The notes under the pieces: generated by a model | What the model was told of the DNA's origin: nothing | Databases searched by the model: none | The model's input: the letters and a program-made list of their open reading frames with translations, nothing else | In this document: positions 1 through 64,000 of the stretch, piece by piece | Layout of the letters: each line of letters starts with the position of its first letter | Position numbering within the stretch: the stretch's first letter is position 1 | Assembly (NCBI GenBank): GCA_001787755.1 | Contig: MFYJ01000014.1 | Span: forward strand, 62,001 to 126,000 | Reading direction: 5' to 3' | Length of the DNA stretch: 64,000 bases | Origin: Candidatus Peribacteria bacterium RIFOXYB1_FULL_54_35 | GTDB lineage: Bacteria > Patescibacteriota > Gracilibacteria > Peribacterales > Peribacteraceae | Translations under genes and position numbers: made by a program

Positions 1-1099
1 CAAAACATTCCGCCTGCCGCTCCACACTGTGGTCGCGCGCCCACTTTCTGCAATCCTCCGGCCTGATCCGGTGTTCCTCCAGTACCCAGCGCATTTTCTC
101 CGCAACATCCGCGGGCTTGTGCGGATCCACGCAATACCCGGAAACACCATCCAACACGGCCTCCTCTCCGCCAGACTCAATTGGACCGATGGCCGGAATG
201 CCGCGAAGGTTTCCTTCCAAAAACACCAGCGAGTGTCCTTCGAAGTGATGGCCATCGCTGATGCCGAGCACCAGGCAGAGGTCGGCGAAGTCGTAATACT
301 CATGCAGTTTGCTGCGCGGGACCGGGCCGTGGAAGGTGATTGTCGATTCCATGTTCAGATCCCTCACGAGCTTCTTCACTTCATCCGTGTAATTGCTCTG
401 CGGGACGTTTCCGACGAAATGCATGTGAAACGGCATCGTCGATGTCCGTTTGAACTCCGCGCAGGCTTTGATGATCTCCCGCACGCCTTTGCGCGGCTTG
501 ATTTCACTCACGAACAGAATGTGTCTGCAGTTGGGATCCAGTTTTTGCGGGGTCTCCGGCACATCCTCAATGCCAAGCGGGAACACCATCATCCTCTTCT
601 GCGCATCAGCGGCGCAGGTGTCACCACACCGCTCCACAACAGACTCCGACACTCTTTTCTGTGTGTAGTGACTGAGCACGGCGAATGCATCGGCCCGCCG
701 GTACGCATCGCACATCAGTTTCCGGACAACGAAAATGTAGAGCGGTGAGACGCTGTACGTACCGATGATGCTGAGAACCCACGGCGGCATCTTCTTCATC
801 GTGAGGCGGACGAACGGCATGGCCAGAACATAGGGCTCGACCAGAATGTGCATGATGTCCGGCTGGAATTCTTTGATCGCTTTGCGAATAGCCCACGCGC
901 TCCAGAACCATAAGAAAGGATTTCCCAGCAGGTGGTGCGGCTCCGGCAGCCACACACGCTCATCGTCGTAGTCACTCTTCTCCCGCGTGAGCGCTCGGAC
1001 CGTATGTCCCCGGGCCCTGAGGCCGAGAGCCGTGTTCCGAGCATAGGTTCCCCAGCCGCTGGCGGAGTTTAAGGTGTTGCTGAGGATGAGGATGCGCAT
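1..1099 (-). CDS. Glycosyltransferase family 4 (partial, C-terminus off the left edge)
   Basis: An open frame of 366 codons reads on the minus strand from ATG at 1099 to the window edge without a stop. The N-terminus MRILILSNTLNSASGWGTYA is the usual GT4 opening with a glycine-rich donor loop. The middle holds FPLGIED, then HILFVSEIKPRKGV (start of the GT-B C-terminal Rossmann fold), and later EGHSLVFLEGNLRGIPAIG, matching the nucleotide-sugar-binding EX7E region of the family. It likely transfers a sugar during surface polysaccharide assembly in the cytoplasm; donor and acceptor cannot be read. A TATACT hexamer ends 6 nt before the ATG and there is no Shine-Dalgarno. It is divergent from the methyltransferase at 1150. 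Confidence 0.9.
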   Translation of the reverse strand, partial: MRILILSNTLNSASGWGTYARNTALGLRARGHTVRALTREKSDYDDERVWLPEPHHLLGNPFLWFWSAWAIRKAIKEFQPDIMHILVEPYVLAMPFVRLTMKKMPPWVLSIIGTYSVSPLYIFVVRKLMCDAYRRADAFAVLSHYTQKRVSESVVERCGDTCAADAQKRMMVFPLGIEDVPETPQKLDPNCRHILFVSEIKPRKGVREIIKACAEFKRTSTMPFHMHFVGNVPQSNYTDEVKKLVRDLNMESTITFHGPVPRSKLHEYYDFADLCLVLGISDGHHFEGHSLVFLEGNLRGIPAIGPIESGGEEAVLDGVSGYCVDPHKPADVAEKMRWVLEEHRIRPEDCRKWARDHSVERQAECF

Positions 1100-1149
1100 G
1101 GAGAGAGTATAAAGTATGTGGAATGTGGTATGTAGTATAGAGTATTGGC
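1100..1149. promoter_or_regulatory. Divergent leaderless promoters inside word-repeat DNA
   Basis: This 50-bp gap serves both flanking genes. Leftward, TATACT lies 6 nt from the ATG at 1099. Rightward, TATAGA at 1136-1141 lies 8 nt from the ATG at 1150. The spacer is made of short iterated GTATGTGG/GTATAG-like words resembling the gap at 63765-63850. Confidence 0.5.
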
Positions 1150-1821
1150 ATGGCTTTTCTCGATACGATCGGCCTTACGCGCAAGATCACACGCTCTCGT
1201 TTGAAGGCATTTCTCCGGAAGTATGCGAGTGACGCAAAAACACTCGACATCGGCTGTGGCAATGACCAGTATGGCACGCTCTTTCCCAACCGCACCACGC
1301 TCGACATTGAAGCGCGTCCCGGCGTGAAGGTGGACATCATTGCCGATGCGCACAATCTCTCACAAATCAAAGACAATTCGTTTGGTGTGGTGCTCTGCAC
1401 GGAAGTGCTGGAGCACCTCCATACCCCGCCGAAGGCTATCGCGGAGTTCCATCGTATTCTCAAGCCGGGTGGTCTGCTCCTTCTCTCTACACGGTTCATC
1501 TTTCCCATTCACGATGCACCGGGCGATTACTATCGCTTCACGAAGTATGGTCTCCGGTACCTTCTCCGGGAGTTTACGATTGAAGAATTGAAATCAGAAA
1601 CATCCACCGGGGAAGCGCTTGCCGTGCTCTACCAGCGCATCGGGTTCCAGTGCGACACGCTCGGATTCCGGCCTTTCAAGATTCTCTGGTTCCTCAAGGC
1701 CAAACTCATGCTCCTCTTCGCATGGTTGATCACGAAGGAGTACGGGGACATCCATCACAAGCAGGAAGAACAGGGGATTCTTTCTTCGGGGTACTATGTG
1801 GCGGCAAGAAAAAAGCAGTAA
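1150..1821 (+). CDS. Class I SAM-dependent methyltransferase
   Basis: 223 aa. The SAM-binding motif I LDIGCGNDQYG lies near residues 32-42, an acidic strand follows (TTLDIE), then the CTEVLEHLHTP motif and a LKPGGLLLLSTRF motif, all typical of the Methyltransf_11 group. The C-terminal third is hydrophobic and aromatic, with ILWFLKAKLMLLFAWLI, which may touch the membrane or a lipid-linked substrate. The position between a GT4 and the CotH operon suggests methylation of a glycan or lipid intermediate, but the substrate is unknown. Confidence 0.85.
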   Translation: MAFLDTIGLTRKITRSRLKAFLRKYASDAKTLDIGCGNDQYGTLFPNRTTLDIEARPGVKVDIIADAHNLSQIKDNSFGVVLCTEVLEHLHTPPKAIAEFHRILKPGGLLLLSTRFIFPIHDAPGDYYRFTKYGLRYLLREFTIEELKSETSTGEALAVLYQRIGFQCDTLGFRPFKILWFLKAKLMLLFAWLITKEYGDIHHKQEEQGILSSGYYVAARKKQ

Positions 1822-1852
1822 GTTGCAAGTAGATGCGGAATACCTAAGGAAC

Positions 1853-1990
1853 CTCTGGAAAATATCCAAATTGTCACAGTGAGCTCTGACGCCTGCCTGC
1901 CGGCAGGCAGGAACTGCGACAATTTGGCGCATGCCATGGTTCGACTACGCTCACCATGACATGCTGATGGGTTTTTCAGAGGTTTCCTAA
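1853..1990. repeat. Dispersed palindromic repeat, copy 1 (filled site)
   Basis: Two consecutive hairpins: a first with arms AATTGTCACAG / CTGCGACAATT, and a second with arms GCATGCCATGG / CCATGACATGC around TTCGACTACGCTCA. A second copy at 22459-22560 matches over both hairpins. This copy carries an extra 20-bp palindrome at 1892-1911 that the other copy lacks. It sits between two same-strand genes. Confidence 0.85.
1892..1911. repeat. Inserted 20-bp perfect palindrome
   Basis: CCTGCCTGCCGGCAGGCAGG reads identically on both strands. It separates CTCTGACG from AACTGCGAC, which are directly joined in the sister repeat at 22496/22497. A one-base variant occurs at 49694-49713, also as an exact extra block relative to sister copies. 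Confidence 0.85.
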
Positions 1991-2035
1991 TGACCACAAC
2001 ATTTACTGTTTTTTCTTGTGGTAGTATTACGGCTC

Positions 2036-3817
2036 ATGAGCAGAATAAAGCTCATCGTCATCGTGCTTCTTGCAGTGGCAGCAGTACAGCTCATGCTTCT
2101 GCTGGGGCTCACGCTGCTCTTCTACCAGGTGACGCCGAAGAGCACGATCATACAGACGACGTTCATAGGCCGCATGCAGTCAATCCTCGCCGGGATTCGC
2201 CTTGCGGACCACTCTCTCGATTTCCTCTACAGGGGATCTCCTCCCCCGGAAAAGCTCCCTCAGTACAGGATTGATATTGATGCAGAGGATCTTGCAAAAC
2301 TTGAGGAGGAAATTGCCCAGAATACGGATGTCTTCATTGCGGAGGATTCCAGGTTTTGGCTGCCGGCCACCTTTACGGCCGACGGTGAAACCTACAAGGT
2401 GGATATCCGCATCCGGGGTGACCGGTTCAATCACTGGAAGTACCAGAAGAAATCCTGGCGGGTGAAGTTCCAGAAGGATCACCTCCTCCAGGGCATGCGC
2501 CAGGTCAGTCTCATCATTCCGGAGGACCGCGGGTGGTTTGCTGAGGCTCTCAACAGCTTCCGCGCGAGGAAGCTCGGTCTGCTCCAGCCTCCCATGCGGT
2601 TTGTGCAGGTATCTCTCAATGGCAGCAAGCCCCTTCTCTACCTTGAGGTGGAACACTGGACGAAGGAAATGCTGGAGAAGCAGGGGCGCCCGGGAGACAT
2701 CAACTTCTACAAAACTGGCGGAGTGAATACGTCAAGTTTCGATGGATGGGATCCCATTTTCGAGGATATGGCGTACTGGAGTAAGTTTACGGAGTCCGTC
2801 GCGAGTCCCCATGATTCCTACGAAGAGCTTGCCATACTCTTCTCGCTCATGGAGCCGGGAGCACATGAGCGTCCTGATTTTGAGGAGAAGGTTGCGACCC
2901 TCTTCGGCATCGATCAGATGGTGAAGTGGTACGCACACAGCCTGCTCGCGGGGAATTTGCATGTGGGAGGAGATAATCTGCGACTCATCTTCGATACCTC
3001 GCGGGGACGGTTTGAGCCTATTCCATGGGATGTGTTCCTCACAGATCCGCGCCCCCTTCTCACGCTTCCAGGCAATCCCCTCTGGGATGAGGTATTCGCA
3101 GTGCCGCAGTGGCGCGTTGCCGCGTACCGTTTTCTCTGGGAGTACCTAGGCAACGAGGAGCAGGTCAATGCGGATCTGCAGGAAGCTGAGAAGTTGCGCA
3201 ACCTCATTGAGCGCGCTGCGTACCGCGATCCTCAGAAACTCCCAAGTAACCGTCAGATCAAGAGAGACCTCGACATCCGGAGCAATCAGGTCAAAGCGAA
3301 CATCGAGTTTCTCCGGAACGAGCTTCAGCGGTCCGAACTGCTCGTGACGCAGCGCGTCCCTGTGCAATCTGAGCGGCAGCAGGGAGTCGGGCTCATTCTC
3401 GATGTCACCACCCGCGGGCCCGTAGCGGCCGTGCTCTCTGGTATAGTTCTGCCCCTTTCCGTCACGCCGGCGGAGCAGATCCTCCTCTTCCGTGACGACG
3501 GCAATGGAGTGCTGGACTTCGCAGATGTGTCTGTGCCGCTGGGGCGTGTAAAAGGTGTGGCGCAGGACAGCGTGTACTTTGATACGAGATACACACTTGT
3601 CGCTCCGGAGCAGCCGGAGGCGGGGCCGAGCGGGGAACCTCTTCAGGTGCCACATACTCATCACCGTTTCTTCCTGAAAGGAGTGACAGCCGGAGCACAG
3701 GATCTCCCGCTTACTTTGGACCTGCGTAATGCAGTGACGGAAGCTGCAGCCAATGTTATCCACACCACCGTTGTGGATCCGAATCGGCTCGAACATTCTA
3801 TTCCGGGCTTTCCATAA
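2036..3817 (+). CDS. CotH kinase family protein, membrane anchored (paralogue 1)
   Basis: 593 aa. Residues about 5-30 form one membrane anchor; the rest is predicted outside. CotH-family motifs appear in order: IRIRGD near 124-129, KKSWRVKF near 138-145, GGDN near 311-314 and FEPIPWDV near 326-333. In Bacillus CotH, related to Fam20-type secretory kinases, equivalent acidic residues bind metal and ATP and the enzyme phosphorylates surface proteins. The ATG at 2036 is preferred over a GTG at 2018 because the paralogue at 3832 begins at the matching point and because TAGTAT at 2022-2027 ends 8 nt upstream, fitting a leaderless start. It is first in a CotH-CotH-VTC-DUF4956 operon. Confidence 0.85.
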   Translation: MSRIKLIVIVLLAVAAVQLMLLLGLTLLFYQVTPKSTIIQTTFIGRMQSILAGIRLADHSLDFLYRGSPPPEKLPQYRIDIDAEDLAKLEEEIAQNTDVFIAEDSRFWLPATFTADGETYKVDIRIRGDRFNHWKYQKKSWRVKFQKDHLLQGMRQVSLIIPEDRGWFAEALNSFRARKLGLLQPPMRFVQVSLNGSKPLLYLEVEHWTKEMLEKQGRPGDINFYKTGGVNTSSFDGWDPIFEDMAYWSKFTESVASPHDSYEELAILFSLMEPGAHERPDFEEKVATLFGIDQMVKWYAHSLLAGNLHVGGDNLRLIFDTSRGRFEPIPWDVFLTDPRPLLTLPGNPLWDEVFAVPQWRVAAYRFLWEYLGNEEQVNADLQEAEKLRNLIERAAYRDPQKLPSNRQIKRDLDIRSNQVKANIEFLRNELQRSELLVTQRVPVQSERQQGVGLILDVTTRGPVAAVLSGIVLPLSVTPAEQILLFRDDGNGVLDFADVSVPLGRVKGVAQDSVYFDTRYTLVAPEQPEAGPSGEPLQVPHTHHRFFLKGVTAGAQDLPLTLDLRNAVTEAAANVIHTTVVDPNRLEHSIPGFP

Positions 3818-3831
3818 GCTACTATTACCCT

Positions 3832-6534
3832 ATGCGCCGTCTCCATATCATTCTCAGCATCATTGCCCTGCTCGTCGCGGTGCAGGCAGTCGGTTTGCTC
3901 CTCCTCGGTCTCCTTATCTATCAGGCGACTCCCCATGACACGCTCGCACGCCGGACGTTCATCAGCCAGATTCCGGGCATGCTTTCGTCGGTACGGGTGC
4001 TTGACCGTTCCATGAATTTTCTCTACCGCGGCCAGAGACCGCCTGAGGAGCTCCCCTCCTACCGCCTGGATATTGCAGATGAGGACTTGCAGCGTATAGA
4101 GGATTCCCTGCCGACAGAGCTTCCTTCCCCCTGGTATGGCAATCTCTTCCTCACCGAGGATGCGAAGGACTGGACTGATGCGGTGTTCACGGCGGACGGA
4201 GAGACGTATGACGTAAAAATCCGGGTACGCGGGGACATTTTCAACCACTGGGCATACCGCAAGAAGTCGTGGAGGGTGAAATTCCAGAAAGAGCATCTCT
4301 TCCATGGCATGCGGGAGATCAATTTCATCATCCCGGAGGATCGCTTCTGGTTTGCCGAGGCTCTGAACGTCTATCGCATGCGCAAGTTCAATCTGCTGCA
4401 TTCCCCTCTGGAGTTTGTGACTGTTTCTCTCAACGGGAGCAAGCCTCTTCTGTACACGCAGATAGAACACTGGACCAAAGAAATGCTGGAGAAGCAGGGG
4501 CGCACGGGAGATGCGAACGTCTACCAGACGGGGGGAGGAGATTCCTACTTCCAGCAGTGGGATCCGATGTTTGATGAGGTCGCGTACTGGGACAAGTACG
4601 TCACCAAGCCGGGGAGCGACACGTACGAAGAAGTGGACCTGCTCCTCGAGCTTTCGAAGGAAGGTGCCCATACTGATCCTTTGTTCTTCTCGAAGCTCAG
4701 GACTATTTTCGACACAGACCGGCTTGTTTCCTGGTATGTCGTCAGTGCTCTCGCCGGGAGCCGCCATGTGACGGATTTCAATGTCCGTCTGTTCTTTGAT
4801 CCGAGTAAGGGGAAGTTTGAACCTCTCCCCTGGGACATTGGTCTCTACGCTCCCCGCACCCTTCTTTTCCTCCCGGGAAACAAATTTTTGGATGAGGCGT
4901 TCCGTGTGCCGGAGCTCAAGCTCGCTGTGCATCGTGCTCTCTGGGAGCATGTGCAGGATGAGGCGCAGGTTGCCGATGATTTTGCGGAGCGAGACCGGCT
5001 CTATGCGCTCATTGAGCGGGCTGCATACCGTGATCCACTCAAGCTCCAGAGCAACAGGCAGGTGAAGAATGAGATGCAGAAGCTTCTCTGGAAAATTGAA
5101 TCCAATATTGAATTCCTCAAGAAAGAGCTGCAGATATCGGAGGTCCTCGTGACTGAGCGCATTCCGCCGGGGTCAGAGCAGCGCAGGGGACTCCTGCGCA
5201 CGTTCGACATCACCGAACGGGGTGTGGCATTTGGTATGCTGGATTTGATCGCCATTCCCCCGGAGTTTGCATTACTTGCAGAGCAAGGGGCGGTGCAACT
5301 GTGGAAGGACAACGGCGATGGCCGGTGGGGTGGGGAAGACAGCCGCATCCCTCTGCTTCTGCGCGATGAACCCGACGAGGGGGGGCGTATAGTTCTTGAG
5401 ACGCAGAATGAGCACCTTTCATTGCTCTGGACAGAGGATCCTGTGCTTGACGCGAATGGGATGGTTGTGACGGCACCGCATACGAAACACCGCTTCTTTG
5501 TGGTGGTGGAAGGGGCAGGATTCAATGCAGATGCACTCGACCCGGAGGTGGGGGTTCGCAATGCCGTTACCGGTGAGGCAGCCAATGTCATTGGCAGTGT
5601 GCTTGTGGATGAGAGGACATTTGAGCATCTTGATGGGGCATACAGAAGCCGTGATGCATTCCTTGCTCGCTATCCGTTCTTCGAACCGGAGGGGGAGGAC
5701 GGAGTTGTGCTCCGCGGAGTGCATATTCTGAATGAAACCGTCATTATCCCCTCCACAGTTCGTCTCACCGTGAAGCCAGGAGCCACCATCCGCTTCGGGA
5801 AGGGTGTATCCATCCTCTCCTACGCACCGGCGACTCTGATTGGATACAAAGAATTGCCCATTCGTTTCTTCGCAGAGAATCCGGAGGAGCCGTGGGGCGT
5901 GTTTGCCGTGTTGAATGTCACCGAGCCGAGTGCCATTCAGTGGGCCGAGTTCGCGGATGGTGGTGAAGCGTTCCTCAACGGTGCGTTCTTCAGTGGCATG
6001 GTCGTATTCCACAACAGCCCGGTCACGGTGGTGGATACCATCATCCGCAATGCGCATGGGGACGACGGTCTGAATCTGAAATATGTGTACGTAGACATCA
6101 ACCGCGTACGTTTCGAGCGCAACAGTTTTGACGGGCTCGATGTCGATATGGCTCTTTCCGGTGTGGTGGAGAACAGTCTCTTCATTGAAAATGGGAATGA
6201 CGGGCTCGATATCTCCTGGAGTTCTATCGCCATACGCAATATCGAGAGCGCAAACAACGGGGACAAATGTCTCAGCGTTGGTGAGCGCAGTGCGCCTCTC
6301 ATCTACGACACCATCCTCCGTGGGTGTTCCATAGGTCTCGCTGTCAAAGATGATTCGCATGCGAAAGTGGAGCGCGTGCAGTTTGAGCAGAACGGTACTG
6401 CCATTGCTGCATACATCAAGAAGCCGTTCTTCGCGGAGCCTTCGGTTTCTGTCCTTGAGAGCACCTTTAAGGGGAACCGCGAGCAGACGCTCGCATTGAG
6501 CGGGGCAGTCATCACCATCGATTCCGCACAGTAA
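3832..6534 (+). CDS. CotH kinase family protein fused to a right-handed beta-helix (paralogue 2)
   Basis: 900 aa. The first about 600 residues align with the neighbouring paralogue: N-terminal anchor at about 5-30, IRVRGD, KKSWRVKF, and FEPLPWDI. The extra C-terminal 280 residues (from about 615) consist of short repeated strands with asparagine ladders such as NGNDGLDISWSSIAI and RNAHGDDGLNLK, typical of NosD/PbH1 parallel beta-helices. This suggests a surface kinase joined to a polysaccharide- or protein-binding module. TACTAT at 3820-3825 ends 6 nt before the ATG, so it may have its own leaderless transcript. Its stop is followed within 3 bp by the VTC gene. The PWD motif shows Ile-Gly rather than the usual Leu-Asp after it, so activity is not certain. 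Confidence 0.85.
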   Translation: MRRLHIILSIIALLVAVQAVGLLLLGLLIYQATPHDTLARRTFISQIPGMLSSVRVLDRSMNFLYRGQRPPEELPSYRLDIADEDLQRIEDSLPTELPSPWYGNLFLTEDAKDWTDAVFTADGETYDVKIRVRGDIFNHWAYRKKSWRVKFQKEHLFHGMREINFIIPEDRFWFAEALNVYRMRKFNLLHSPLEFVTVSLNGSKPLLYTQIEHWTKEMLEKQGRTGDANVYQTGGGDSYFQQWDPMFDEVAYWDKYVTKPGSDTYEEVDLLLELSKEGAHTDPLFFSKLRTIFDTDRLVSWYVVSALAGSRHVTDFNVRLFFDPSKGKFEPLPWDIGLYAPRTLLFLPGNKFLDEAFRVPELKLAVHRALWEHVQDEAQVADDFAERDRLYALIERAAYRDPLKLQSNRQVKNEMQKLLWKIESNIEFLKKELQISEVLVTERIPPGSEQRRGLLRTFDITERGVAFGMLDLIAIPPEFALLAEQGAVQLWKDNGDGRWGGEDSRIPLLLRDEPDEGGRIVLETQNEHLSLLWTEDPVLDANGMVVTAPHTKHRFFVVVEGAGFNADALDPEVGVRNAVTGEAANVIGSVLVDERTFEHLDGAYRSRDAFLARYPFFEPEGEDGVVLRGVHILNETVIIPSTVRLTVKPGATIRFGKGVSILSYAPATLIGYKELPIRFFAENPEEPWGVFAVLNVTEPSAIQWAEFADGGEAFLNGAFFSGMVVFHNSPVTVVDTIIRNAHGDDGLNLKYVYVDINRVRFERNSFDGLDVDMALSGVVENSLFIENGNDGLDISWSSIAIRNIESANNGDKCLSVGERSAPLIYDTILRGCSIGLAVKDDSHAKVERVQFEQNGTAIAAYIKKPFFAEPSVSVLESTFKGNREQTLALSGAVITIDSAQ

Positions 6535-6536
6535 AC

Positions 6537-7316
6537 ATGATGCTTGCACTCAGGAAAGACAGCCGGCTCGCGTCCCCACTACACTTCCGCCGCATTGAGG
6601 TGAAGTTCCTCATCCCTGACCGCATCATTCCGGCGTTCGTTGACCGCATTGCTCCCTACACCCAACCGGATCCGTTTCTTGTGGAGGAAGGCAGGGGTCG
6701 TACAGAGTATCCCGTCTCATCGCTCTACTTTGATTCGCTCGATCTTCACTCTCTCTACGAGAAAGACGCGGGCCTCCTCTCCCGCCGCAAGGTGCGTTTG
6801 CGGACATACGAAGAGATATTTTCTGAAAATGCGTACGCTTTTCTGGAAATTAAGAGACGCCATGATTTTGTGGTTTCGAAGGACCGCCTTTCCCTTTCTG
6901 TGGGCCATCTGCATTCTGCTTTGCCCATGTCCGGGCTTTTGAATCATCTCTTGGAGAGAGTGGAAGCCAGCGAAGAGGTGACGCACGAGGCTCATATCCT
7001 GCAGGCGTGGTACAACCTGCAGCCGACGGTCCTCGTCACATACAATCGCCAGCCGTTCGTGGGGATGCAGGACCGCAGGTTCCGTATCACCATCGACAGC
7101 AGCCTCCGTTCCGTCTGGAAGCCGCACGTGCTCATCGGTCAGAGGATGCACTCGCGTTGCCACCCCAACTGGAGCGTACTTGAAATGAAGTGCAACCATG
7201 CCATTCCTGCATGGTTTCATGAAATTATTCAGGATTTTCAGCTGGAACGGACCTCTCACTCCAAGTACGCTTTGTCCGTAGAGCATCTGCGGGAGCTCTG
7301 GGAGCAGCACTCCTGA
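6537..7316 (+). CDS. VTC-domain polyphosphate polymerase-like protein
   Basis: 259 aa, matching a single VTC catalytic domain with no SPX or membrane part. Visible tunnel motifs are RRIEVKFLI near 18-26, YPVSSLYFD, SRRKVRLRTYE, FLEIKRR and VSKDR; these basic strands line the polymer channel of eukaryotic Vtc4, where they bind NTP and polyphosphate. The start is ATG at 6537, or the next ATG at 6540. It lies 2 bp after CotH2 and 34 bp before DUF4956. The conserved neighbourhood of VTC, CotH and DUF4956 is known from other bacteria, but no pathway is established here. Confidence 0.85.
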   Translation: MMLALRKDSRLASPLHFRRIEVKFLIPDRIIPAFVDRIAPYTQPDPFLVEEGRGRTEYPVSSLYFDSLDLHSLYEKDAGLLSRRKVRLRTYEEIFSENAYAFLEIKRRHDFVVSKDRLSLSVGHLHSALPMSGLLNHLLERVEASEEVTHEAHILQAWYNLQPTVLVTYNRQPFVGMQDRRFRITIDSSLRSVWKPHVLIGQRMHSRCHPNWSVLEMKCNHAIPAWFHEIIQDFQLERTSHSKYALSVEHLRELWEQHS

Positions 7317-7350
7317 TACATGTTTTTTTCTCCATTTTCCTCCAGTACGT

Positions 7351-8043
7351 ATGGGACCAGTTATTCCGGATATTGGAACAACCTTCGGCGGCGAAGATCC
7401 CCTCATTGCCGCTATTGCATTAGGTGGTAGTTTTATTGCCGGGATCATTATTGCGTGGGTCTACAAGATCACGCACAGAGGCCTTTCGTACTCGCAGTCC
7501 TTTCAGTTTGCACTCGTACTCCTCTGCATGCTCGGTTCCGTGGTGATGATGGTGGGGAGCGGGAGCCTCACGCGGGCCATAGGCATTCTGGGCGCGTTCT
7601 CCCTCATCCGTTTCCGCACAGCCATCAAAGACCCCAAGGATATGGCGTATATTCTCATGGTGCTCTCTGTGGGGCTCTGTATGGGGGCAGCCATGTACAT
7701 TCTCGCGGGCATGACGGTGGTGTCGACCTGTCTCGTTATCCTTCTCCTCACATGGATGAACTTCGGCATGACCAGCAAGCATGAGTCCGTCATCCGTCTC
7801 ATGTGCAAGTCCGGGGAAGGGAAGTCTGCTGCGAATGTCTCGGACTATGAAGTGCTCCTGGGCAAGGTTGCGGATTCCTTCCGTCTCTTAAGCGCACATA
7901 CACGCGGTGATCATATGGAGCTTACGTACGGGGTACGTCCCAAGAAAGGAAAAACGTCTCTGGAAGTGCTCGATGCATTCCGCAAAGAGGCGGGTGTGGA
8001 AGATGCGGAGCTCTTCGATGCGAAGCACCAGGTGGAATTCTAG
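7351..8043 (+). CDS. DUF4956 family membrane protein
   Basis: 230 aa. About four or five hydrophobic segments lie at residues 18-40, 50-72, 76-90, 105-125 and 128-140. The strongest family signature is GILGAFSLIRFRTAIKDPKDMAYI, present here in two blocks around residues 80-105. The C-terminal 80 residues are soluble, probably cytoplasmic, and ferredoxin-like in pattern. It ends the CotH-CotH-VTC-DUF4956 operon and may be the membrane partner of the VTC enzyme. The function is unknown. Confidence 0.85.
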   Translation: MGPVIPDIGTTFGGEDPLIAAIALGGSFIAGIIIAWVYKITHRGLSYSQSFQFALVLLCMLGSVVMMVGSGSLTRAIGILGAFSLIRFRTAIKDPKDMAYILMVLSVGLCMGAAMYILAGMTVVSTCLVILLLTWMNFGMTSKHESVIRLMCKSGEGKSAANVSDYEVLLGKVADSFRLLSAHTRGDHMELTYGVRPKKGKTSLEVLDAFRKEAGVEDAELFDAKHQVEF

Positions 8044-8137
8044 GAGATAGCTTGTAGCTTGTAGTGAGTAGGAAGTTTTAGGTTCTGAGCCTCAAAGGAC
8101 TTTTCAGTATTTCCTACAAGCTACACTCTACAAGCTA
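8044..8137. repeat. Word-array inverted repeat (CTTGTAG family)
   Basis: Iterated TAGCTTGTAG words on the left are mirrored by CTACAAGCTA words on the right, with a unique centre. Related gaps lie at 38262-38345 and 50351-50478. It lies between convergent genes and could act as a bidirectional terminator. Confidence 0.7.
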
Positions 8138-8141
8138 TCAA

Positions 8142-9416
8142 TCAGAGGGCGAGGTACTTCCTCCCTGCATCTTCGATTGTCTTCCTGTCTAAGACAGATT
8201 TGAGGTCATAGATGAGTCCTCCAGGTTCGGTGGCCTCAATGAATGCCTCTGTCCCTGCTTCGAGGTATTCTCTGTGGGGAACAAGCAGGAGAATGGCGTC
8301 GTATGGCCCGTTTCTGAGAATATCCGCAATGTCTTCGTGCTCGCGAGAGACGTAGGGATCGTGCGGGGCAGGCTTCTTGCCCTCGCCAAACATACACCCT
8401 GCTTTCTCAAGTCCCGCGATGACATCGTGTGATTTGCTGTTCCTCGTATCAGGGATGTTCTCTTTGAATGTCATCCCGAGGACGAGGATGCGCGCTTTCT
8501 TCGGAGCAATTCTGAGCGCATCTATCACCTCCTTCACGACAAACGCACTCATGTTGTCGTTGATGGCTCTGCCGGCGGTGATCACTTTCGTTTTCATTTT
8601 AAGCTGCCTTGCCTTCTCCACGAGGTAGTACGGGTCCACGCCAATACAGTGCCCACCAACGAGTCCGGGCTGGAACGGGAGAAAATTCCACTTCGTCTTT
8701 GCCGCGTCGAGCACGTCCTGTGTGCTGATGCCGATTCTGTGGCAGAGCATGGCTACCTCATTCACGAACGCAATGTTGAGGTCGCGCTGTGCGTTCTCGA
8801 TGGCTTTTGCCATTTCTGCCACCTTGATACTCGGTGCACGGTGAATGCCTGCTTCAATCACGGATCCGTAGAGATTGCAGAGCGTATCAGTTGTTTTCTC
8901 GTCCTGGCCTGCGACGATTTTGCGTATTTTGGAAACAGTGTGCTCCTTGTCTCCGGGGTTAATGCGCTCGGGAGAATATCCGAGGAAGAAATCTTTCCCG
9001 CAGATGAGTCCTGATTCCCGTTCCAGAATCGGCCCGCAGATCTCTTCGGTTGTCCCGGGGTAGACGGTGGATTCGTACACGACGATCGATCCTTTCCACA
9101 GGCGCTGCCCCACAGTTTTTGATCCTGCTTTCAGGATGGAGAGATCAGGTTTATTCCTGCCATCCACTGGTGTAGGCAGGGCAACAATGATGATAGTGGC
9201 CTGCTCAATGATCTTGGGGTCGTTACTGTAGGTGATGGTGACTTCCTTCAGTTGTGCATCTGTCAGTTCGTTCGTTCTGTCGTGTTCTTTAGAGAGCTCC
9301 CTGATGCGCCAATTGCAAATGTCGTACCCGAACACTTCATGTTTTTCCCGTGCGAAAGCATGCGCAAGAGGGAGACCGACGTACCCGAGGCCCACAACAC
9401 AGACCGCGTACTTCAT
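8142..9416 (-). CDS. Nucleotide sugar dehydrogenase (UDP-HexNAc 6-dehydrogenase type)
   Basis: 424 aa. The N-terminal Rossmann motif VVGLGYVGLPLA lies near residues 5-16, and the catalytic cysteine sits in LVGGHCIGVDPYYL near 264. That last motif is typical of the WecC/VipA/WbpA branch, which oxidises C6 of UDP-N-acetylhexosamines to uronates, rather than of UDP-glucose dehydrogenase. The ATG at 9416 gives the standard family N-terminus; TACTCT at 9424-9429 ends 7 nt upstream and there is no SD. A second dehydrogenase of the UDP-glucose type lies at 18698, so the cell may make two kinds of uronic acid donor. Confidence 0.9.
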   Translation of the reverse strand: MKYAVCVVGLGYVGLPLAHAFAREKHEVFGYDICNWRIRELSKEHDRTNELTDAQLKEVTITYSNDPKIIEQATIIIVALPTPVDGRNKPDLSILKAGSKTVGQRLWKGSIVVYESTVYPGTTEEICGPILERESGLICGKDFFLGYSPERINPGDKEHTVSKIRKIVAGQDEKTTDTLCNLYGSVIEAGIHRAPSIKVAEMAKAIENAQRDLNIAFVNEVAMLCHRIGISTQDVLDAAKTKWNFLPFQPGLVGGHCIGVDPYYLVEKARQLKMKTKVITAGRAINDNMSAFVVKEVIDALRIAPKKARILVLGMTFKENIPDTRNSKSHDVIAGLEKAGCMFGEGKKPAPHDPYVSREHEDIADILRNGPYDAILLLVPHREYLEAGTEAFIEATEPGGLIYDLKSVLDRKTIEDAGRKYLAL

Positions 9417-9517
9417 GCCACACAGAGTAGCAGATTGTGCATGGTGCACAGCCAGGAAAATGGGGATTTCGGCAACTTCTGGTTTCACTTCTTCCCCTCT
9501 TTCCGTACCATTTCTCT

Positions 9518-10717
9518 GTGCTGTCTTCCGTTCGCCGCACCACTGTTCTGGCCTGGGGGTACATTGCACTGCTCACGCTTGTGACGGTGATTGCCTTTGT
9601 CTCTGCCACGCCATTCCCCATGGACGATCACTTCTTCTTCCAGCAGTTCATTGAGACATTGGCAGCGGGCAAATTGGATCTCTCCATTCCTGGCTTTCAC
9701 GGCATGAATATTCTCGCTGTGCCCTGGTACCTCATCTCACGTTCTCCCATCGCGCAGATTGAGTTCCAGATGTTCTCGGGCATGCTCCTGCCGCTCTGCG
9801 CGTTCCTTGCCGCCTGGAAGCTCTTCAAGTCGCTGTGGCACGGCATCATCTTCGCAACCATCATCGCCCTCATGCCGTTCCACTCGTTCTCCTCCCTGCG
9901 GGGATGGATGGTTGCGACGTACAACTGTCTTGTGTTCCTCACTATCTATGGTGCTGCAAAGGGTGCACGGTGGACCTGGTTACCCTGGGGATTTTCCATC
10001 ATATCTCTGCCATTCTCCGTAGCGCTGCTGCCATTGCTCCTCTACCTTACGCCTTCTGCTCCGGGAAAGGCCTGGTGGTGGCGGTACCGGCAGATTTGGT
10101 ACGGGCTTCTCATCCCGGTGGTGTATGTGCTTCTGCAGTACGTGCAGGTGGGGCATATTAACGTCGGTGTGCACCAGGAGTTCAATGAGGCCAATGTTTG
10201 GTCCGGGCCCGGCAGGATGTTTCTGAATGCTGCACATACGCTCCAGATCATTTTCTCTGTCCACAATTTCTACTTCGTTGATCCTGCGCTCACGGGGCAA
10301 GGCGACATGATGCACACCACGCCCGTGCTGGTATTCCTCGGGCTCTACGCCCTCTTCCAGCCGAAGCACTTCTTCACGGAGAGGGGTTTACCGCTCGCCC
10401 TCCTCCTTGGATCTGTCATGGGCATAGGCCTGAATGTTGCGCTGGACCACATGGATGATTTCTACATGCAGACAGGGATTTACTTCATGATGCTGGCTGC
10501 ACTGCCGGTCCTAAAGAAGCAGCCGCTCTGGATTCCCATCGTTCTCGTAACGCTCCATTTCCAGTGGATGTACTTCTACTTGCAGCATGGGGCGGTGTTC
10601 CAATTAGGACCGCTCTTTTTCCTTGTTCCTGCAACAGTGGACGTCGTCTTTGCCATTTGGTGCGTTGTGCACCGCGAGAACATATGGCAATGGTGCCGCG
10701 CAACGTACGGCAAGTGA
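9518..10717 (+). CDS. Polytopic membrane protein, GT-C-like
   Basis: 399 aa with about nine to ten hydrophobic segments. After the first segment comes FPMDDHFFFQQF; an acidic pair in the first extracytoplasmic loop is the hallmark of GT-C glycosyltransferases that use polyprenyl-phosphate sugars. The GTG at 9518 is chosen because TACCAT at 9506-9511 ends exactly 6 nt upstream; an in-frame ATG at 9437 would add an unlikely polar leader. It is divergent from the sugar dehydrogenase and followed by GtrA. The assignment rests on topology and one motif only. Confidence 0.65.
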   Translation: MLSSVRRTTVLAWGYIALLTLVTVIAFVSATPFPMDDHFFFQQFIETLAAGKLDLSIPGFHGMNILAVPWYLISRSPIAQIEFQMFSGMLLPLCAFLAAWKLFKSLWHGIIFATIIALMPFHSFSSLRGWMVATYNCLVFLTIYGAAKGARWTWLPWGFSIISLPFSVALLPLLLYLTPSAPGKAWWWRYRQIWYGLLIPVVYVLLQYVQVGHINVGVHQEFNEANVWSGPGRMFLNAAHTLQIIFSVHNFYFVDPALTGQGDMMHTTPVLVFLGLYALFQPKHFFTERGLPLALLLGSVMGIGLNVALDHMDDFYMQTGIYFMMLAALPVLKKQPLWIPIVLVTLHFQWMYFYLQHGAVFQLGPLFFLVPATVDVVFAIWCVVHRENIWQWCRATYGK

Positions 10718-10781
10718 TGCTTCTGCTTTCCCTCGGCTCACTGTTTCCCTATAGTTTCTCCACTTTATTCACGCATTGTGC

Positions 10782-11183
10782 ATGAAGCACTGGTTTTTTG
10801 GACCTGCAACTTCGGCCCGCATTCAATTCCTGCGCTACATTTTCGTCGGTGGCTCTTCGGCGGTGGTGAACCTGGTCGCATATGCTTTTTTCATTGAGGT
10901 GATGCACATGCATTACCTTCTTGCGGCGTTCCTCGGGTATACGCTCGGTTTCCTGTGGAACTACCTCACGAGCATCGTGTGGGTGTTTAAGAGCCGCCAC
11001 AGCCGCACAAAGGAGATTGCGATGGTGATCGTCATTACCGTCGGGGGGTTATTCTGGACGGAGGTGATCCTGTACTTCTTCGTGGAGTTCATCCATCTGC
11101 ACCACTTTGTTTCTATGTTCATCACGCTGTGGATTGTGCTCATCTGGAACTTTTGGATGCGGAAACGGTATGTATTCCACTGA
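10782..11183 (+). CDS. GtrA family membrane protein
   Basis: 133 aa with four hydrophobic segments, the normal size for GtrA. Typical signatures are FLRYIFVGGSSAVVNLVAY near residues 16-34 and LGYTLGFLWNYLTSIVWVF near 51-69. GtrA proteins are thought to help move or present polyprenyl-phosphate-linked sugars across the membrane. It follows the GT-C-like gene by 64 bp, and a GtrA domain recurs fused to the GT2 enzyme at 14939. Confidence 0.85.
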   Translation: MKHWFFGPATSARIQFLRYIFVGGSSAVVNLVAYAFFIEVMHMHYLLAAFLGYTLGFLWNYLTSIVWVFKSRHSRTKEIAMVIVITVGGLFWTEVILYFFVEFIHLHHFVSMFITLWIVLIWNFWMRKRYVFH

Positions 11184-11254
11184 GACAATGCACCTGAGGA
11201 ACAATTCTGCGCATTCACTGGCATCATTTTTCCTGCATCTCTAGAGTAGGGCAG

Positions 11255-12958
11255 ATGTCGAAAATCACCGTCATCGCCGGTGGAGGTCCTGCAGGGCTCA
11301 CTGCAGCGTATGAGCTCCTGAAGCGCACAGACATCCAGCCCATTGTCTGTGAGGCGACGGATGCCATCGGGGGGATTGCGCAGACGTACAATTACAAAGG
11401 GAATCGCATTGATATCGGGGGGCACAGATTCTTCTCCAAGAGCGAGCGGGTGATGCATTGGTGGTTCAACATTCTTCCGCTCCAGGGTGCTCCTGCGGCA
11501 GATACGGAAGAGCTTGGCCATGAGATCGATTTTGCGGCGGAGGCAGTAATCGAATATCTGTGTCCCGAATGCCTGCCGGACGATGGAGTGGGCAAGAGGA
11601 ACGGGCTCACAGTCCGCAGGAAGGCCCCGGATCCTGAACGTGAGGATCAGGTGATGCTTCAGCGTCCCCGAAAATCACGCATCTTCTACCGCAAGAACTT
11701 CTTTCCGTATCCCATTGCTATCACCCTCACAGTAGCGAGGCGCCTGGGTCTGTGGAACACGTTTTTCATTGGTCTTTCCTACATCAAGGCGCAGGTTTCC
11801 CCGCGAAAAGATGAGTCATACCTCGATGCATTCTTCATCAATCGCTTCGGTCGCCGGCTCTACGAGACATTCTTCCGGGATTACACCGAGAAGGTGTGGG
11901 GTATTCCCTGCAGCGAGATTAAATCCGACTGGGGAGCTCAGCGTGTGAAAGGGCTTTCACTCAAACGGGCGGTGACACATGCAATCAAAGATCTTCTCAG
12001 CAGCGATTTTAAGAAAGCGCAGGAAGAGCGCGAAACAAGCCTCATTACCCGCTTCTACTATCCGAAATTCGGACCGGGGCATATGTGGGAGACCGTGGCA
12101 GATCAGGTGCGCAGGTGCGGCGGGGTGGTACGGATGCAGACAAAAATCGTCGGGGTACAGTGGTCAGTCGTTCGAGACCCTGAACGGGAAGGCAGAAGAC
12201 AGAAGGCAGTCACTGCTCAGCCTCTCATCACCTCTGTGACCGTGGAGAACGTGGATACGGGCGAACGAGAAGAGATTTCCTGTGACTACCTTTTTTCCAC
12301 GGTGCCTATTTCGCACCTCATCCAGATGATGCATCCGGTCCCGCCTTCGGATGTTGTGAGAGTGGCGAGTGGGCTCATTTACCGGGATTTCATGACGGTG
12401 GGTCTCCTCACGCGGAAACTCCATGTGGAAGAGAAGGGAAAAGAGCCTGCTCCCATGGCTCCCGATAACTGGATCTATGTTCAGGAAGGGCAGGTGCGTG
12501 TCGGCCGTATACAGATTTTCAATAACTGGAGTCCGTACCTGGTTGCGGACCGCAAGAATACTGTGTGGATAGGGCTGGAATACTTTGTGAATGAGGGGGA
12601 TGAACTCTGGAACATGCCCGACGCAAAGATGATTGAATTTGGTATTTCTGAAGTGGAAAAGATTGGATTCATGCGGGAAGAGGATGTTTTAGATGCATGT
12701 GTGCTCCGCATGCCAAAGGCGTATCCCGCATATTTTGGTACGTACGATGAGTTGGAGAAGATCCGCGAGTTTACTCTCACTATTCCCAATCTCTTCCTTG
12801 TGGGGCGCAATGGCATGCACCGCTACAACAATCAGGATCACAGCATGCTCACTGCCATGACGGCGGTGGATAACATCGTGGCGGGCTCAGAGGACAATGC
12901 CAACATCTGGGAGGTGAATGCCGAGCAGGTGTATCACGAAGAGAAAAAGCCCTCCTAG
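11255..12958 (+). CDS. FAD-dependent oxidoreductase (amine oxidase/UGM-like Rossmann family)
   Basis: 567 aa. The dinucleotide-binding motif [16 protein letters not shown] lies near residues 5-20, the FAD region includes [22 protein letters not shown] near 45-67 in two runs, and [19 protein letters not shown] near the C-terminus closes the FAD fold. Similar proteins occur beside GtrA and glycosyltransferase genes and are distantly related to UDP-galactopyranose mutase; the substrate is unknown. The segment [17 protein letters not shown] near residues 306-322 is encoded by GAAGGCAG-type repeat words otherwise seen between genes (23379, 60040), suggesting a tolerated in-frame insertion. Confidence 0.75.
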
Positions 12959-12961
12959 CGG

Positions 12962-13699
12962 TTACGGCTTTCTTGCGACGATATAGATCTGCGGCCCGAA
13001 GGGGATGAGATCGTGCAGCACGTACACGAAGTACGCGATTGTGAAAACGATCTTCTTGCGGAGTGTGAGTGTTCCTTCAAGGTAGTTTTTGCGAATGCGA
13101 TCAAAACGCACGTTCGTGAGGTACTTCTGGATGGTGAACAGTGGCCAGCCCCAGAGCCGCGCCTGCAGGATCTCCAGTCCCATTTTTTCCAGGAGAGAGC
13201 GGAGCTCCCGGATACGGAAGTGCTGCGTGTGCCCTGTGTACCTGTCTGAAGCGTGGATTCTCCCGGTCTGCGTGGTAACGATCATCACTCCTCCTGATTT
13301 GAGATTCTCGTACATCCAACGCAGGATATCCGCGTACTCTGTTGTGTGCTCCAGTACTTCGCAGCAGGTTATGGCGTCGAAGGGATGCTGGAGTTTGGGA
13401 TACAGGGCGTGTATGAGATGAGGGCTCCTCAGATTCTCCTGAGCTCTCTCTGTTGCCTTCTTGGAGATATCGCATCCTCCAATGTGCTCTTGTGTCAGGC
13501 CGAATTTGTTCTGGATGGATTTGAGGAGCGATCCTTCTCCGCATCCGAAATCAAATGCACTGAATACAGGTGCCTGTATATGTTTTTTGAGTGCGCGGAG
13601 AATGAACCGTTTGCGGTGCCGTACCGTTGGATAGTACGGATAAGAGTCTTCGGTATTCTGCCAGTACTGATCCGGATTGTAGGTGTATTCCTGGTCCAT
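12962..13699 (-). CDS. Class I SAM-dependent methyltransferase
   Basis: 245 aa. Motif I is AFDFGCGEGSLLKSI near residues 48-62, motif II is GGCDISKKA, and CCEVLEHTTEYADIL plus LKSGGVMIVTTQTG follow, all typical of Methyltransf_23-type enzymes. The C-terminus carries a hydrophobic stretch, IVFTIAYFVYVLHDLIPF, as in methyltransferases acting on lipid-linked glycans. Seven bp separate it from the upstream epimerase on the same strand, so the two form an operon. Confidence 0.85.
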   Translation of the reverse strand: MDQEYTYNPDQYWQNTEDSYPYYPTVRHRKRFILRALKKHIQAPVFSAFDFGCGEGSLLKSIQNKFGLTQEHIGGCDISKKATERAQENLRSPHLIHALYPKLQHPFDAITCCEVLEHTTEYADILRWMYENLKSGGVMIVTTQTGRIHASDRYTGHTQHFRIRELRSLLEKMGLEILQARLWGWPLFTIQKYLTNVRFDRIRKNYLEGTLTLRKKIVFTIAYFVYVLHDLIPFGPQIYIVARKP

Positions 13700-13705
13700 A
13701 CGGGG

Positions 13706-14611
13706 CTATGTATTTGCTTTGTACCACTCGACAGTTTTCACTATCCCTTCTTCGAAGGGTACCTTGGGAATGTAGCCGAGCACCCTGCGGGCCTTCCTGA
13801 TGTTTGCGACATATCTCGTGATCTCTCCCCGCCGCGAATCCACAGCTTCAATGGACGAAGAGCTCCCTGTGAGTTCTTTGATGCGTTCGGCGAGATGCAT
13901 GAGGGTCGTGCCTTTTCCGCAGGCGATGTTGTACACGTCGTTCTTTGCCCCATCAAACTTCTCTATAGCTGCGCGTATGCCGGTGACCGCATCGTCAATA
14001 TAGGTGAAGTCGAGACACTTGTTCTGCCCGTACACCGTCATTGGTTCATTGGCCCGTGCCTGCCTGAAGAAGTTGGGGACCACGCGCACGGAGCGGTCGT
14101 ACATCCCGTAGACGTTGGAGAACCGGAGGATGACGAAATCGATGTCGTAGCAGCGCCCGTACGATTCCACGAGAGCTTCGCCGGCGATTTTACTCGCTGT
14201 GTAGGGACTCTCGCAGTTCTCTATCCGGACCATATCTTCAGTGTAAGACTTCTTGCCGGTGTTGCCGTAGGTCTCGCGTGAGGAGGAGAATATGATTTTT
14301 TTTATGCCCTTCTGGCGCGCAAATTCGAGGATATTGAAAACTGTTATGAGGTTTTCGAGCGCCTTTTCCGGGTGTTGCACCAGTTCGTGCACACGGGCAT
14401 TCGCTGCGAGATGCACGATGATATCGGCATCTGCCGGGAGCGACATCACCTGATCCATATACCGCAGATCTGCCCGGTGACTCACTGAATCAACTGCCGG
14501 CCACTTCGTCGGCCCCCTGTCCACGCCTATGACTTCTGCCCCCTCCTGCCGGAGGACTTCACACAGTCTGGTGCCTATGGTGCCGGCTGCGCCGGTGACG
14601 AGAATTTTCAT
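13706..14611 (-). CDS. NAD-dependent epimerase/dehydratase (extended SDR)
   Basis: 301 aa. The NAD motif GAAGTIGTRLCEVL follows the first strand, HLAANARVHELV marks the second Rossmann strand, and the active-site triad is the serine of FSSSRETYG with YTASK (YxxxK). It probably epimerises or dehydrates a nucleotide sugar in the cytoplasm; the substrate cannot be told. The ATG at 14611 gives the family N-terminus, and TACCAT ends 9 nt upstream with no SD. It leads a two-gene operon with the methyltransferase at 12962. Confidence 0.85.
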   Translation of the reverse strand: MKILVTGAAGTIGTRLCEVLRQEGAEVIGVDRGPTKWPAVDSVSHRADLRYMDQVMSLPADADIIVHLAANARVHELVQHPEKALENLITVFNILEFARQKGIKKIIFSSSRETYGNTGKKSYTEDMVRIENCESPYTASKIAGEALVESYGRCYDIDFVILRFSNVYGMYDRSVRVVPNFFRQARANEPMTVYGQNKCLDFTYIDDAVTGIRAAIEKFDGAKNDVYNIACGKGTTLMHLAERIKELTGSSSSIEAVDSRRGEITRYVANIRKARRVLGYIPKVPFEEGIVKTVEWYKANT

Positions 14612-14938
14612 CTGCGCAAGATGGTAGCGTTTTTCTCTGTTTTTACCTAGGCTTAAGCTCTCATACCACTTCGCGTTTAAAACATTACAGTGCACTGCAG
14701 TCTGGAAGAAGCAATTCTTGGCTTACGCAAACGCTACGCGGTACGAGAGGAGCAAGTCTTCGTTCTCTGGAATAGTATCTTTTTAATTGCAACTTTGTAT
14801 CATGTTTTCACTTATTCTTCCGACCCTTCGACTCGTCGCTCCGCATAGGCACGGGGCTCCTTGCTCCAGCCGCCGCACTTCGTGCTTTGGCTGACAGGCA
14901 GGGCAGGCAAACGGTTTGTTGCATACTGCTTCTCTCAT
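14612..14938. other. Intergenic mosaic with decoy gene start
   Basis: This 327-bp gap has no supportable gene. At 14802 it carries ATGTTTTCACTTATTCTTCC, which nearly repeats the true start of the following gene at 14939 (both encode MFSLILPT), then breaks off into palindromic sequence. The block 14762-14805 resembles 51910-51958 upstream of another polysaccharide gene (shared GTTCTCTGG, ATAGT, ATTGCAAC, GTATCA). Confidence 0.6.
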
Positions 14939-16030
14939 ATGTTCTCACTCATTCTTCCAACGTATAACGAAGCGAAGAACATCCCTGCTCTCGTGGAGAA
15001 GATCCGGGGTTCCCTCAAGGGTGTTCCGCACGAAATTATCATTGTGGATGACGATTCCCCCGATGAGACGTGGAGAGTGGCGCAGGAGCTTGCGCATGAC
15101 CGCGATGATCTCCATGTGATCCGCCGCATCGGGCGCAGGGGGCTTTCCTCTGCGGTTATCGAGGGATTTCTCGCCGCAAAAGGCGATGTGCTTGGTGTCA
15201 TGGATGCCGACGGGCAGCATGACTGCGGTCTTCTTCCTAAGCTTCATAAAGCCGCTGCCGCGGAAGGCGGCATTGCCATCGGTTCGCGGTACACCGAGGG
15301 GGGGAGTGTGGGAGAGTGGGACGAAAGGCGCCACCTCATGAGTCGCATAGCTACCAGACTTGCAGTTTCTCTCTGCAGGGTGAAGGCGAGCGATCCCATG
15401 AGCGGGTTCTTTGCCATCGACCGGCAGACTTTTGAGAAGGCGCTTCCCAACCTGAATCCCAAAGGGTTCAAAATCCTCCTCGATCTCCTTGTGCACGTTC
15501 CCAAAGGCACGAAGGTGCAGGAGATCCCGTTCACCTTCGGCAAGCGCATGCACGGGGAGAGCAAGCTTTCACGGCGTGTGCAAATTGAGTTCCTCGAGTA
15601 TATCTACGATGTTTCTCTCGGGCGGTACGTTCCGCTCATGTTCGTGAAGTACTGCATCGTTGGTTCGCTTGGTGTCGTTGTTCACGTCTCCGCCTTCACG
15701 TTCTTCGAGTACCTTCTCACGCGCGGGGGAGGAGCCACATTCCAACAGTTCTCCCTCTCAGTTGCGGGAGCCATAGAAACTGCCATCGTTTTCAATTTTT
15801 TGCTGAATAATGCCTGGACGTTCTCGCACATCAAACTGAAGGGGAAGCAGGCGTTCGTCGGGTTCCTCAAGTTCAACGGGGCATGCCTCTTTGGCGCGCT
15901 CGCGAACTACGCCGTGAGTGCCTTCCTCTTCTCCTTTGGGTTTCCTGAGCTTTTCGCTGTGGTGGTGGGTGCGTTCACCGGCGTCATCTGGAACTACACC
16001 ATGAACCGGCTGCTCACGTGGAGAGGATGA
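14939..16030 (+). CDS. GT2 polyprenyl-phosphate glycosyltransferase fused to GtrA
   Basis: 363 aa. Residues 1-230 are a dolichol-phosphate mannosyltransferase-like GT-A domain: LPTYNEAKNIPALVEKI, IIIVDDDSPDETW, DADGQHD as the DXD metal site, and SDPMSGFFAIDR. Residues 235-363 form a GtrA domain with four membrane helices (FVKYCIVGSLGVVVHVSAF; FLLNNAWTF). The fusion couples synthesis of a lipid-phosphate sugar with its transfer across the membrane, supplying GT-C enzymes such as those at 9518, 16467 and 52009. The ATG at 14939 opens the family N-terminus. Confidence 0.9.
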   Translation: MFSLILPTYNEAKNIPALVEKIRGSLKGVPHEIIIVDDDSPDETWRVAQELAHDRDDLHVIRRIGRRGLSSAVIEGFLAAKGDVLGVMDADGQHDCGLLPKLHKAAAAEGGIAIGSRYTEGGSVGEWDERRHLMSRIATRLAVSLCRVKASDPMSGFFAIDRQTFEKALPNLNPKGFKILLDLLVHVPKGTKVQEIPFTFGKRMHGESKLSRRVQIEFLEYIYDVSLGRYVPLMFVKYCIVGSLGVVVHVSAFTFFEYLLTRGGGATFQQFSLSVAGAIETAIVFNFLLNNAWTFSHIKLKGKQAFVGFLKFNGACLFGALANYAVSAFLFSFGFPELFAVVVGAFTGVIWNYTMNRLLTWRG

Positions 16031-16137
16031 TGAATAGCTTGTTAGGTTTATAGCTTCATTAGGGATTCAGATTTTGAATCTGATACCTTGTTACTTTCCG
16101 AGTGCAGCTAATCATCTAATGAAGCTAACAAGCTACT
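16031..16137. repeat. Word-array inverted repeat with conserved centre (AGCTTCATTAG family)
   Basis: Arms of TAGCTT / AGCTTCATTAG words pair with CTAATGAAGCTAACAAGCTA on the right. The centre GGGATT, GATTTTG, ATC, GATACCTT, TTACTTT also occurs, in reverse orientation, at 33729-33818. The two elements are about 17.6 kb apart. Confidence 0.8.
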
Positions 16138-16182
16138 CACAATGGTTACCGTTTTTCCTATTCACAGGTCTATACTTCTCCT

Positions 16183-16485
16183 GTGAAAAGGCGTCTGCCG
16201 CTCTTCGGCGTTGTGAGCATCCTCATTCTTCTGGCGCTGCTCCCGCAGCTCTTCGCAGAGCGCCTCCTCTACCTCGATCCGCTCACCCGCGGGCGCGTGC
16301 AGGAGGCACTGCGGCGCACGGCGAACGAAGAAGGTCTTCTGCTCTCGGGCTTCGCCATCTCTTCCATTACCGATGATCGGTTAGTAGTGCACCATCGTGC
16401 GCACGCCCGGGGGGCAGATGCACGGAGGTGCTTTACCATCGATCTCTCTTCTTTTTCCCGTACGCCATGCGACGTGTCCTCTTGA
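16183..16485 (+). CDS. Small membrane or secreted protein of unknown function
   Basis: 100 aa. Residues 6-24 (LFGVVSILILLALLPQLFA) form one hydrophobic helix, either an anchor or a signal peptide ending near AFAE-like sequence; the rest is polar and arginine-rich. The GTG start at 16183 is supported by TATACT at 16171-16176, which ends 6 nt upstream. The C-terminus overlaps the following GT-C-like gene by 19 bp, indicating translational coupling. I do not recognise the family. Confidence 0.55.
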   Translation: MKRRLPLFGVVSILILLALLPQLFAERLLYLDPLTRGRVQEALRRTANEEGLLLSGFAISSITDDRLVVHHRAHARGADARRCFTIDLSSFSRTPCDVSS

Positions 16486-17633
16486 TCCTTGGCCTGGAAG
16501 CCTACGCTGCTTTGCTCGCGTTCCTGCAGGCTTTGGGTGGTGTACGTACAGACGAGGCGAAGTATCTCCTCAACATCCCGTATCCGCATCCACCCGCTGT
16601 CCGCTGGATTCTGAGCCAGCTGGATGCACTTCCGTTCCAGGAGATGCTGGTGCGCATCCTCTTCGCCACACTCATGGTGCAGGCGGTGTGGGTGCTGTGG
16701 GATATGGCAAGAGATTTCCCGCGTCCAAAGAGGTTCCTGCTTGCGGGACTGTGGCTCTTCTCCGGGGGAGTACTCCTGCAGGCGGGAACGGTGATGATGG
16801 CACCTCTTACGGCTCTTGAGGCTTTGATATTTCTCTGGATGCTGCAAAAGAAAATTCCCTCTGTGTGGGTGGGATTCTTCTGGCTCTTCTCCCTCTTCAC
16901 TGCCTACCAGGCGGTTCTCTTCTTCCCGCTGGTGTTCGCTTGTCTCAGGCAACACTGTTCCATCCGCAGGAGTATGTACTATCTCCTTGTGCCTGTTGTC
17001 CTTCTTGCGCTCTACACGTTTACCAATCCTCTCATACTCTCGAGTGTGGTCACACACAGCAACCGTGATCTTGAGTCTTCACTTCTGGACCGCCTGCTTG
17101 CCACAGGTCGTCTCTGGACGGTGGGGGGGAGTGCCATTCTCAGCATGCTCGGCACATGGGGAATACTCCGGTCACGCAGGTGGGAACTGGTCGCTTCTTT
17201 TCTTCTTGTAGCTGCCTACATTGCGTTCTCGCGGTACGACTACTACGCGGTGCTCTTTCTTCCTCTTTTCATTGGGGGCGTGCTTGCCTGGCCGAAGCTG
17301 CTTCTGTCCCCGCGCATGGCGACTGTGCTCACTGCTATCATCGGCATCCATTTGGCGTATTCCCTCTTTACGAATCAGCATCTGTCTTCTGCACGGACGA
17401 CAGTGCAGCTGCTTGATGGGATGAATGTGCAAGGGGCACTCCTCATCGAGGGTTCCTTTGGGCATGAGTGGCAGTACGAGAGTCCGTGGGAGATACGGCG
17501 GTTCTCGGAGCATCTCCTCGAGGATGCGGGCGTTGTTGTTTGTTTGCAGACATGCCCGGAGTGGGACAAGCGCACCTGGCGAGTTATCCTCTTCGAACCG
17601 GAAGTCTGGGTGCGGAGTAAATGGCTTTCCTAG
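16467..17633 (+). CDS. Polytopic membrane protein, GT-C/GT39-like glycosyltransferase
   Basis: 388 aa with about nine hydrophobic segments. Directly after helix 1 comes RTDEAKYLLNIPYPHPP; the D-E-A-x-Y pattern in the first outer loop is the classic GT39/ArnT/PMT metal and catalytic region. Such enzymes move a sugar from a polyprenyl-phosphate carrier onto protein or lipid at the outer face. The start at 16467 lies within the end of the small gene before it. Its stop codon shares the palindrome CTAG with the stop of the convergent epimerase. Confidence 0.75.
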   Translation: MRRVLLILGLEAYAALLAFLQALGGVRTDEAKYLLNIPYPHPPAVRWILSQLDALPFQEMLVRILFATLMVQAVWVLWDMARDFPRPKRFLLAGLWLFSGGVLLQAGTVMMAPLTALEALIFLWMLQKKIPSVWVGFFWLFSLFTAYQAVLFFPLVFACLRQHCSIRRSMYYLLVPVVLLALYTFTNPLILSSVVTHSNRDLESSLLDRLLATGRLWTVGGSAILSMLGTWGILRSRRWELVASFLLVAAYIAFSRYDYYAVLFLPLFIGGVLAWPKLLLSPRMATVLTAIIGIHLAYSLFTNQHLSSARTTVQLLDGMNVQGALLIEGSFGHEWQYESPWEIRRFSEHLLEDAGVVVCLQTCPEWDKRTWRVILFEPEVWVRSKWLS

Positions 17634-18595
17634 GCGATATTGTGGTACTCCTTGTACCACGCAATGAACTGGGGGATTCCTTCCCTGATCTGTGTTTTTG
17701 GATCGTAGCCGAGCATCTTCCGCGCTTTATCCACGTTTGCCGAGGTCTGGACGACGTCGCCCGGCTGCATGGGCAGGAACTCTTTCCTCCCCTCTTTGCC
17801 GAGGCACTGCTCAATGATTTTCACGTAGTCCATGAGCTCTTCGGTTTTATCTCCCCCCAGGTTGAAGACTTCGCAGGGGTAGTTCTTATCCAGTGCGGCC
17901 ACCACACCAGCTACGATGTCATCGATGTACGTGAAGTCCCGCCGCATTTTTCCCCCACCAAAAATTTTCATTGGCTTGTCTTTCACTATCCAGTCCGTAA
18001 AGAGGTAGAGCGCCATGTCCGGCCTGCCCCACGGGCCGTACACCGTAAAGAACCGGAGGCCTGTGCAGTGGAGCCCGAAGAGGTGGTGGTACACGCTAGC
18101 CTGGAGCTCGTTGGCCTTCTTCGTCATTCCATAGAGTGAGGCTTGGGCATCCGTGTTCAGGTCCTCCGAGAGAGGGGAAATCTTGCTGTCTCCGTACACC
18201 GAGCTGCTGCTAGCGTAGATGAAGCCGCCGACCTTCCGTTCCTTCGCGAGGTCGATGATGTTCCCGAATCCGGCGATGTTGTCCTCCAGGAACATTTCCG
18301 GGTGCTCGATGGAGTGGCGCACGCCAGCCTGTGCCGCCAGGTGGCATACGCGCGTGTCTGGTCCGGCACCCATAAGATCGAAAGCTTTCTTCAGCGATTT
18401 TTTGTCCTTCAGGTCTCCGCGCACAAGTCTGAAGTTCTTGTACTGCCTGAGTATCTTGTTGCGGGCTTCCTTGAGCTTCGGGTCGTAGTAATCATTGAAG
18501 TTGTCGAACCCGATCACCTCATCACCGCGCTCGAGGAGCGCTTTTGCTGTGTGGAAGCCAATGAACCCTGCCGAACCTGTCAGGAGGATGCGCAT
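17630..18595 (-). CDS. NAD-dependent epimerase, UDP-glucuronate 4-epimerase type
   Basis: 321 aa. The NAD motif is TGSAGFIGFHTAKALL and the segment FDNFNDYYDPKLKEAR is characteristic of UDP-glucuronate/UDP-glucose 4-epimerases of the CapI/LpsL kind. The active site shows ASSSSVYG and YGMTKKANE (YxxxK). It lies 102 bp downstream of the UDP-glucose 6-dehydrogenase on the same strand, so the pair likely converts UDP-glucose to UDP-glucuronate and then UDP-galacturonate. Confidence 0.85.
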   Translation of the reverse strand: MRILLTGSAGFIGFHTAKALLERGDEVIGFDNFNDYYDPKLKEARNKILRQYKNFRLVRGDLKDKKSLKKAFDLMGAGPDTRVCHLAAQAGVRHSIEHPEMFLEDNIAGFGNIIDLAKERKVGGFIYASSSSVYGDSKISPLSEDLNTDAQASLYGMTKKANELQASVYHHLFGLHCTGLRFFTVYGPWGRPDMALYLFTDWIVKDKPMKIFGGGKMRRDFTYIDDIVAGVVAALDKNYPCEVFNLGGDKTEELMDYVKIIEQCLGKEGRKEFLPMQPGDVVQTSANVDKARKMLGYDPKTQIREGIPQFIAWYKEYHNIA

Positions 18596-18624
18596 AATCA
18601 GGAAGACAGAGTATCGGTGTAATA

Positions 18625-18685
18625 ATTATTGAGCTCGCCCTGAGCGAGTGAGCGCAGCGGAACGGGCCGAAGGGTGAGGAGAATC
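18625..18685. repeat. Palindromic repeat of the CCTGAGC/GTCGAAGG class
   Basis: The core GCCCTGAGCGAG ... GGCCGAAGGGTGAGGAG matches the theme CCTGAGCNNNGTCGAAGG seen at 36153, 47546, 49651 and 49801. It fills the gap between two same-strand genes. Confidence 0.55.
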
Positions 18686-18697
18686 TTCATGACGAAA

Positions 18698-20005
18698 TCA
18701 GGAAACGCCAATACCGTGATACTGCAGCCCTGCTCCTCTCACCTCCTCCGGTTCGTAGATATTCCGGCCATCGAAGAGGTGCTTGCCTCTCATCACGCCT
18801 TTCAATTCGTTCAGATCAACACCCCGGAAGGCATCCCACTCTGTGAGCACGATTACTGCATCTGCCTCCTTCGCCGCTTCCATGGGGGAGTTCACATACT
18901 CGATGTCCGGTTCCATCTTCTTCGCGTTTCCCATGGCCACAGGATCATGTGCGCGTACGGTGTGGCCGGCTTTCTTCAGCATCGGAATGAGATCTAAGCT
19001 CGGCGCTTCGCGCATGTCATCGGTCTTCGGTTTAAAGCTCAGTCCCCAGATAGCGACGTTTGCCTTGTCCGGGAGGACATCGAGGAGTTTCTGGAAGAAG
19101 CGCATGCGCTGGCGGGTGTTGACCTCGTGTGTTGCCTTCACAATGGGCAGGGGAATGCCTGTCTCCTTGCTCAGGGCAATGAGCGCCTTTACATCCTTGG
19201 GGAAGCAGCTCCCGCCGTACCCGATTCCTGCGTGCAGGAAGCGGGGGCCGATACGGTCATCCAGTCCGAGGCCGTTCGCGATATCACGGATGTTCCCTCC
19301 CGTCTCTTCACAGAGTTCCGAGAGCATGTTGATGAAGGAGATCTTGGTGGCGAGGAACGCATTACTCGCATACTTCACGATTTCCGCGCTTTCCCTCTGC
19401 ATGTGGAGGACGGGTTTCCCGACGCGCGTGAGCGGCTGGTAGAGCTCGTCGATGAGCTCCGTCGCCCACTTGTCTCCGTTGATGCCCACGACAATGCGGT
19501 CCGGCTGCAGCGTGTCCTGCACGGCACACCCTTCCCGCAGGAACTCCGGGTTGGAGATTACCGGGATGTGGTACTCCACGCCGCGTTCCCTGAGAATCTC
19601 TTTGATCTTCTCCTCGCACTTGCTTCCTGTCCCGACAGGGACGGTCGATTTATTCACGAAGACGAGGTCGTGGTCGACGTTCCTAGCTACCTCCTCCGCG
19701 ACGGTGAATACGGCTTTCAGGTCAGCGGAGAAATCTTTGTTGGGGGGCGTTGCAACAGCGCTGAATACCACTGTGACGAGTGGGAGTGCCTCTGCGAGAT
19801 CAGTGGTGAAGGAAAGATGCCCTGTTTTGAGCCCCCGTTTCAGCAGTTCTTCCAGCCCCGGCTCGTAGATGGTGCACTCACCCTTCTTCAGCTTCTTCAC
19901 TTTTGCTTCATCGATATCCACACCAATGACCGTATGCCCGAGCTCCGCGAAGCAGGCTGCGGAAACAAGGCCAACGTAACCGGTGCCAACAACAGCAAGA
20001 TGCAT
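18698..20005 (-). CDS. ugd: UDP-glucose 6-dehydrogenase
   Basis: 435 aa, the normal length. VVGTGYVGLVSAACFAELGH (residues 5-24) binds NAD; STVPVGTG and ISNPEFLREGCA are family blocks; the catalytic cysteine is in GYGGSCFPKD near 260. It oxidises UDP-glucose to UDP-glucuronate in the cytoplasm with two NAD. The UDP-glucuronate epimerase follows downstream. TAGACT ends 9 nt before the ATG, with no SD, consistent with a leaderless start. Confidence 0.95.
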   Translation of the reverse strand: MHLAVVGTGYVGLVSAACFAELGHTVIGVDIDEAKVKKLKKGECTIYEPGLEELLKRGLKTGHLSFTTDLAEALPLVTVVFSAVATPPNKDFSADLKAVFTVAEEVARNVDHDLVFVNKSTVPVGTGSKCEEKIKEILRERGVEYHIPVISNPEFLREGCAVQDTLQPDRIVVGINGDKWATELIDELYQPLTRVGKPVLHMQRESAEIVKYASNAFLATKISFINMLSELCEETGGNIRDIANGLGLDDRIGPRFLHAGIGYGGSCFPKDVKALIALSKETGIPLPIVKATHEVNTRQRMRFFQKLLDVLPDKANVAIWGLSFKPKTDDMREAPSLDLIPMLKKAGHTVRAHDPVAMGNAKKMEPDIEYVNSPMEAAKEADAVIVLTEWDAFRGVDLNELKGVMRGKHLFDGRNIYEPEEVRGAGLQYHGIGVS

Positions 20006-20111
20006 TGCACATGTAGTCTACTCGTGAAGGTAGGGACCTGTCATACAAAGAGTGCTCTTTGTCTGGAGCCCAAAACATGTACCATAACGGGTGGTTTTCC
20101 ACGTTTCTCAC

Positions 20112-21062
20112 ATGTCCCGCATTCTTGTCACCGGCTCCACTGCCTACGACCTCCTCCTCACCTATGATGGGTCCTTCACCGATTCCATCGATCCGAATGC
20201 GCTCGATTCCTTCTCCGTGGGCTACGTCACTCCGCACTTCGAGCGGCACCACGGGGGGACGGGAGCGAATATCTCCTGGAATTTGAAACTCCTCCGGCAG
20301 GAGCCGCTCCTCGTTTCTACTGTGGGGAGCGATGGCGGAGAATACCTCGCGCTTCTCGAGGAGCGGGGGATTTCCACCGCACACATAGAGAAAAGAGAAG
20401 ACGCCCTCACGGCGACTGCCATCATCGGTTCCGATAACCGGGAGCACCAGATCACCTTCTACCACCCCGGTGCGGATGCCAAAGGCTCGTGGCCGGATCT
20501 TGCGGACGAGCGCGAGAACATCGGTTATGCCATCGTAAGCCCGCGCGACACAACCATCATGGTGGATGCGATGCAATGGTGCCGCAGCTTCGGAGTGAGT
20601 TTTCTCTTCGATCCCGGCCAGCAGGTGATGTCCTTTGGGAAAGATGCTCTCCTGCGGAGCATGGAATCCAGCAGCGGGGTTGTCGTGAACGCGTATGAGT
20701 GGAGCGCGGTTACAGAACGGCTGAAAATGACTGAGGACGATCTCCTCGGACGTATTCCGTTCATTGTCGTGACGCGCGGCGAGCAGGGGGTGGAGGTCTT
20801 CACACGCGGGCATGCCATCGCTCTCCCGTCCTGCAAAGCTGAGAAAGTTATCAATCCGACCGGTGCGGGAGACGCGCTGCGTGCAGGGATCCTCACGGGG
20901 CTTGCTGCTGGGTGGTCTCTGCGGGATGCCGCCAGACTCGGGGCGGCCATGGGCTCCTTTGCCGTGGAGTGCGAGGGAACGCTCATGGATTCCCTCGATC
21001 TTGATCACCTATGGGAGCGGGCGAGGGTCACATACGGAGAAGATTTGCCTCCATTGCCGTGA
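20112..21062 (+). CDS. PfkB-family carbohydrate kinase, possible adenosine kinase
   Basis: 316 aa. The PfkB N-terminal region has GGTGANISWNLKLL near residues 46-59, and the C-terminal signature is INPTGAGDALRAGIL near 253-267 with the catalytic base Asp in GAGD. It lies 139 bp before adenosylhomocysteinase on the same strand. Because that enzyme releases adenosine, an adenosine kinase role is a reasonable inference; ribokinase-type sugar kinases share these motifs. ATG at 20112 starts MSRILVTGSTAYDLL; no SD or close -10 is visible. Confidence 0.75.
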   Translation: MSRILVTGSTAYDLLLTYDGSFTDSIDPNALDSFSVGYVTPHFERHHGGTGANISWNLKLLRQEPLLVSTVGSDGGEYLALLEERGISTAHIEKREDALTATAIIGSDNREHQITFYHPGADAKGSWPDLADERENIGYAIVSPRDTTIMVDAMQWCRSFGVSFLFDPGQQVMSFGKDALLRSMESSSGVVVNAYEWSAVTERLKMTEDDLLGRIPFIVVTRGEQGVEVFTRGHAIALPSCKAEKVINPTGAGDALRAGILTGLAAGWSLRDAARLGAAMGSFAVECEGTLMDSLDLDHLWERARVTYGEDLPPLP

Positions 21063-21088
21063 TTGCGCATTTGGGGTTGATTTTGGTT

Positions 21089-21153
21089 TCGTTACTCGTT
21101 CGCTTGTTGCTCGTGAGAACGAGAGAACGAGCCCACGAGTAAACAAGTAACGC
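21089..21153. repeat. Word-array inverted repeat (ACTCGTT family)
   Basis: GTTACTCGTTCGCTTGTTGC on the left is mirrored by ACGAGTAAACAAGTAAC on the right, with GAGAACGAG words between. Nearly the same word set fills 32674-32745, more than 11 kb away. Confidence 0.75.
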
Positions 21154-21200
21154 TTGGTATTTTCTTGATTGCATTCCCCGGTTTCCGTACGCTCCTGCCG

Positions 21201-22454
21201 ATGTCGCATGTCAAAGACCCGCAACTAGCAGAACAGGGGCGCCTGAATCTGGAGATCGCCGAACGGCGCATGGGCGCGCTCCTTAAACTGCGCAGGCGCA
21301 TTACCAAAGACCAGACTTTTGCGGGCCTCACCATCGGCATGGCCCTGCATGTGACCAAGGAGACCGGCGTGCTCGTACGCACGTTCACAGCGGGCGGTGC
21401 CAAAGTTGCCGTTACGAGCTGTAATCCCCTGAGCACCCAAGATGACATTGCTGCCGCGCTTGCGGAGGAAGACGGCGTGCTTGTGTGGGCGTACAAAGGA
21501 GAAACCACCGAGGACTACTACAAATTCCTCACCGCAGTCATCGATACTGAACCCGACATCACCATCGATGACGGGTGCGATCTCGTCACGGAAATTCACC
21601 AGAAGCATCCGGATCTCCTAAGCAAAGTGATCGGCGGATGCGAGGAAACCACGACGGGCATCAACCGCCTCCGCGCCATGGTGCAGGATGGCGCACTCAA
21701 GATGCCGATGATTGCGGTGAACGACAACAAGACCAAGCACCTCATGGACAACTACTACGGCACGGGGCAGTCCACCTTCGACGGCATCCTCCGTTCCACC
21801 AACATCCTCGTTGCAGGCAAGACAGTGGTGGTTCTTGGCTATGGAAGCTGCGGGAAAGGAGTGGCTCTGCGAGCCAAAGGGCTCGGGGCGCAGGTCATCG
21901 TCACCGAAGTAGACGCGTTCTGCGGGCTGCAGGCTGCCATGGACGGCAACCGCGTCATGCGGATGGAAGAGGCGGCACCTCTCGGCGATCTCTTCGTCAC
22001 TGTCACCGGCAACTACCACGTCATCCGCACGGAGCACATGCAGCACATGAAAGACACGGCGGTGCTCTGCAACTCCGGGCATTTCGATAATGAAATAGAT
22101 ATGAAGGGGCTGGAGACCATGGTCAAGCGCAAGCGCCGCGTGCGCCACTACCTCGATGAGTACCTTATGAAAGACGGGCGTGTCCTCTACGTGGCTGGGG
22201 AAGGACGCCTCGTGAACCTCGCCTCGGCGGAAGGGCACCCAAGCGAAGTAATGAGCCTCTCGTTCTGCGGGCAGGCGCTGGCATGCGAATACCTCGTGAA
22301 GCACAGGGGCAAGCTCCCGAAAGACGTCATCACGCTCCCGCCGGAAATCGATGCGGAGATTGCACAGCTTCAGCTCACTGCCATGGGTCTGACTATTGAT
22401 AAGCTCACTCCCGAGCAGGTGAAATATTTGGCGAGCTGGCAGGAGGGGACGTAG
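21201..22454 (+). CDS. ahcY: Adenosylhomocysteinase (SAH hydrolase)
   Basis: 417 aa, close to the shorter archaeal/thermophile form. Landmarks are CNPLSTQDDIAAAL, the substrate block VNDNKTKHLMDNYYGTGQS (two runs around residues 171-190), the NAD motif VVLGYGSCGKGVALRAKGLG, and HPSEVMSLSFCGQ. It splits S-adenosylhomocysteine into adenosine and homocysteine, relieving product inhibition of the methyltransferases in the window. TACGCT at 21188-21193 ends 7 nt before the ATG, with no SD. Confidence 0.95.
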   Translation: MSHVKDPQLAEQGRLNLEIAERRMGALLKLRRRITKDQTFAGLTIGMALHVTKETGVLVRTFTAGGAKVAVTSCNPLSTQDDIAAALAEEDGVLVWAYKGETTEDYYKFLTAVIDTEPDITIDDGCDLVTEIHQKHPDLLSKVIGGCEETTTGINRLRAMVQDGALKMPMIAVNDNKTKHLMDNYYGTGQSTFDGILRSTNILVAGKTVVVLGYGSCGKGVALRAKGLGAQVIVTEVDAFCGLQAAMDGNRVMRMEEAAPLGDLFVTVTGNYHVIRTEHMQHMKDTAVLCNSGHFDNEIDMKGLETMVKRKRRVRHYLDEYLMKDGRVLYVAGEGRLVNLASAEGHPSEVMSLSFCGQALACEYLVKHRGKLPKDVITLPPEIDAEIAQLQLTAMGLTIDKLTPEQVKYLASWQEGT

Positions 22455-22458
22455 GAAA

Positions 22459-22560
22459 ATCCTGAAAAACTCAAGTTGTCACAGTGAGCTCTGACGAACT
22501 GCGACAACTTGGCGCATGTCATGGTTCGTCAGTGCTCACCATGACATGCTTTTATAGAGC
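22459..22560. repeat. Dispersed palindromic repeat, copy 2 (empty site)
   Basis: Same two hairpins as 1853-1990: arms AGTTGTCACAG / CTGCGACAACT, then GCATGTCATGG / CCATGACATGC. CTCTGACG joins AACTGCGAC directly at 22496/22497, so the 20-bp palindrome present at 1892-1911 is absent. Confidence 0.85.
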
Positions 22561-22587
22561 TTCCCCCACAAACCCCTGAGTGCATGA

Positions 22588-22633
22588 AGAAAAGCCCTGG
22601 CGTCGGTTACCGCGGCGGTAACCAACCCAAGGC
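22588..22633 (-). terminator. Intrinsic terminator of small gene A
   Basis: A long GC-rich stem with inner arms GGTTACCGC / GCGGTAACC (22594-22633), followed on the minus strand by TTTTCTTC. A near-identical copy ends small gene B at 22945-22989. Confidence 0.85.
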
Positions 22634-22641
22634 GTGCCTCC

Positions 22642-22788
22642 TCAGAATCCTTTTTCCCTTGCGGCTTTGCGAAGGGCGGCCTTTTGCTCGTACCAGGCGC
22701 GTACTTCGGCCTTCTTCGCACGTTTTCCCTTTGGTAGGGGTTTTTCGTGCTTTGCGTCGCGCCTCGCCTGCTGACGGTTCTTGGTCAT
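22642..22788 (-). CDS. Small basic protein A (48 aa), unknown function
   Basis: It begins MTKNRQQARRDAKHEK and ends with AALRKAAREKGF; about one third of the residues are Lys or Arg, with no membrane segment. A perfect Shine-Dalgarno AGGAGG lies 6 nt before the ATG at 22788, unusual for this window. The gene has a -35/-10 promoter, a hairpin leader and an intrinsic terminator, all duplicated around gene B, although the two proteins resemble each other only weakly at the N-terminus. A nucleic-acid- or ribosome-binding role is a guess from charge alone. Confidence 0.75.
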   Translation of the reverse strand: MTKNRQQARRDAKHEKPLPKGKRAKKAEVRAWYEQKAALRKAAREKGF

Positions 22789-22924
22789 CGGCACCTCCTT
22801 TCCGGTGATTCAGGTTGGAACAGAAGAGGGGAAGATGCTCTTTTCAAGAGAGCACTCTCCTCTCCCCGTTTTTTGCTGTTTTCAACGATCAAATGGGTTG
22901 TAACTGCTAGTTGTGTAAAATCAA
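22789..22924 (-). promoter_or_regulatory. Promoter and structured leader of small gene A
   Basis: On the minus strand TTGATT (22919-22924) and TACAAC (22897-22902) are spaced by 16 bp. The transcript would begin near 22890 and run about 100 nt to the ATG. It contains a hairpin with arms GAGAGGAGAGTGCTC / GAGCATCTTCCCCTC (about 22823-22867). Promoter, hairpin and SD are all conserved upstream of gene B. Confidence 0.7.
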
Positions 22925-22944
22925 GAATGTTTTTTTATAATATG

Positions 22945-22989
22945 AAAAAGCCCTGGCGTCGGTTACCGTGGCGGTAACCAACCCAAGGC
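22945..22989 (-). terminator. Intrinsic terminator of small gene B
   Basis: Copy of the 22588-22633 terminator, differing by few bases, with TTTTTC on the minus strand after the stem. The promoter of gene A starts immediately after it. Confidence 0.85.
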
Positions 22990-23009
22990 GTGCCTCTTCG
23001 TGGGGAGAA

Positions 23010-23213
23010 TCACCCCCCCTTGGCGGCTTTCATGAGCCGATGGAACTCGCTCTCCGAGATTCTCGGATGTTGCCGAGCAAATTTCTTGGCGGCTTTCACC
23101 GCCTCGGCTTGATGCTGGGCAAGCTTCGCCCTTGCTCGCTTGCCCATTTTTGCATTGGAGTGCTGAGAACTCCGTTCATCAGCTTTTCGCTCCCGTCGGT
23201 TCTTCTTCGACAC
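23010..23213 (-). CDS. Small basic protein B (67 aa), unknown function
   Basis: It begins MSKKNRRERKADERSS, is rich in Lys, Arg, Ala and His, and has a probable amphipathic helix KLAQHQAEAVKAAKKFARQ in the middle. The start is GTG at 23213, with GGAAGGAGGTGAGCA just upstream giving a strong SD. Its promoter, hairpin leader and terminator are sister copies of those of gene A. No family recognised. Confidence 0.75.
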   Translation of the reverse strand: MSKKNRRERKADERSSQHSNAKMGKRARAKLAQHQAEAVKAAKKFARQHPRISESEFHRLMKAAKGG

Positions 23214-23359
23214 TGCTCACCTCCTTCCGGTTATTGGGATGTTGGAAGCTGTTGGGACAGAAGAGGGGAAGATGCTCCGTATAAGCACTCTCCTCTCTTC
23301 GGTTTGATTCATGCTTTCAAAGACTGAATGGATTGTACCGAGTGATTGCTATAAATCAA
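23214..23359 (-). promoter_or_regulatory. Promoter and structured leader of small gene B
   Basis: On the minus strand TTGATT (23354-23359) and TACAAT (23332-23337) are spaced by 16 bp, as for gene A, with matching flanks (ACATTC before the -35). The leader hairpin has arms AGAGGAGAGTGCTT / AGCATCTTCCCCTCT (about 23263-23299), followed by the SD. Confidence 0.7.
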
Positions 23360-23378
23360 GAATGTGTCTTTATGATTT

Positions 23379-23419
23379 GGAAGGCAGAAGTCAGTTTTTT
23401 GTACTGACCTCTGCCTTCC
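23379..23419. terminator. Strong hairpin with T-rich loop
   Basis: Arms GGAAGGCAGAAGTCAGT (23379-23395) and ACTGACCTCTGCCTTCC (23403-23419) differ by one position. It uses the same GAAGGCAG words as 60040-60085. It insulates gene B's promoter from the region to the right. Between it and 23573 I see only AT-rich sequence. Confidence 0.6.
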
Positions 23420-23572
23420 GCTTTTTGCCCTCTTATTCCGAAGTCCTCTGTCTTGCTGTTTTTACCTTCTGTATGCGCAAAATAAGGATGATGTGATGTA
23501 TGGTTGACTCTTTGGTTTCCATTCCTTATTCTGACGAATGTCACTTGTATTCTTGTAATGGTACAAAGTAAT

Positions 23573-23600
23573 TGACAATTATCTGTATTAGTTTATCTTA
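23573..23600 (+). promoter_or_regulatory. Sigma-70-type promoter for the candidate RNA at 23607
   Basis: A consensus -35 TTGACA (23573-23578) is followed after 16 bp by TATCTT (23595-23600). The upstream DNA is AT-rich. Confidence 0.55.
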
Positions 23601-23606
23601 TTCAAA

Positions 23607-23735
23607 GCGATGAAGAACCGTTCCCACCTCATCACCGCCCTGTGCCCGATTCGCTTCCTCTATGAGGAAGGGGTGCTCAGCTGATGGAGAGACAGAACTG
23701 AGTAGCATGCCCCTTCAAAGCAAGAAGGGCTTTTC
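23607..23735 (+). ncRNA. Candidate small structured RNA
   Basis: Between the promoter at 23573 and a terminator hairpin GCCCCTTC / GAAGGGC with TTTTCGTT (23709-23735) lie about 130 nt without a credible open frame. Internal hairpins are TTCCTC / GAGGAA near 23650 and TGCTCAG / CTGAG-AGCA near 23671-23708. I could not match it to SRP, 6S, tmRNA or RNase P RNA by eye. It could instead be an attenuator leader for the gene at 23869. Confidence 0.45.
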
Positions 23736-23868
23736 GTTCATTCACAACACCGTTCTGTATGTACCTTGCTCTTGTGCCTCCTTAACTACTGAAACAATGC
23801 ATAGAAGGGGGCCCACGGATTTCCGTGCCATGTTGGGAGAGCTGGAAACTTTTTGGGAGAATCGTTTT

Positions 23869-24069
23869 ATGGCCAGTCAGAAGGCACTGAGGAAGATGCG
23901 GAGCCGCAATGGGTCCGGTCAAGCGGTCGCTGCCAGCACCAACGGCAACGGCGAGATGTCGGCCGCCGCCCGCAAGCTGCTTGAGAATGCAGCTCTGCGG
24001 GGCGCAACCGGGTCCAACAACGTGACCCGGGAGCGACAGCTTGTTGCTGCTAGGGCCAAGCGTGCCTGA
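23869..24069 (+). CDS. Small basic protein C (66 aa), unknown function
   Basis: It begins MASQKALRKMRSRNG and ends QLVAARAKRA, with a Ser/Asn/Gly-rich linker in the middle and no membrane segment. GGGAG lies 9 nt before the ATG at 23869. The frame is open further upstream (to 23662), but that part crosses the RNA terminator and the module edge, so the short form is preferred. Followed by a strong terminator at 24104. Confidence 0.55.
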   Translation: MASQKALRKMRSRNGSGQAVAASTNGNGEMSAAARKLLENAALRGATGSNNVTRERQLVAARAKRA

Positions 24070-24103
24070 TCTTCTGGGCTTCTTTTCTCATCTCCCAAAC
24101 CCC

Positions 24104-24140
24104 GCTCAGTCCGCTACAGTTTCACTGCGGCGGACTGAGC
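24104..24140 (+). terminator. Terminator-like hairpin after small gene C
   Basis: Perfect 11-bp stem GCTCAGTCCGC / GCGGACTGAGC with a 15-nt loop. Module 2 carries a counterpart at 24401-24438 with a shared loop end (GTTT-ACTGC). Confidence 0.6.
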
Positions 24141-24320
24141 ACATCCTTACCATCCATTTGGGGGGAGCAAGGTGTGTACACCACAGTGATCTTTTAAAGC
24201 GTCGTCTTTCGTACGTACCTTGCTCTTGTACCTCCTTCGTTTTACGGGGGGCGGTCCGCACTTCTGTGTGCCAGCGATGGAAGAGCATTCATAAAGTGAG
24301 AAAAATTCTGAGCATCAGAA

Positions 24321-24367
24321 AGGCTCACCGCACTTGCGAGACCAAGTTCTCCTAAGTGTGGTGAGCC
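24321..24367 (+). ncRNA. Candidate structured RNA inside module 2
   Basis: GGCTCACCGCACTT (24321-24334) pairs with AAGTGTGGTGAGCC (24354-24367) at 13 of 14 positions around a 19-nt loop. A partly paired outer layer (AAAGTGAGAAA with TTTCTCAC) surrounds it. The only open frame here is a 29-codon string without a clear SD. Confidence 0.35.
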
Positions 24368-24400
24368 ACTGGTAGCTCACTTTATTTCTCACCTGACGAA

Positions 24401-24450
24401 GCTCGGTCCGTTTGTGGTTTACTGCAGGCGGACCGAGCAATCTTTTGATT
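24401..24450 (+). terminator. Intrinsic terminator in module 2
   Basis: Perfect 10-bp stem GCTCGGTCCG / CGGACCGAGC (24401-24410, 24429-24438), followed by AATCTTTTGATTTT. Confidence 0.7.
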
Positions 24451-24493
24451 TTATGGAAGGAGCAAGGTGCGTACGTAATTCGTGATAGATGAT

Positions 24494-24533
24494 CTGGTCT
24501 TTTCCAGCCGGTCGCTCGATCGGCGGAGACCAG
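24494..24533 (+). promoter_or_regulatory. Leader hairpin of small gene D
   Basis: CTGGTCT / AGACCAG (24494-24500, 24527-24533) with an inner GCCG / CGGC stem. It ends 30 nt before the start codon. Confidence 0.5.
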
Positions 24534-24562
24534 AGGGGTCTGACGCATGTTGGAGGACCAAT

Positions 24563-24862
24563 ATGTCCCGACGAAAAACCAGACGGGGCAAGCGGTACCA
24601 TGTGCACAATGGGAATGGACGACTCATGTTGAGCCGGAAGGGCGGAAGCCTCCGTTTCCAGCTTCGTTCACTGGTAGCGTGGACTGATCAAGAATGTCCT
24701 TTCTGCGGGGTGTTCCTTGCCAGCAGGAAAAGCTGGCACGAGCATCTCTTCGGCAGGAATGGCGAGGGGCCTCGGTGCCCCAAGGTCCGTGGCTGGTTGC
24801 GGCAACGCAACCGCCCGGTCGGCCGCCGCCGCAGGTGGCGGCTGCAGACGTTCCCCGTTTAG
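24563..24862 (+). CDS. Small Arg-rich zinc-finger-like protein D (99 aa)
   Basis: It begins MSRRKTRRGKRYHVHNG. A zinc-finger-like segment, ECPFCGVFLASRKSWHEHLF (about residues 48-67), has Cys-x2-Cys then His-x-His, with another Cys 12 residues later; Arg-rich tails flank it (RPVGRRRRWRLQ). TTGGAGGACC gives an SD before the ATG at 24563. The sequence around the start, GGAGGACCAATATGTC, is nearly identical to that of small gene E. A nucleic-acid-binding role is plausible from composition only. Confidence 0.7.
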   Translation: MSRRKTRRGKRYHVHNGNGRLMLSRKGGSLRFQLRSLVAWTDQECPFCGVFLASRKSWHEHLFGRNGEGPRCPKVRGWLRQRNRPVGRRRRWRLQTFPV

Positions 24863-24908
24863 CGTTGTTCTCGTCCCATCCGCCAACACGGGTTGGCTCC
24901 ACCTCTTT

Positions 24909-24940
24909 CCAGATCCCGCGGCTTTGGCTTCGGGATCTGG
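24909..24940 (+). terminator. Terminator of small gene D
   Basis: Perfect 9-bp stem CCAGATCCC / GGGATCTGG with a 14-nt loop, followed by GTCTTCTC. Confidence 0.65.
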
Positions 24941-24998
24941 GTCTTCTCAAGATCAGGTCATCTGTCACGTTGTTCTTTTCATTTTCGCAGCAAGAAAC

Positions 24999-25057
24999 CT
25001 GTTCTGCTCAATTTTCACTGACGTAGCGGAGCTCCGTTGCGGGCTCCGGCAGAACAG
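24999..25057 (+). promoter_or_regulatory. Leader hairpin of small gene E
   Basis: Perfect 9-bp stem CTGTTCTGC / GCAGAACAG (24999-25007, 25049-25057) enclosing GGAGC / GCTCC. It ends 22 nt before the ATG. Confidence 0.5.
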
Positions 25058-25079
25058 TACCGATTGTCGGAGGACAAAT

Positions 25080-25193
25080 ATGTCGAAGAACCCCCGGTGT
25101 CCCACCTGTCGCCGTCTCATGAAGAAATGCAAGTGCTCGACTGGTTCGAGCAACACCGATGGCCGGGGAGGGACCAAGCCGAAGAAGGGTTGA
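25080..25193 (+). CDS. Tiny Cys-rich protein E (37 aa)
   Basis: It begins MSKNPRCPTCRRLMKKCKCS: a Cys-x2-Cys followed by Cys-x-Cys, as in a minimal zinc knuckle, then a Ser/Gly/Lys tail. SD GGAGGA lies 7 nt before the ATG. The start context matches gene D. Two strong hairpins follow its stop. No family recognised. Confidence 0.65.
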   Translation: MSKNPRCPTCRRLMKKCKCSTGSSNTDGRGGTKPKKG

Positions 25194-25217
25194 GCGTGTT
25201 GCACTCTGACAATTCCC

Positions 25218-25238
25218 GCCGGTGACTCTGTCACCGGC
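25218..25238 (+). terminator. Terminator-like hairpin 1 after small gene E
   Basis: Perfect stem GCCGGTGAC / GTCACCGGC with a 3-nt loop. Confidence 0.6.
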
Positions 25239-25245
25239 ATCCTTA

Positions 25246-25278
25246 GCGGCTCCGTACTCGTCGAGAGTACGGAGCCGC
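25246..25278. terminator. Hairpin 2 after small gene E
   Basis: Perfect 14-bp stem GCGGCTCCGTACTC / GAGTACGGAGCCGC with a 5-nt loop; no U-tract follows. Confidence 0.55.
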
Positions 25279-25313
25279 GCATCTTCAGAACAGATTTCTT
25301 GGTGCCAGCTCCG

Positions 25314-25420
25314 CCACTCTTCGACGAACTCAGGGTGGCAGCGTACAATTGTCATTGCGGAGAATAACAAGGCCATAGCGGGTCAGTTGTGTCATGGATT
25401 CGACTCCGCTCACCATGACG
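25314..25420. repeat. Two palindromic repeat units of the CCTGAG/GTCGAAG class
   Basis: CCACTC-TTCGACGAACTCAG-GGTGG at 25314-25338, and GTCATGGATTCGACTCCGCT-CACCATGAC at about 25392-25420. Both are short hairpins related to those at 1936, 22521 and 36153. Confidence 0.5.
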
Positions 25421-25439
25421 AAAAGGGTACAATTGTTCC

Positions 25440-26393
25440 GTGAGCAACAATAAAGAGATCGCCGGTCAACTCCGTCAGATAGCCGCTTTGCTTGCTGAGC
25501 AGCAGGTGCCTTTTAAACCTGCCGCGTACCGCCGTGCAGCGCAGGTGGTAGAGGATCTGCCGCGGGATGTCTGCACGTACGGCAGTGCGAAAGAACTGGA
25601 GAAGCTGCCGGCGATTGGGGAGGCTATCGCCAAGAAGATCATTGAGTACCTGGAAACAGGGCAAATTTCCTTTCTTGTGAAGCTGCGTGCTGAGCAGGGA
25701 GGGATTTCTGCAGAGCTCATGGACATCGAAGATCTTGGCCCCAAAAGAGTCCGGCAGATTCAATCTGCCCTTGGCATTACCACGGTTGCAGGGCTCATCA
25801 AAGCGGCGGAAGCGGGAAAGCTGCAGGGTCTCCCGCGCATGTCTGCTCTCATGGAGAAGAAAATTCTCGAGAACGCGAAGCGCGTGAAGGAGCGGACCAG
25901 GCGGTTCCCTCGTGAGGAGATCAAAGATGATGTGGAGAAACTCCGGAAGACCATTGGGGGTGTGCAAGGTATCGAAAAATTAGAAATTGCCGGTTCGTAC
26001 CGCAGGGAGAAAGAGACGGTGGGGGATATAGATGTGCTTGTGGTAACGAAGAAGCCGAAGAACGTTTCAGATGCCATTGCATCCCTTTCTTTTGTCCGTG
26101 ACACGGTGGCGCACGGCGATAAGAAACTTTCCTTCGATCTCAAGAATGGGCTCAGGGTGGATGTGCGGTTCGTTCGCAGGAACCAATGGGGTGCTGCGCT
26201 GCTCTACTTCACCGGTAGCAAGGAGCACAACATTGCCATGCGGAAAGTGGCGATGCGACACAAATGGAAACTCAATGAATACGGTCTTTTCAATGGAACT
26301 GGAAAATTTATCGCTGGTAAGACTGAACAAGAGGTATACGATAAGCTCGGTCTCCCGTATTTCCCGCCAAATCAGCGAATCGGCAAGCTGTAG
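25440..26393 (+). CDS. polX: DNA polymerase X family protein (no PHP domain)
   Basis: 317 aa. The N-terminal 8-kDa-like helix-hairpin-helix domain has LPAIGEAIAKKI; a second HhH is DLGPKRVRQIQSALG; the nucleotidyltransferase site is AGSYRREKETVGDIDVLV (GS...DID) with the third Asp in RVDVRFV. The C-terminal thumb ends KLNEYGLFNGTGKFIAGK. Bacterial PolX usually continues into a PHP exonuclease domain, absent here. GTG at 25440 is supported by TACAAT at 25428-25433, 6 nt upstream. A remnant of another PolX end follows. Confidence 0.9.
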   Translation: MSNNKEIAGQLRQIAALLAEQQVPFKPAAYRRAAQVVEDLPRDVCTYGSAKELEKLPAIGEAIAKKIIEYLETGQISFLVKLRAEQGGISAELMDIEDLGPKRVRQIQSALGITTVAGLIKAAEAGKLQGLPRMSALMEKKILENAKRVKERTRRFPREEIKDDVEKLRKTIGGVQGIEKLEIAGSYRREKETVGDIDVLVVTKKPKNVSDAIASLSFVRDTVAHGDKKLSFDLKNGLRVDVRFVRRNQWGAALLYFTGSKEHNIAMRKVAMRHKWKLNEYGLFNGTGKFIAGKTEQEVYDKLGLPYFPPNQRIGKL

Positions 26394-26500
26394 CCCACCT
26401 TCGCTCCTGGTGGCTTGCCGACCGTAGCCGCGCGTATCCGGAGAAACAATGTTTACCAAGGTCCATGAGACTACGGTGGGCGGCCCTCGCTGCGCGAAGG
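26394..26500. repeat. Imperfect palindrome separating PolX from a PolX remnant
   Basis: CCCACCTTCGCTC near the left is mirrored by GACTACGGTGGGC near 26470-26482. The same class of element occurs at 60461-60510. Confidence 0.5.
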
Positions 26501-26501
26501 C

Positions 26502-26627
26502 CGGAAACTCAACGAGTACGGCCTTTTTGAAGGTGAGAAGGTTATTGCCAACAGGGAAGAAAAAGACATCTACGATGCCTTGGGTCTCCCGTACTACGAG
26601 CCGCGGGAGCGGAGGGATGCGCTGTAG
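26502..26627 (+). pseudogene. C-terminal remnant of a second PolX
   Basis: The frame reads RKLNEYGLFEGEKVIANREE and continues KDIYDALGLPYYEPRERRDAL to TAG. It aligns over its whole length with the last about 41 codons of the intact PolX (KLNEYGLFNGTG..., VYDKLGLPYFPP) but differs at roughly half of the positions, so it is an old paralogue rather than a recent duplication. No start codon or body is present; the palindrome at 26394-26500 sits where the rest should be. Confidence 0.7.
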
Positions 26628-26636
26628 AATGTGTTC

Positions 26637-27737
26637 CTAAACGATCTCTATGAATTCCTGTCCCGATTCTTTTTTGCGGCTTCTTTTCATGTACCCCCAT
26701 CGGTATTTGCGGACGGGTGCTCCCACTGCGTTGCAATTATTGCGACATGTCGTGATGAGCGTACTCACCCGCTGGTGCCTGCCGCCCGGTTCCAGCTGGA
26801 ATGGTTTGCCGAAGTACATGTGTACCGGTGAGGGGTCCATATTCATTGCTGTGCCTAAGTCATGGCGCATGAACCCTTCGGGCTCGTCGACGAAGATGGG
26901 GGCGATGTACGTGTCCGATGACACTTGTGCGGTCATGGTCTGGATGCCGAGTTGTTTCTCCCGTGTGAATCCGCCCTCCGGGCACAGGAACATCGCCCAG
27001 CGCGGGTCTGACCGGAGCGCTTCCACGATGTGCCCTACATTCCCTGAGTGCGTTGCAAGCAGCTGCTTCACATCCGGTTCCAGGTCTGCTCTGTACTTCG
27101 GCGGGACGGTGAAGACGGCGTTCACGGCCTGGCTGAACGCGCGGCGGAACCGGTTGTGCAGCACTTTATGGCCGATGAGTACGATAAGCTGGTTGAACAT
27201 CTGTTCCGCCGCTTCCTGATGTGGACGGACGTTCGTGCCTTCTGCTTCCCTCTGCAGGAGTATTTTGAGGAATATGGGGTCCATCGCAGAGAGGTGCGGC
27301 ATGCTGTAGAACTGCACGCTCTTTCCCTGGCGGTTCATGTCCATGGCCTGCACAAGGTGATCCCGCCCATGGAGGCAGCTCCCTTCGCGTACAAAGCGAC
27401 CTATGAATTCCAATACCACCTCCTCGGCGTACTCATCTGCCTTACAGATGACTTCCGTGTCGTGGGGAACGGATGCCTGCATGTACAGGCGCGCAAGCCG
27501 GTACAACATGCGGGGCATTTCATGGTACTTATAGCCTGCATTATTGAGGGCTCCGAGGATCATCTTCCCCGACTGCCACAGGGGGAGATGGTCGCTATCA
27601 TCATGCAGGATTTCCCTGATGCGGTGACCGCCGGGTTGCAGCTGACCTCCGCACGTCAGATCAACGTCCGGTGGGAGGGGAGGGAGCGCACTTGTGGGGT
27701 CCAGATGCTGCCCAGAATCTGGTAAAGACAGCGCCAT
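26637..27737 (-). CDS. Acyltransferase-like protein (PlsC/GPAT type)
   Basis: 366 aa. The segment MPHLSAMDPIFLKILL carries the H-x4-D acyltransferase catalytic motif, and MFLCPEGGFTREKQLG resembles the FPEGTRS block that binds glycerol phosphate. The N-terminal 60 residues are Pro-rich. No clear membrane helix is seen. It may acylate a glycerophospholipid or another alcohol; the family match is by motif only. TACACT ends 9 nt before the ATG at 27737. Confidence 0.6.
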   Translation of the reverse strand: MALSLPDSGQHLDPTSALPPLPPDVDLTCGGQLQPGGHRIREILHDDSDHLPLWQSGKMILGALNNAGYKYHEMPRMLYRLARLYMQASVPHDTEVICKADEYAEEVVLEFIGRFVREGSCLHGRDHLVQAMDMNRQGKSVQFYSMPHLSAMDPIFLKILLQREAEGTNVRPHQEAAEQMFNQLIVLIGHKVLHNRFRRAFSQAVNAVFTVPPKYRADLEPDVKQLLATHSGNVGHIVEALRSDPRWAMFLCPEGGFTREKQLGIQTMTAQVSSDTYIAPIFVDEPEGFMRHDLGTAMNMDPSPVHMYFGKPFQLEPGGRHQRVSTLITTCRNNCNAVGAPVRKYRWGYMKRSRKKESGQEFIEIV

Positions 27738-27787
27738 AGCCGCCAGAGTGTAGTGCGGTGAGGTGCTTCTCTCTAGTAATTGTGGTG

Positions 27788-28354
27788 TTATTTTTTATTG
27801 TGAAGACAGATTGTCATGATTCTTTCCAGAAGGAGCGGGAATGTGGTGTAGCCGGCATCCTTATTGAAGTGGCCTGCTCCCTGGATGACCGTGAGTTTCG
27901 CACCCAGGTTCTTTGCCAGTGTCTCACCCCGTTCCAGCCGTGGGTACGGATCGTTATCGCTATGGAAGACTTCAAAATGTGCACAGTGTTTCCGTATGCG
28001 TTTCCAGTCAAACACCTGATCTGCGATGGGGGCCATCACGGGTTGGAACTTGTTGTACGGCATGTCTCCCCAGGCGCTTGCAACAAAGAACGATGCTCTG
28101 ACTGTGTGCTTCTCCAGCACCTTGAGGAGGAAGGCGACGCCGAGGCTGTGCCCGATGAGGATCGTGTCCGAATCGATGTACTTCTCGTACGGGGCAAATG
28201 CTTCCCACCAGTCCTCCGGTTTTAAGTTTTCTTTTGTGGGGAAGAAAGGGACGTAGGTCTCTACGCCCAGCTTTTTGAGTTCTCCTTTCAGCCACGGAAA
28301 CCAGTTCTCTTCCGGGTTTCCGTAGATGCCGTGGACGATGAGAGCGGTGGGCAT
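27788..28354 (-). CDS. Small alpha/beta hydrolase (RBBP9/YdeN family)
   Basis: 188 aa, the usual length. The oxyanion region is ALIVHGIYGNPEENW, the nucleophile serine is in LIGHSLGVAF, the acid in HSDNDPYPRLERG, and the histidine in QGAGHFNKDAGYT. Family members are soluble serine hydrolases with poorly known substrates. Confidence 0.9.
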   Translation of the reverse strand: MPTALIVHGIYGNPEENWFPWLKGELKKLGVETYVPFFPTKENLKPEDWWEAFAPYEKYIDSDTILIGHSLGVAFLLKVLEKHTVRASFFVASAWGDMPYNKFQPVMAPIADQVFDWKRIRKHCAHFEVFHSDNDPYPRLERGETLAKNLGAKLTVIQGAGHFNKDAGYTTFPLLLERIMTICLHNKK

Positions 28355-28531
28355 AGGCGTAGCGTGTTTTCCAGGATTTCACCGCTTGGGGCAACGGGAT
28401 GTTGCAACCAGCGTGTCGGCGGCAAAGCCAATTGTTTCCATGCTGCAGAGGCGGCTTTCCCTCTCTCGCCTCAGCATAAATATGCGGTAAAGATGCTGAG
28501 CTGTCCATGCCTTCCTCTACAATGCGTCCCT

Positions 28532-29242
28532 ATGCAATCAGGACTTTCTTATCCTGAGCTTTCGGAGGAAGCGATGCAGGAGACGAGCATCGCGCTCGCT
28601 GTAGATCCCAGAATGCTCCGTGAATCTCTCGCAATGAGTTTGAAAAAGACGTACGGAACCGTCGCCGCACTGGATCCGGCATCGGACGATGCTGCAGCCA
28701 GCATTGTGGGGATGGAGCCGAAGATTATCATCGTCACTGCACACCCCACAACGCTCAGGATCGCAACAGAAGTACGGAGAAATTCTGCGCAGACAAGAGC
28801 CTTATTACTCTCTCCGACCATCGAAAGCGCACTGTCGGAGGAATGCCTGGCCTTGGCCCCAGAAGGCTGTCTTCCTACTCAGGAAGAAACAAGCAGTGTA
28901 GGACTTGGAGAATTGCACCAGGCCATTCGCATGCTGAGGACCGGACATACGTTCATTCCGATCGAAGTTCTCAGGGGGATCTACCGGAGGGCTCTCGATG
29001 GTGCCGCGAATAAAGCCGCAACGAGTGAAGATCCTGTGCTCACGCCCCGGGAACTGGAAATCGTATCGCTGCTCCTCAAGGAACCGGGACTCGCAAACAA
29101 GCAGATTGCTTCCAGGCTCCACGTCTCCATATATACCGTAAAGAATCACATCCGCAATATGTTGCGTAAATGTAGCGTTCCCTCGAGGTACCGACTCATC
29201 GAACACTGCCGGGGGAAACGGAACCAGCTAGGAGCATTGTAA
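28532..29242 (+). CDS. LuxR/NarL-type regulator with a degenerate receiver
   Basis: 236 aa. The C-terminal GerE helix-turn-helix is clear: LTPRELEIVSLLLKEPGLAN then KQIASRLHVSIYTVKNHIRN. The N-terminal 120 residues look like a receiver fold (ALAVDPRMLRESLAMSLKK), but the strand that normally ends in the phosphorylated Asp reads PKIIIVTAHP, so classical phosphorylation is unlikely. No histidine kinase lies nearby. The ATG at 28532 is chosen because TACAAT (28518-28523) ends 8 nt upstream. Confidence 0.85.
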   Translation: MQSGLSYPELSEEAMQETSIALAVDPRMLRESLAMSLKKTYGTVAALDPASDDAAASIVGMEPKIIIVTAHPTTLRIATEVRRNSAQTRALLLSPTIESALSEECLALAPEGCLPTQEETSSVGLGELHQAIRMLRTGHTFIPIEVLRGIYRRALDGAANKAATSEDPVLTPRELEIVSLLLKEPGLANKQIASRLHVSIYTVKNHIRNMLRKCSVPSRYRLIEHCRGKRNQLGAL

Positions 29243-29340
29243 CGCCGTTTGATCCGCATTGGCATACGTCATCATTCCATATTCCATACTTTCCTTCTTT
29301 ACAGAGTACTGTGCTTGTTCACTCTGGTGGGTTGCGGAAC

Positions 29341-29783
29341 ACACAGTATTTTCGGATTCGCACTTCGTCCTTCGGACTCGTGCTCATCTGCAATTCAACT
29401 GTGGTGGGGAGTTGTACATATGCATGTCCTCTCTGTCGTGTAGTCCCGTTCGCTGCGGCTCACGGGACACAGTATCTTCGGACTCGTTCCCATTTCTTTC
29501 TTCTTTACACAGTACTGCGCTCAGAGGAAGGTGTGTATGTCCTCTCTGTTGTGCAGTCCCGTTCGCCTGCGGCTCACGGGACACAGTATCTTCGGATTCG
29601 CATTTCGTCCTTCGGACTCGTGCTCATCTCGAATTCAGTGGTGAGCTCGTCGAACCATGGCGGGAGAGGCACGTGTGCATGTTCTCTCTGTTGAGCAGTC
29701 CCGTTCGCCTGCGGCTCACGGGACACAGTATCTTCGGATTCGCACTTCGTCCTTCGGACTCGTGCTCATCTCGAATTCAACTG
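29341..29783. repeat. Tandem array abutting the tRNA-Ser 3' end
   Basis: Units begin ACACAGTATCTTCGGA at 29341, 29467, 29581 and 29723 (114-142 bp apart). Each includes the hairpin GTCCCGTTCG / CACGGGAC, and several end with CAACTGTGG or a variant. The last unit runs directly into the tRNA-Ser CCA end, and the earlier CTGTGG-TGGGGAG imitates that end. Confidence 0.8.
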
Positions 29784-29873
29784 TGGCGGAGGGACAGGGA
29801 TTTGAACCCTGGAACCCCTTGCGGGGTTACACGCTTTCCAGGCGTGCGCCATAGACCACTCGGCCATCCCTCC
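29784..29873 (-). tRNA. tRNA-Ser (GGA anticodon)
   Basis: 90 nt including an encoded CCA. The acceptor arms are GGAGGGA / TCCCTCC with discriminator G; the long variable arm (CCCCGCAAGGGG) is typical of Ser; the anticodon loop CTGGAAA gives GGA, reading UCC/UCU. The T arm GGTTCAAATCC is canonical. Confidence 0.95.
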
Positions 29874-29950
29874 AACCTGCACGGTTGGCAAACCAACCGC
29901 AATGCGGATAGTTAACCATTTCTCCATGAGCGATCAAAGCAAAGTCCCTA

Positions 29951-30196
29951 CTACTTGTCGCAATGGAAGCTGAGGCACTGCTTCATGCACTTCCACCAAA
30001 GTGTGGTGCTGAGGGCTGCCGCTATGATAGCGAGGGAAGAGTTGGAACTTCCTATGGCGACCCTGTCGAATTCCATGTGCAGCACAATGAGTCCTGTGAG
30101 AGATGTGAGCATGATCACAAGCAACAGCAGACATACCGTCCAGGAGATTGTCTCTATAAGTGTGGGGATAAGAGGAATTTTGCGCTTCCTGAGCAT
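29951..30196 (-). CDS. Small membrane protein, unknown function
   Basis: 81 aa. It begins MLRKRKIPLIPTLIE, with a long hydrophobic helix at about residues 17-40 (SWTVCLLLLVIMLTSLTGL) and a second at 55-66 (LAIIAAALSTTL). No SD is visible; TATGCT lies about 28 nt upstream, so the start is not well fixed. It is divergent from pheT. No family recognised. Confidence 0.5.
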   Translation of the reverse strand: MLRKRKIPLIPTLIETISWTVCLLLLVIMLTSLTGLIVLHMEFDRVAIGSSNSSLAIIAAALSTTLWWKCMKQCLSFHCDK

Positions 30197-30298
30197 AGGG
30201 GGGAGAGGGGAGGGTTACTGCAGAGCATAGCAGGTTTGCTGTGGAAGTGCGATTTTCTCGTTCAATGCTTTCTGTCACTCGTGTATGCTGCGGCCCGT

Positions 30299-32671
30299 AT
30301 GAAGCTTTCACTCGATTGGCTCTCTGATTTCGTTGCATTCCCGGAGGGAAATCCACAGGCAATAGCGGATGCCATCACTGCGCATACAGCTGAAGTAGAT
30401 GCGGTGGAAAGGCAAGGGGCTCTCCTGGATCGCTGCTGTGTCGGCAAAGTGCTGAGCGTGAAGAAACATCCCGACGCGGACCGGCTCCTCGTGTGCAAGG
30501 TGCGTACAGATTGTGGTGAAAAGTCTGTTGTTTGTGGTGGGACGAATCTTCGGGAGGGCATGTGCGTTGCTTTTGCGCACACTGGCGCGACGGTGAAGTG
30601 GCATGGGGAAGAGCTGGCCAAACTGGAACCAGTAAACATTCGCGGAGTGCAGAGCGAAGGTATGATCTGCGCTGCGACAGAATTGGAACTTGAGGAGCAG
30701 TATCCTCCCTGCCCGGCGGACGGGGGGCGGCCGATCATGGATCTCGGTGACGGCGATACAGGTGTCGGGCAGCCGCTCCGCACGTACTTTGGTTTCTCTG
30801 ATACGGTTCTCGATATCGATAACCATGCCCTGACGAACAGGGCCGATCTCTTCTCGCACGTAGGGTTTGCCCGCGAATGTACAGCTGCCGGCATAGCGAC
30901 GTGGAAGAAGAAGCCTGCGTACAAGGCGCCGGCTTTTGCGAAGAAGCCGCTTCCCTTCAAGATCCACGTCGAAGACAAGCATCTCGTCCCGCGGTACTGT
31001 GCCTGTCTTCTTGAAATCGACGGCATCGGGCAGACGCCGGACTGGATGGTGAAGCGCCTCGAGGCCACGGGGTGGCGCTCGGTCAGTCTGCCGGTAGACA
31101 TCACGAACTACGTCACCATGGAGGTCGGTATGCCGCTCCACAGTTTCGATGCCGGCGATCTCAAGGGGGATATCCGGATGCGCGTGAGCAAGAGAGGGGA
31201 GAAGATTGTGACGCTGGATGGGGTGGAACGCACATTGCCGGATGGCTCCGTTGTTCTGAGTGATGATGAGGGCATCTTCGATCTCCTGGGTGTCATGGGA
31301 GGATTACGGAGTTCCACAAAGGAGGGGACGAAGAGGATTTTCCTGCACAGTGCCGCAGTCGATCCTGTTTCCATCCGCCACACCATCATTGCAACGGGGC
31401 ACAGGACGGACGCTGCAACGATCTACGAGAAGGGTATTCCGCACGTGACTGTTTCACAGGGATTTCTGCGCGCTCTGGAGCTCTTCCTCGAACTGGTCCC
31501 TGGTGCACGCATTGTTTCTTCCATGGACAGCTGGGGCGATGACGGATCGCCGGAGCCCATCACACTCCCGGTGGAGCGTGTGAATGCCACGCTTGGAACG
31601 GCTCTGACTGCGAAGGAGGTGACAGCAGTGCTCCGTGATCTGGAATTCTCTGTTTCCGAGAAGAATGGTGCGCTGACAGTGTTGCCCCCCCTGCACCGGC
31701 TGGGTGATATCAGTGGAGCACATGATCTCATAGAGGAAATTGGGCGCATGTTCGGGTACGGAAGGATTGCATCCGTGATGCCGGCTGATTCCACGATGCT
31801 CCCTGCGCGTGACCATCGTTTGCAGAAGCTCCGGCGTGCCCTGAAGGAGGAGTGGTACATGGAGTTCCTCCCTCTCTCACTGCTCGGTCCGGATCTGCTG
31901 CGCAAATGCAACATCGATCCTGCGGACTGTGCAGAGATAGAGAATCCCCTCGGCGAGGAGCTGAGTCTCATGCAGCCGTGCGTGCTGCCGCGTCTTCTGG
32001 ATCATGCGGAGCAGAACATCAAGCATGTCGAGGATGTGCTCCAGACGTTCCACCAGGGGGCTATTTTTGGGAGCGAGGGGGATGACTGCCACGCCATGGG
32101 AGTTCTCCGCGCACACCGGCATGCCGTCGATCTCAACTGTTCCAGCTTCCTGGAGCTCAAGCGGGATCTCTCTCTCGCGTTTGCGGCGGTTGGGTACGAG
32201 CTTTCCTCGCGGGCTCTTTCGGAGCCGCATGCTGCGGCACACCCGGGACGTGCCGCGGATATTACTGTTGCAGGCGCGAAAGTGGGTATTCTCTTCGAAC
32301 TGCATCCTGCCATCGCAAAACGTTTCGACCTCCCCGAGCGCACCTCGGTTGCGCTCATCAATCTCACGGCACTTTTTGCGAAGGGAGGGGAGAAGAAGGT
32401 GGCTGTGCCGCTCCCGCAGTTCCCTTCCATTGTCTACGACGAAACCGTGGAGTTCAGCCACAACCGCGCGCTGGGTGAGGCCATGGAGAAAGCCCGCAAA
32501 ACATCAGAGCTTCTTGAGAATGTCGAGGTGGCGGATTTGTACGGGAAAGACGAGATTGGGGCACAGAGGTACAAGCTCACTCTGCGCTGCACGTACCGTG
32601 CACAGGACCGTACGCTCAAGGAGGAGGAGGCAAAGAAGGTGCATGAGAAGGTCATGAAGCAGTTTGCGTAG
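30299..32671 (+). CDS. pheT: Phenylalanyl-tRNA synthetase beta subunit
   Basis: 790 aa, full length. The N-terminal EMAP-like tRNA-binding domain shows VGKVLSVKKHPDADRLLVCK (residues 43-62); B3/4 editing-domain blocks follow, including SLPVDITNYVTMEVGMPLHS (near 262-281); a B5 region lies near 420-500; and the C-terminal anticodon-binding FDX-ACB domain ends in YRAQDRTLKEEE. It pairs with PheS as an alpha2-beta2 enzyme, but pheS is not adjacent. TATGCT (30283-30288) ends about 10 nt before the ATG. Confidence 0.95.
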   Translation: MKLSLDWLSDFVAFPEGNPQAIADAITAHTAEVDAVERQGALLDRCCVGKVLSVKKHPDADRLLVCKVRTDCGEKSVVCGGTNLREGMCVAFAHTGATVKWHGEELAKLEPVNIRGVQSEGMICAATELELEEQYPPCPADGGRPIMDLGDGDTGVGQPLRTYFGFSDTVLDIDNHALTNRADLFSHVGFARECTAAGIATWKKKPAYKAPAFAKKPLPFKIHVEDKHLVPRYCACLLEIDGIGQTPDWMVKRLEATGWRSVSLPVDITNYVTMEVGMPLHSFDAGDLKGDIRMRVSKRGEKIVTLDGVERTLPDGSVVLSDDEGIFDLLGVMGGLRSSTKEGTKRIFLHSAAVDPVSIRHTIIATGHRTDAATIYEKGIPHVTVSQGFLRALELFLELVPGARIVSSMDSWGDDGSPEPITLPVERVNATLGTALTAKEVTAVLRDLEFSVSEKNGALTVLPPLHRLGDISGAHDLIEEIGRMFGYGRIASVMPADSTMLPARDHRLQKLRRALKEEWYMEFLPLSLLGPDLLRKCNIDPADCAEIENPLGEELSLMQPCVLPRLLDHAEQNIKHVEDVLQTFHQGAIFGSEGDDCHAMGVLRAHRHAVDLNCSSFLELKRDLSLAFAAVGYELSSRALSEPHAAAHPGRAADITVAGAKVGILFELHPAIAKRFDLPERTSVALINLTALFAKGGEKKVAVPLPQFPSIVYDETVEFSHNRALGEAMEKARKTSELLENVEVADLYGKDEIGAQRYKLTLRCTYRAQDRTLKEEEAKKVHEKVMKQFA

Positions 32672-32673
32672 CA

Positions 32674-32745
32674 TCGTTACTCGTTGACTCGTTCGCTCGT
32701 TTCTCGTTTGAACGAGCCAACGAGAGAACGAGCTAACGAATCAAT
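32674..32745. repeat. Word-array inverted repeat (ACTCGTT family)
   Basis: TCGTTACTCGTT-GACTCGTTCGCTCGTT on the left and AACGAGCCAACGAGAG-AACGAGCTAACGA on the right. Shares words and order with 21089-21153. Confidence 0.75.
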
Positions 32746-32791
32746 CCAATTCTCATCAAAGACAAAGAGAATAGTGTATGCTAATCGTCTC

Positions 32792-33352
32792 ATGGCGCGT
32801 CCCTCCCTCTCCACGCGGGCTGGTGATTCCGGCAGTACCGGGCTCTTTGGAGGTAAGCGGGTTTCCAAAGCTTCGGACCGTCTCCATGCATACGGGACGG
32901 TAGATGAGCTCAATGCCATTCTCGGCATGCTCCTTGCCCTGCGGGCGCTTCCGGATCTCGTGGCGGATGATCTCTCCTCCATTCAGAACATCCTCTTTTG
33001 CATCGGGTCGGATCTTGCCACGCCATTCCAGAGTGCAGCGCATGTCGATCGTCTCCGGCCGGAGGCAGTGCAGCATCTGGAGGAACGGGGAGTGGCACTG
33101 GAGAGTCAGCTTCCCCCCCTTTCGAAGTTCATTCTTCCGGGGGGCTCGGAGGCAGGAGCGCTCTTCCATCATGCACGCACCGTCTGCCGCCGTGCTGAAC
33201 GCTGGGCGGTAGCTCTCTCGGAGCGTGAGCAGGTGAACGGGCACGTGATCGTGTTTCTCAACCGCCTGAGCGACTATCTGTTCCTTGCGGCACGCATCGC
33301 AAATAAACAAGCGGGTGTAAGGGAGCAGGAGTGGAGCGGGAAAGCACAGTAA
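32792..33352 (+). CDS. Cob(I)alamin adenosyltransferase, PduO type
   Basis: 186 aa, normal length. Hallmarks are STRAGDSGSTGLFGGKRVSK near the N-terminus, LHAYGTVDELNAILG, and ILPGGSEAGALFHHARTVCR followed by RAER, which form the ATP and cobalamin sites. It makes adenosylcobalamin from imported or salvaged corrinoid. No B12 biosynthesis gene is visible. TATGCT (32777-32782) ends 9 nt before the ATG. Its stop TAA directly abuts the stop of the convergent gene. Confidence 0.9.
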   Translation: MARPSLSTRAGDSGSTGLFGGKRVSKASDRLHAYGTVDELNAILGMLLALRALPDLVADDLSSIQNILFCIGSDLATPFQSAAHVDRLRPEAVQHLEERGVALESQLPPLSKFILPGGSEAGALFHHARTVCRRAERWAVALSEREQVNGHVIVFLNRLSDYLFLAARIANKQAGVREQEWSGKAQ

Positions 33353-33676
33353 TTACGCCGCACCGCCCGGGAGCCCCAGGAGTTCCCAGTAATTGAGGAG
33401 GAAGAGAAAGGTGAAGAGTGCGAGGAGCGGGATGATGATGACCAGTGCGAGGATAGGTGATTTTTTCTGTGGGATTGTCACGCTCAGGTAGAGGCTGCTC
33501 CCGCCGTAGAGCAGGCCGCAGAGGATGAGCGGGAGGTCTGCGATGCTCAGCCACCACTGCGGCCATGGTGCGTAGAGCCCGTTTGCATGGAGGAGGTATG
33601 CCCCGAAGAAACTCAAGCCCAATGTGTAGAAGAGTACTGCCGCAAGCCGGTGCAGATGCCTGGTCATCCTTGTCAT
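33353..33676 (-). CDS. Small polytopic membrane protein, unknown function
   Basis: 107 aa with about three hydrophobic helices near residues 10-30, 42-64 and 74-95; a Trp-rich loop (APWPQWWLSIADLPLI) lies between. The true start may be the ATG at 33667, because TAGGAT overlaps the first ATG and ends 7 nt before the second. No family recognised. Confidence 0.7.
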   Translation of the reverse strand: MTRMTRHLHRLAAVLFYTLGLSFFGAYLLHANGLYAPWPQWWLSIADLPLILCGLLYGGSSLYLSVTIPQKKSPILALVIIIPLLALFTFLFLLNYWELLGLPGGAA

Positions 33677-33728
33677 CCTACACGCAGGGTCTTTGCAGTG
33701 GAATATGTTCCTTATGTGGCCTGTCAGC

Positions 33729-33818
33729 TTCTTAGTCTATAGCTTCGTTAGCTTCATTAGAAAAGTAATAAGGTATCTGATCCAAAATCCAAATCCCTAA
33801 TGAAGCTAATGCAGCTAT
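33729..33818. repeat. Word-array inverted repeat with conserved centre (AGCTTCATTAG family, reverse copy)
   Basis: TAGCTTCGTTAGCTTCATTAG on the left (two runs) mirrors CTAATGAAGCTAATGCAGCTA on the right. Its centre, read on the minus strand, matches 16031-16137 (GATTTTG, ATC, GATACCTT, TTACTTT). Confidence 0.8.
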
Positions 33819-33830
33819 GTACTATATTCT

Positions 33831-33977
33831 CTATTTCCCTCCAGTTTTCTTCACAGTCAGCCGTGCCCGCCCCTTCGCGCGGCGGCGTGCAAGCACGCGG
33901 CGACCATCCCCGGTCTTCATGCGGGAGCGGAAACCGTGCCTTCGCAGGCGCCGACGCCATTTGAGTTTTCCTTGCAT
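33831..33977 (-). CDS. rpmH: Ribosomal protein bL34
   Basis: 48 aa; [20 protein letters not shown] is followed by [20 protein letters not shown], the bL34 signature (HGFRSRM...[13 protein letters not shown]). The N-terminus replaces the common KRTYQPS segment. It lies in the 50S subunit near the exit of domain II of 23S rRNA. There is no rnpA or dnaA next to it, unlike most bacteria. The 130 bp upstream to the M16 gene hold no other gene. Confidence 0.85.
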
Positions 33978-34107
33978 TGCCGCAAGAGGCTACAGAAAAC
34001 GCTGCTTCATGGTCAAGGATATAGCACAGTAATTCAACGCTTCATACTTGCTGGCGTCTCACGTACCTCTCCTCTACACTCGCTGCCATCTCCGTTCTCC
34101 TCCCGTT

Positions 34108-35367
34108 ATGTTTTCCATCGATGTGCTCCGTTCGGGCCTTCCCGTCATTACTGCTCCGGCAGAGGGGACAGAGTCTGTCACGGTGCATGTATTCGTCGGT
34201 GCGGGGTCTCGCTATGAGCAGGGGAACGAGCGCGGCATCAGCCATTTTCTGGAACATATGTTCTTCAAGGGTGGCAGGAAATACCGCAGTACCAAAGAGG
34301 TCAGTGTTGCCATCGACAGCAAAGGCGGGGACTGCAATGCCTTCACAGGCAAAGAGTATGCGGGTTACTTCGTTAAGGTTGCTGCCGAGCATGCAGAGCT
34401 TGCGTGCGATGTGCTGAGCGATATGTTGCTCTATGCTCTCTTCCCCCAGGAGGATATCGAGAGAGAACGGGGGGTCATCATAGAAGAAGAGCGCATGTAC
34501 CAGGACACACCCATGTACAGAGCCGGGTGGGATTTCGAGGAACTTCTCTTTGGAGATCATCCCCTTGGGTGGGATACCATAGGGGAAGAGAAGGTCATTC
34601 GGAGTGTGCAGCAGAAAGATTTCCGGCAGTACAAGGAACGCCTGTACTCACCGGATAATTGCACTGTGGTGTTTGCAGGCAACATTGATCAGGCCAGGGC
34701 AGTGGCGCTGGGAGAGAAGTACTTTGGGACGCTGGCCGGTTCCAAGGAGCGTGCGTTCGTTCCTTTTGAACACTACGGCAAAGAGAAGGTATTCCTACGC
34801 TCCAAGAAGACGGAGCAATCACATCTTGTGCTTGGCGTCCCTGCTGTGGGCGCCCTGGATAAAAATCGCTATGCCCAGAAGCTCCTCTCCATCATTCTCG
34901 GTGGGAATATGAGCTCACGGATGTTCCTCAACATCCGCGAAGCCAAAGGAATCTGCTACTACATCTCTACAGACTCCGACAGCTACCTGGATGCAGGTGA
35001 TATCTCCACCCGTGCCGGTGTGGACCAATCCCGCCTCCACGAAGCCATTGGGCTCATCACGCAGGAGTATCTCCTCTGTGCAGAGAAGGGCGTGAGTGAT
35101 GAAGAGCTGCAGCGTGCGAAAGATTACCTGCGTGGGAAATTCACTCTCTCACTGGAAGACAGTGAGGAGCGTGCACACTTCTATGGCAAGCAAAAGCTCC
35201 TGTATCCCGAAGTGCTCGACACGGATGCCTATCTCGCCAGATTTGATGCGGTGACGAAGAAGCAGGTAGATACGCTTGCTGCGAGACTCTTCACACCGGA
35301 GAACTTCCGGCTGGTTGTGATAGGGAAGGAGGACAACAAAGCGGCGATGGAAGAGTCGCTCGCATAA
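34108..35367 (+). CDS. M16 family zinc peptidase
   Basis: 419 aa. The inverted zinc motif HFLEH sits in GISHFLEHMFFKG near residues 46-58, with the distal glutamate in the VIIEEERMYQD region. The second half is the inactive M16_C domain (GNMSSRMFLNIREAKGICYY). Bacterial homologues degrade peptides or process proteins. The ATG at 34108 matches the family N-terminus (LRSGLPVITAPAEGTESV). Neither a close -10 nor an SD is obvious. Confidence 0.9.
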   Translation: MFSIDVLRSGLPVITAPAEGTESVTVHVFVGAGSRYEQGNERGISHFLEHMFFKGGRKYRSTKEVSVAIDSKGGDCNAFTGKEYAGYFVKVAAEHAELACDVLSDMLLYALFPQEDIERERGVIIEEERMYQDTPMYRAGWDFEELLFGDHPLGWDTIGEEKVIRSVQQKDFRQYKERLYSPDNCTVVFAGNIDQARAVALGEKYFGTLAGSKERAFVPFEHYGKEKVFLRSKKTEQSHLVLGVPAVGALDKNRYAQKLLSIILGGNMSSRMFLNIREAKGICYYISTDSDSYLDAGDISTRAGVDQSRLHEAIGLITQEYLLCAEKGVSDEELQRAKDYLRGKFTLSLEDSEERAHFYGKQKLLYPEVLDTDAYLARFDAVTKKQVDTLAARLFTPENFRLVVIGKEDNKAAMEESLA

Positions 35368-35383
35368 TTGTTGCCAAGGATTC

Positions 35384-35412
35384 TTGACGCACCATTTGCG
35401 CGTCTTTAGTCT
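35384..35412 (+). promoter_or_regulatory. Sigma-70-type promoter upstream of the ndk leader
   Basis: TTGACG (35384-35389), a 17-bp spacer, and TAGTCT (35407-35412). Confidence 0.6.
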
Positions 35413-35418
35413 TTCCAT

Positions 35419-35555
35419 CCCACCTTTCGGTACTGTCTCAAGTTCCTCTTGAGACCTGCCGACCCGAAAGGGGGGCGGCGCCATGTCTGAGCGCCAGGCT
35501 CCGAGGTTTCTCAAGTGCACTCACTGCACACCTCGGAGCCACTTTTCTGACTTTC
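35419..35555 (+). ncRNA. Structured leader with terminator before ndk (candidate attenuator)
   Basis: Predicted RNA starts just after the promoter. Hairpin 1: CCTTTCGG / CCGAAAGG enclosing GTCTCAAG / CTTGAGAC. Hairpin 2: GGCTCCGAGG / CCTCGGAGCC (perfect 10 bp), followed by ACTTTTCTGACTTTCT, a terminator. A G-rich SD-like run and an ATG at 35483 begin a short frame (MSERQAPRFLKCTHC) that runs through the terminator arms, so a leader peptide is possible. No known riboswitch class recognised. Confidence 0.5.
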
Positions 35556-35613
35556 TGGTTTGCCGCCTCCGGGAAGTTTCCCTACGATGTCGCCGCTCTC
35601 CTCCCCGCATTAC

Positions 35614-36048
35614 ATGGAACGCACGCTCATCCTCCTCAAGCCTGATGCCATCAATAAAAAGCTCTGTGGCAGGGTGATTGCCCGTTTCGAGGAAGCGGGG
35701 TTTCTCATTCGTGGATGCAAGATGATCCAGCTCGAGCCGAAGATACTCGCGGAGCACTACGCGCACATTGCCGACAAGCCTTTCTACCCTGAGGTGGAGG
35801 AATTCATGAGCTCCACTCCCGTGATCGCCATGGTGCTTGAGGGGAAGGACATCATCAACAAGATGCGTGAAATGCTTGGGGTGACCGATTGCCTGCAGGC
35901 AGCACCCGGTACCATCCGTGAACAATGGGGGAACAAAGAAGAGCGCAAGAGCAAAATGTGCAATATCGCGCACGCCTCCGACAGCGCCAAGACGGCTGAG
36001 GCGGAGATCCGGCGCTTCTTCCTTCCAGACGAACTCTTCGAGTACTAA
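35614..36048 (+). CDS. ndk: Nucleoside diphosphate kinase
   Basis: 144 aa from MERTLILLKPDAI, the standard Ndk start; an in-frame ATG at 35587 would add nine residues. The phosphorylated histidine is in CNIAHASDSAKTAEAEI near residues 113-129. The enzyme balances NTP pools by transferring gamma-phosphate from ATP. A terminator-bearing leader lies just upstream. Confidence 0.95.
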   Translation: MERTLILLKPDAINKKLCGRVIARFEEAGFLIRGCKMIQLEPKILAEHYAHIADKPFYPEVEEFMSSTPVIAMVLEGKDIINKMREMLGVTDCLQAAPGTIREQWGNKEERKSKMCNIAHASDSAKTAEAEIRRFFLPDELFEY

Positions 36049-36152
36049 GACGGACGATTAACTTATAGCTGTCAGCTTTCGGAAGGGTCTTAAGGTTGAA
36101 GACTAAAGAAAAAACTTGGTGGTTATCCTTTGAAGGACAATATACAAAGCGG

Positions 36153-36241
36153 TGTCATCCTGAGCTTGTCGAAGGAGGGCACCGCGTGATGGTACGTGGT
36201 TCGACAAGCTCAGGATGACAGCTCACCATGACACGCGGTGC
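36153..36241. repeat. Two interleaved inverted repeats
   Basis: Arms GTCATCCTGAGCTTGTCGAA / TTCGACAAGCTCAGGATGAC (36154-36173, 36200-36219; 21 bp with the flanking T/A) alternate with GCACCGCGTGATGGT / ACCATGACACGCGGTGC (about 36179-36193, 36225-36240). The order is left1, left2, right1, right2. The rest of the 36049-36339 gap holds no gene. Confidence 0.75.
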
Positions 36242-36339
36242 TTACTAGTCCTGAGGGGATAGCCACGAAAGCTCTAATTATTTAGAACTTAAGTTTGAAG
36301 ATTTCCTGAGAGCTAAAAGCTGCAAGCTCGTTCAACGGT

Positions 36340-37620
36340 TCAATTTGCAGGAGGCACAGCGGGAATCTCAGTTGTACCTGTTCCCCGGAAGAACCACCCC
36401 ATCGCTGCATCCAGCTGAGGGTCTTCACCAGCCTCCATTTGCTCGTTTGTACGTTCCACGACGATGTCAGGCAGGATGCCTTCTTTGCTGAGGTCTGTGC
36501 CGTTCGGCGTGAGCCACCGTGCAGTGGTGATGCGGAGGCTGCTCCCTCCTGGTAGCTCAAACACTTCCTGAATGGTGCCCTTTCCAAAACTCTGCCTGCC
36601 GATGATCGTTGCGCGTTTTGCATCCTTAAGGGCGCCTGCAAGGATTTCCGAAGCGGACGCAGATCCTTCGTTAATGAGGACCACCAGCGGTGTTTGGGTA
36701 TCGAGAGGTCGGCCATTGACGTAGTGGTGCTCCGGTTCGCCCTCCCGGCGTGCCACAGAGACAACTTTTCCCTGCTGGAGGAAGAGCGACGCTATCTCCA
36801 CGGCGCGCTCAAGATACCCGCCGCCATTGAAACGCACGTCGATGATGATGCCTTTGAGATTCTGGTCAGTAAACCCGCGCTCAACGGTTTCCAATTCACG
36901 TGCGGTGGCTTCCCCAAACTGGTTGATGGCGATGTATCCGATAGCACCACTCGCTGTCTCTTTCACCTCTCCTTCCACGCTTGGCACTGTGAAGACATCA
37001 CGGACGATAGAGAGATCGAACGGTTCAGGGACACTTGCCCGTACGATTGTCAGCACCACTTTGGTTCCGCGAGGTCCACGAATGCGCTGCACGACCTGGG
37101 AGAGTGTCTCTTCTGCGATGTCCACGCTGTCTACTGCTGTGATGATGTCATCAGGTGCAAGGCCTGCTTGCATAGCGGGGGAACCCTTCAACGGGGCAAC
37201 GACCACCACCTTATTTTCTTTCATGATCAATTCCGCGCCTATTCCCTCAAGCGTGCCCTGTAACGACTGCTGAAAATTCTGGTTTGTCTGCGGGGTCATG
37301 AAGGTGGTGTAGCGGTCCCCGATGGCGCTTACCATTCCTGTTGCCGCACCGAAGAGCATGGGTTGCACCTTCAGATCCTCCGGTTTGATGTAGTGCTTTT
37401 CCAGCAGGCGCCAGATGCCTTCGAGGAGGGCGAAATCCAGGCCTTCCTCCAGATTGCTGAGCGTCTGCCCGCTCCCTCCCTGTCCTGCGTAGAGCAGTTC
37501 AAGCTGCTCGCTCATTTCACTCAACTTCTGCTGTTCCAGTTTCTCTCCAATTTGGAGGCCGAGCAAAAGCGTAATAACCGGCAGGAGCAGCAGCGTGGTG
37601 AAGCGGATAACTTTTGACAT
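36340..37620 (-). CDS. ctpA: C-terminal processing peptidase (S41, PDZ)
   Basis: 426 aa. An N-terminal anchor lies at residues 8-24; a PDZ domain (GIGAELIMKENKVVVVAPLK onward) lies near 120-210; the nucleophile Ser is in NEGSASASEILAGAL and the catalytic Lys in SFGKGTIQE. It cleaves exported proteins at C-termini outside the membrane. It is divergent from the HesB-like gene, with a 60-bp gap holding both promoters. Confidence 0.95.
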   Translation of the reverse strand: MSKVIRFTTLLLLPVITLLLGLQIGEKLEQQKLSEMSEQLELLYAGQGGSGQTLSNLEEGLDFALLEGIWRLLEKHYIKPEDLKVQPMLFGAATGMVSAIGDRYTTFMTPQTNQNFQQSLQGTLEGIGAELIMKENKVVVVAPLKGSPAMQAGLAPDDIITAVDSVDIAEETLSQVVQRIRGPRGTKVVLTIVRASVPEPFDLSIVRDVFTVPSVEGEVKETASGAIGYIAINQFGEATARELETVERGFTDQNLKGIIIDVRFNGGGYLERAVEIASLFLQQGKVVSVARREGEPEHHYVNGRPLDTQTPLVVLINEGSASASEILAGALKDAKRATIIGRQSFGKGTIQEVFELPGGSSLRITTARWLTPNGTDLSKEGILPDIVVERTNEQMEAGEDPQLDAAMGWFFRGTGTTEIPAVPPAN

Positions 37621-37680
37621 AAAAAAGTGTGGAGATGGTTGAGAAAGGGGGGGAAACCCCAGTACGATCAGGTCTACCCT

Positions 37681-38265
37681 ATGCCAGTCCCGCCGAATAT
37701 ACCAGCGAATGGAGGAGAGTTGTGTGTCTCAAAGCACATGCGTGTGCAGGAGCTCCTTGCACTTTTTCCTCAGGCCGCGGATGTAATGCAGGAGTATGGT
37801 CTCCATTGTTTTGCCTGCGATCTGGGTGGCATGGAAACCCTTGAAGAGGGGTGCCAGGCACACCATATGGGTGGTGAAGAGATCGATGAGCTGATTGATG
37901 ACATCAATACTGCCATTGCTGAGTCTCCGAAACGGGAATGGGTTCTCACCATCACACCCGCTGCCGCCGAGGGCATTGCTGCCATTGCGGAGGCCGAGGG
38001 GCGCAAGCATCTGGCACTCCGCGTCGCTGTGGATGCTGAGGGCAGCTTCTGTCTGGAATTCTGTGAGGAGCCAGGAGAGTTTGACAGGGTATTTCCCTGT
38101 GAGGGCCGCCAGGATGTGCGTGTGTTCGCCTCGCCGCTTGCACTCCAGCGCGTGGGAGGAGGAACAATCGATATGCGCGACGGCCGCTTTAAGTTGGATT
38201 TGCCGGAGGAGCAAGGATCATGCTGTTCCGGTGACGAGTGTGCGTGTAAGAAGAAGGCATTATAG
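37681..38265 (+). CDS. DUF1858-HesB-like fusion protein with Cys-rich tail
   Basis: 194 aa. The first part (from MRVQELLALFPQAADVMQEY, through GLHCFACDLGGMETLEEGCQ, to LIDDINTAIAES) is a DUF1858 domain with the typical C-x2-C. The second (WVLTITPAAAEGIAAIAEAE onward) resembles A-type Fe-S carriers (IscA/HesB), but the usual C-x-C end is replaced by GSCCSGDECACKKK. It may carry Fe-S clusters with SufS and SufU. The start is uncertain: 37681 or the ATG at 37738. Confidence 0.75.
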   Translation: MPVPPNIPANGGELCVSKHMRVQELLALFPQAADVMQEYGLHCFACDLGGMETLEEGCQAHHMGGEEIDELIDDINTAIAESPKREWVLTITPAAAEGIAAIAEAEGRKHLALRVAVDAEGSFCLEFCEEPGEFDRVFPCEGRQDVRVFASPLALQRVGGGTIDMRDGRFKLDLPEEQGSCCSGDECACKKKAL

Positions 38266-38345
38266 TTTGTAGCTGGTAGGAAATCACAAGGCCAAAGCAC
38301 GAAAGCTCTTCCCTACAACCTACAAACTACAAGCTCCAACCTCCA
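38262..38345. repeat. Word-array inverted repeat (CTTGTAG family)
   Basis: TAGTTTGTAGCTGGTAGGAA at the left, and TTCCCTACAACCTACAAACT with ACAAGCTCC words at the right. Shares TAGGAAATC with 50351-50478. Confidence 0.65.
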
Positions 38346-38402
38346 AGCTCAGCCGAAGGCTGTGGTCTGTCAGAAACGGTGCTCATCCTCTATGCTATGG
38401 CT

Positions 38403-38975
38403 ATGGTTCGTCTCCCCGCTTCTCTCGAGCGCCGGCTCAAACAACTCTTCCCGCGGGCGAGCGACCGTGAGCGGTTCGTTGCGGATATAGTCCTCGCTGC
38501 GCTGGATCAGGAGCTTCCCCTCGATACTTCCCAGCCTGAGGCGGTGGGGGGCACGCTGCATCTCTTCACAGATGGCGGTTCCCGCGGCAATCCCGGGCAG
38601 GCAGCGATTGGCTGTATCCTCGAAGATCCGGCTCGTGGGGTGACTCTGCGGGAACACTACGAGTGCATTGGGATAGAAACGAATAATGTGGCGGAGTACC
38701 GGGCCCTCATTGAGGGCCTCAAAATTGCCAAGCGCTACCATCCAAACCATATCATTTGCCATCTCGATTCCGAGCTTATAGTGAAGCAACTCAATGGCGA
38801 GTATCGGGTGCGCATGGAAGCTCTGCGGCCGTATCACGAGGAGATTTTAGAACTTGCCACGGAGTTTCCAGACGTTGTCTTTACCTATATCCCTCGTGAG
38901 GACAACTACAGGGCAGATGCACTGGTGAACAAAGCGCTCGATCAGCATCCGTCACCCGACTATGAGAAGCCGTAG
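38403..38975 (+). CDS. Ribonuclease HI family protein
   Basis: 190 aa. A 50-residue charged N-terminal extension precedes the RNase H fold. The catalytic acids are visible in LFTDGGSRGNPGQAAIG (first Asp), NNVAEYRALIEGL (Glu), HLDSELIVKQL (Asp) and EDNYRADALVNKA (Asp). It removes RNA from RNA-DNA hybrids. TATGCT (38391-38396) ends 6 nt before the ATG at 38403; an ATG at 38397 adds two residues. It overlaps the VanW gene by 14 bp. Confidence 0.9.
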   Translation: MVRLPASLERRLKQLFPRASDRERFVADIVLAALDQELPLDTSQPEAVGGTLHLFTDGGSRGNPGQAAIGCILEDPARGVTLREHYECIGIETNNVAEYRALIEGLKIAKRYHPNHIICHLDSELIVKQLNGEYRVRMEALRPYHEEILELATEFPDVVFTYIPREDNYRADALVNKALDQHPSPDYEKP

Positions 38976-40305
38976 TGTCCTCCTCGGTTCCCTGGCTCTT
39001 TTCGGTGTCACTGCCTTCTCCCCGGCACGTGTGGTGGCTGCGTATGCTCCTCTTACATTCCGGTACGAGCACTTCATTTTCACACTCGATCCGGACGACT
39101 ACCCCGCCTGGCATTCCACAGAGGAACAATGGTTACTCTTCGGGCAGCCATTCCAACTTCCTCCTTCCTTACGGGTTGATGGTGATGTCCTTCCTCCGTT
39201 CCCTGAGGGTGTGGTCCGCAACAGCCAGTTTGCCTGGGACAGGGGTGCCATCCGTGCCGCGCTCGATATGCAGATTGCGAGGCAGTTCGATCGTGAGTCC
39301 CGGTCGGTGGCCATCCGGCGTGAAGAAGAGCAAGTGGTCTTCGATGGCGTTGGGTTACCTGGAAGGAGAGTGAATCTTTCGGAAGCAGCACAGCTCACGG
39401 TGGAGGCGCTCACGCGCGGCATTACGGATATTTCCCTTCCGGTTTCGGTACTGCAACCGAAGGTAGATGTGCTCGATGCAGATCTTCAGGACGGAGGCAT
39501 TCTGGAAGTGGTGGCGGTAGGTGAGTCCGATTACCGTGGTTCTCCGCTTGCCCGCCAGCACAATATTGCAACGGGCTTAAGCCGTTTCAACGGGCACATC
39601 ATCCCGCAGGGCACTACCTTCTCTTTCAATGAAGTGCTCGGTCCGGTGGGCCCCTCGACGGGATACAAGCAGGAGCTTGTTATTAAGGGGGACAAAACGC
39701 TCCCGGACTACGGAGGCGGATTGTGCCAGGTGAGTACCACTGCGTACCGCGGCGTGTGGGAATACGGTTTTCCCATTCAGCAGCGCATCAATCACAGCTA
39801 CAGCGTGCGGTACTACTTCCCGCAGGGGACCGACGCCACCATCTATCCTCCGTACAAGGACATGCAGTTTCTCAATGACAGCCCGGGAGATCTCCTCATT
39901 CAGACGCACTACGAAGACGGACGAGCGTACTTCATTTACTTCGGTACCCGCGACGGGCGGCAGACGGAGCTTATGGGCCCGTATGTCTGGGGGCAGACGT
40001 CGGTGCCGGGTGACCGCGTTGAGTACACCACAGATATCCCTCCGGGTACTTCCAGAAAAGTTGGCGAGCGTGTGCCGGGATCAAGAGCGGGATGGCTGCG
40101 GATAGTGCGCGGGGAAGGGGGAGGAGAAAAACAGGAGATGGTCTACTCCCTCTACGAGGCGCGTCCGCTCTACACGCAGATCGGTGTGACGGCAGAAGAG
40201 CTCAATCCTCCGGTCGAGGAAGAAGCTCCGCCAGTGGTGGAGGAGAAGAAAGAAGAACCTGCCGGGCGTCCGGTCTGGTTCCAGCGGTGGAGAAGGCGAT
40301 CGTAA
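38962..40305 (+). CDS. VanW family secreted protein
   Basis: 447 aa. A signal peptide occupies residues 1-27 (LLGSLALFGVTAFSPARVVA). The VanW domain spans about 200-335: RHNIATG-like NIATGLSRFNGHIIPQGTTF, SFNEVLGPVGPSTGYKQELV, and GGGLCQVSTTAYRGVWEYG, with the conserved Cys. The tail is Glu/Pro-rich and ends RPVWFQRWRRRS. VanW proteins act on the outer surface, role unclear, and are common in CPR bacteria. Confidence 0.9.
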   Translation: MRSRSVLLGSLALFGVTAFSPARVVAAYAPLTFRYEHFIFTLDPDDYPAWHSTEEQWLLFGQPFQLPPSLRVDGDVLPPFPEGVVRNSQFAWDRGAIRAALDMQIARQFDRESRSVAIRREEEQVVFDGVGLPGRRVNLSEAAQLTVEALTRGITDISLPVSVLQPKVDVLDADLQDGGILEVVAVGESDYRGSPLARQHNIATGLSRFNGHIIPQGTTFSFNEVLGPVGPSTGYKQELVIKGDKTLPDYGGGLCQVSTTAYRGVWEYGFPIQQRINHSYSVRYYFPQGTDATIYPPYKDMQFLNDSPGDLLIQTHYEDGRAYFIYFGTRDGRQTELMGPYVWGQTSVPGDRVEYTTDIPPGTSRKVGERVPGSRAGWLRIVRGEGGGEKQEMVYSLYEARPLYTQIGVTAEELNPPVEEEAPPVVEEKKEEPAGRPVWFQRWRRRS

Positions 40306-40422
40306 GAAATGGAAAATTGGAAATGAGAAAATGAAAGATGAAGCACACAACCCTCAAAATCTGTGAAGTATTCATCCGCAGAACGATCCTTTCCTCATAT
40401 TCTATTTTCAATTTTTAATTGA
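40306..40422. repeat. AT-rich word-array (GGAAAATTG family)
   Basis: GAAATGGAAAATTGGAAATG on the left and TTTTCAATTTTTAATTG on the right form an imperfect inverted array. The same words occur at 47640-47730. It lies between convergent genes. Confidence 0.55.
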
Positions 40423-41067
40423 TTATTGCAGCATGGCATCCGCAATGGGGCCGGAACGCAGTGGCCGGTTCGTCTGTTCCTCCATGATGCGTCTGCAGAG
40501 GGGCGTGAGCCGCTCGTCTATGTCCTGTGGCGGGAGGGCTGCCATCCACCATTGATCCTGCGAGCAGGTACGGATGAATTGCCGCTCATCCTCCGAGAGG
40601 GTGCTGAATAGTTCGTGTGATTCCTGCCGCGGGAAGACCCCCAGCTGCTGCAGGAGCCTGATGGTGAAAGGGAGTATGTGCACCTGATCATGTGTCATAC
40701 ACCCATCCAGGAATTCCTGCGTGAGTGCAAAGATATCCGGCACCGGGTGATCATCTTCCAGGAGGGAAAGCAGCAGCTCAGTTGCCTGTGATGCCTGGAG
40801 GAAATTGGAGAGGGCCAAAGTCTCGCAGTAGTCTTTTGTACAGCTGGCGCTGCTGATACTGAGGCTCCCCCTGCTTTCACGAATGCATACCATTGTTTCC
40901 TGGAAGTCGAGGAGGCTCCCGCCCATGCGGCTCTTCGGTTTCCGCACACCGCGGGCGCGTGCAGCTAATTTGCCGCGCTCTTTTGTAAGGAGAATGCAGA
41001 AGCGGTCTGCCTCTCCCACGTCATGTGTCCGGAGTACGATGCTCTGGTACTGCAGTGAGCGCCCCAT
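40423..41067 (-). CDS. recO: DNA repair protein RecO
   Basis: 214 aa, slightly short. The N-terminal OB fold shows QSIVLRTHDVGEADRFCILL and GKLAARARGVRKPKSRMGGS. The C-terminal helical domain lacks the four-cysteine zinc site seen in many RecO proteins. It loads RecA with RecF/RecR in gap repair. One base separates it from ftsX. Confidence 0.85.
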   Translation of the reverse strand: MGRSLQYQSIVLRTHDVGEADRFCILLTKERGKLAARARGVRKPKSRMGGSLLDFQETMVCIRESRGSLSISSASCTKDYCETLALSNFLQASQATELLLSLLEDDHPVPDIFALTQEFLDGCMTHDQVHILPFTIRLLQQLGVFPRQESHELFSTLSEDERQFIRTCSQDQWWMAALPPQDIDERLTPLCRRIMEEQTNRPLRSGPIADAMLQ

Positions 41068-41068
41068 A

Positions 41069-42043
41069 TCAGTTCGTGTGCAGGGAGAGGGTGCGCGCTT
41101 GCAGTTCTTGGTGCATTCCGAGCCATGTGCCGACAGTTGCGATCACCGGGACGAGGAGAATTTCCAGAAAGAAGTACGCTGGCAATGTTCCGCTGATCAG
41201 CGACGAGATTTCTGCATTGAGTGCGGAGAGGATTCCTCCTGCCTTCAGTGCGGGGACAAGTGCAGGGAAGCTGATGATGATGAGCACACTTGTGCAGATA
41301 CTGAGTCCGATGGCGAAGAACAGCAGAATGCAGGCTTCGGTGGCGAAAGGGACGAACATAGCAAGAGGGGAGGAGCCAACCAGCTTTTCCACGAGAACCT
41401 CGTTCGCCCTCCCGAGCACGCGCCTGCGCACGAGTTCCGTTGTAATGAAGAGCAGCACTGTTGCCACAACGAAGAGGATGATGGTTGTGATGGATCTTCC
41501 CGCTCTGGTGAAGCGGAGGAGTTCATAGATCTGCTTCTCCTGGTCCGTCACTTCCGAGAGGAACGCAGGGTCGATCACTCCGTGCCACTCCTTCTGCTCT
41601 GTGAAGCGCCGGAATCGCGGGTAGTCATCCAGTGACCGCAGTGTCACGCCGATCGTGTCCGGGAACGGGTTCCCCATGTGGAATTGCTCGAGGAATGTAA
41701 TCAATTCGGGGTCATGGGTGCGTGCCCGTTCGTATGCCTGCTCTTTTGTGATGTATGCTGCGTCCTCCAGGAAATCCTGCTGCTGGAGGACTGCGAAGAA
41801 ATTGTGGATGTCCTGGTCCTGCGCTTCCTCGCGTATTTCCAGCCGTATATCGGTACGTGTTCGCAGGAGTGATTGTACTCCCTGTGCCCCTACCAGGATG
41901 ATGAGCAGGAGCTGCACGAGGAGAAACACCCCAAAGAGGGCGCCCAGAGCCGTGCCCCACTCTCTCTCGCGGAAGAGCGTCATCACGCCCCGCCGTATGC
42001 CGCGCTTCACGATCACCGATGTATCCGGGTCCAGTTGCAACAT
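41069..42043 (-). CDS. ftsX: Cell division protein FtsX
   Basis: 324 aa with four membrane helices (about 30-52, 188-208, 232-258 and 290-310) and an extracellular domain between the first two, the FtsX layout. FtsX with the ATPase FtsE controls peptidoglycan hydrolases at division; ftsE is not next to it. TATACT ends 7 nt before the ATG, inside GTGCTATACT. It is followed by recO in the same operon. Confidence 0.85.
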   Translation of the reverse strand: MLQLDPDTSVIVKRGIRRGVMTLFREREWGTALGALFGVFLLVQLLLIILVGAQGVQSLLRTRTDIRLEIREEAQDQDIHNFFAVLQQQDFLEDAAYITKEQAYERARTHDPELITFLEQFHMGNPFPDTIGVTLRSLDDYPRFRRFTEQKEWHGVIDPAFLSEVTDQEKQIYELLRFTRAGRSITTIILFVVATVLLFITTELVRRRVLGRANEVLVEKLVGSSPLAMFVPFATEACILLFFAIGLSICTSVLIIISFPALVPALKAGGILSALNAEISSLISGTLPAYFFLEILLVPVIATVGTWLGMHQELQARTLSLHTN

Positions 42044-42114
42044 TGGAAGCAGTATAGCACGTCGCTTTCTTCAAGTGGTGTGGCATGTTTTTCCTTCGGG
42101 CACCCCAGTCTCAC

Positions 42115-42729
42115 CTACATACTCTGTGCCCGCGTTTTGTGCATGCTCTCTTCGAGACGCTGTACAGCTTGCACGCACTCCCTTGCCCGTTCGTTCTCCG
42201 GATCTAGGTCCAGTGTACGCTGGAAAAGGGATTTTGCCTTCACGATGTTGCGCACTTGGAGATACGCTATTCCCAAATCACAGAGTGCCAGGGGATTTGT
42301 GTGGTCCAGATTCACTGAACGTTCCAAAGTAACAATGCCCTGTGCTCGTTTGCCGCCGTGGAACAGTGCCCAGCCGAGGCAGCGCAGGATCTCTGCATTG
42401 TTCGGTTTCAATTTATTGGCTTCCTGGAGGTGTGTGAGCGCCTTTCCCCACTGCTCTTCCTGCGATCGGAGGAAGCCGAGGATGTAGTGCCCTGTGTAGC
42501 TCTGCGCATCGAGAACAATTGCCTGCTGTGCGGCTGCTTCTGCGCGCTGGAAATGTTCGAGCCTCAGCTCATTGTCCGCAACCTCTTCGAGGGCAGAGAC
42601 ATTCTCCGGGTCCTCCACGAGGAGCTGCTCCAAAATAGCGAGTGCCTGCGCATATTCTCCTGTCAGCTTCAGCTGTTCTGCTGTTTCCAGACGCTCAACG
42701 ACATTCAGTGCAGGGGGTCGGCTGTCCAT
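42115..42729 (-). CDS. Tetratricopeptide repeat protein
   Basis: 204 aa made of about five TPR units, e.g. LKLTGEYAQALAILEQLLVE, EWGKAL-like KALTHLQEANKLKPNNAEIL and NIVKAKSLFQRTLDLDPENE. No signal peptide. A protein-protein scaffold; the partner is unknown. TAGAAT ends 9 nt before the ATG at 42729. Confidence 0.85.
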   Translation of the reverse strand: MDSRPPALNVVERLETAEQLKLTGEYAQALAILEQLLVEDPENVSALEEVADNELRLEHFQRAEAAAQQAIVLDAQSYTGHYILGFLRSQEEQWGKALTHLQEANKLKPNNAEILRCLGWALFHGGKRAQGIVTLERSVNLDHTNPLALCDLGIAYLQVRNIVKAKSLFQRTLDLDPENERARECVQAVQRLEESMHKTRAQSM

Positions 42730-42771
42730 GTGTCTCTCATTCTAGGTGGCTCTTTCCTCGTGCGTACAGAA

Positions 42772-42863
42772 AAAGTCCATGTATTTTTTGTGGACTTTCA
42801 TATGCGCAATGCATCCCTCCTACTCATCCGCCTTCGCCCCGCACATTTGCGGAGGTGCGGGGC
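42772..42863. terminator. Two hairpins between TPR and pilin genes
   Basis: AAAGTCCA / TGGACTTT around a T-rich loop (42772-42798), and GCCCCGCA / TGCGGGGC (42836-42863). Confidence 0.5.
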
Positions 42864-42932
42864 TCCGGTGGATTCCGCTTGCTCCGTCGCATGCGCATCA
42901 AAGAGAGATCCTGATGGTAATGTCAGAGAGCT

Positions 42933-43274
42933 TCACGGTGCGTACATGAAGAAGTACACGAGATTGAGTATGCCTCGTGCACCAGCAACAATGGCAATGC
43001 CAATGACCGCACCAATCATCAGATCCTTCCCGAGGGATTTCCGCTGCTCATCCCCGGCGGAGGCCGCAAAGAGGACCGCACCTGCAATGAACACGGCGGT
43101 GCAGAGGTACCCGATGGAGTTTACCGCCACAGAGACGACATTGTTTACGATCACAGGAATGGTAAGAGCACCTGAGCTCTGCTCTATTCCAAAGGTTCCT
43201 GTGTGGAGTACCCCCGCATGGGCGTGGGGGGGAAAAAGCCACACGAGGATTGCAGTACACAATCGGTAGTACAT
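42933..43274 (-). CDS. VirB2/TrbC-like pilin family protein
   Basis: 113 aa. A signal-like N-terminus (MYYRLCTAILVWLFPPHAHA) ends in an AHA-type cleavage site, and two hydrophobic helices follow at about 52-72 and 84-105, separated by a short charged turn (SAGDEQRKSLGKD). This two-helix plan with the charged cytoplasmic turn is that of conjugative pilins. No other type IV secretion gene is nearby. TATACT ends 6 nt before the ATG. Confidence 0.6.
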   Translation of the reverse strand: MYYRLCTAILVWLFPPHAHAGVLHTGTFGIEQSSGALTIPVIVNNVVSVAVNSIGYLCTAVFIAGAVLFAASAGDEQRKSLGKDLMIGAVIGIAIVAGARGILNLVYFFMYAP

Positions 43275-43350
43275 CGCATTAGTATAGCACAGAACCGCAA
43301 CAGATGCACGTTGCAGTTCCCCTCTTTCCTCCGTAGACTCGTCCTCTCCT

Positions 43351-46300
43351 ATGGCTTCTTCGTTCCATCAGCGCAGGTTGTATGGTTCTTCACGGCGAAA
43401 GGGCCTGAGAAATGTTCTTTGGAAGGGCAGGAGAAAAACCTGTGTTTTCTCATCCGCTGCGGAGCATTCCGCTCTTGCCCGGCTGTCCGCCTTTCCTCGC
43501 TCCGTTGGCCGATTTTGTGTTGCTCTGGTGCACAAGCGGTCCGGCCAGCCGCATGGACGGAAAGTCCTTCTCCTCAAGGGGGGAGGGATCTTTTTCGTCG
43601 TTGTGCTTCTCTACGTCGTGTTCCTCTGGTTCACGCTGCCGGACATCAGTGACCCCCGAAGCCTGCTTGCTTCGCAGAGCACGGTGATTGTTGACCGGAA
43701 CGGAGTGGAGCTCTACAGGCTCTTTGTCGAACAAGATCGCACGTACATTCCGGCAGACCGCATACCGGATACACTCGAGAAGGCGATGGTTGCCATAGAA
43801 GATGAGCGTTTCTACGAGCGGGGGTGCCTGGACGTGCGTGCCATCGCGCGTGTGGTCTTACGGTTTGGCCACGCAGGAGGGGGTTCCACGCTCACGCGCC
43901 AGCTTGCCCGCAATGCGCTGGATCTCACGCAGGACAACATTTACAACCGCAAGCTCAAAGAACTGATGCTCGGGTGCCAGATGGAGCACAGGTTCAGTAA
44001 GAGTGATCTGCTGGAGCTCTACCTCAACTGGATTCCCTTCGGGCGCAATGCCTACGGTGTCGAACAGGCGAGCCAGACGTACTTCGGTGTACCTGCCGAG
44101 GGTCTCACACTTGCACAGTCTGCTGTGCTTGCCTCACTCCCGCAGCGTCCTTCGTACTACAGCCCCTATGGCGAGCATCTTTTTACAAAAGTGAGTGAAG
44201 AAGCGCAGGAGGACATCCGGGCGGAACGCGTCACCCGCGCCAATCAGCTCCGCGAAGAAGATGTGACCATCGGTCTCCTCGGGGCAGCGGTCGGTACCGG
44301 TTCTACCGTGCTCTACGTCGGCGGCCGCACGGATCAGGTGCTGCGGAACATGGAAGACCAGAAGCTCATTACGGAGCAGGAGCGCCTTGCTGCCCTTGCG
44401 GAACTGGAGCACATGACTTTCAAACCTTCACGCGAGAACATCCGTGCGCCGCATTTTGTGCTCTGGGTGCGGGATCAGGTGGAGAAGCTCTTCACAGGAA
44501 CCACGGAGGAGGGTCTTCTTGAGCGGGGTGGCCTGCGCATAGAGACGACGCTCAACTGGGAGATGCAGAAAATCGCAGAGGAATCGGTAGCGTTTTACAG
44601 GGAGGATATCCTCAATCGCTTCGGTGCACAGAATATTGCACTTCTCTCCGTCGATCTCGATACGCGGGAAGTACTCGCGTACGTGGGGAATATGGATTAC
44701 ACCGATACGGAACACGGGGGGAAAATTGATATGGTCCAATCTCCCCGCCAGCCGGGTTCCAGCTTCAAGCCGTTCGTCTATGCCGCGGCGTTTCAGCATG
44801 GGTACAACCCGGCGACGGTACTCTATGACGTTCCGACGAAGATCGGGGAAGATGAGCCGCGGAACTTCGATGGGGGTTTCATGGGGCCGCTCACCATCCG
44901 CAATGCCCTCGGAGCTTCCCGTAACATCCCGGCGGCGAAAGCGTTCTTCCTCGCGGGAGGGGAAGATTCCATCCTCGCGCTCGTCACGAATCTCGGTGCA
45001 CCTACTCCGCACCGGAAGCGTCAGGAAATCGCCGACCAGCGCCCCGAAGGGTTTGAGTACGGCTGGCCGCTCGCCCTCGGTGCCGCAGAGACACCGCTCA
45101 TCGAAATGGTGCAGGCATACTCCACCATCGGAGGTGGGGGAGTGTACGTACCCATCGTGTCCATACACCGCATTCTGGATAAGCACGGCAACCTCCTCTA
45201 TGAGTCTCCCGTGGAACGCAAGGAGGTGCTCGATCCACGCATTGCGTACCAGATCACTTCCATCCTCAGCGATGAGCAGGCCCGGCCGGGGGAATTCTGG
45301 CGGACACAGCTCACCGTACCGGGTTTCCAGACCGCGGCGAAAACGGGTACGAGCAGCAAGTGCGTCGAGCGGGACGAGGAGAACGACAAGTGCAAGCTGC
45401 TCAAGCCGGACAACGCGTGGGTCATCGGGTACACGCCGAATCTCCTCACCGGCGTGTGGGCGGGCAATGCAGACGGCTCTGCGCTCTACGAGAAGGGTGA
45501 CGGCCTCAACACGGGGAGTCCCCTCTGGCGGAACTACATGAGCCGGGCGCAGCGTCTCGTCGAGTCTCCCAAGGAAGCCTTTGCCGTCCCTGATGGCATT
45601 GTCCGGACACAGATTTCCATGCTTTCCGGTCAGCTCCCCGCGGAGTGTACGCCGGTCCATATGCGACGTTCCGATGTCTTCTTGCGGGAGTCCGCTCCCA
45701 CGCAGACAGATCCCGCCTGCAAGCAGCTCGTGATCGATAAGGTCACGCGGCTGCTCGCTTCCGAGAGTTGCCCCAAGGAGGCGCAGGAGAGCGGGAGCTT
45801 TCTCATTGCCACCAGTCTGCTTCCGCAGCGCTGGCCCGATTGGGAGAGAGGTGTGCAGGATTGGGTGAAGAAGCAGATGGAGTTGTGGTACGCCACGCCG
45901 GACCACTCCGGAGCGATCATCCCTCTTCCCGTTGCCCCGACAGAGGAATGTGACATCTCACTTACGCCCGGGCGCCTGCAAAAGCCGGAGCTGAACATTA
46001 TCGCTCCTTCCAACGGGGAAACGGTTGCGTATCCTTCCTTTAAGCCACAGGTGAAGTATGAAGTGGGCTCCTCTATCCGTGAGGTTGTCTACCAGGTGGA
46101 TGACAAGCGGCTGAGGGTGGAGACGGCGGAGCCGTTTCTTAAGGCTGCAGTGCGCGTGCCGCGGACTGTGAAGGAGGCCGGCGTGCACACACTGCGCATC
46201 ACACTCACGGATGAGTACTTCAATGAGGCGAGCGATTCCGTGCAGTTCCGCTTCGGCGACGGTCGGTCCAGCGTGCGCCCCACTCCTCCGCGCAGCGGCA

Positions 46301-46629
46301 CCGGTACCTCGCAGGGAGTGAGCGTGGCAGAACCTGTGCTCCTCTCTCCTCCCAAGTCGCTCACGCTTGTGCAGTTTGGCGATATCATTGATCTGCGGGT
46401 GCAGACACCTCCCGTGGAAGAGCTTGATCCTCCTAATCTCAGGCTTGCAGTGGTCAATGCGGGGGGAGCCAACGAAGAGGAGCTCCTTGATATCGACGAG
46501 GGCGTGGGGACGTTCTCCCGCCCCTGGAAAGCGCGGAGTACGGGTTTCTTCACCATCCGGCTCTTCTCCCAGGGCAGGGACGGTACGGTGAAAGAATGGG
46601 ATAGTGTCGGGCCATTTGAGGTGCGGTGA
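43351..46629 (+). CDS. Class A penicillin-binding protein (PBP1A-like)
   Basis: 1092 aa, long for the family. A basic N-terminus precedes an anchor near residues 75-93. The GT51 transglycosylase shows AIEDERFYERG and GGSTLTRQLARN (near 146-190). The transpeptidase has SSFK (near 470), SRN (near 526) and KTGTS (near 664). About 250 C-terminal residues form Ig-like beta domains (LNIIAPSNGETVAYPSF onward). It polymerises and cross-links peptidoglycan at the outer membrane face. TAGACT lies 11 nt before the ATG. Confidence 0.95.
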   Translation: MASSFHQRRLYGSSRRKGLRNVLWKGRRKTCVFSSAAEHSALARLSAFPRSVGRFCVALVHKRSGQPHGRKVLLLKGGGIFFVVVLLYVVFLWFTLPDISDPRSLLASQSTVIVDRNGVELYRLFVEQDRTYIPADRIPDTLEKAMVAIEDERFYERGCLDVRAIARVVLRFGHAGGGSTLTRQLARNALDLTQDNIYNRKLKELMLGCQMEHRFSKSDLLELYLNWIPFGRNAYGVEQASQTYFGVPAEGLTLAQSAVLASLPQRPSYYSPYGEHLFTKVSEEAQEDIRAERVTRANQLREEDVTIGLLGAAVGTGSTVLYVGGRTDQVLRNMEDQKLITEQERLAALAELEHMTFKPSRENIRAPHFVLWVRDQVEKLFTGTTEEGLLERGGLRIETTLNWEMQKIAEESVAFYREDILNRFGAQNIALLSVDLDTREVLAYVGNMDYTDTEHGGKIDMVQSPRQPGSSFKPFVYAAAFQHGYNPATVLYDVPTKIGEDEPRNFDGGFMGPLTIRNALGASRNIPAAKAFFLAGGEDSILALVTNLGAPTPHRKRQEIADQRPEGFEYGWPLALGAAETPLIEMVQAYSTIGGGGVYVPIVSIHRILDKHGNLLYESPVERKEVLDPRIAYQITSILSDEQARPGEFWRTQLTVPGFQTAAKTGTSSKCVERDEENDKCKLLKPDNAWVIGYTPNLLTGVWAGNADGSALYEKGDGLNTGSPLWRNYMSRAQRLVESPKEAFAVPDGIVRTQISMLSGQLPAECTPVHMRRSDVFLRESAPTQTDPACKQLVIDKVTRLLASESCPKEAQESGSFLIATSLLPQRWPDWERGVQDWVKKQMELWYATPDHSGAIIPLPVAPTEECDISLTPGRLQKPELNIIAPSNGETVAYPSFKPQVKYEVGSSIREVVYQVDDKRLRVETAEPFLKAAVRVPRTVKEAGVHTLRITLTDEYFNEASDSVQFRFGDGRSSVRPTPPRSGTGTSQGVSVAEPVLLSPPKSLTLVQFGDIIDLRVQTPPVEELDPPNLRLAVVNAGGANEEELLDIDEGVGTFSRPWKARSTGFFTIRLFSQGRDGTVKEWDSVGPFEVR

Positions 46630-46695
46630 ATCGTGAAGGGCAAACCTTCGGTTTTCCCCTCACGGACACCCTTTTCCCTCAGAGGTTGCGCTCCA

Positions 46696-46722
46696 GGCGG
46701 GCGTAGCCCGCCTTCGCGCGTT
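46696..46722 (+). terminator. Terminator after the PBP gene
   Basis: Perfect 7-bp stem GGCGGGC / GCCCGCC with a 3-nt loop, followed by TTCGCGCGTTTGTTTC. Confidence 0.55.
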
Positions 46723-46772
46723 TGTTTCATTTGCAGAAGTACAGGACAACAGGACAAGTTGAGCATGAGCTT

Positions 46773-47519
46773 TCAGCCAAGGGCTGCAGCCACCTCGTCC
46801 GCTATGTTTGCATTGGTATGCACTTCAGACACATCGTCGTCTTCCTCCACGACCTCAATAAAATCCATCAGTTTCTTCGCCGTTGCCGCATCTGTGACAG
46901 GCACTTCCTGCTTGGCAACGTACTTCAAACCTGCCTCCCGAATCTCACATCCGTTCTCCTTGAGCACGTCCCGCGCCTTGTTCCATCTGGCTGCGCTTGT
47001 TGTCACCGAGATGATGTCTCCCGTTTTCTCTATATCCTCTGCCCCGGCATCGATGAGTGCCAGCTCGGCAGCTTCCGAGAGGTTTCCTCTTGCGATCACC
47101 ACGCCTTTCCGGTCGAACATGAACATCACTGCACCGCTCTCTGCCCATTTCCCCCCGTTCTTCTCAATGGCAGACTTCACATTGCTCAGTGTGCGTTTTT
47201 TATTGTCTGTGAAGCACTCGATAATGCATGCAGCGCCACCTGGTGCGTAGGTTTCGTACACTACTTCCTCTGTTGCTTCCCCCTTGAGTTCTCCCGATCC
47301 TTTCTTTATTGCGCGGTCGATATTTATGTTCGGCACATTGTCCGCTTTCGCATTCTCTATGGCGGTTGCGAGCCGGGGATTCATGCCTGGGTCTCCACTT
47401 CGTCCTTCTCTTGTAGCAATTTCAATCAGCTTGGCATGGCGCGTGAAGATTTTGCCGCGCTTTGCATCGGCAGCTCCTTTCTTATGCTTAATGCTGTGCC
47501 ATTTAGAATGACCCGACAT
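46773..47519 (-). CDS. yebC: YebC/PmpR family protein
   Basis: 248 aa. The N-terminus MSGHSKWHSIKHKKGAADAK is diagnostic, followed by YAPGGAACIIECFTDNKKRT. Members were described as transcription regulators; more recent work links the family to translation of proline-rich stretches. Its stop lies about 140 bp from the convergent PBP gene. Confidence 0.95.
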   Translation of the reverse strand: MSGHSKWHSIKHKKGAADAKRGKIFTRHAKLIEIATREGRSGDPGMNPRLATAIENAKADNVPNINIDRAIKKGSGELKGEATEEVVYETYAPGGAACIIECFTDNKKRTLSNVKSAIEKNGGKWAESGAVMFMFDRKGVVIARGNLSEAAELALIDAGAEDIEKTGDIISVTTSAARWNKARDVLKENGCEIREAGLKYVAKQEVPVTDAATAKKLMDFIEVVEEDDDVSEVHTNANIADEVAAALG

Positions 47520-47730
47520 ACTTAACCTGGGAAATAAGGAGTAATTGTTGCTCTTGCCCTGAGCGAGGAGCCCTCTGATGGCATGTGGTGCAGGCTTTGC
47601 AACGAGTCGAAGGGTGCCATTTACTGTGACCGGACATACAGAACGGAAAATGAAAAATTGAAATGAAAATTACGCAGGATGCTTAAGATAGCCTATCATG
47701 CATTTTCTATTTTCCATTTACTATTTCGAA
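47520..47730. repeat. Intergenic repeats: CCTGAGC-class palindrome and AT-rich word array
   Basis: 47546-47625 carries GCCCTGAGCGAGG and GAGTCGAAGGGTGCC with inverted ATGGCAT / GTGCCAT words. 47640-47730 carries GGAAAATGAAAAATTG words mirrored by TTTTCTATTTTCCATTT, like 40306-40422. No gene seen. Confidence 0.55.
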
Positions 47731-47967
47731 TTATTTCCGGTAGGCCAGCATGCACATGAAGCGTGCCCGCTCTACGGCAGTCTTCAGCATCTTCTGGTGC
47801 TTGAGGCACACACCGGTGTAGTAACGCTGGCGGATATTCCCGAAGTAATCGATGAAAGGCTTCATTATGGGGTAATCCTTCCAGTCGATGTACTGGGCAT
47901 CCTTCTCACAGAAGGGGCACTGCTTGAGGCGGGGATCGGAACGGCGCTGTTGCTTTTGATGGCTCAT
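47731..47967 (-). CDS. rpsR: Ribosomal protein bS18
   Basis: 78 aa. CPFCEKDAQYIDWKDYPIMK and RYYTGVCLKHQKMLKTAVER are clear bS18 blocks; the cysteines suggest a zinc-type form. It lies 8 bp after rpsF; the usual ssb between them is absent. Confidence 0.95.
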   Translation of the reverse strand: MSHQKQQRRSDPRLKQCPFCEKDAQYIDWKDYPIMKPFIDYFGNIRQRYYTGVCLKHQKMLKTAVERARFMCMLAYRK

Positions 47968-47975
47968 AGGGGCGG

Positions 47976-48539
47976 TTAGAGAGTGATCTCGTCATCCGAG
48001 ATGATCTTTTCCAATTCTTGGGTGAGCTTCTCTTCTTCGATGGGTGTGATCTTCTCCACTATGTCCTTCTTCTGTTCTGTGGCACGCTTTACCTGTCTTT
48101 TTGCCTTATCCGCTACTCTCTTCTGCAGGGCTTCCTCTTTCTCGCGCCTCTTCCTCTCTGCATCTGTTTCACGAGTCTTGAGCCACCTCTCGTACTCCTC
48201 AGAAAACTTCACGACCTGGTACCCTTTCGGCGGTTTCACAATGAGGTGGCGCAGGACGTTGGGAATGATGCGCAGCGCCTCATCCACTTCCTTGAGCTTG
48301 CTCGGGTCCATATCGTAGTAGAAGACGGCGTAATTTCCCTCGCTGTGCCCCCCGATGTTGTAGGCGAGACCACGCTTGCCCCAGGTGTCCTTCTCCATGA
48401 GTTTCGCATCGGCTTCCTTCAGTAGTTCCTCTATCTCTTTCAAAACCTGCTGTTCCTCTTTCTGGCTGATGCTTGCAGGGTAGAGGACAGTGATTTCGTA
48501 CACGCGTGTGTCTTCCGATGATGGCGCGAGCAATGGCAT
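47976..48539 (-). CDS. rpsF: Ribosomal protein bS6 with charged C-terminal extension
   Basis: 187 aa from MPLLAPSSEDTRVYEITVLY. The bS6 fold covers about 15-110 (WGKRGLAYNIGGHSEGNYAV). An extra about 75 residues form a highly charged probable coiled coil (RKRREKEEALQKRVADKAKR). It binds bS18 on the 30S platform. The extension is unusual for bS6. Confidence 0.9.
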   Translation of the reverse strand: MPLLAPSSEDTRVYEITVLYPASISQKEEQQVLKEIEELLKEADAKLMEKDTWGKRGLAYNIGGHSEGNYAVFYYDMDPSKLKEVDEALRIIPNVLRHLIVKPPKGYQVVKFSEEYERWLKTRETDAERKRREKEEALQKRVADKAKRQVKRATEQKKDIVEKITPIEEEKLTQELEKIISDDEITL

Positions 48540-48721
48540 AGTTGATTCGTGGGTGAACCCCGTACCACTCACCCGCCGAGGCGGGCTCGGGTACGAGGGA
48601 ATCAGGGCTGCGACTGTACTTTAGGCTCCTATGCAGCGTCAAGAGGATTGAATACGAATTATGGGCTGAACGGATTTCATAGGTGGGGAGCTTGCAGTTC
48701 CCTGAAAGGTGAATTTGATAG

Positions 48722-48750
48722 TTGACAAAACAACAATATAATTTTATACA
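48722..48750 (+). promoter_or_regulatory. Consensus promoter of the DUF3841 gene
   Basis: TTGACA (48722-48727), a 17-bp spacer, and TATACA (48745-48750) in AT-rich DNA. A 23-nt stretch separates it from the ATG. Confidence 0.7.
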
Positions 48751-48773
48751 TTAAAACCAATTCTCTTCTCAAC

Positions 48774-49361
48774 ATGACAGTGCAGCAGTGCGAACGCATC
48801 TGGACCATCCATGACGAGGCTGCATGGAAGCACTTTGAACAGAACGGAGTTATGAAGGGAGATGGGCGTCGTGTCATCCATGATTATCGTCCGGCATACT
48901 ACTGGATCATGGAGCAGATGCGGCAACGCATCCCCGGCTACGGAGGCGGGTATCCTGTTTGGGCATGGCCACGCTGGAAGCGCAGGTCCCCCAAGCCTGA
49001 TCCCCACGAGTGCACGAGGTATCCATCCGGGGCACAGGGAGTTGTTGTGGAGTGCGAGGTTCCCTGTGATTCCATTCTCAAAAGCGATCATGAGCTTTGG
49101 CATATTATCCTTTCCGGCCAGTATCTGGGTGCCTCTGAGGAGGAGGAGATGGAATGGGAGCAGCGTGAACTCTCGGGAAATGTTGCCCATGATGTGCTCG
49201 AGCAGGAACGACGCAGGAGCTGGGAGAAAATATTTCATCTCACCAATGATCGTGGGGATCCAAAGTGGCTTGGCAGTGCAGACTCATGTGCGGTCCAGGC
49301 TGTCATTGAGCAAATACTGCTTGATCAGGTACGGAAGGTGGAGTGGTTCACTGCACGGTGA
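48774..49361 (+). CDS. DUF3841 family protein
   Basis: 195 aa. It begins with RIWTIHDEAAWKHFEQNGVM, then YWIMEQMRQRIP, YPVWAWPRWKR, VECEVPCDSILKSDHELWH and SWEKIFHL, matching the block order I know for DUF3841 proteins. No membrane segment or signal. The function is unknown. The AT-rich canonical promoter contrasts with the leaderless promoters of its neighbours, which may point to later acquisition. Confidence 0.75.
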   Translation: MTVQQCERIWTIHDEAAWKHFEQNGVMKGDGRRVIHDYRPAYYWIMEQMRQRIPGYGGGYPVWAWPRWKRRSPKPDPHECTRYPSGAQGVVVECEVPCDSILKSDHELWHIILSGQYLGASEEEEMEWEQRELSGNVAHDVLEQERRRSWEKIFHLTNDRGDPKWLGSADSCAVQAVIEQILLDQVRKVEWFTAR

Positions 49362-49414
49362 AGTTGTGGCCGCATCCATCATGGTGTAGCCGATTGTTGT
49401 AAGACGAAGACAAA

Positions 49415-49489
49415 TGGAGCCGCCCGCGGGAATTGAACCCGCGACCCCCTCCTTACCATGGAGGTGCTCTACCCCTGAGCTAGGGCGGC
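49415..49489 (-). tRNA. tRNA-Thr (GGT anticodon)
   Basis: 75 nt including an encoded CCA. Acceptor arms GCCGCCC / GGGCGGC; D arm GCTCAGGGGTAGAGC; anticodon arm CCTCC-ATGGTAA-GGAGG gives GGT; T arm GCGGGTTCAATTCCCGC. The 5' end is the site where a partial tandem array begins. Confidence 0.95.
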
Positions 49490-49650
49490 ATTGTTTCATG
49501 GGATGATGGAATGAACAGATTCTCAACCGAGCAGTGCTCTTTATCACGCCCCGCTTCGCGGGGCTGGGCCCTGAGCTAGGGCGGCGTTATCCTGTGGGAT
49601 GGTGGAATGAACAGATTCTCAACCGAGCAGTGCTCTTTATCACGCCCCGC

Positions 49651-49675
49651 TGTCATCCTGAGCGCAGTCGAAAGA
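49651..49675. repeat. CCTGAGC/GTCGAA palindromic element, inserted in array copy 2
   Basis: TGTCATCCTGAGCGCAGTCG and AAAGA replace TT (49555-49556 in copy 1) between identical CACGCCCCGC and CGCGGGGCTGG. Confidence 0.8.
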
Positions 49676-49693
49676 CGCGGGGCTGGGCCCTGA

Positions 49694-49713
49694 CCTGCCT
49701 GTCGGCAGGCAGG
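49694..49713. repeat. Inserted 20-bp palindrome, variant copy
   Basis: CCTGCCTGTCGGCAGGCAGG lies between CCCTGA and GCTAGGGCGGC, which are directly joined at 49478/49479 and 49574/49575. Confidence 0.85.
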
Positions 49714-49891
49714 GCTAGGGCGGCAATATTTTCATGGAAGGAAACCTGCGGTTTCCTCTCATGGGCTCTCCTTCCCTTTATTCGGAGTCGCTCCAGCGAA
49801 ATCCTGAGCTTGTCGAAGGGTTCCGCTTCGCGACTTTTTATTGGTGAAAGAACGCACTGCGCAGTCTACTCATTTCCACTGGTGCCTCCAA

Positions 49892-50305
49892 CTATTCTTC
49901 ATCAATTTCCACGGTCTTCAGCCATCCCTGCACCGGAATTTTTCGGTACACGTTGAGAGTGTTCTTCAGCGTGTGCAGGCAGAGGAGCGCGCACTTGAAT
50001 CTGCGCGGTCCCACGGGAATACCAAGGAGATCGTAGACATCTTTCTGCCCGAGTGCGCCTGCTTTTTCCAGAGTCATTCCTCTCACTTCTTCACTCAGCA
50101 TGGACATGCCGGCCTGGCTGATGGCGCAGCCCGCTCCCTGCCATGCGATCTCTGCGATGCGCCCGTTTTCAATGTTCATCTGCACAGTAAGTTCATCGCC
50201 ACAGGCATGGTTTGCTTCCGTATGGGTGATGGATGCCTCCTGCAAATCGCCTTTGTTCTGCGGAGCCCGGTAGTGAGCGAGGATGTTCTCTGCGTAGAGG
50301 TCCAT
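49892..50305 (-). CDS. sufU: SufU/IscU-type Fe-S cluster scaffold
   Basis: 137 aa. The three ligand cysteines are in ANHACGDELTVQM, GAGCAISQAGMSML and RFKCALLCLHTLK. The fold assembles clusters with sulfur from SufS, whose gene lies 173 bp upstream on the same strand. CATAAT ends 8 nt before the ATG. Confidence 0.9.
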   Translation of the reverse strand: MDLYAENILAHYRAPQNKGDLQEASITHTEANHACGDELTVQMNIENGRIAEIAWQGAGCAISQAGMSMLSEEVRGMTLEKAGALGQKDVYDLLGIPVGPRRFKCALLCLHTLKNTLNVYRKIPVQGWLKTVEIDEE

Positions 50306-50350
50306 GTGTGCGGATTATGAGTGAAGGATGTGGAATTTGGAATGATTTGC

Positions 50351-50478
50351 TCCTTGTGAGCTTGTAGATGGTAGTTTGTAGTTTGTAGGTTGTAGCTTGT
50401 AGGAAATCCCAAATACCCAAAATACAAATACAAAATATGAGGCTACAACCTACCACCTACCACCTACAAACTAACTAG
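50351..50478. repeat. Word-array inverted repeat (CTTGTAG family)
   Basis: GAGCTTGTAGATGGTAGTTT and GTTGTAGCTTGTAGGAAATC on the left; GGCTACAACCTACCACCTAC and CTACAAACTAACTAGCTA on the right. Confidence 0.75.
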
Positions 50479-51699
50479 CTACCGCAAAAGGTCCAGTGCT
50501 TTCTGCATTTCCACTTTCAACGTCTCCAACTCTTCGGCTGTGTTGTACATGCCTATGGAGAGCCGTGTCGTGGCCGGCACGTTGAGCCTTTCGTGGAGCG
50601 GCTGCGTGCAGTGGTGTCCCCCTCGCAGGGCGATCTGCTGCTGCCCCAGAATGTCCGTGAGGTCATGGGGGTGCACGCCGTCTGCCACGAAGCTGATGCA
50701 GCACGAGACGGCATCGGCATCCTTCGGCCCGAGAATGGTGAGTCCTTCCACTTTTCCGAGGAGTGTCAGTGCTTTCTGTATCAGTGAGCGCTCGTATGTT
50801 TCTATGTCCTTCCATGGGAACTGTTTCATCCATTCGATCGCCGCGGCGAGACCGATTGCCTGCGCAATGGGCGGAGTGCCCGCTTCGAATTTCTGGGGAG
50901 GTTCTCCCGGGGAGAACCGGTCGGTCTTCACCTCATGAATCATCATGCCGCCTCCGAGGAAAGGAGGCATTTCTTCCAGGAGATCACGCTTGCCATAGAG
51001 CACGCCAATACCGGTTGGTCCGTAGAGTTTGTGGCCGGAGAATGCAAGGAAGTCACAGCCCAGTGCCTGCACGTCCACCGGGTGGTGGGCGATGAGCTGC
51101 GCGGCATCCACCAGTGTCCTGGCACCGGCATCGTGTGCCATCCGGATGATCTTCTGAAGGTCCGGCCGTACCCCAAGCACATTGCTCTGTCCTGTGATGG
51201 CGACGAGTTTCACCTTCCCTTTCCCGAGAATTTTTTTGAGGCTCTCCATCTTCAGCCGGCCGGCATCATCCATCTCCATCCACTCTACGGCAATGTTCCT
51301 GCGTTCCTTCAGCTGGAGCCAGGGCACGATATTGCTGTGGTGTTCGAGGGGCGAGAGCAGCACAGTGTCTCCTGCCTGGAGGTTCTGCTCCCCCCATGCA
51401 CGGGCGACAAGGTTGATGGATTCGGTGCAGTTCTTCGTGAAGACGATCTCGCGGGGATACTTCGCATTGATGAATGCGCCTACTGTCTTGCGGGCTTCTT
51501 CGTAGCGGAGCGTGGCCCGTTCCGTCAGTGCGTGCATACCGCGATGCACGTTCGCGCAGTAGGTGCGGTAGTACTCGTCCATCGCTTCTATGACCGCGTC
51601 CGGTGTTTGTGCGGTGGCGGCGCTGTCGAAATACAAGGGGGCATCTTTCCCTGCGAACACCGAGAATTGCCGCCGCACCGCCTGGACATCGAGTGCCAT
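50479..51699 (-). CDS. sufS: Cysteine desulfurase SufS
   Basis: 406 aa. The PLP lysine is in FLAFSGHKLYGPTGIGVLYG, the aspartate block is TLVDAAQLIAHHPVDVQ, and the catalytic cysteine is in RGGHHCTQPLHERL near the C-terminus, as in group II enzymes. It releases sulfur from cysteine for SufU. TACCAT ends 8 nt before the ATG at 51699. Confidence 0.95.
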   Translation of the reverse strand: MALDVQAVRRQFSVFAGKDAPLYFDSAATAQTPDAVIEAMDEYYRTYCANVHRGMHALTERATLRYEEARKTVGAFINAKYPREIVFTKNCTESINLVARAWGEQNLQAGDTVLLSPLEHHSNIVPWLQLKERRNIAVEWMEMDDAGRLKMESLKKILGKGKVKLVAITGQSNVLGVRPDLQKIIRMAHDAGARTLVDAAQLIAHHPVDVQALGCDFLAFSGHKLYGPTGIGVLYGKRDLLEEMPPFLGGGMMIHEVKTDRFSPGEPPQKFEAGTPPIAQAIGLAAAIEWMKQFPWKDIETYERSLIQKALTLLGKVEGLTILGPKDADAVSCCISFVADGVHPHDLTDILGQQQIALRGGHHCTQPLHERLNVPATTRLSIGMYNTAEELETLKVEMQKALDLLR

Positions 51700-52008
51700 A
51701 GAGGCCCATGGTAGCATGTTTGGTGCCTCTCATGCCTCTTTACATACCCCTTCGTCCGCCCTTCGGCTGATCTGCGCCCTGTGGACTATGCTAGGCAGTA
51801 GCGCTCTGGGCGGACTACGGGGCACTCTCCTCCGTCTGCTGGCTTCCCACTTCGCTCTTCGAGTTTCGAGGGACAGGTCGGACGGGCAGGCAAGAGGAGG
51901 AAGTAACTGGTTCTCTGGGATAGTCGCTTTTCCATTGCAACCTGGTATCAGGTGTTTTCTGTTTTTTTCTCTGCTAGGCTTGCTCAGGTTTACTGCGTCC
52001 CCTTTCCT
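51700..52008. other. Intergenic region with palindromes and a shared block
   Basis: No gene is seen. Inverted GTCCGCCC / GGGCGGAC words lie at about 51757-51816. 51910-51958 resembles 14762-14805 (GTTCTCTGG, ATAGT, ATTGCAAC, GTATCA). A possible -10 TACTGC lies at 51991-51996. Confidence 0.5.
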
Positions 52009-54834
52009 ATGCAACAGAAGACAATTCAGAGACTCTCCATTACTCTTTTCGTCTGTCTCCTCCTGTGGGGAATCTACACATTGCTTGTGTACCTGGGTGT
52101 GCCGGTGCACGGTTCCGTGCTCCTCAGCGGGGAAGCGCAGGAGCGCCTGAAGCAGTTCTGCGAGGCGGAAGAGCTTGCGTGCCGCGGGCTCTTTGCCCTC
52201 TTCCCCATGGTCGGGCGGACATTTGAGCGTCTGCGTCCCCTGATGTGGTACGGCATTTTCAGCGCAGTGATCTACGCAGCGCTCCTTTTCTGGATGGGCG
52301 TGCGCACGGGACGGTTCGCATTGCAGATGCGGCTTCGTCCGTGGTATGTGGCGGCGTTCTTCCTCCTCGCGCTCTTCGGCATCTTCACTACCATCAGCCT
52401 CGGAAGCACGGAAGCCCCCACAACGTCCGGCATGCAGACCGTGCCGCTGCGGCGGATAGTGGAACCGAGTCCTCAGGTGTACCGCGATGTTGGTCCTGAG
52501 TCTCTGGCACTCCTGCAGGGAAACTTCCAGCGGCTGCAGGATGCCGGGTGCCTTGTGCCGGACGGCCAGTTCACGTCTGCTGCAAAGCAGTACCTCATTT
52601 CACCCCGCTGCATCTACGGTTCATTCATCTCGAAGGTTCTCCTGCAGGTGCTCTTTATTTCTCTCGTCCTCTTCGAACTCCTCGTGCTCGGGCACTTCCT
52701 CTTCACGCTGCTCAAGCTCCGGCACGAGAGCCTTTTTGTGGAGAGTGTGCTGAGCATGGCCCTTGGGGCATGTGCGTGGGTTGTACTCCTCTGGACACTT
52801 GCGGTCATGGGCATACTCACTGCGACAGCCGGTTGGGTACTCATTGTCGCGCTGCCGATCCTTTGCTACCGCCATGTGCTTTTTTGGGTGCGTGCATTCT
52901 TCCGGGAGTCCGTTCCGGTCTGCCAGCCGTGGCATAGTGCCTCTGTCTTCTTCGTGTGGTTGCTCGTGAGCTACCTCGCGCTCAATTTCCTCAATGTCGT
53001 ACGACCGTTCCCCATCGGGTGGGATGATCTCGGGAGCTACATCAACCGGCCGAGGCTCATGGTGAGCTACGGGAAGTTCATCTTCTCCATGGCACCGTTC
53101 GTGTGGGAGTACCTCTCCTCACTCGGGTTCCTCCTCTTCGGGTACAGCAGCGTCTTCGGTGCTACGGCATCCATGCTCATCAACTGGATGGCCGGTCTCC
53201 TTGCAGTTCTCACTGTCGTTGCCTTTGGGACGGCGTTCCTTGGCCGCGGGCGGGGCATCCTTGCCGCAGTGCTCTACTACACGCTGCCCATGGTGGGTCA
53301 TTTCTCTTTCGCGGACATGAAGATCGATAACGCCGTCTTCATGTGGGGGGCGCTGGGTATGCTTGCTCTGTTTCTTTTCCTCTTCCCTAAGGAAGAATCG
53401 GAAGAATCCGCACCAGTGCGTACGTTCCGCTGGCTGGTTCTGTGCGGTGTGTTTTTCGGTTTTGCGTTTGCAACCAAGCCGACAACCATCATGGTCATTA
53501 CAGCGGCCGGTGCCGTGCTCATGGGTGCGTTGTTCCACTGGTACGCGTTCATAGGATCGGTGCTTCTTGTCATCGCTGTGTTCGGCAAGAGAGGGCTCCT
53601 TGGCGTTCATGAAATTCTCGAACGTATTTCCGGGAATCCGGATCTCATCTCGCAGAATGCGTTTGTTCTCGTCGCGTTGATCCTTGGTATTTCAATGATC
53701 GGGTTTGGAATTGTGAAACGGAAAGAGAATATTCCGCTTGCCCTGAAGTCCATCGGCGTCCTCATGGCTGCCATGGCTCTCTCCATTGCACCGTGGATTG
53801 TGCATAACAATTTCCTCATGGGGAACATCATTCCCCGCATGGAACTCGGCGCACCCAACTACCTCACGCCGCTCATGGACATTTCAGGTTCCGCGAGTGC
53901 AGAGGGCCACCGTGAAGTGCGGAGTCTGCCCGAGGATCTGAAAGTAGATCTCAGTGATCCTGCCTGTACTCCCACAGGCGACAAGGAAGAACTTGGCCGG
54001 TACTGGGGGTTCCGTCAGGGGTGGGGGCACTACCTCAAGCTGCCGTGGCGTTTGGTGATGAATCTCGACAGTGCAGGGTACTACGTCACGACGATGCCGG
54101 GACTCCTGCTCTTCCCGCTCCTCCTTCTCCTCCCGTTCTTCTGGCGCAAGGAGAACAGGTGGGTCCGCTGGCTCTTTGCGGGCACGCTCTTCATGTTGCT
54201 GCAGTGGACGTTCCTGGCGCGCGGCATCCCTTGGTACGGCATTGGCACATTCCTCGGTCTGGTGATCGGCCTTGAAGTGCTATTCATCAAAGCGCCCGAT
54301 CTCCCAAGCCGCAGCGTGATGAGTGTGCTCCTCTGCTTCTGGCTTCTCATCGTCTTCAACAATCGCTTCTGGCAGTACGACATGCAGAAGAACCTCTTTG
54401 AGTACCCCATGGGCAAGGTCTCGTACGAAACGCTCCGCGAACGCACCATTCCGCACTACGATGACATTGCCGATATTGTTCTGGATCGGTACGAGAAAGT
54501 ATCTGATCGCCCGTACCTCTACCGTGTCGGGACATTCATTCCGTACTTCATCCCGCGCAATCTGGAGATCATAGGAGCGGCTGACCACCAGCTGGACCTC
54601 TTTAACTGCATCTACCAGGAGCGGGATCCCAAGCTCACCACGGCGAGGCTCAAATCACTCGGATTCAATAGCATTATCTTCGATACGAACACGGCGACGA
54701 TTGAGCGGAATCCGCAGGGGACACTCCACAAGAAGGTGAGTGATTTTGTGAACTACCTCAACAATCCCGAGAGTGGTATGCAGATTGTTCTGAATGATCC
54801 GGGAGCGGGGGTATCCTTTATCCTCATCCCATAA
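52009..54834 (+). CDS. Large GT-C-like membrane glycosyltransferase
   Basis: 941 aa with about sixteen hydrophobic segments and a soluble C-terminal about 140 residues. After a central helix the loop reads FPIGWDDLGSYINRPRLMVS, an acidic pair in the position used by GT39/GT83-type enzymes. It likely transfers a sugar from a polyprenyl-phosphate donor at the outer face. It precedes a GT2 enzyme by 4 bp, which may supply its donor. Confidence 0.7.
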   Translation: MQQKTIQRLSITLFVCLLLWGIYTLLVYLGVPVHGSVLLSGEAQERLKQFCEAEELACRGLFALFPMVGRTFERLRPLMWYGIFSAVIYAALLFWMGVRTGRFALQMRLRPWYVAAFFLLALFGIFTTISLGSTEAPTTSGMQTVPLRRIVEPSPQVYRDVGPESLALLQGNFQRLQDAGCLVPDGQFTSAAKQYLISPRCIYGSFISKVLLQVLFISLVLFELLVLGHFLFTLLKLRHESLFVESVLSMALGACAWVVLLWTLAVMGILTATAGWVLIVALPILCYRHVLFWVRAFFRESVPVCQPWHSASVFFVWLLVSYLALNFLNVVRPFPIGWDDLGSYINRPRLMVSYGKFIFSMAPFVWEYLSSLGFLLFGYSSVFGATASMLINWMAGLLAVLTVVAFGTAFLGRGRGILAAVLYYTLPMVGHFSFADMKIDNAVFMWGALGMLALFLFLFPKEESEESAPVRTFRWLVLCGVFFGFAFATKPTTIMVITAAGAVLMGALFHWYAFIGSVLLVIAVFGKRGLLGVHEILERISGNPDLISQNAFVLVALILGISMIGFGIVKRKENIPLALKSIGVLMAAMALSIAPWIVHNNFLMGNIIPRMELGAPNYLTPLMDISGSASAEGHREVRSLPEDLKVDLSDPACTPTGDKEELGRYWGFRQGWGHYLKLPWRLVMNLDSAGYYVTTMPGLLLFPLLLLLPFFWRKENRWVRWLFAGTLFMLLQWTFLARGIPWYGIGTFLGLVIGLEVLFIKAPDLPSRSVMSVLLCFWLLIVFNNRFWQYDMQKNLFEYPMGKVSYETLRERTIPHYDDIADIVLDRYEKVSDRPYLYRVGTFIPYFIPRNLEIIGAADHQLDLFNCIYQERDPKLTTARLKSLGFNSIIFDTNTATIERNPQGTLHKKVSDFVNYLNNPESGMQIVLNDPGAGVSFILIP

Positions 54835-54838
54835 TCCT

Positions 54839-55519
54839 ATGAGCGAGAAACGTCGTATCGTCGCTGTCATCCCCGCGTACAATGAGGAGACGAGAGTGGC
54901 ACATGTCATTACTTCCGCAATGGAGTACGTCGATACGGTGATTGTGGTGGCGGATGGATCAAAAGACGGTACGCCTGCGGTGGCGGAGAAAGCGGGAGCG
55001 CTCGTTATTCAACATGTGGATAATTGTGGTGCCGGTGCGGCAACAATGACGGGCATTGAGGCGGCGCGTGCGATGGGAGCCGACATTGTCATTACGCTCG
55101 ATGCGGACGGGCAGCACGATCCGCACGATATTCCCGCCATGCTCCAGCCGGTGCTCGATGGCAAAGCAGATATTGTTTTTGCCAATCGCTTTGGCGTACG
55201 CAACCGCATCCCTTTCATCCGCCGTGTGTTCAATGGCATCGGGAACATTCTCACGTTTGCCGTCACAGGGAAATGGGTTTCCGACAGCCAGTGCGGGTTT
55301 AAGGTATTCGGGCCGAGGGCCGTGCGCGAGATCGATATCCGCATGAGCAGGTATGAATTCTGTACCGAGATTGTCCGGGAATCCGTGCAGCGGCACTGGC
55401 GTATGAAGGAGATCCCTACGAAGGTCATCTATTCGGAGTACACGATGGCGAAAGGCCAGTCCTTTGCCTCCGGCGTGAAGACGGCACTGAAAATATTACT
55501 GCGGTCTTTCCTGCGGTAG
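54839..55519 (+). CDS. GT2 polyprenyl-phosphate glycosyltransferase
   Basis: 226 aa, one GT-A domain without a membrane tail. VIPAYNEETRVAHVI opens it, VVADGSKDGT and ITLDADGQHDPHDIP give the DXD site, and DSQCGFKVFGPRA the acceptor region. Probably makes polyprenyl-phosphate-glucose or -mannose for the GT-C protein 4 bp upstream. Confidence 0.9.
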   Translation: MSEKRRIVAVIPAYNEETRVAHVITSAMEYVDTVIVVADGSKDGTPAVAEKAGALVIQHVDNCGAGAATMTGIEAARAMGADIVITLDADGQHDPHDIPAMLQPVLDGKADIVFANRFGVRNRIPFIRRVFNGIGNILTFAVTGKWVSDSQCGFKVFGPRAVREIDIRMSRYEFCTEIVRESVQRHWRMKEIPTKVIYSEYTMAKGQSFASGVKTALKILLRSFLR

Positions 55520-55521
55520 GG

Positions 55522-55539
55522 TTGGCCCGTCCGGGCCAA
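55522..55539. terminator. Hairpin after the GT2 gene
   Basis: TTGGCCCG / CGGGCCAA with a 2-nt loop; no U-tract. Confidence 0.45.
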
Positions 55540-55580
55540 TAGGGTGGTGCATTCCCCCTTCCCGGGATACAATCGGTCCC

Positions 55581-55943
55581 ATGCACCTCACTGCATACCA
55601 AATCATTGCGCCCCTTGTCTCATTTGTTGCGATTGTGTACGCATGGAATCTTGTGTTCAAGCAGAAGAAAACGGTGTGGGAGGCGATTCTGTGGACGGCG
55701 TTCTGGTCTGCGATTGCGTACATTGCCATTGAGCCGGATTCCATCACGTACCTCACGATGGTGACGGGCATTAAGAACAGGGAGAACGCCGTGCTCGTGA
55801 CATTCCTTGGTATCCTCTTCTTCATCGTTTTCTACCTCGTCATACGGCTGGAGGAACTGGAACAGCGTCAGACACGCCTTATTCGCAAGATCGCTCTCCA
55901 GAAGAAAGGGCTATCTGTCGAAGAGGAGGACGATAAGCGTTAA
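55581..55943 (+). CDS. DUF2304 family membrane protein
   Basis: 120 aa with three hydrophobic helices (about 8-26, 33-50 and 70-90) and a charged coiled tail (RLEELEQRQTRLIRKIALQK), the DUF2304 plan. These occur beside GT2 enzymes in polysaccharide loci. TACAAT (55568-55573) ends 7 nt before the ATG. It is followed by a GT4 gene after 1 bp. Confidence 0.8.
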   Translation: MHLTAYQIIAPLVSFVAIVYAWNLVFKQKKTVWEAILWTAFWSAIAYIAIEPDSITYLTMVTGIKNRENAVLVTFLGILFFIVFYLVIRLEELEQRQTRLIRKIALQKKGLSVEEEDDKR

Positions 55944-55944
55944 T

Positions 55945-57087
55945 ATGTCAGCCTTGTCTGACTCATCTATTGTTTCTATGGGGAAGATTCTCCTGCTATC
56001 ACCGTACTGGAAAGAAGAGCACCGCTGGATGGTGAGCTCAGTGAAGCTCGCGGATCTCTGGCAGCGCCTTGGCTACAGTGTCACCGCCGTGTGCATGGGG
56101 CCGCAGACGAAGGTGGAGCGGATTTCAGACACGCTCACGGTCCACTACCGGAAGGATTTCTTTCTGCCCGATCCCTGGAACTACGGCATCGCCCTGGGGT
56201 TTGCGGGATATGTGCGGCGTCTTGTGAAGAAAGAAAACCCGGACATCATCGTTGTGAACAAGCTTCTCTTCTGGTCTTCCCTCTCTATTATCCCTCTCCG
56301 TCTCACAGGCAGGAAAGTGCTCCTCGCAACGGACGCATTCGTCGGCATGACCTGGTGGCCGAGGGGGTGGTTCCCACGTGTGTGCAGCGCTCTCTATGCC
56401 TGGACGCTTGGCTGGCTCCTCCTCCTCTTCGCATCGCAGGTCATCACATTCCATCCGCAGCCGCTGAGGCTCCTCCGTCTGCTCGGCATTGCACGCAAGA
56501 CTCATGTCATCCCGACGGGTATCGATCCTGTGCCGTTTCATCATGATCATGCACATCGGGAGGGGGCCATCGTCACGTACATCGGTCGCCTGGAATCCGT
56601 GAAGGGAGTCGATGATTTTCTTGCGGCGGTTGTTCCTCTGAAAAAGGACTATCCCCATCTCAAAGTGCAGGTGGTCGGTTGGCATAAGAAGGGGCATTCG
56701 CTTGTTGCCCGGTACGGTGGCGATGTTTCCTTCACAGGGTTACGTGCAGACATTCCTGCGGTGCTTTCTACCACAGAGATCTTCGTACTCCCGAGTTACA
56801 GTGAGGGCTTAAGCAATGCACTCATGGAAGCCATGAGCAGCAGCTGCGCCTGCATCGCGAGCGATGTGGGAGGGAACCGTTTCCTCATCCAGAATGGCGT
56901 AGCGGGTTTCCTCTTCCCCCCAGGGGACAGGGAGGCTCTGCGCTCCCATGTCCGCCGTCTTCTCGATGATCCTGCCAAATGCCGTTCCCTCGGGAAGGCA
57001 GCACGTGCACGTATAGAGGAGTACTTTTCCTGGGATGCCATTGGAAAGCAGTACGGCCAGTTCTTCCAGGATTTTCTGGCACTATGA
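55945..57087 (+). CDS. Glycosyltransferase family 4
   Basis: 380 aa. The N-terminal domain starts ILLLSPYWKEEHRWMVSSVK; the C-terminal GT-B half begins IVTYIGRLESVKGVDDFLAA and includes VLPSYSEGLSNALMEAMSSS with the E-x7-E pair. A hydrophobic patch (LYAWTLGWLLLLFASQVI) may dock to the membrane. An ATG at 55978 is an alternative start. It overlaps the next gene by ATGA. Confidence 0.9.
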   Translation: MSALSDSSIVSMGKILLLSPYWKEEHRWMVSSVKLADLWQRLGYSVTAVCMGPQTKVERISDTLTVHYRKDFFLPDPWNYGIALGFAGYVRRLVKKENPDIIVVNKLLFWSSLSIIPLRLTGRKVLLATDAFVGMTWWPRGWFPRVCSALYAWTLGWLLLLFASQVITFHPQPLRLLRLLGIARKTHVIPTGIDPVPFHHDHAHREGAIVTYIGRLESVKGVDDFLAAVVPLKKDYPHLKVQVVGWHKKGHSLVARYGGDVSFTGLRADIPAVLSTTEIFVLPSYSEGLSNALMEAMSSSCACIASDVGGNRFLIQNGVAGFLFPPGDREALRSHVRRLLDDPAKCRSLGKAARARIEEYFSWDAIGKQYGQFFQDFLAL

Positions 57088-58136
57088 AGAAACGCATCGT
57101 CATTCTCTCGGCGTTCGCGACCCCGCTCCGAAGCGGGGCGGAAGCGTGCAGCGAGGAAGTACCTTCTGTTTTGAAAGATCGCTTTGACTTCGTACTCATC
57201 ACTGCGAGGATGAGTAGAAATCTTCCAAGGAGAGGAGCGCTGGAGAGCGGTATTCCCGTTCTCCGTTTGGGGTGCGGGTGCAAATTTGATAAATGGCTGT
57301 TCCCATTCCTCGCATCTATTGCCGCAGCGAGACAGCATCCGCACATCATCCATGCCGTACTGGAATCCTACGCGGGACTCGCGCTCGTGTTTTGTCGTTT
57401 CACGGCACCGCGAGCCAAGCGTGTACTCACGTGCCAGAGTACGAATACGCAGCTCCTCGTGCAGATGATGCACTGTTCTGCAGATGCCGTGACGGCTATC
57501 AGTTCCGCTCTCGTGGAACGTGCAAAGAGATTCGGGCGTGGAGACATTGCTCTCATTCCCAATGGCCTGAAGCTCCAGGACATCCCCCGCGCAGCCAAGG
57601 TGCCGGGCCGTGTCCTCTTCGTGGGAAGACAGGAGAAAATGAAGGGTATCGACACGCTTCTCTGTGCATTTGCGCAGGTCAGGCATCCCGGCGCGCATCT
57701 CCATCTCGTGGGCAGTGGTTCGCAGAAGAAGTCATATGAGAAGTTTGCCGATGAGCTTGGAATTGCAGACCGCACCACGTTCCTCGGGTATGTGCCGCTC
57801 CCGGATGTGTACCAGGAGTTTGCGGAGGCGCAGGTGTTCTGTGGACTCTCCCGCAGCGAGGCGCTGGGCAACGTCTTCCTGGAAGCGCAGGCTGCGGAGT
57901 GCGCAGTCATCGGCACGCGCGTGGGCGGCATTCCGGACATTGTGGAAGACGGGAAGAACGGCGTACTCGTGGAACCGGATAACGTCGCACAGGCTGCGCA
58001 TGCTATAGAAAAACTTCTGAGTGATGATGTGCTGCGCAGTGCGCTCGGCTCCGCAGGGCTGCAGCACGCGGCACACTACGACTGGTCGCAGATTGCGGAG
58101 AAGTATGCGGTGGTCTATGAAGCGGTCAGCGATTAG
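57084..58136 (+). CDS. Glycosyltransferase family 4
   Basis: 350 aa. RVLFVGRQEKMKGIDTLLCA opens the donor domain; CGLSRSEALGNVFLEAQAAE carries E-x7-E and GGIPDIVEDGKNGVLVEPDN follows. It starts within the stop of the previous GT4 (ATGA overlap). Substrate unknown. Confidence 0.9.
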   Translation: MKKRIVILSAFATPLRSGAEACSEEVPSVLKDRFDFVLITARMSRNLPRRGALESGIPVLRLGCGCKFDKWLFPFLASIAAARQHPHIIHAVLESYAGLALVFCRFTAPRAKRVLTCQSTNTQLLVQMMHCSADAVTAISSALVERAKRFGRGDIALIPNGLKLQDIPRAAKVPGRVLFVGRQEKMKGIDTLLCAFAQVRHPGAHLHLVGSGSQKKSYEKFADELGIADRTTFLGYVPLPDVYQEFAEAQVFCGLSRSEALGNVFLEAQAAECAVIGTRVGGIPDIVEDGKNGVLVEPDNVAQAAHAIEKLLSDDVLRSALGSAGLQHAAHYDWSQIAEKYAVVYEAVSD

Positions 58137-58216
58137 CGGTCAGCGGAAAGCAGGGTACAAAAAACAAAGGATGCTTACTGTTACTAGCCGTTTACCGTTT
58201 ACCGTTTACCGCCTTT
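58128..58216. repeat. Word-array repeat extending into the rmlA C-terminus
   Basis: AGCGGTCAGCG words at the left; CCGTTTACCGTTTACCGTTT at the right, three 7-base units. The right part lies inside the rmlA reading frame, encoding its last residues (AVNGKR). Confidence 0.6.
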
Positions 58217-58965
58217 TCCATCATTTGCACTCCAGCATTCCTTGCCTTCTCTGCAGCACCTTTCCTGCGTGCGCGCACTTCTACGGTAGCCCGGTGCAGA
58301 CTCTCGAACGTGCCGGCGTCTATCCACTGGTCCTGCAGGATGGTTGCGGTGAGTTCGTTTTGTTCCATGTACCACTTGGTCACGTCTGTGATTTCCAATT
58401 CACCTCTCTCTGAAGGCTGAAGATTGCGGATGACTTCGAAACAGCGGGAGTCGTACACGTAGCATCCGGTCTGCGCGAGGTTGCTCTTGGGCTTGAGGGG
58501 TTTTTCCTCTACGGAAACCACGCGGTTTCCCTTCAGCTCCGCAACACCGAAGCGTTCAGGGTCCTGTACCTCTTTGAGGAAAATGTGGCCGCCTTTCTTA
58601 AAGTTTTGTAGCTGCTTTCCAAGGTGATCGAAGTAAATGTTATCGCCGAGAATGGCACAGACGTTATCGCCATCCACAAATTCCTCGGCCATGCCGAGCG
58701 CCTGGGCTATGCCCCTCGGCTCATCCTGCACGCGGTAGGAGAAGCGGCAGTGGAATCTCGTTCCGCTCCCGAGGAAGCTTGCCATCTGCTCAATGTGCTC
58801 CGTGCCTGTAATGACAATGATGTCCTTGATCCCGGCATCGATGAGGGTCTGGAGCGGGTAGAGCACCAGCGGTTTGTCGTAGACGGGGAGCAGGCTCTTG
58901 TTCGTCACCTCCGTGAGGGGACGGAGTCTTGTGCCTGAACCGCCGCAGATGAGCACGCCTTTCAT
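58192..58965 (-). CDS. rmlA: Glucose-1-phosphate thymidylyltransferase
   Basis: 257 aa from MKGVLICGGSGTRLRPLTEV, the RmlA signature; other blocks are KSLLPVYDKPLVLYPLQTLI and ILGDNIYFDHLG. It makes dTDP-glucose for RmlB, divergently encoded 139 bp away. An upstream in-frame ATG at 58992 is possible but would follow TAAAAT with no spacing. Its final codons are made of GGTAAAC word repeats. Confidence 0.9.
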   Translation of the reverse strand: MKGVLICGGSGTRLRPLTEVTNKSLLPVYDKPLVLYPLQTLIDAGIKDIIVITGTEHIEQMASFLGSGTRFHCRFSYRVQDEPRGIAQALGMAEEFVDGDNVCAILGDNIYFDHLGKQLQNFKKGGHIFLKEVQDPERFGVAELKGNRVVSVEEKPLKPKSNLAQTGCYVYDSRCFEVIRNLQPSERGELEITDVTKWYMEQNELTATILQDQWIDAGTFESLHRATVEVRARRKGAAEKARNAGVQMMEKAVNGKR

Positions 58966-59103
58966 AGTTCCCGGGGAATTGACAAGTGCCATATTTTAGG
59001 TGATAAAAATACTTTTGGCAAGGAAATTGAGGGCTGTAGTGTACGCCGTAAAAACCCCTTTTGCCACGTTCTCTTCGCGGATACAGCTGCTATCATTCTT
59101 CTG

Positions 59104-60039
59104 ATGAATCTCCTCGTCACAGGCGCCGCCGGTTTCATTGGTTCTCACTACGTCCTCCGCCATACGGAGCGGGCGCCGGAGGATGCCATCGTGGTTCTCG
59201 ACAGCCTCACGTACGCAGCGGATAAATCTCTCCTCGATTCTGCTGCGGATCGCATCACGTTTGTGAAAGGGGACATAGCCAATCAGAAGCTTGTGGAGAA
59301 GCTGGTGAAAAAGCACAACGTGCATGCAATTGTGAATTTTGCGGCCGAGACGCATGTGGACCGCAGCATCAAAGATGTCACCCCGTTCATCCATACCAAT
59401 ATCGGCGGAGTGCAGTCGCTCATCGAAGTCTGCAGGAAACGCCCGGATGTACTGCTGCTGCACGTCTCCACCGATGAGGTATACGGAGATCTTGCCGACA
59501 GTGATCCTGCATTCAAACCCCGTTCTCCTCTCAATCCCAGCAACCCGTACTCTGCGAGCAAGGCTTCCGGGGATCTCCTGCTCCTTGCTGCGGCGAGAAC
59601 GCATGGCATCCGCGTGCGCATCACCCGGTGCACCAATAACTACGGGCCGCATCAGGACAGGAGCAAGCTGCTGCCGGTCATCATCACCCGTGCCATGAAA
59701 GGGGAGAAGATTCCCATCTATGGGAAGGGAAAGCAGAAGCGTGACTGGCTCTACGTGACCGATCACACCGATGCCATTGAAGCCGTACTGGAGAAGGGGA
59801 GGGATGGTGAGATCTACCTCATCTCGGCGGGTGAGGAGCAGGAGAATATCAACGTTGCGCATACTGTGCTCGATGCCATGGGCAAATCCCACGATCTCAT
59901 TCAATTCGTCCCGGACCGGCCGGGGCACGACTGGCGATACAGCTTAGATTCCTCCTCTGTCCGTGCACTCGGTTGGAAACCCACCGTGTCCTTTGCGGAG
60001 GGAGTGCGGCGGACGATCGAGTGGTATTCGGAGAAGTAA
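59104..60039 (+). CDS. rmlB: dTDP-glucose 4,6-dehydratase
   Basis: 311 aa. TGAAGFIGSHYVLRH binds NAD; HVSTDEVYGDL (Thr-Asp-Glu) and YSASKASGDLL (YxxxK) are the RmlB active site; RCTNNYGPHQ follows. It forms dTDP-4-keto-6-deoxyglucose. RmlC and RmlD are not in the window. TATCAT (59091-59096) ends 7 nt before the ATG. Confidence 0.95.
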   Translation: MNLLVTGAAGFIGSHYVLRHTERAPEDAIVVLDSLTYAADKSLLDSAADRITFVKGDIANQKLVEKLVKKHNVHAIVNFAAETHVDRSIKDVTPFIHTNIGGVQSLIEVCRKRPDVLLLHVSTDEVYGDLADSDPAFKPRSPLNPSNPYSASKASGDLLLLAAARTHGIRVRITRCTNNYGPHQDRSKLLPVIITRAMKGEKIPIYGKGKQKRDWLYVTDHTDAIEAVLEKGRDGEIYLISAGEEQENINVAHTVLDAMGKSHDLIQFVPDRPGHDWRYSLDSSSVRALGWKPTVSFAEGVRRTIEWYSEK

Positions 60040-60085
60040 TCAGAAGGCAGTAAGCAGTAACTGACTTCTGGCTTCTGTTTTCTAA
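60040..60085. repeat. Word-array (AGAAGGCAG family)
   Basis: CAGAAGGCAGTAAGCAGTAA is mirrored by CTGACTTCTGGCTTCTG. Words recur at 23379 and inside the oxidoreductase gene near 12175-12215. Confidence 0.6.
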
Positions 60086-60096
60086 TTCCTATTTCG

Positions 60097-60309
60097 TCAC
60101 ATCATTTCCTCGACGATGTAGTGAGTGGCGGCGAGTAAGCCCATGCCCAGCGCGAGCGAGACAATGCAGCTTAGGCCGTAGTTATTCGGAAAGAGAAAGA
60201 CATCCATGATGCCCCATGCACCGCGCCAGTAGGCGACGACTGCAAAGCCGATGACGATGGCAAATGCGACCTTGTGTCTCCTCTTGAATGTGGATATTTT
60301 TTTCAGCAT
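60097..60309 (-). CDS. Small two-helix membrane protein
   Basis: 70 aa, helices at about 13-28 (VAFAIVIGFAVVAYW) and 46-63 (CIVSLALGMGLLAATHYI), basic N-terminus, acidic C-terminus. Its promoter is a textbook one (next entry). No family recognised. Confidence 0.65.
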   Translation of the reverse strand: MLKKISTFKRRHKVAFAIVIGFAVVAYWRGAWGIMDVFLFPNNYGLSCIVSLALGMGLLAATHYIVEEMM

Positions 60310-60320
60310 ACTTCAGTTAT

Positions 60321-60349
60321 ATTATAACATATTATATTATTTTATGCAA
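60321..60349 (-). promoter_or_regulatory. Consensus promoter of the small membrane protein
   Basis: TTGCAT (60344-60349), 17-bp spacer, TATAAT (60321-60326), ending 11 nt before the ATG, in AT-rich DNA. Confidence 0.7.
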
Positions 60350-60460
60350 TTTCCAGCATATTCCTGCAATGCCAAAACAACCGAATTTCTGTGCGAGGAG
60401 AGGAAAAGGTGTAAGAATTCTCCGGCCATTCATTTTTTTTCATGAAAGTTGTTCTTGCCA

Positions 60461-60510
60461 CCCACCTTCGCTCTCCACTTCAGCGAGCTCAGTGTCGAGC
60501 TTCGGTGGGC
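60461..60510. repeat. Palindrome of the CCCACCTTCGCTC class
   Basis: CCCACCTTCGCTC at the left, GAGCTTCGGTGGG at the right. The same class lies at 26394-26500. The remaining parts of 60350-60547 show no gene. Confidence 0.6.
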
Positions 60511-60547
60511 GAGCAGGTATCTTTGATCCATTCTTACGCATGATAGT

Positions 60548-61630
60548 ATGAAGGTAGTACTTGCCACAGGTATTTACCCGCCGGACATCGGCGGTCCGGC
60601 AACCTACGTACGTGCCCTTGCGGAAGAGCTGACGCGGCGGGGCACGGAGACGGTAGTCATCACCTATGGGAGAGCTGATCGTATAGGTGCCCACAGTTCC
60701 TGGCCCGTATTCTGTGTGCCAAAGTGGGTGCCTTTCCTGCGCTGGTTGCGGTATGCCCGGGTACTCAGGGCTCATGCGGCAGATGCCGATATCATCTATG
60801 CATTCTCTTCCGTGAGTGCTGGGGTGCCGCTCTTCCTCTCACGTGTCAAAGGACCGAAGCGCATTCTCCGTTTGGGCGGAGACTTCTGCTGGGAACGGTA
60901 TACGGGCAGAGGGGGACAGCTGGGACTGAAGGCGTGGTACGCATCCCGGCCGTGGCTCCGCAGCATCATGCAGCGTCTTCTGAAGCAGTTCCACTACGTC
61001 ATTTTTTCCACACGCTTCCAGCAGGAGATTTACGAAGGAGTATACAAGGTTCTTCCTCCTCATTCCGTCCTTGAAAATGCTCTCCCCCAAGGGAGCACCC
61101 ATCTCCATAGGAAACACGAGCCGTTCCGGCTCCTCTTCCTCGGACGTTTTGTGGGGTTCAAGAATCTGCCTCTCCTCCTCCGTGCCATTGCGAAGGTGCC
61201 CGGTGTGCGGCTGACGCTCATTGGTGACGGTCCCATGGAGAAACGCCTGAGGCAACTTGCATCCGAACTTCTTCTCGATCAGCGCGTGACGTTTCTTGAG
61301 GCAGTGCAGAGTGAGCAGAGAGCGGAATTGTTCCGGGAATACGATCTCCTCATCCTTCCCTCTATCACAGAGATCAGTCCGCATGCTGCGCTCGAGGCCC
61401 GTGCGGCGGGGCTTCCTGTTCTCCTTACCGATCAGACGGGGTTGAGCAGCCTGCTGACGGGCGGCATGACGCTGGTGCCCCTCTCCACACCCGTTGAAAT
61501 CATCCGTGCGCTGGCAGATGCTGTTTCCCAGTACGATACCCTTGCATCTGCAGCAGCCAAACCCGTGCCGAAGCGCACGTGGAAAGATGTTGCAGACGAG
61601 CATCTCTCCCTCTTCCAGCAACTTCCATGA
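60548..61630 (+). CDS. Glycosyltransferase family 4
   Basis: 360 aa. MKVVLATGIYPPDIGGPATY is a classic GT4 start; RLLFLGRFVGFKNLPLLLRA opens the donor domain; LLILPSITEISPHAALEARA carries E-x7-E. First of three GT4 genes joined by ATGA overlaps. Confidence 0.9.
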   Translation: MKVVLATGIYPPDIGGPATYVRALAEELTRRGTETVVITYGRADRIGAHSSWPVFCVPKWVPFLRWLRYARVLRAHAADADIIYAFSSVSAGVPLFLSRVKGPKRILRLGGDFCWERYTGRGGQLGLKAWYASRPWLRSIMQRLLKQFHYVIFSTRFQQEIYEGVYKVLPPHSVLENALPQGSTHLHRKHEPFRLLFLGRFVGFKNLPLLLRAIAKVPGVRLTLIGDGPMEKRLRQLASELLLDQRVTFLEAVQSEQRAELFREYDLLILPSITEISPHAALEARAAGLPVLLTDQTGLSSLLTGGMTLVPLSTPVEIIRALADAVSQYDTLASAAAKPVPKRTWKDVADEHLSLFQQLP

Positions 61631-62754
61631 ATCTTCTCATGGTCACCGGCGACCGCTCCATTCTGGAAGGCCGCAGGGGAGCCTTCTGGCACACACTCCA
61701 GGGACTGCGTGCCTACTGGGAGCGCATCGACATCCTCTGTCCCCGTCCGCGGGTGGCCGCCGCCTCTGCCGGGGAGGTGCAAACGGCGCTGCGTTCCTCC
61801 GGGGGAGGATCAGTGTTCTTCTATGCAAACCCGCATGGCATTCTCACACAGCCCTCCTGGATAGTGGCGAAAGGGAGAGAACTCCATGAGCAGTACAAGT
61901 ACGCCGCAATGACCATTCATGAATATCCGCCGTTCTACAATGGGCGTGGTGCACTGCGGCTTGCTGCGGAGACGAACATTCCGACACTCCTTGAGATACA
62001 TCACATTGTGGGGTTCCCTTCCGCTGCGTCTGTTTCGGAGTGGGTCGGCCGCAGGCTCTCGCGCTGGTTCCTTCCTCAGGAAGCCCGTCGCGCCACCGCC
62101 GTGCGCACGGTGAACGGGGAGGTGGAGAGGATGCTCATTTCCTGGGGGGTGCCCGAGGAGAAGATCGAAGTACTCCCTTCATTCTATCTGGATCGGGAGG
62201 CGATTGCCGGGGTGGAGAAACAGGAGAAGAGATACGATCTTGCGTTCTGTGCCCGGCTTGTTCCGAATAAAGGTCTCGGGAAGGTACTCGAGGCACTCAC
62301 TTCCCTCCCCGGGACGACGCTGGTCGTGGTTGGAGACGGGCCCAAGCGCTCCTCGTTTGAGCGGTATGCGCGGGATCTCGGCGTGTACGACCAGGTGAAA
62401 TTCACGGGGTGGCTCCCGGAACAGAGAGATGTACTGAAGACACTGAAGAGCGCCCGCGTGTTCCTCATGAACTCCACGAGCGAGGGGGGACCGCGGAGCG
62501 CCCTCGAAGCCATGGCCTGCGGACTCCCGGTCATCGCAACGCCGGTGGGGGTGATGCCAGATGTACTCAAGGAGGGAGTGAACGGTCTTTTCACCACAGG
62601 TGAAGCTCCCGATCTCGTGAATTGCATCGAAGCTCTTCTCACCAATCCTGCTGTCTGCGATACCATGGGTGCGGAGGCCTCCAAGATCCTCGATCACTTC
62701 AGCCGTGACTTCCTGATCCGGCAGTACAGTGATTTCCTCCGTACTCTCCTATGA
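61627..62754 (+). CDS. Glycosyltransferase family 4
   Basis: 375 aa. RYDLAFCARLVPNKGLGKVL opens the C-terminal domain; FLMNSTSEGGPRSALEAMAC carries E-x7-E, with PVGVMPDVLKEGVNGLF after it. ATG at 61627 overlaps the previous stop. Confidence 0.9.
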   Translation: MNLLMVTGDRSILEGRRGAFWHTLQGLRAYWERIDILCPRPRVAAASAGEVQTALRSSGGGSVFFYANPHGILTQPSWIVAKGRELHEQYKYAAMTIHEYPPFYNGRGALRLAAETNIPTLLEIHHIVGFPSAASVSEWVGRRLSRWFLPQEARRATAVRTVNGEVERMLISWGVPEEKIEVLPSFYLDREAIAGVEKQEKRYDLAFCARLVPNKGLGKVLEALTSLPGTTLVVVGDGPKRSSFERYARDLGVYDQVKFTGWLPEQRDVLKTLKSARVFLMNSTSEGGPRSALEAMACGLPVIATPVGVMPDVLKEGVNGLFTTGEAPDLVNCIEALLTNPAVCDTMGAEASKILDHFSRDFLIRQYSDFLRTLL

Positions 62755-63764
62755 GGCTTCTCCTTGTGACTCAGAAAGTGGACCGTACCGATCCCATTCT
62801 CGGGTTCTTCCACCGGTGGGTGGCGGAGTTCGCCAAGCAGTGCGAAGGCGTGTGCGTGATCGGGCAGCTCGTGGGAGAACACTCGTTCGCGAAGAATGTG
62901 AAGGTAGAATCGCTTGGCAAGGAGAGCGGGAGAGCGCGCGTTTCCCAGGTGCTGCGTTTCTGGAGTCTGCAGTGGCGCCTGCGGAAGCAGTACGATGCGG
63001 TGCTCGTGCACATGACGCCCGTCTGGATAGTGCTGGGTGCTCCTCTGTGGCTTCTTCTGCACAAGCGCATGTACCTCTGGTACGAAGCGCGCGGCACACG
63101 CTGGCCGCTGCGCATTGCCCTCTGCTTTGTGCGGAAGGTGTTCAGTGCCTCCATTCACGGCATGCCCCTGCGCACAGAGAAGAGCGTGGTTGTCGGACAT
63201 GGCATCGACACAGATTTCTTCGTACCCGGTGAAGGAACCCGCGAGGAGAAGCTCCTCCTCACGGTCGGGCGCATCACGGCTTCCAAGAACCTCGAGGTGA
63301 TTCTCCATGCGTTCGAGCAGCTTCCGGCGGAATACCGCCTGATGATCGTCGGCCGCCCCATTACGGATGCAGATAACGCGTTGTTCTCTGTGCTGCAGCA
63401 GCGGCTGGCACAGAAACACCTGCGGAAACGAGTCACCATCCAGCCTGCGTCGCAGGATGTGCTCCTGCCTCTTCTGCAGCGGGCAACGGTGTTCGTGCAT
63501 GCGAGTACGACCAGTCTCGACAAAGCGGTGCTTGAGGCCATGTCCTCCGGCTGCATCGTCATCTCCACTGCCGAAGCAATCCAGCATTTCCTGCTCCCTG
63601 TGTGCCAGGCGACGAGGCAGACGCTCGACGATCGTATCCGGGAAGTCTGCGGGCTTTCTCCCGGGAAACGGAAGGAGATTGCGGCGGCACAGAGGAAGCA
63701 TATTGTGGAGGGGCATAGCCTTGCGCGCCTCGTGAAGCGGCTGGTGGGGGAAATGGATTCTTGA
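62751..63764 (+). CDS. Glycosyltransferase family 4
   Basis: 337 aa. VVVGHGIDTDFFVPGEG, LLTVGRITASKNLEVILHAF and VFVHASTTSLDKAVLEAMSS mark the donor domain; the first acid of E-x7-E is replaced (T-S-L-D-K-A-V-L-E), so the site is altered. ATG at 62751 overlaps the previous stop. Confidence 0.85.
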   Translation: MRLLLVTQKVDRTDPILGFFHRWVAEFAKQCEGVCVIGQLVGEHSFAKNVKVESLGKESGRARVSQVLRFWSLQWRLRKQYDAVLVHMTPVWIVLGAPLWLLLHKRMYLWYEARGTRWPLRIALCFVRKVFSASIHGMPLRTEKSVVVGHGIDTDFFVPGEGTREEKLLLTVGRITASKNLEVILHAFEQLPAEYRLMIVGRPITDADNALFSVLQQRLAQKHLRKRVTIQPASQDVLLPLLQRATVFVHASTTSLDKAVLEAMSSGCIVISTAEAIQHFLLPVCQATRQTLDDRIREVCGLSPGKRKEIAAAQRKHIVEGHSLARLVKRLVGEMDS

Positions 63765-63850
63765 GTATGGAATATGGAGTATTTGGGCAATTCTCAGTAC
63801 TCAAGTATTCAAGTACTCAGGGAATAAACCCAATACCAAATACTCATACT
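63765..63850. repeat. Word-array inverted repeat (GAGTATGG family)
   Basis: GAGTATGGAATATGGAGTAT at the left, AATACTCATACTCC at the right, with AGTACTCAAGTATTCAAG between. Related to the 1100-1149 gap. Confidence 0.65.
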
Positions 63851-63906
63851 CCACACCAATCTCTAGCTTCTCAGCTCCGCATGATTCCTGTAGGCTGGGC
63901 ACTCAC

Positions 63907-64000
63907 ATGGCCGATTCCCACACACATGCCGGAAACGATGTGCGTCTGAGTATTGTGATGCCCATCTACAACGAGGAGAGAACTCTCCGGGAAATCATCA
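63907..64000 (+). CDS. GT2 glycosyltransferase (partial, right edge)
   Basis: 31 codons are visible from MADSHTHAGNDVRLSIVMPI, followed by YNEERTLREII, the GT2 opening (IVMPIYNEE). TAGGCT (63891-63896) ends 10 nt before the ATG. The rest lies outside the window. Confidence 0.75.
   Translation, partial: MADSHTHAGNDVRLSIVMPIYNEERTLREII

Follow-up and report, generated by a model that had tools for sequence, protein, structure and literature searches.

A dispersed, word-built hairpin repeat between the genes of a Peribacteraceae relative is one of many in the family

Introduction

What kind of element is an array of short words, arranged in inverted order around a centre, that lies between two genes and recurs in the opposite orientation elsewhere on the same contig? 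The question was raised by a 64,000-nt stretch of DNA (the window) from genome G000, a 1.56-Mb, 97.85% complete Peribacteraceae relative (Patescibacteria) that comparison with named relatives placed near Candidatus Peribacteria/Peribacteraceae. The first-pass annotation of the window had described a fixed core with a specific orientation, set between arms that change by words of 7-9 bases. Here we examine this element, called class A, across G000, together with the same sites in two congeners, G001 (mean protein identity to G000 69%, 74 reciprocal best hits) and G002 (72%, 35 reciprocal best hits). Class A proves to be genuine: a hairpin repeat built of words and present in many copies, with many others of its sort in the family. 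It is best described as a small dispersed intergenic repeat.

Results

The first copy occupies positions 16031..16135 on the plus strand, and starts directly after the TGA stop codon (16028-16030) of a glycosyltransferase/GtrA gene. By sequence reading, aided by word counts for the 5' arm and by copy alignment for the centre, it was divided into a 5' arm at 16035..16062 with the words TAGCTTGT-TAGGTTTA-TAGCTTCAT-TAG, a centre (core) GGATTCAGATTTTGAATCTGATACCTTGTTACTTTC at 16063..16098, and a 3' arm of complementary-strand words at 16099..16135, which ends in AACAAGCTA. The second copy lies on the minus strand at 33729..33824, in the gap between rpmH and a small membrane ORF, and its centre (33761-33796, minus strand) is the same as that of copy C12:152107. 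The ORF after rpmH was considered as rnpA, an assignment that was dropped as it had no Pfam match. Direct reading of 16031-16137 and of the reversed 33729-33818 confirmed the blocks said to be common to them: the plus strand at 16052-16097 reads AGCTTCATTAGGGATT-C-AGATTTTGAATC-TGATACCTTG-TTACTTT, and the minus strand of 33729-33818 reads AGCTTCATTAGGGATT-TG-GATTTTGGATC-AGATACCTTA-TTACTTT. Among the inverted pairs that a repeat finder listed for the window, 16051-16111 with 33748-33808 was the longest, at 61 nt and 85% complementarity, its two members lying 17,636 nt apart. The sequence AGCTTCATTAGG, with at most one mismatch, had 4 matches where 0.22 were expected by shuffling, and none of 100 shuffles reached 4.

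A DNA search of the whole genome gave 59 matches, many of which were arms matching one another. A covariance model (R1), built from 20 aligned copies that are themselves among the places found, located class A at 25 or more distinct places in the 1.56-Mb genome (Evalue <= 0.1), a lower bound with at most 150 of 269 first-look candidates scored. The founding pair is thus not a single duplication, and the view of a recurrent, oriented element beyond low complexity was upheld. Plain replication slippage, giving low-complexity DNA that is self-complementary by chance, is very improbable as the source. It would suit the near-pure tandems seen in some gaps of other languages, such as (TTACTAG)n in G002, but slippage alone yields neither 25 copies with a homologous, non-repetitive centre nor arms of one language in inverted order.

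The arms are made of TAG-initial words of 8-9 nt (TAGCTTCAT, TAGCTGCAT, TAGCTTGT, TAGGTTTA and others), with the reverse complement on the opposite side, around a centre of about 36 nt with the consensus GGATTTGGATTTTGGATCTGATACCTTGTTACTTTC. Arms and centre were compared in 24 of the 25 copies, the interrupted copy C10:47780 being excluded. Mean pairwise identity was 0.70 in the centre (0.57 after shuffling). In the two arms it reached 0.88 and 0.82 over the 20 nt nearest the centre but 0.63 and 0.68 over the outermost 20 nt; shuffling gave 0.55-0.57 overall. The words that flank the centre are the most conserved, the centre is less so, and the outer words are the least conserved. The annotated picture of a fixed core between variable arms therefore stands in one half: the outer arms do vary in words of 7-9 nt, but the core is not the fixed part. 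The arms also swap sides: 6 copies carry the phrase TAGGY in the 5' arm and 10 carry it in the 3' arm, 8 have it in neither, and no copy has it in both. The pattern resembles the outcome of a flip of the centre between the arms.

Sister copies whose centres are nearly identical agree over about 12-32 nt of each arm, beyond which other words abruptly begin; the ends of the elements vary, and the similarity of sister copies stops within the arms. Close pairs occur on different contigs, for example C1:57448 and C14:170034. Copy C10:47780 is split by 151 nt with another repeat, related to window positions 22477-22555 and 36142-36220, and TAGG is possibly duplicated at the junctions. The split copy speaks for insertion events, whereas mosaic copies, and gaps that are used again, point to existing sites being rewritten; both may happen.

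Other dispersed palindromic repeats, of the TGTCATCCTGAGCTTGTCGAA and TTCGACTACGCTCACCATGAC types and some of them nested, lie in the window at 1911-1965, 22496-22550, 25399-25419 and 36153-36220. The split copy C10:47780 contains related sequence. A second dispersed repeat in G000 (GATCCAAGATACAAATTACAAG..., at L086 5678-5881 and 7190-7430) shows the reverse of the class A pattern, with arms that are conserved and a centre that has diverged.

The description as a recurrent element, right as far as it goes, is incomplete because class A is one of many unrelated word languages in the genome and the family. Within the window, another language of 7-nt TAGCTTG words fills the gap between two convergent ORFs at 8044..8141. 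Further 7-nt arrays consist of TAGTTTG/CTACAAC words at 38263..38351, where the upstream ORF ends on the array's own TAG, and of TAGTTTG/CTACCAC words at 50358..50473 (repeat finder and sequence reading). Sequence reading and folding revealed 8-nt CTCGTTCG/GAACGAGC words at 21090..21153 and the same language at 32674..32742, and the gap census added a short array between convergent ORFs at 60040..60096.

For the family, gaps of 40-600 nt were tested for a period of 6-10 nt against 100 dinucleotide shuffles, a gap passing at p <= 0.02 (per gap, uncorrected); the gap censuses covered gaps of up to 600-800 nt, in genomes with at least 14 kb sampled, and relied on our own simple gene caller, as did the stop-codon work. 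Leaving G001 aside, 90 of the family's 346 sampled gaps, spread over 17 genomes, passed where about 7 were expected, and in G001 2 of 58 did. In a 100-kb control from E. coli K-12 only 1 of 45 gaps was periodic, though 15 of the 45 folded with z < -3; gap hairpins are ordinary, and word periodicity is not. Periodic gaps were also hairpin gaps in 39 of 90 cases, compared with 52 of the 256 other gaps (p = 4e-5). Some genomes appeared array-poor on few gaps (G003 0/7, G007 0/6, G010 0/13, G011 0/3, G018 0/3 and G019 0/9). The gap downstream of rpmH was shorter than 30 nt in 9 of 19 named relatives, and 7 of the 10 longer ones were periodic (p <= 0.005), in about six languages. Class A belongs to a wider Peribacteraceae kind of inverted-repeat element, whose arms are arrays of 6-9 nt words in genome-specific languages.

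Repetition of other sorts was also seen in the window. About 3 kb without a called gene (22455-25439) contains internal duplications spaced 356-454 nt apart, and the orthologous gap in G002 is also long. Positions 29283-29779, which adjoin a tRNA-Ser gene (29784-29873), contain a 115-nt stretch in two to three diverged copies, together with 47- and 34-nt stretches in three copies each, with start spacings of 113-240 nt. At 49473-49651, an 83-nt stretch that overlaps a tRNA-Thr gene (49415-49489) has a second copy, 92% identical, at a distance of 96 nt.

The genes on either side of the 25 class A places are convergent in 12 cases, co-directional in 11 and divergent in 1, with 1 place not callable, and most copies abut a stop codon. 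TAG accounted for 19 of 29 stop codons beside class A, whereas across the sampled genome it made up 38 of 111 (Fisher p = 0.003); beside all array gaps of G000 the difference was not significant (18/39 vs 13/43, p = 0.17). In several convergent pairs, such as C11:131049, the element's own TAG words are both stop codons, and at this site in G001 the two stops almost touch. A DNA uptake sequence was considered and rejected, TTAGCTTCA occurring 17 times inside class A and once outside it in 124,256 nt.

Position and folding raise the possibility of functional RNA hairpins at gene 3' ends, either intrinsic terminators or mRNA stabilisers, needed since the group is without Rho. In G000 and G002 together, 30 of the 74 gaps that adjoin a gene 3' end had a hairpin, compared with 1 of 23 divergent gaps (p = 0.0007), and the two class A copies of the window folded with z-scores of -4.5 to -6.9 on either strand. 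Profile searches of 24 group genomes (G000-G014 and G024-G032) gave no Rho match above the curated cut-off in any of them; the weaker hits, the best of them at 1.2e-14, resemble paired ATPase genes. Several results make such a function unlikely, however. The 3'-end excess of hairpins was not significant in the remaining family genomes alone (p = 0.13), and neither window element has a T-run directly after its stem. G001 is also without Rho, yet it has word arrays in only the 2 gaps noted above, and of its 21 convergent gaps 15 are either shorter than 40 or longer than 800 nt. The scan for an intrinsic-terminator consensus admitted loops of 3-8 only and could not flag class A, and an Rfam search of the window returned two tRNAs only, with no family at class A.

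The arms themselves do not co-evolve. RNAalifold on the class A alignment gave 9 conserved pairs, of which none showed compensatory changes. Over 24 copies, the duplex of an element's own arms (-31.5 kcal/mol) was no stronger than that of arms taken from different copies (-33.0 kcal/mol; permutation p = 0.915), either in the outer (p = 0.43) or in the inner arms (p = 0.76). A covarying RNA was ruled out for class A by these results. Permutation of word order within single arrays gave p <= 0.05 in 43 of 58 arrays (17 more, with arms shorter than 21 nt, were excluded), a figure that is biased, since permutation followed the selection of the best-aligning arm. Arm complementarity stems from a common vocabulary, with no sign of a maintained RNA helix.

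We then compared the same sites in the congeners. The R1 search of G001 found no class A, and among 11 class A sites compared, 8 were array-free in G001 with both flanks aligned, and 3 carried other DNA. At one of the 8, C14:170034, the right-hand alignment begins inside the arm. No target duplication was visible at the array-free sites, the relatives being distant. None of 12 G001 gaps orthologous to array gaps of G000 had an array. In G002, 4 of 5 class A sites compared had a word array of another language or centre: GTTACTGG words at the counterpart of the 16031 site, related words with a different centre at that of the 33729 site, GTTATTG words at that of C14:157611 and TAGCGTTAC words at that of C1:57448. 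The counterpart of C1:65651 had no word array. Two G002 loci had in common one centre, G002's own.

Occupation by an array or hairpin was correlated over 23 orthologous gaps of G000 and G002 (8 in both, 1 in G000 only, 4 in G002 only, 10 in neither; Fisher p = 0.009), and for arrays alone the association was not significant (4, 2, 4 and 13, respectively; p = 0.13). One possible reading, which we put forward tentatively, is that Peribacteraceae carry self-renewing intergenic elements: certain gene 3'-end gaps would be persistent word-array hairpin sites whose text, words and centre alike, would be repeatedly overwritten by the current languages of the genome, in a form of concerted evolution that word-level homology would drive without a dedicated transposase. 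Species would then keep the sites and not the sequence. The nearest relatives are only about 70% identical in protein, and intermediates are therefore missing.

Dispersal to new sites and nested insertion also fit a transposase. A non-autonomous MITE- or REPIN-like element, mobilised in trans and preferring or surviving at gene 3' ends, would explain the 25 dispersed copies, the close pairs on separate contigs (C1:57448 and C14:170034), the array-free orthologous gaps in G001 and the split of C10:47780 with its possible TAGG duplication. Y1_Tnp (PF01797), the one transposase family searched, had no match in the 97.85%-complete G000, and the same profile matched 5 of 14 control genomes. Neither fixed ends nor clear target duplications were seen in class A, and the similarity that stops inside the arms of sister copies also argues against this origin, which we hold to be rather doubtful. 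A phage origin was dropped after searches for exact pattern matches in viral contigs, and for matches in phage records, both came back empty.

A word-adding enzyme was also weighed, in which a telomerase-like reverse transcriptase would extend broken ends with template words, the ends then being joined head to head. Head-to-head tandem words around a filler, in languages that differ per genome, are what it would produce, but the class A centre is common to different sites, and the reverse transcriptase profile RVT_1 (PF00078) had no match in G000. The profile matched in 7 of the 24 group genomes, with a distribution that does not track the arrays, and we find this explanation scarcely credible. 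Reverse-transcriptase-like matches in G032 (C3, C8 and C9) contain 5-10 internal TGA codons, which would fit TGA being read as an amino acid.

The hairpin nuclease SbcD was detected in none of the 24 group genomes, compared with 13 of 14 control genomes. Being group-wide, its absence is permissive at most, and the absence of SbcD and Rho does not separate array-poor G001 from array-rich G002. Missing both, the group may find stable hairpins tolerable, and perhaps useful.

Discussion

Our main reading, to which we give a probability of about 0.5, is that class A elements are dispersed, non-coding hairpin repeats of intergenic DNA, spread and rewritten at tolerated 3'-end sites by repeat-guided recombination or template switching, perhaps with a mobiliser seeding them. 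Elements would land or persist only where they are harmless, directly at stop codons, and the lack of a detectable SbcD in the whole group would make the hairpins tolerable. Ectopic recombination or gene conversion would carry the centre and inner words from site to site, with the shared words as homology; the outer words would turn over through slippage in word units; and template switching or recombination may flip the centre relative to its inverted arms. An enzyme would seed new sites, if any does. No cellular function is needed to account for the data. No recombination or conversion event was directly seen, which counts against that part of the reading, and we infer the mechanism from home-made gene calls, small samples per genome, many uncorrected gap tests and comparisons above strain level.

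Class A resembles several known systems in part. REP repeats are described as short palindromic extragenic sequences that for the most part follow coding regions, in gaps whose neighbouring genes converge or run in the same direction (PMC3733652). Class A is likewise dispersed, extragenic, palindromic and near gene 3' ends, as are REP/REPIN sequences with their unpaired GTAG or CGTC tags. It differs in its length (about 100 nt, against a REP palindrome of 20-40 nt), in its variable ends, where GTAG is not a fixed tag, in its approximately 36-nt centre and tandem-word arms with languages that differ between congeners, and in that the cognate tyrosine transposase (RAYT, Y1_Tnp) was not found in G000. 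MITEs share with it dispersal, lack of coding and inverted termini, but have fixed ends and clear target duplications, which were not seen in class A.

Heptamer repeats are described in passages on Xanthomonas (GGGAATC), Nostoc (GGGGATT) and Beggiatoaceae (TAACTGA) (PMC4692102, PMC4679880); most of those in Xanthomonas are described as occupying matching gene intervals in two species while varying widely in length and sequence (PMC4692102). They are intergenic 7-nt tandem units like some arrays here. They consist of one fixed direct unit, however, whereas the arrays here are inverted pairs around a centre, with words of 6-9 nt (8-9 nt in class A arms) that vary within an array, and with many languages per genome. 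Quasipalindromes made by template switching likewise have inverted arms and a spacer able to flip, and the process is described as usually homogenising the arms (PMC8604942); such homogenisation was not detected in class A, which speaks against template switching.

A term search of a paper on five complete Peribacteria genomes returned 5 mentions of 'repeat', none of them on intergenic hairpins, and 0 of 'intergenic', 'palindrom', 'hairpin' or 'transpos'. In the literature outside most subscription journals, we found no description of such elements in Patescibacteria/Peregrinibacteria or as word repeats.

The absence of SbcD and Rho makes the group well suited to work on hairpin DNA, and nearly array-free G001 and array-rich G002 offer a natural comparison for finding the genes responsible. 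If our reading is right, a large share of the non-coding DNA in these tiny genomes would be a fast-rewriting repeat system without a known mobiliser.

Follow-up and report, generated by a model that had tools for sequence, protein, structure and literature searches.

A conserved array of tiny basic-protein genes between ahcY and polX in Peribacteraceae, with putative boxA-like leaders resembling those of rRNA operons

In Candidatus Peribacteria bacterium RIFOXYB1_FULL_54_35, a member of Candidatus Peribacteraceae, two small genes lie in tandem on the minus strand of the window, i.e., the 64,000-nt stretch of contig MFYJ01000014.1 (positions 62,001 to 126,000) analyzed here. Gene A (22642–22788) encodes a basic protein of 48 aa and gene B (23010–23213, GTG start) one of 67 aa, preceded by AGGAGG Shine-Dalgarno (SD) sequences at 22799–22794 and 23225–23220, respectively. 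Direct reading of the minus strand places the promoters TTGATT-N16-TACAAC of gene A at 22897–22924 and TTGATT-N16-TACAAT of gene B at 23332–23359. Each leader is predicted to fold into a hairpin, at 22819–22870 for A (minimum free energy −29.7 kcal/mol; z −1.2 against shuffles), with pairing retained in B and in the relative G002, and at 23257–23303 for B (−31.2 kcal/mol; z about −2.7). Both units end in a copy of a 54-nt terminator, located by alignment and folding at 22590–22643 (A) and 22946–22999 (B); the copies differ at two positions (52/54 nt identical) and fold far more stably than shuffles (z −5.8 and −6.0). The leaders are 75% identical across 130 nt, and within the hairpin two runs match at 26/27 and 19/22 bases. 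The shared layout of minus-strand promoter, hairpin leader, AGGAGG and near-identical terminator described by the initial annotation is thus present in both units. The pair is best read as one transcription unit that was duplicated in tandem, from promoter through terminator, with homologous control parts in the same order. Across the whole 1.56-Mb assembly (98% complete), the terminator occurs in these two copies and the leader DNA has no copy besides A and B, so that a dispersed repeat or mobile element was rejected.

The pair opens a conserved Peribacteraceae array of genes for tiny basic or zinc-binding proteins. Its left border is ahcY (SAHH; 21165–22454, plus strand), present in 62 of the 74 family genomes and with nearest relatives at 79–85% identity, mostly in Candidatus Peribacteria or Peregrinibacteria genomes; its right border is a DNA polymerase X-like gene (polX; 25440–26393, plus strand). 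In 21 of the 39 named loci checked, polX starts 0.5–3 kb downstream of SAHH on the same strand, and several others among the 39 end short of polX. Beyond A and B, small genes extend on the plus strand to about 25200. Gene C (23869–24069; 66 aa, MASQKALRK...) has a syntenic counterpart in G002 (MASRSDRRR...). Gene D (24563–24862) encodes a 99-aa basic CxxC...HxxxH...C protein, and a boxA-like leader precedes its orthologue in another relative, G001 (52% identity, E 7e-26). Gene E (25080–25193, from the ORF list) encodes a 37-aa basic Cys protein (MSKNPRCPTCRRLMKKCKC...), and a similar one (MSRKIRCSRCGHILQKCSC...) is found in G030. Generally, the ORFs of the SAHH–polX interval are small, come with SD sites, and are KR-rich, CxxC or C2H2-like. 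Two further observations concern the surroundings: a pair of overlapping hairpins (14- and 12-bp arms) at 22472–22549, between the SAHH end and the A terminator, is probably the SAHH terminator region, and three ~115-nt direct repeats at 29283–29779 (63–95% identical, with a 34-nt core present four times) abut a minus-strand tRNA gene (29787–29873).

What are these proteins? Gene A matched no family in Pfam, NCBIfam or PHROG, and searches of the tiny proteins for known ribosomal or nucleoid families returned nothing above cut-off in Pfam and NCBIfam and nothing significant in PHROGs. In the PDB, B matched a designed helical repeat protein (E 2.6e-4), and Pfam gave a match to FRG1 (E 0.0012, below cut-off); both were taken as reflecting charge composition and discarded. 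An Rfam scan of the window at gathering score yielded tRNAs only, with nothing credible in 22400–25450. In size, charge and CxxC motifs, the tiny proteins are akin to bL34, bL36 and bTHX, but they differ from these in lacking a family or sequence match and in evolving very fast. Judged by size, charge, Cys motifs and the leader element they share (see below), they are likely lineage-specific, ribosome- or RNA-associated proteins.

Are A and B related beyond their control regions? The low likeness of the two proteins, as initially claimed, is borne out by direct comparison (P 0.09, local; P 0.20, global), and their coding DNA aligns no better than expected from codon-shuffled sequences (P about 0.2). 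Gene B has homologues of 64 aa in G002, which belongs to the same genus, and of 61 aa in G062, a member of another genus (shuffle-test P 0.00025 each). The former adjoins SAHH in the orientation seen in the window, on a contig that matches Candidatus Peregrinibacteria CG10_49_10; the latter sits just beyond polX. Among 1,521 small ORFs, phmmer recovers these two B orthologues, L104_9686 and L114_11537, at E 1.9e-3 and 1.6e-4, and, at 33–34% identity, they evolve fast. Both homologues have TTGAT(T/A)-N16 promoters and a purine/pyrimidine hairpin terminating in CTCTTCT. The leader therefore travels with the B family, rather than being found only here. At the corresponding place, G001 has a different gene of 36 aa behind a similar but looser leader; the 16-nt promoter spacing is common to the A, B, G002, G062 and G001 leaders. 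Whether A is a simple divergent copy of B received a mixed answer, since A resembles the G062 orthologue (P 0.005) but B itself at no better than P 0.09–0.20. Over three B-family members, the summed P is 0.025, driven by G062, and in a profile search A comes in ninth place (E 2). Weakly supported as this is, A is probably a diverged, shortened copy of B. Leader identity between A and B is close to that between B and its G002 orthologue (76%), so the duplication may date from roughly the time when those species separated, the terminator (96% identity) having meanwhile been kept or homogenized.

A covariance model of the A/B-type leader hairpin (R1), run over the 74 family genomes, retrieved A, B and the G002 orthologue alone; this exact hairpin thus revealed no regulon beyond them. 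Its remaining matches were unrelated hairpins, mostly without small ORFs, and a broad regulon defined by this leader was rejected. The model also missed the G062 leader, which was recovered by pattern and synteny. Within the three sequences, changes in the hairpin are one-sided, with no two-sided covariation; its pairing is therefore supported by conservation and energy, not by covariation.

A different element connects the array with the rRNA operons. The rRNA leaders of five genomes contain the sequence G(A/C)TC(T/C/A)TTCACA(G/C)CATCG ~100–210 nt before the 16S gene, and we built a position weight matrix (PWM) from these rRNA-leader boxA sequences and nothing else. In the 64-kb window, its best match is the plus-strand element GTTCATTCACAACACCG (23736–23752) in the leader of gene C, and the third best is GATCTTTTAAAGCGTCG (24188–24204, plus strand) in the leader of a further cassette, C′. 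At scores of at least 15 in 38 loci, 12 of 17 matches lie no more than 2 kb downstream of SAHH, in 69 kb that make up 13% of the sequence, and five in the other 469 kb, a 16-fold enrichment (binomial P 7e-8). Conversely, a sequence-only model (R2) was derived from 21 tiny-gene-type leaders (20 from the SAHH–polX interval, one at C7:271768) and no rRNA sequence. It gave 34 matches in 47 loci (752 kb): ~29 directly follow SAHH, three are in rRNA leaders and two elsewhere. In the window it scores the C and C′ elements at E 1.4e-4 and 3.4e-5 and the boxA/CTGTTCTGCTC leader of gene E (24970–25007, plus strand) at E 0.03. Its four best matches in the organism's own genome (G000) are three array leaders and the C7:271768 leader; over 33 genomes, it matches in 18 of 21 family members and in one of 12 from other families (weakly, E 0.017). 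Matches away from the array include the rRNA leaders of G006, G014, G016, G028 and G030, and probably those of G031 and G033. Like a second PWM, R2 was built from sites picked inside the interval, so its array matches are not independent evidence, while its rRNA matches are. Together with the rRNA-only PWM, the latter show that the array has an element in common with the organism's own rRNA leader, GMTCNTTCACASCATCG...AGAGAA in Peribacteraceae rRNA leaders versus GNTCYTTNANANCATYG...GAGAAA in those of the tiny genes. The E. coli consensus, GYTCTTTAANA, is weakly enriched, about 1.9-fold, when one mismatch is allowed (P 0.018) and not enriched as a perfect match; functional boxA identity therefore rests on analogy with the lineage's rRNA leader. 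A plain boxA pattern finds 62 matches in the genome versus 13 for its reverse, but it lacks specificity by itself, as the majority of the examined matches are located within long ORFs.

Across many genera, numerous plus-strand genes of the array have a leader in which a boxA-like element is followed by a hairpin and then an SD site. In 24 leaders, the boxA-to-SD segments show more structure than shuffled sequences do (mean z −2.1), and the ORFs that follow have a median length of 56 aa and 25% Lys+Arg; in some cassettes no clear ORF follows. The notion that control elements are kept and cargo is not, raised for A and B, extends to the wider array, with similar leaders before unrelated tiny proteins in many Peribacteraceae. 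The C and C′ leaders also contain a near-identical 27-nt repeat (GTAYGTACCTTGCTCTTGTRCCTCCTT; 23757–23783 and 24211–24237) after the boxA-like element, whose G002 counterpart reads GTACGTATGTTGCTCTT. Strong boxA-like leaders, each followed by a hairpin, exist off the ahcY locus as well, at G000:C7:271768-271809 (minus strand; L260) and G002:C42:24230-24273 (plus strand; L259), where the downstream genes look different; the L259 hairpin is a near-perfect 16-bp stem (GTAAGAAATCTGCTCT/AGAGTAGATTTCTTAC). Genomes without a detected SAHH keep paired boxA-like tiny-gene leaders (L257, G032:C1:170806-171609; L258, G031:C3:987794-988491), and neither polX nor SAHH is detectable near these pairs.

Do A and B themselves belong to this group? 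At their predicted transcript starts on the minus strand, A has a weak boxA-like match, GATCGTTGAAAACAGCA (22874–22890; PWM score 6.4, P about 0.02 for 60 positions), and B has AGTCTTTGAAAGCATGA (23309–23325; score 9.0, P about 0.008 for 60 positions), which ranks 18 of 127,968 positions. Both are weaker than the matches in plus-strand cassettes. The element of the G062 orthologue, GCTCTTTCATAGCAGTA, reaches P 0.0014, the G002 orthologue matches poorly (P 0.13), and in the G001 MAHGS leader the PWM finds no boxA-like element. A boxA-like element is thus likely, but not certain, to be present in leaders of the A/B type.

How might these units be controlled? The explanation we favor, and hold tentatively at a little short of an even chance, is that they are under rRNA-type control by boxA and Nus factors, with A and B as tandem duplicates and products that probably bind RNA or ribosomes. 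It appears the most likely reading because the same element occurs in the rRNA leader. Each unit would give rise to a short mRNA whose leader presents a boxA-like element and then a hairpin just 5′ of a strong SD. NusB and ribosomal protein S10, the Nus factors that recognize boxA, would associate with the leader RNA; by analogy, the amounts of these tiny basic or zinc-binding proteins would then follow rRNA transcription or free S10, upward or downward. The hairpin may contribute as well. NusB is encoded (PF01029 over cut-off) in G000 and eight of nine relatives, i.e., in nine of the ten genomes searched, the PF01029 search of G030 returning none. The interpretation suggested at the outset thus has partial support: a shared leader regulator is plausible, with boxA-binding Nus factors as a candidate because of the element common to the rRNA leader. 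In E. coli, NusB/S10 bind rRNA boxA, and suhB is repressed by Nus factors via a boxA in its mRNA leader, with added boxA–SD spacing of up to 100 nt tolerated; about a quarter of the functions of predicted boxA targets concern translation (PMC5725501). The array resembles suhB in placing a putative rRNA-type boxA ahead of the SD within its mRNA leaders, and boxA target genes are often linked to translation. It differs in that the genes are tiny and form an array, that a hairpin separates boxA from the SD, that boxA lies about 100–130 nt from the start codon, and that the lineage consensus departs from GYTCTTTAANA. Unlike rRNA operons, the units are protein-coding and very short.

Alternatively, the shared leader may simply be a strong, stabilizing 5′ UTR whose promoter, protective hairpin and strong SD ensure high constitutive expression with no dedicated regulator, following a plain tandem duplication. 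Duplication does account for the identity between A and B, every unit has a strong SD, a hairpin and a terminator, and R1 found no wider regulon; such a 5′ UTR, however, does not predict an rRNA-leader element in neighboring cassettes, and we consider this somewhat unlikely. Many ribosomal proteins repress their own translation by binding to their leader. A tiny basic protein could likewise bind its own leader hairpin as a mimic of an rRNA or other RNA target, and it would find that hairpin immediately 5′ of the SD, where in the sequence the arm CCUCUUCU could pair with AGGAGG as an alternative structure. Yet hairpin sequences vary among cassettes and the three A/B-type hairpins do not covary on both sides, which makes autogenous control unlikely. 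It is improbable, too, that small coding sequences are exchanged for unrelated ones by recombination within the conserved leaders and terminators, leaving the expression frame as it was, as had been considered for A and B. Their flanks resemble each other far more closely than their coding parts do, and similar leaders stand before unrelated cargo across genera, but cargo exchange is not needed to account for the pair: A scores as a weak B-family member (P 0.005–0.025), B orthologues likewise diverge fast, and some cargos (B, C and D) are orthologous between species. Finally, the tiny Arg-rich proteins could act with boxA and the hairpin to let RNA polymerase pass the terminators between units, as in a phage N/nut system. 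In phage lambda, nut consists of boxA and then a hairpin, and N is a small Arg-rich protein; the array offers the same order, with Arg-rich N-termini encoded nearby. The hairpin loops, however, vary from cassette to cassette, the units are short and read-through would reach no evident target, PHROGs gave no match and a phage context is missing, so that an N/nut-type system is very improbable.

Patescibacteria possess many small genes to which no role has been assigned and which are unrecognizable by sequence, the candidate phyla radiation is noted for reduced ribosomes, and boxA control of mRNAs has been worked out mainly in gamma-proteobacteria; a literature search of partial coverage found no paper on boxA in candidate phyla radiation bacteria. 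It is conceivable, albeit doubtful at present, that Peribacteraceae possess lineage-specific, fast-evolving tiny ribosome-associated proteins whose ahcY–polX units are coupled to rRNA synthesis via boxA leaders, small proteins unrelated to one another thereby forming a regulon defined by an rRNA-type leader. Should the leader be a genuine boxA, mRNA boxA control would be widened to the candidate phyla radiation, and small genes could be grouped by the control they have in common with rRNA, independently of their fast-evolving proteins. It would also point to unrecognized lineage-specific ribosome components.
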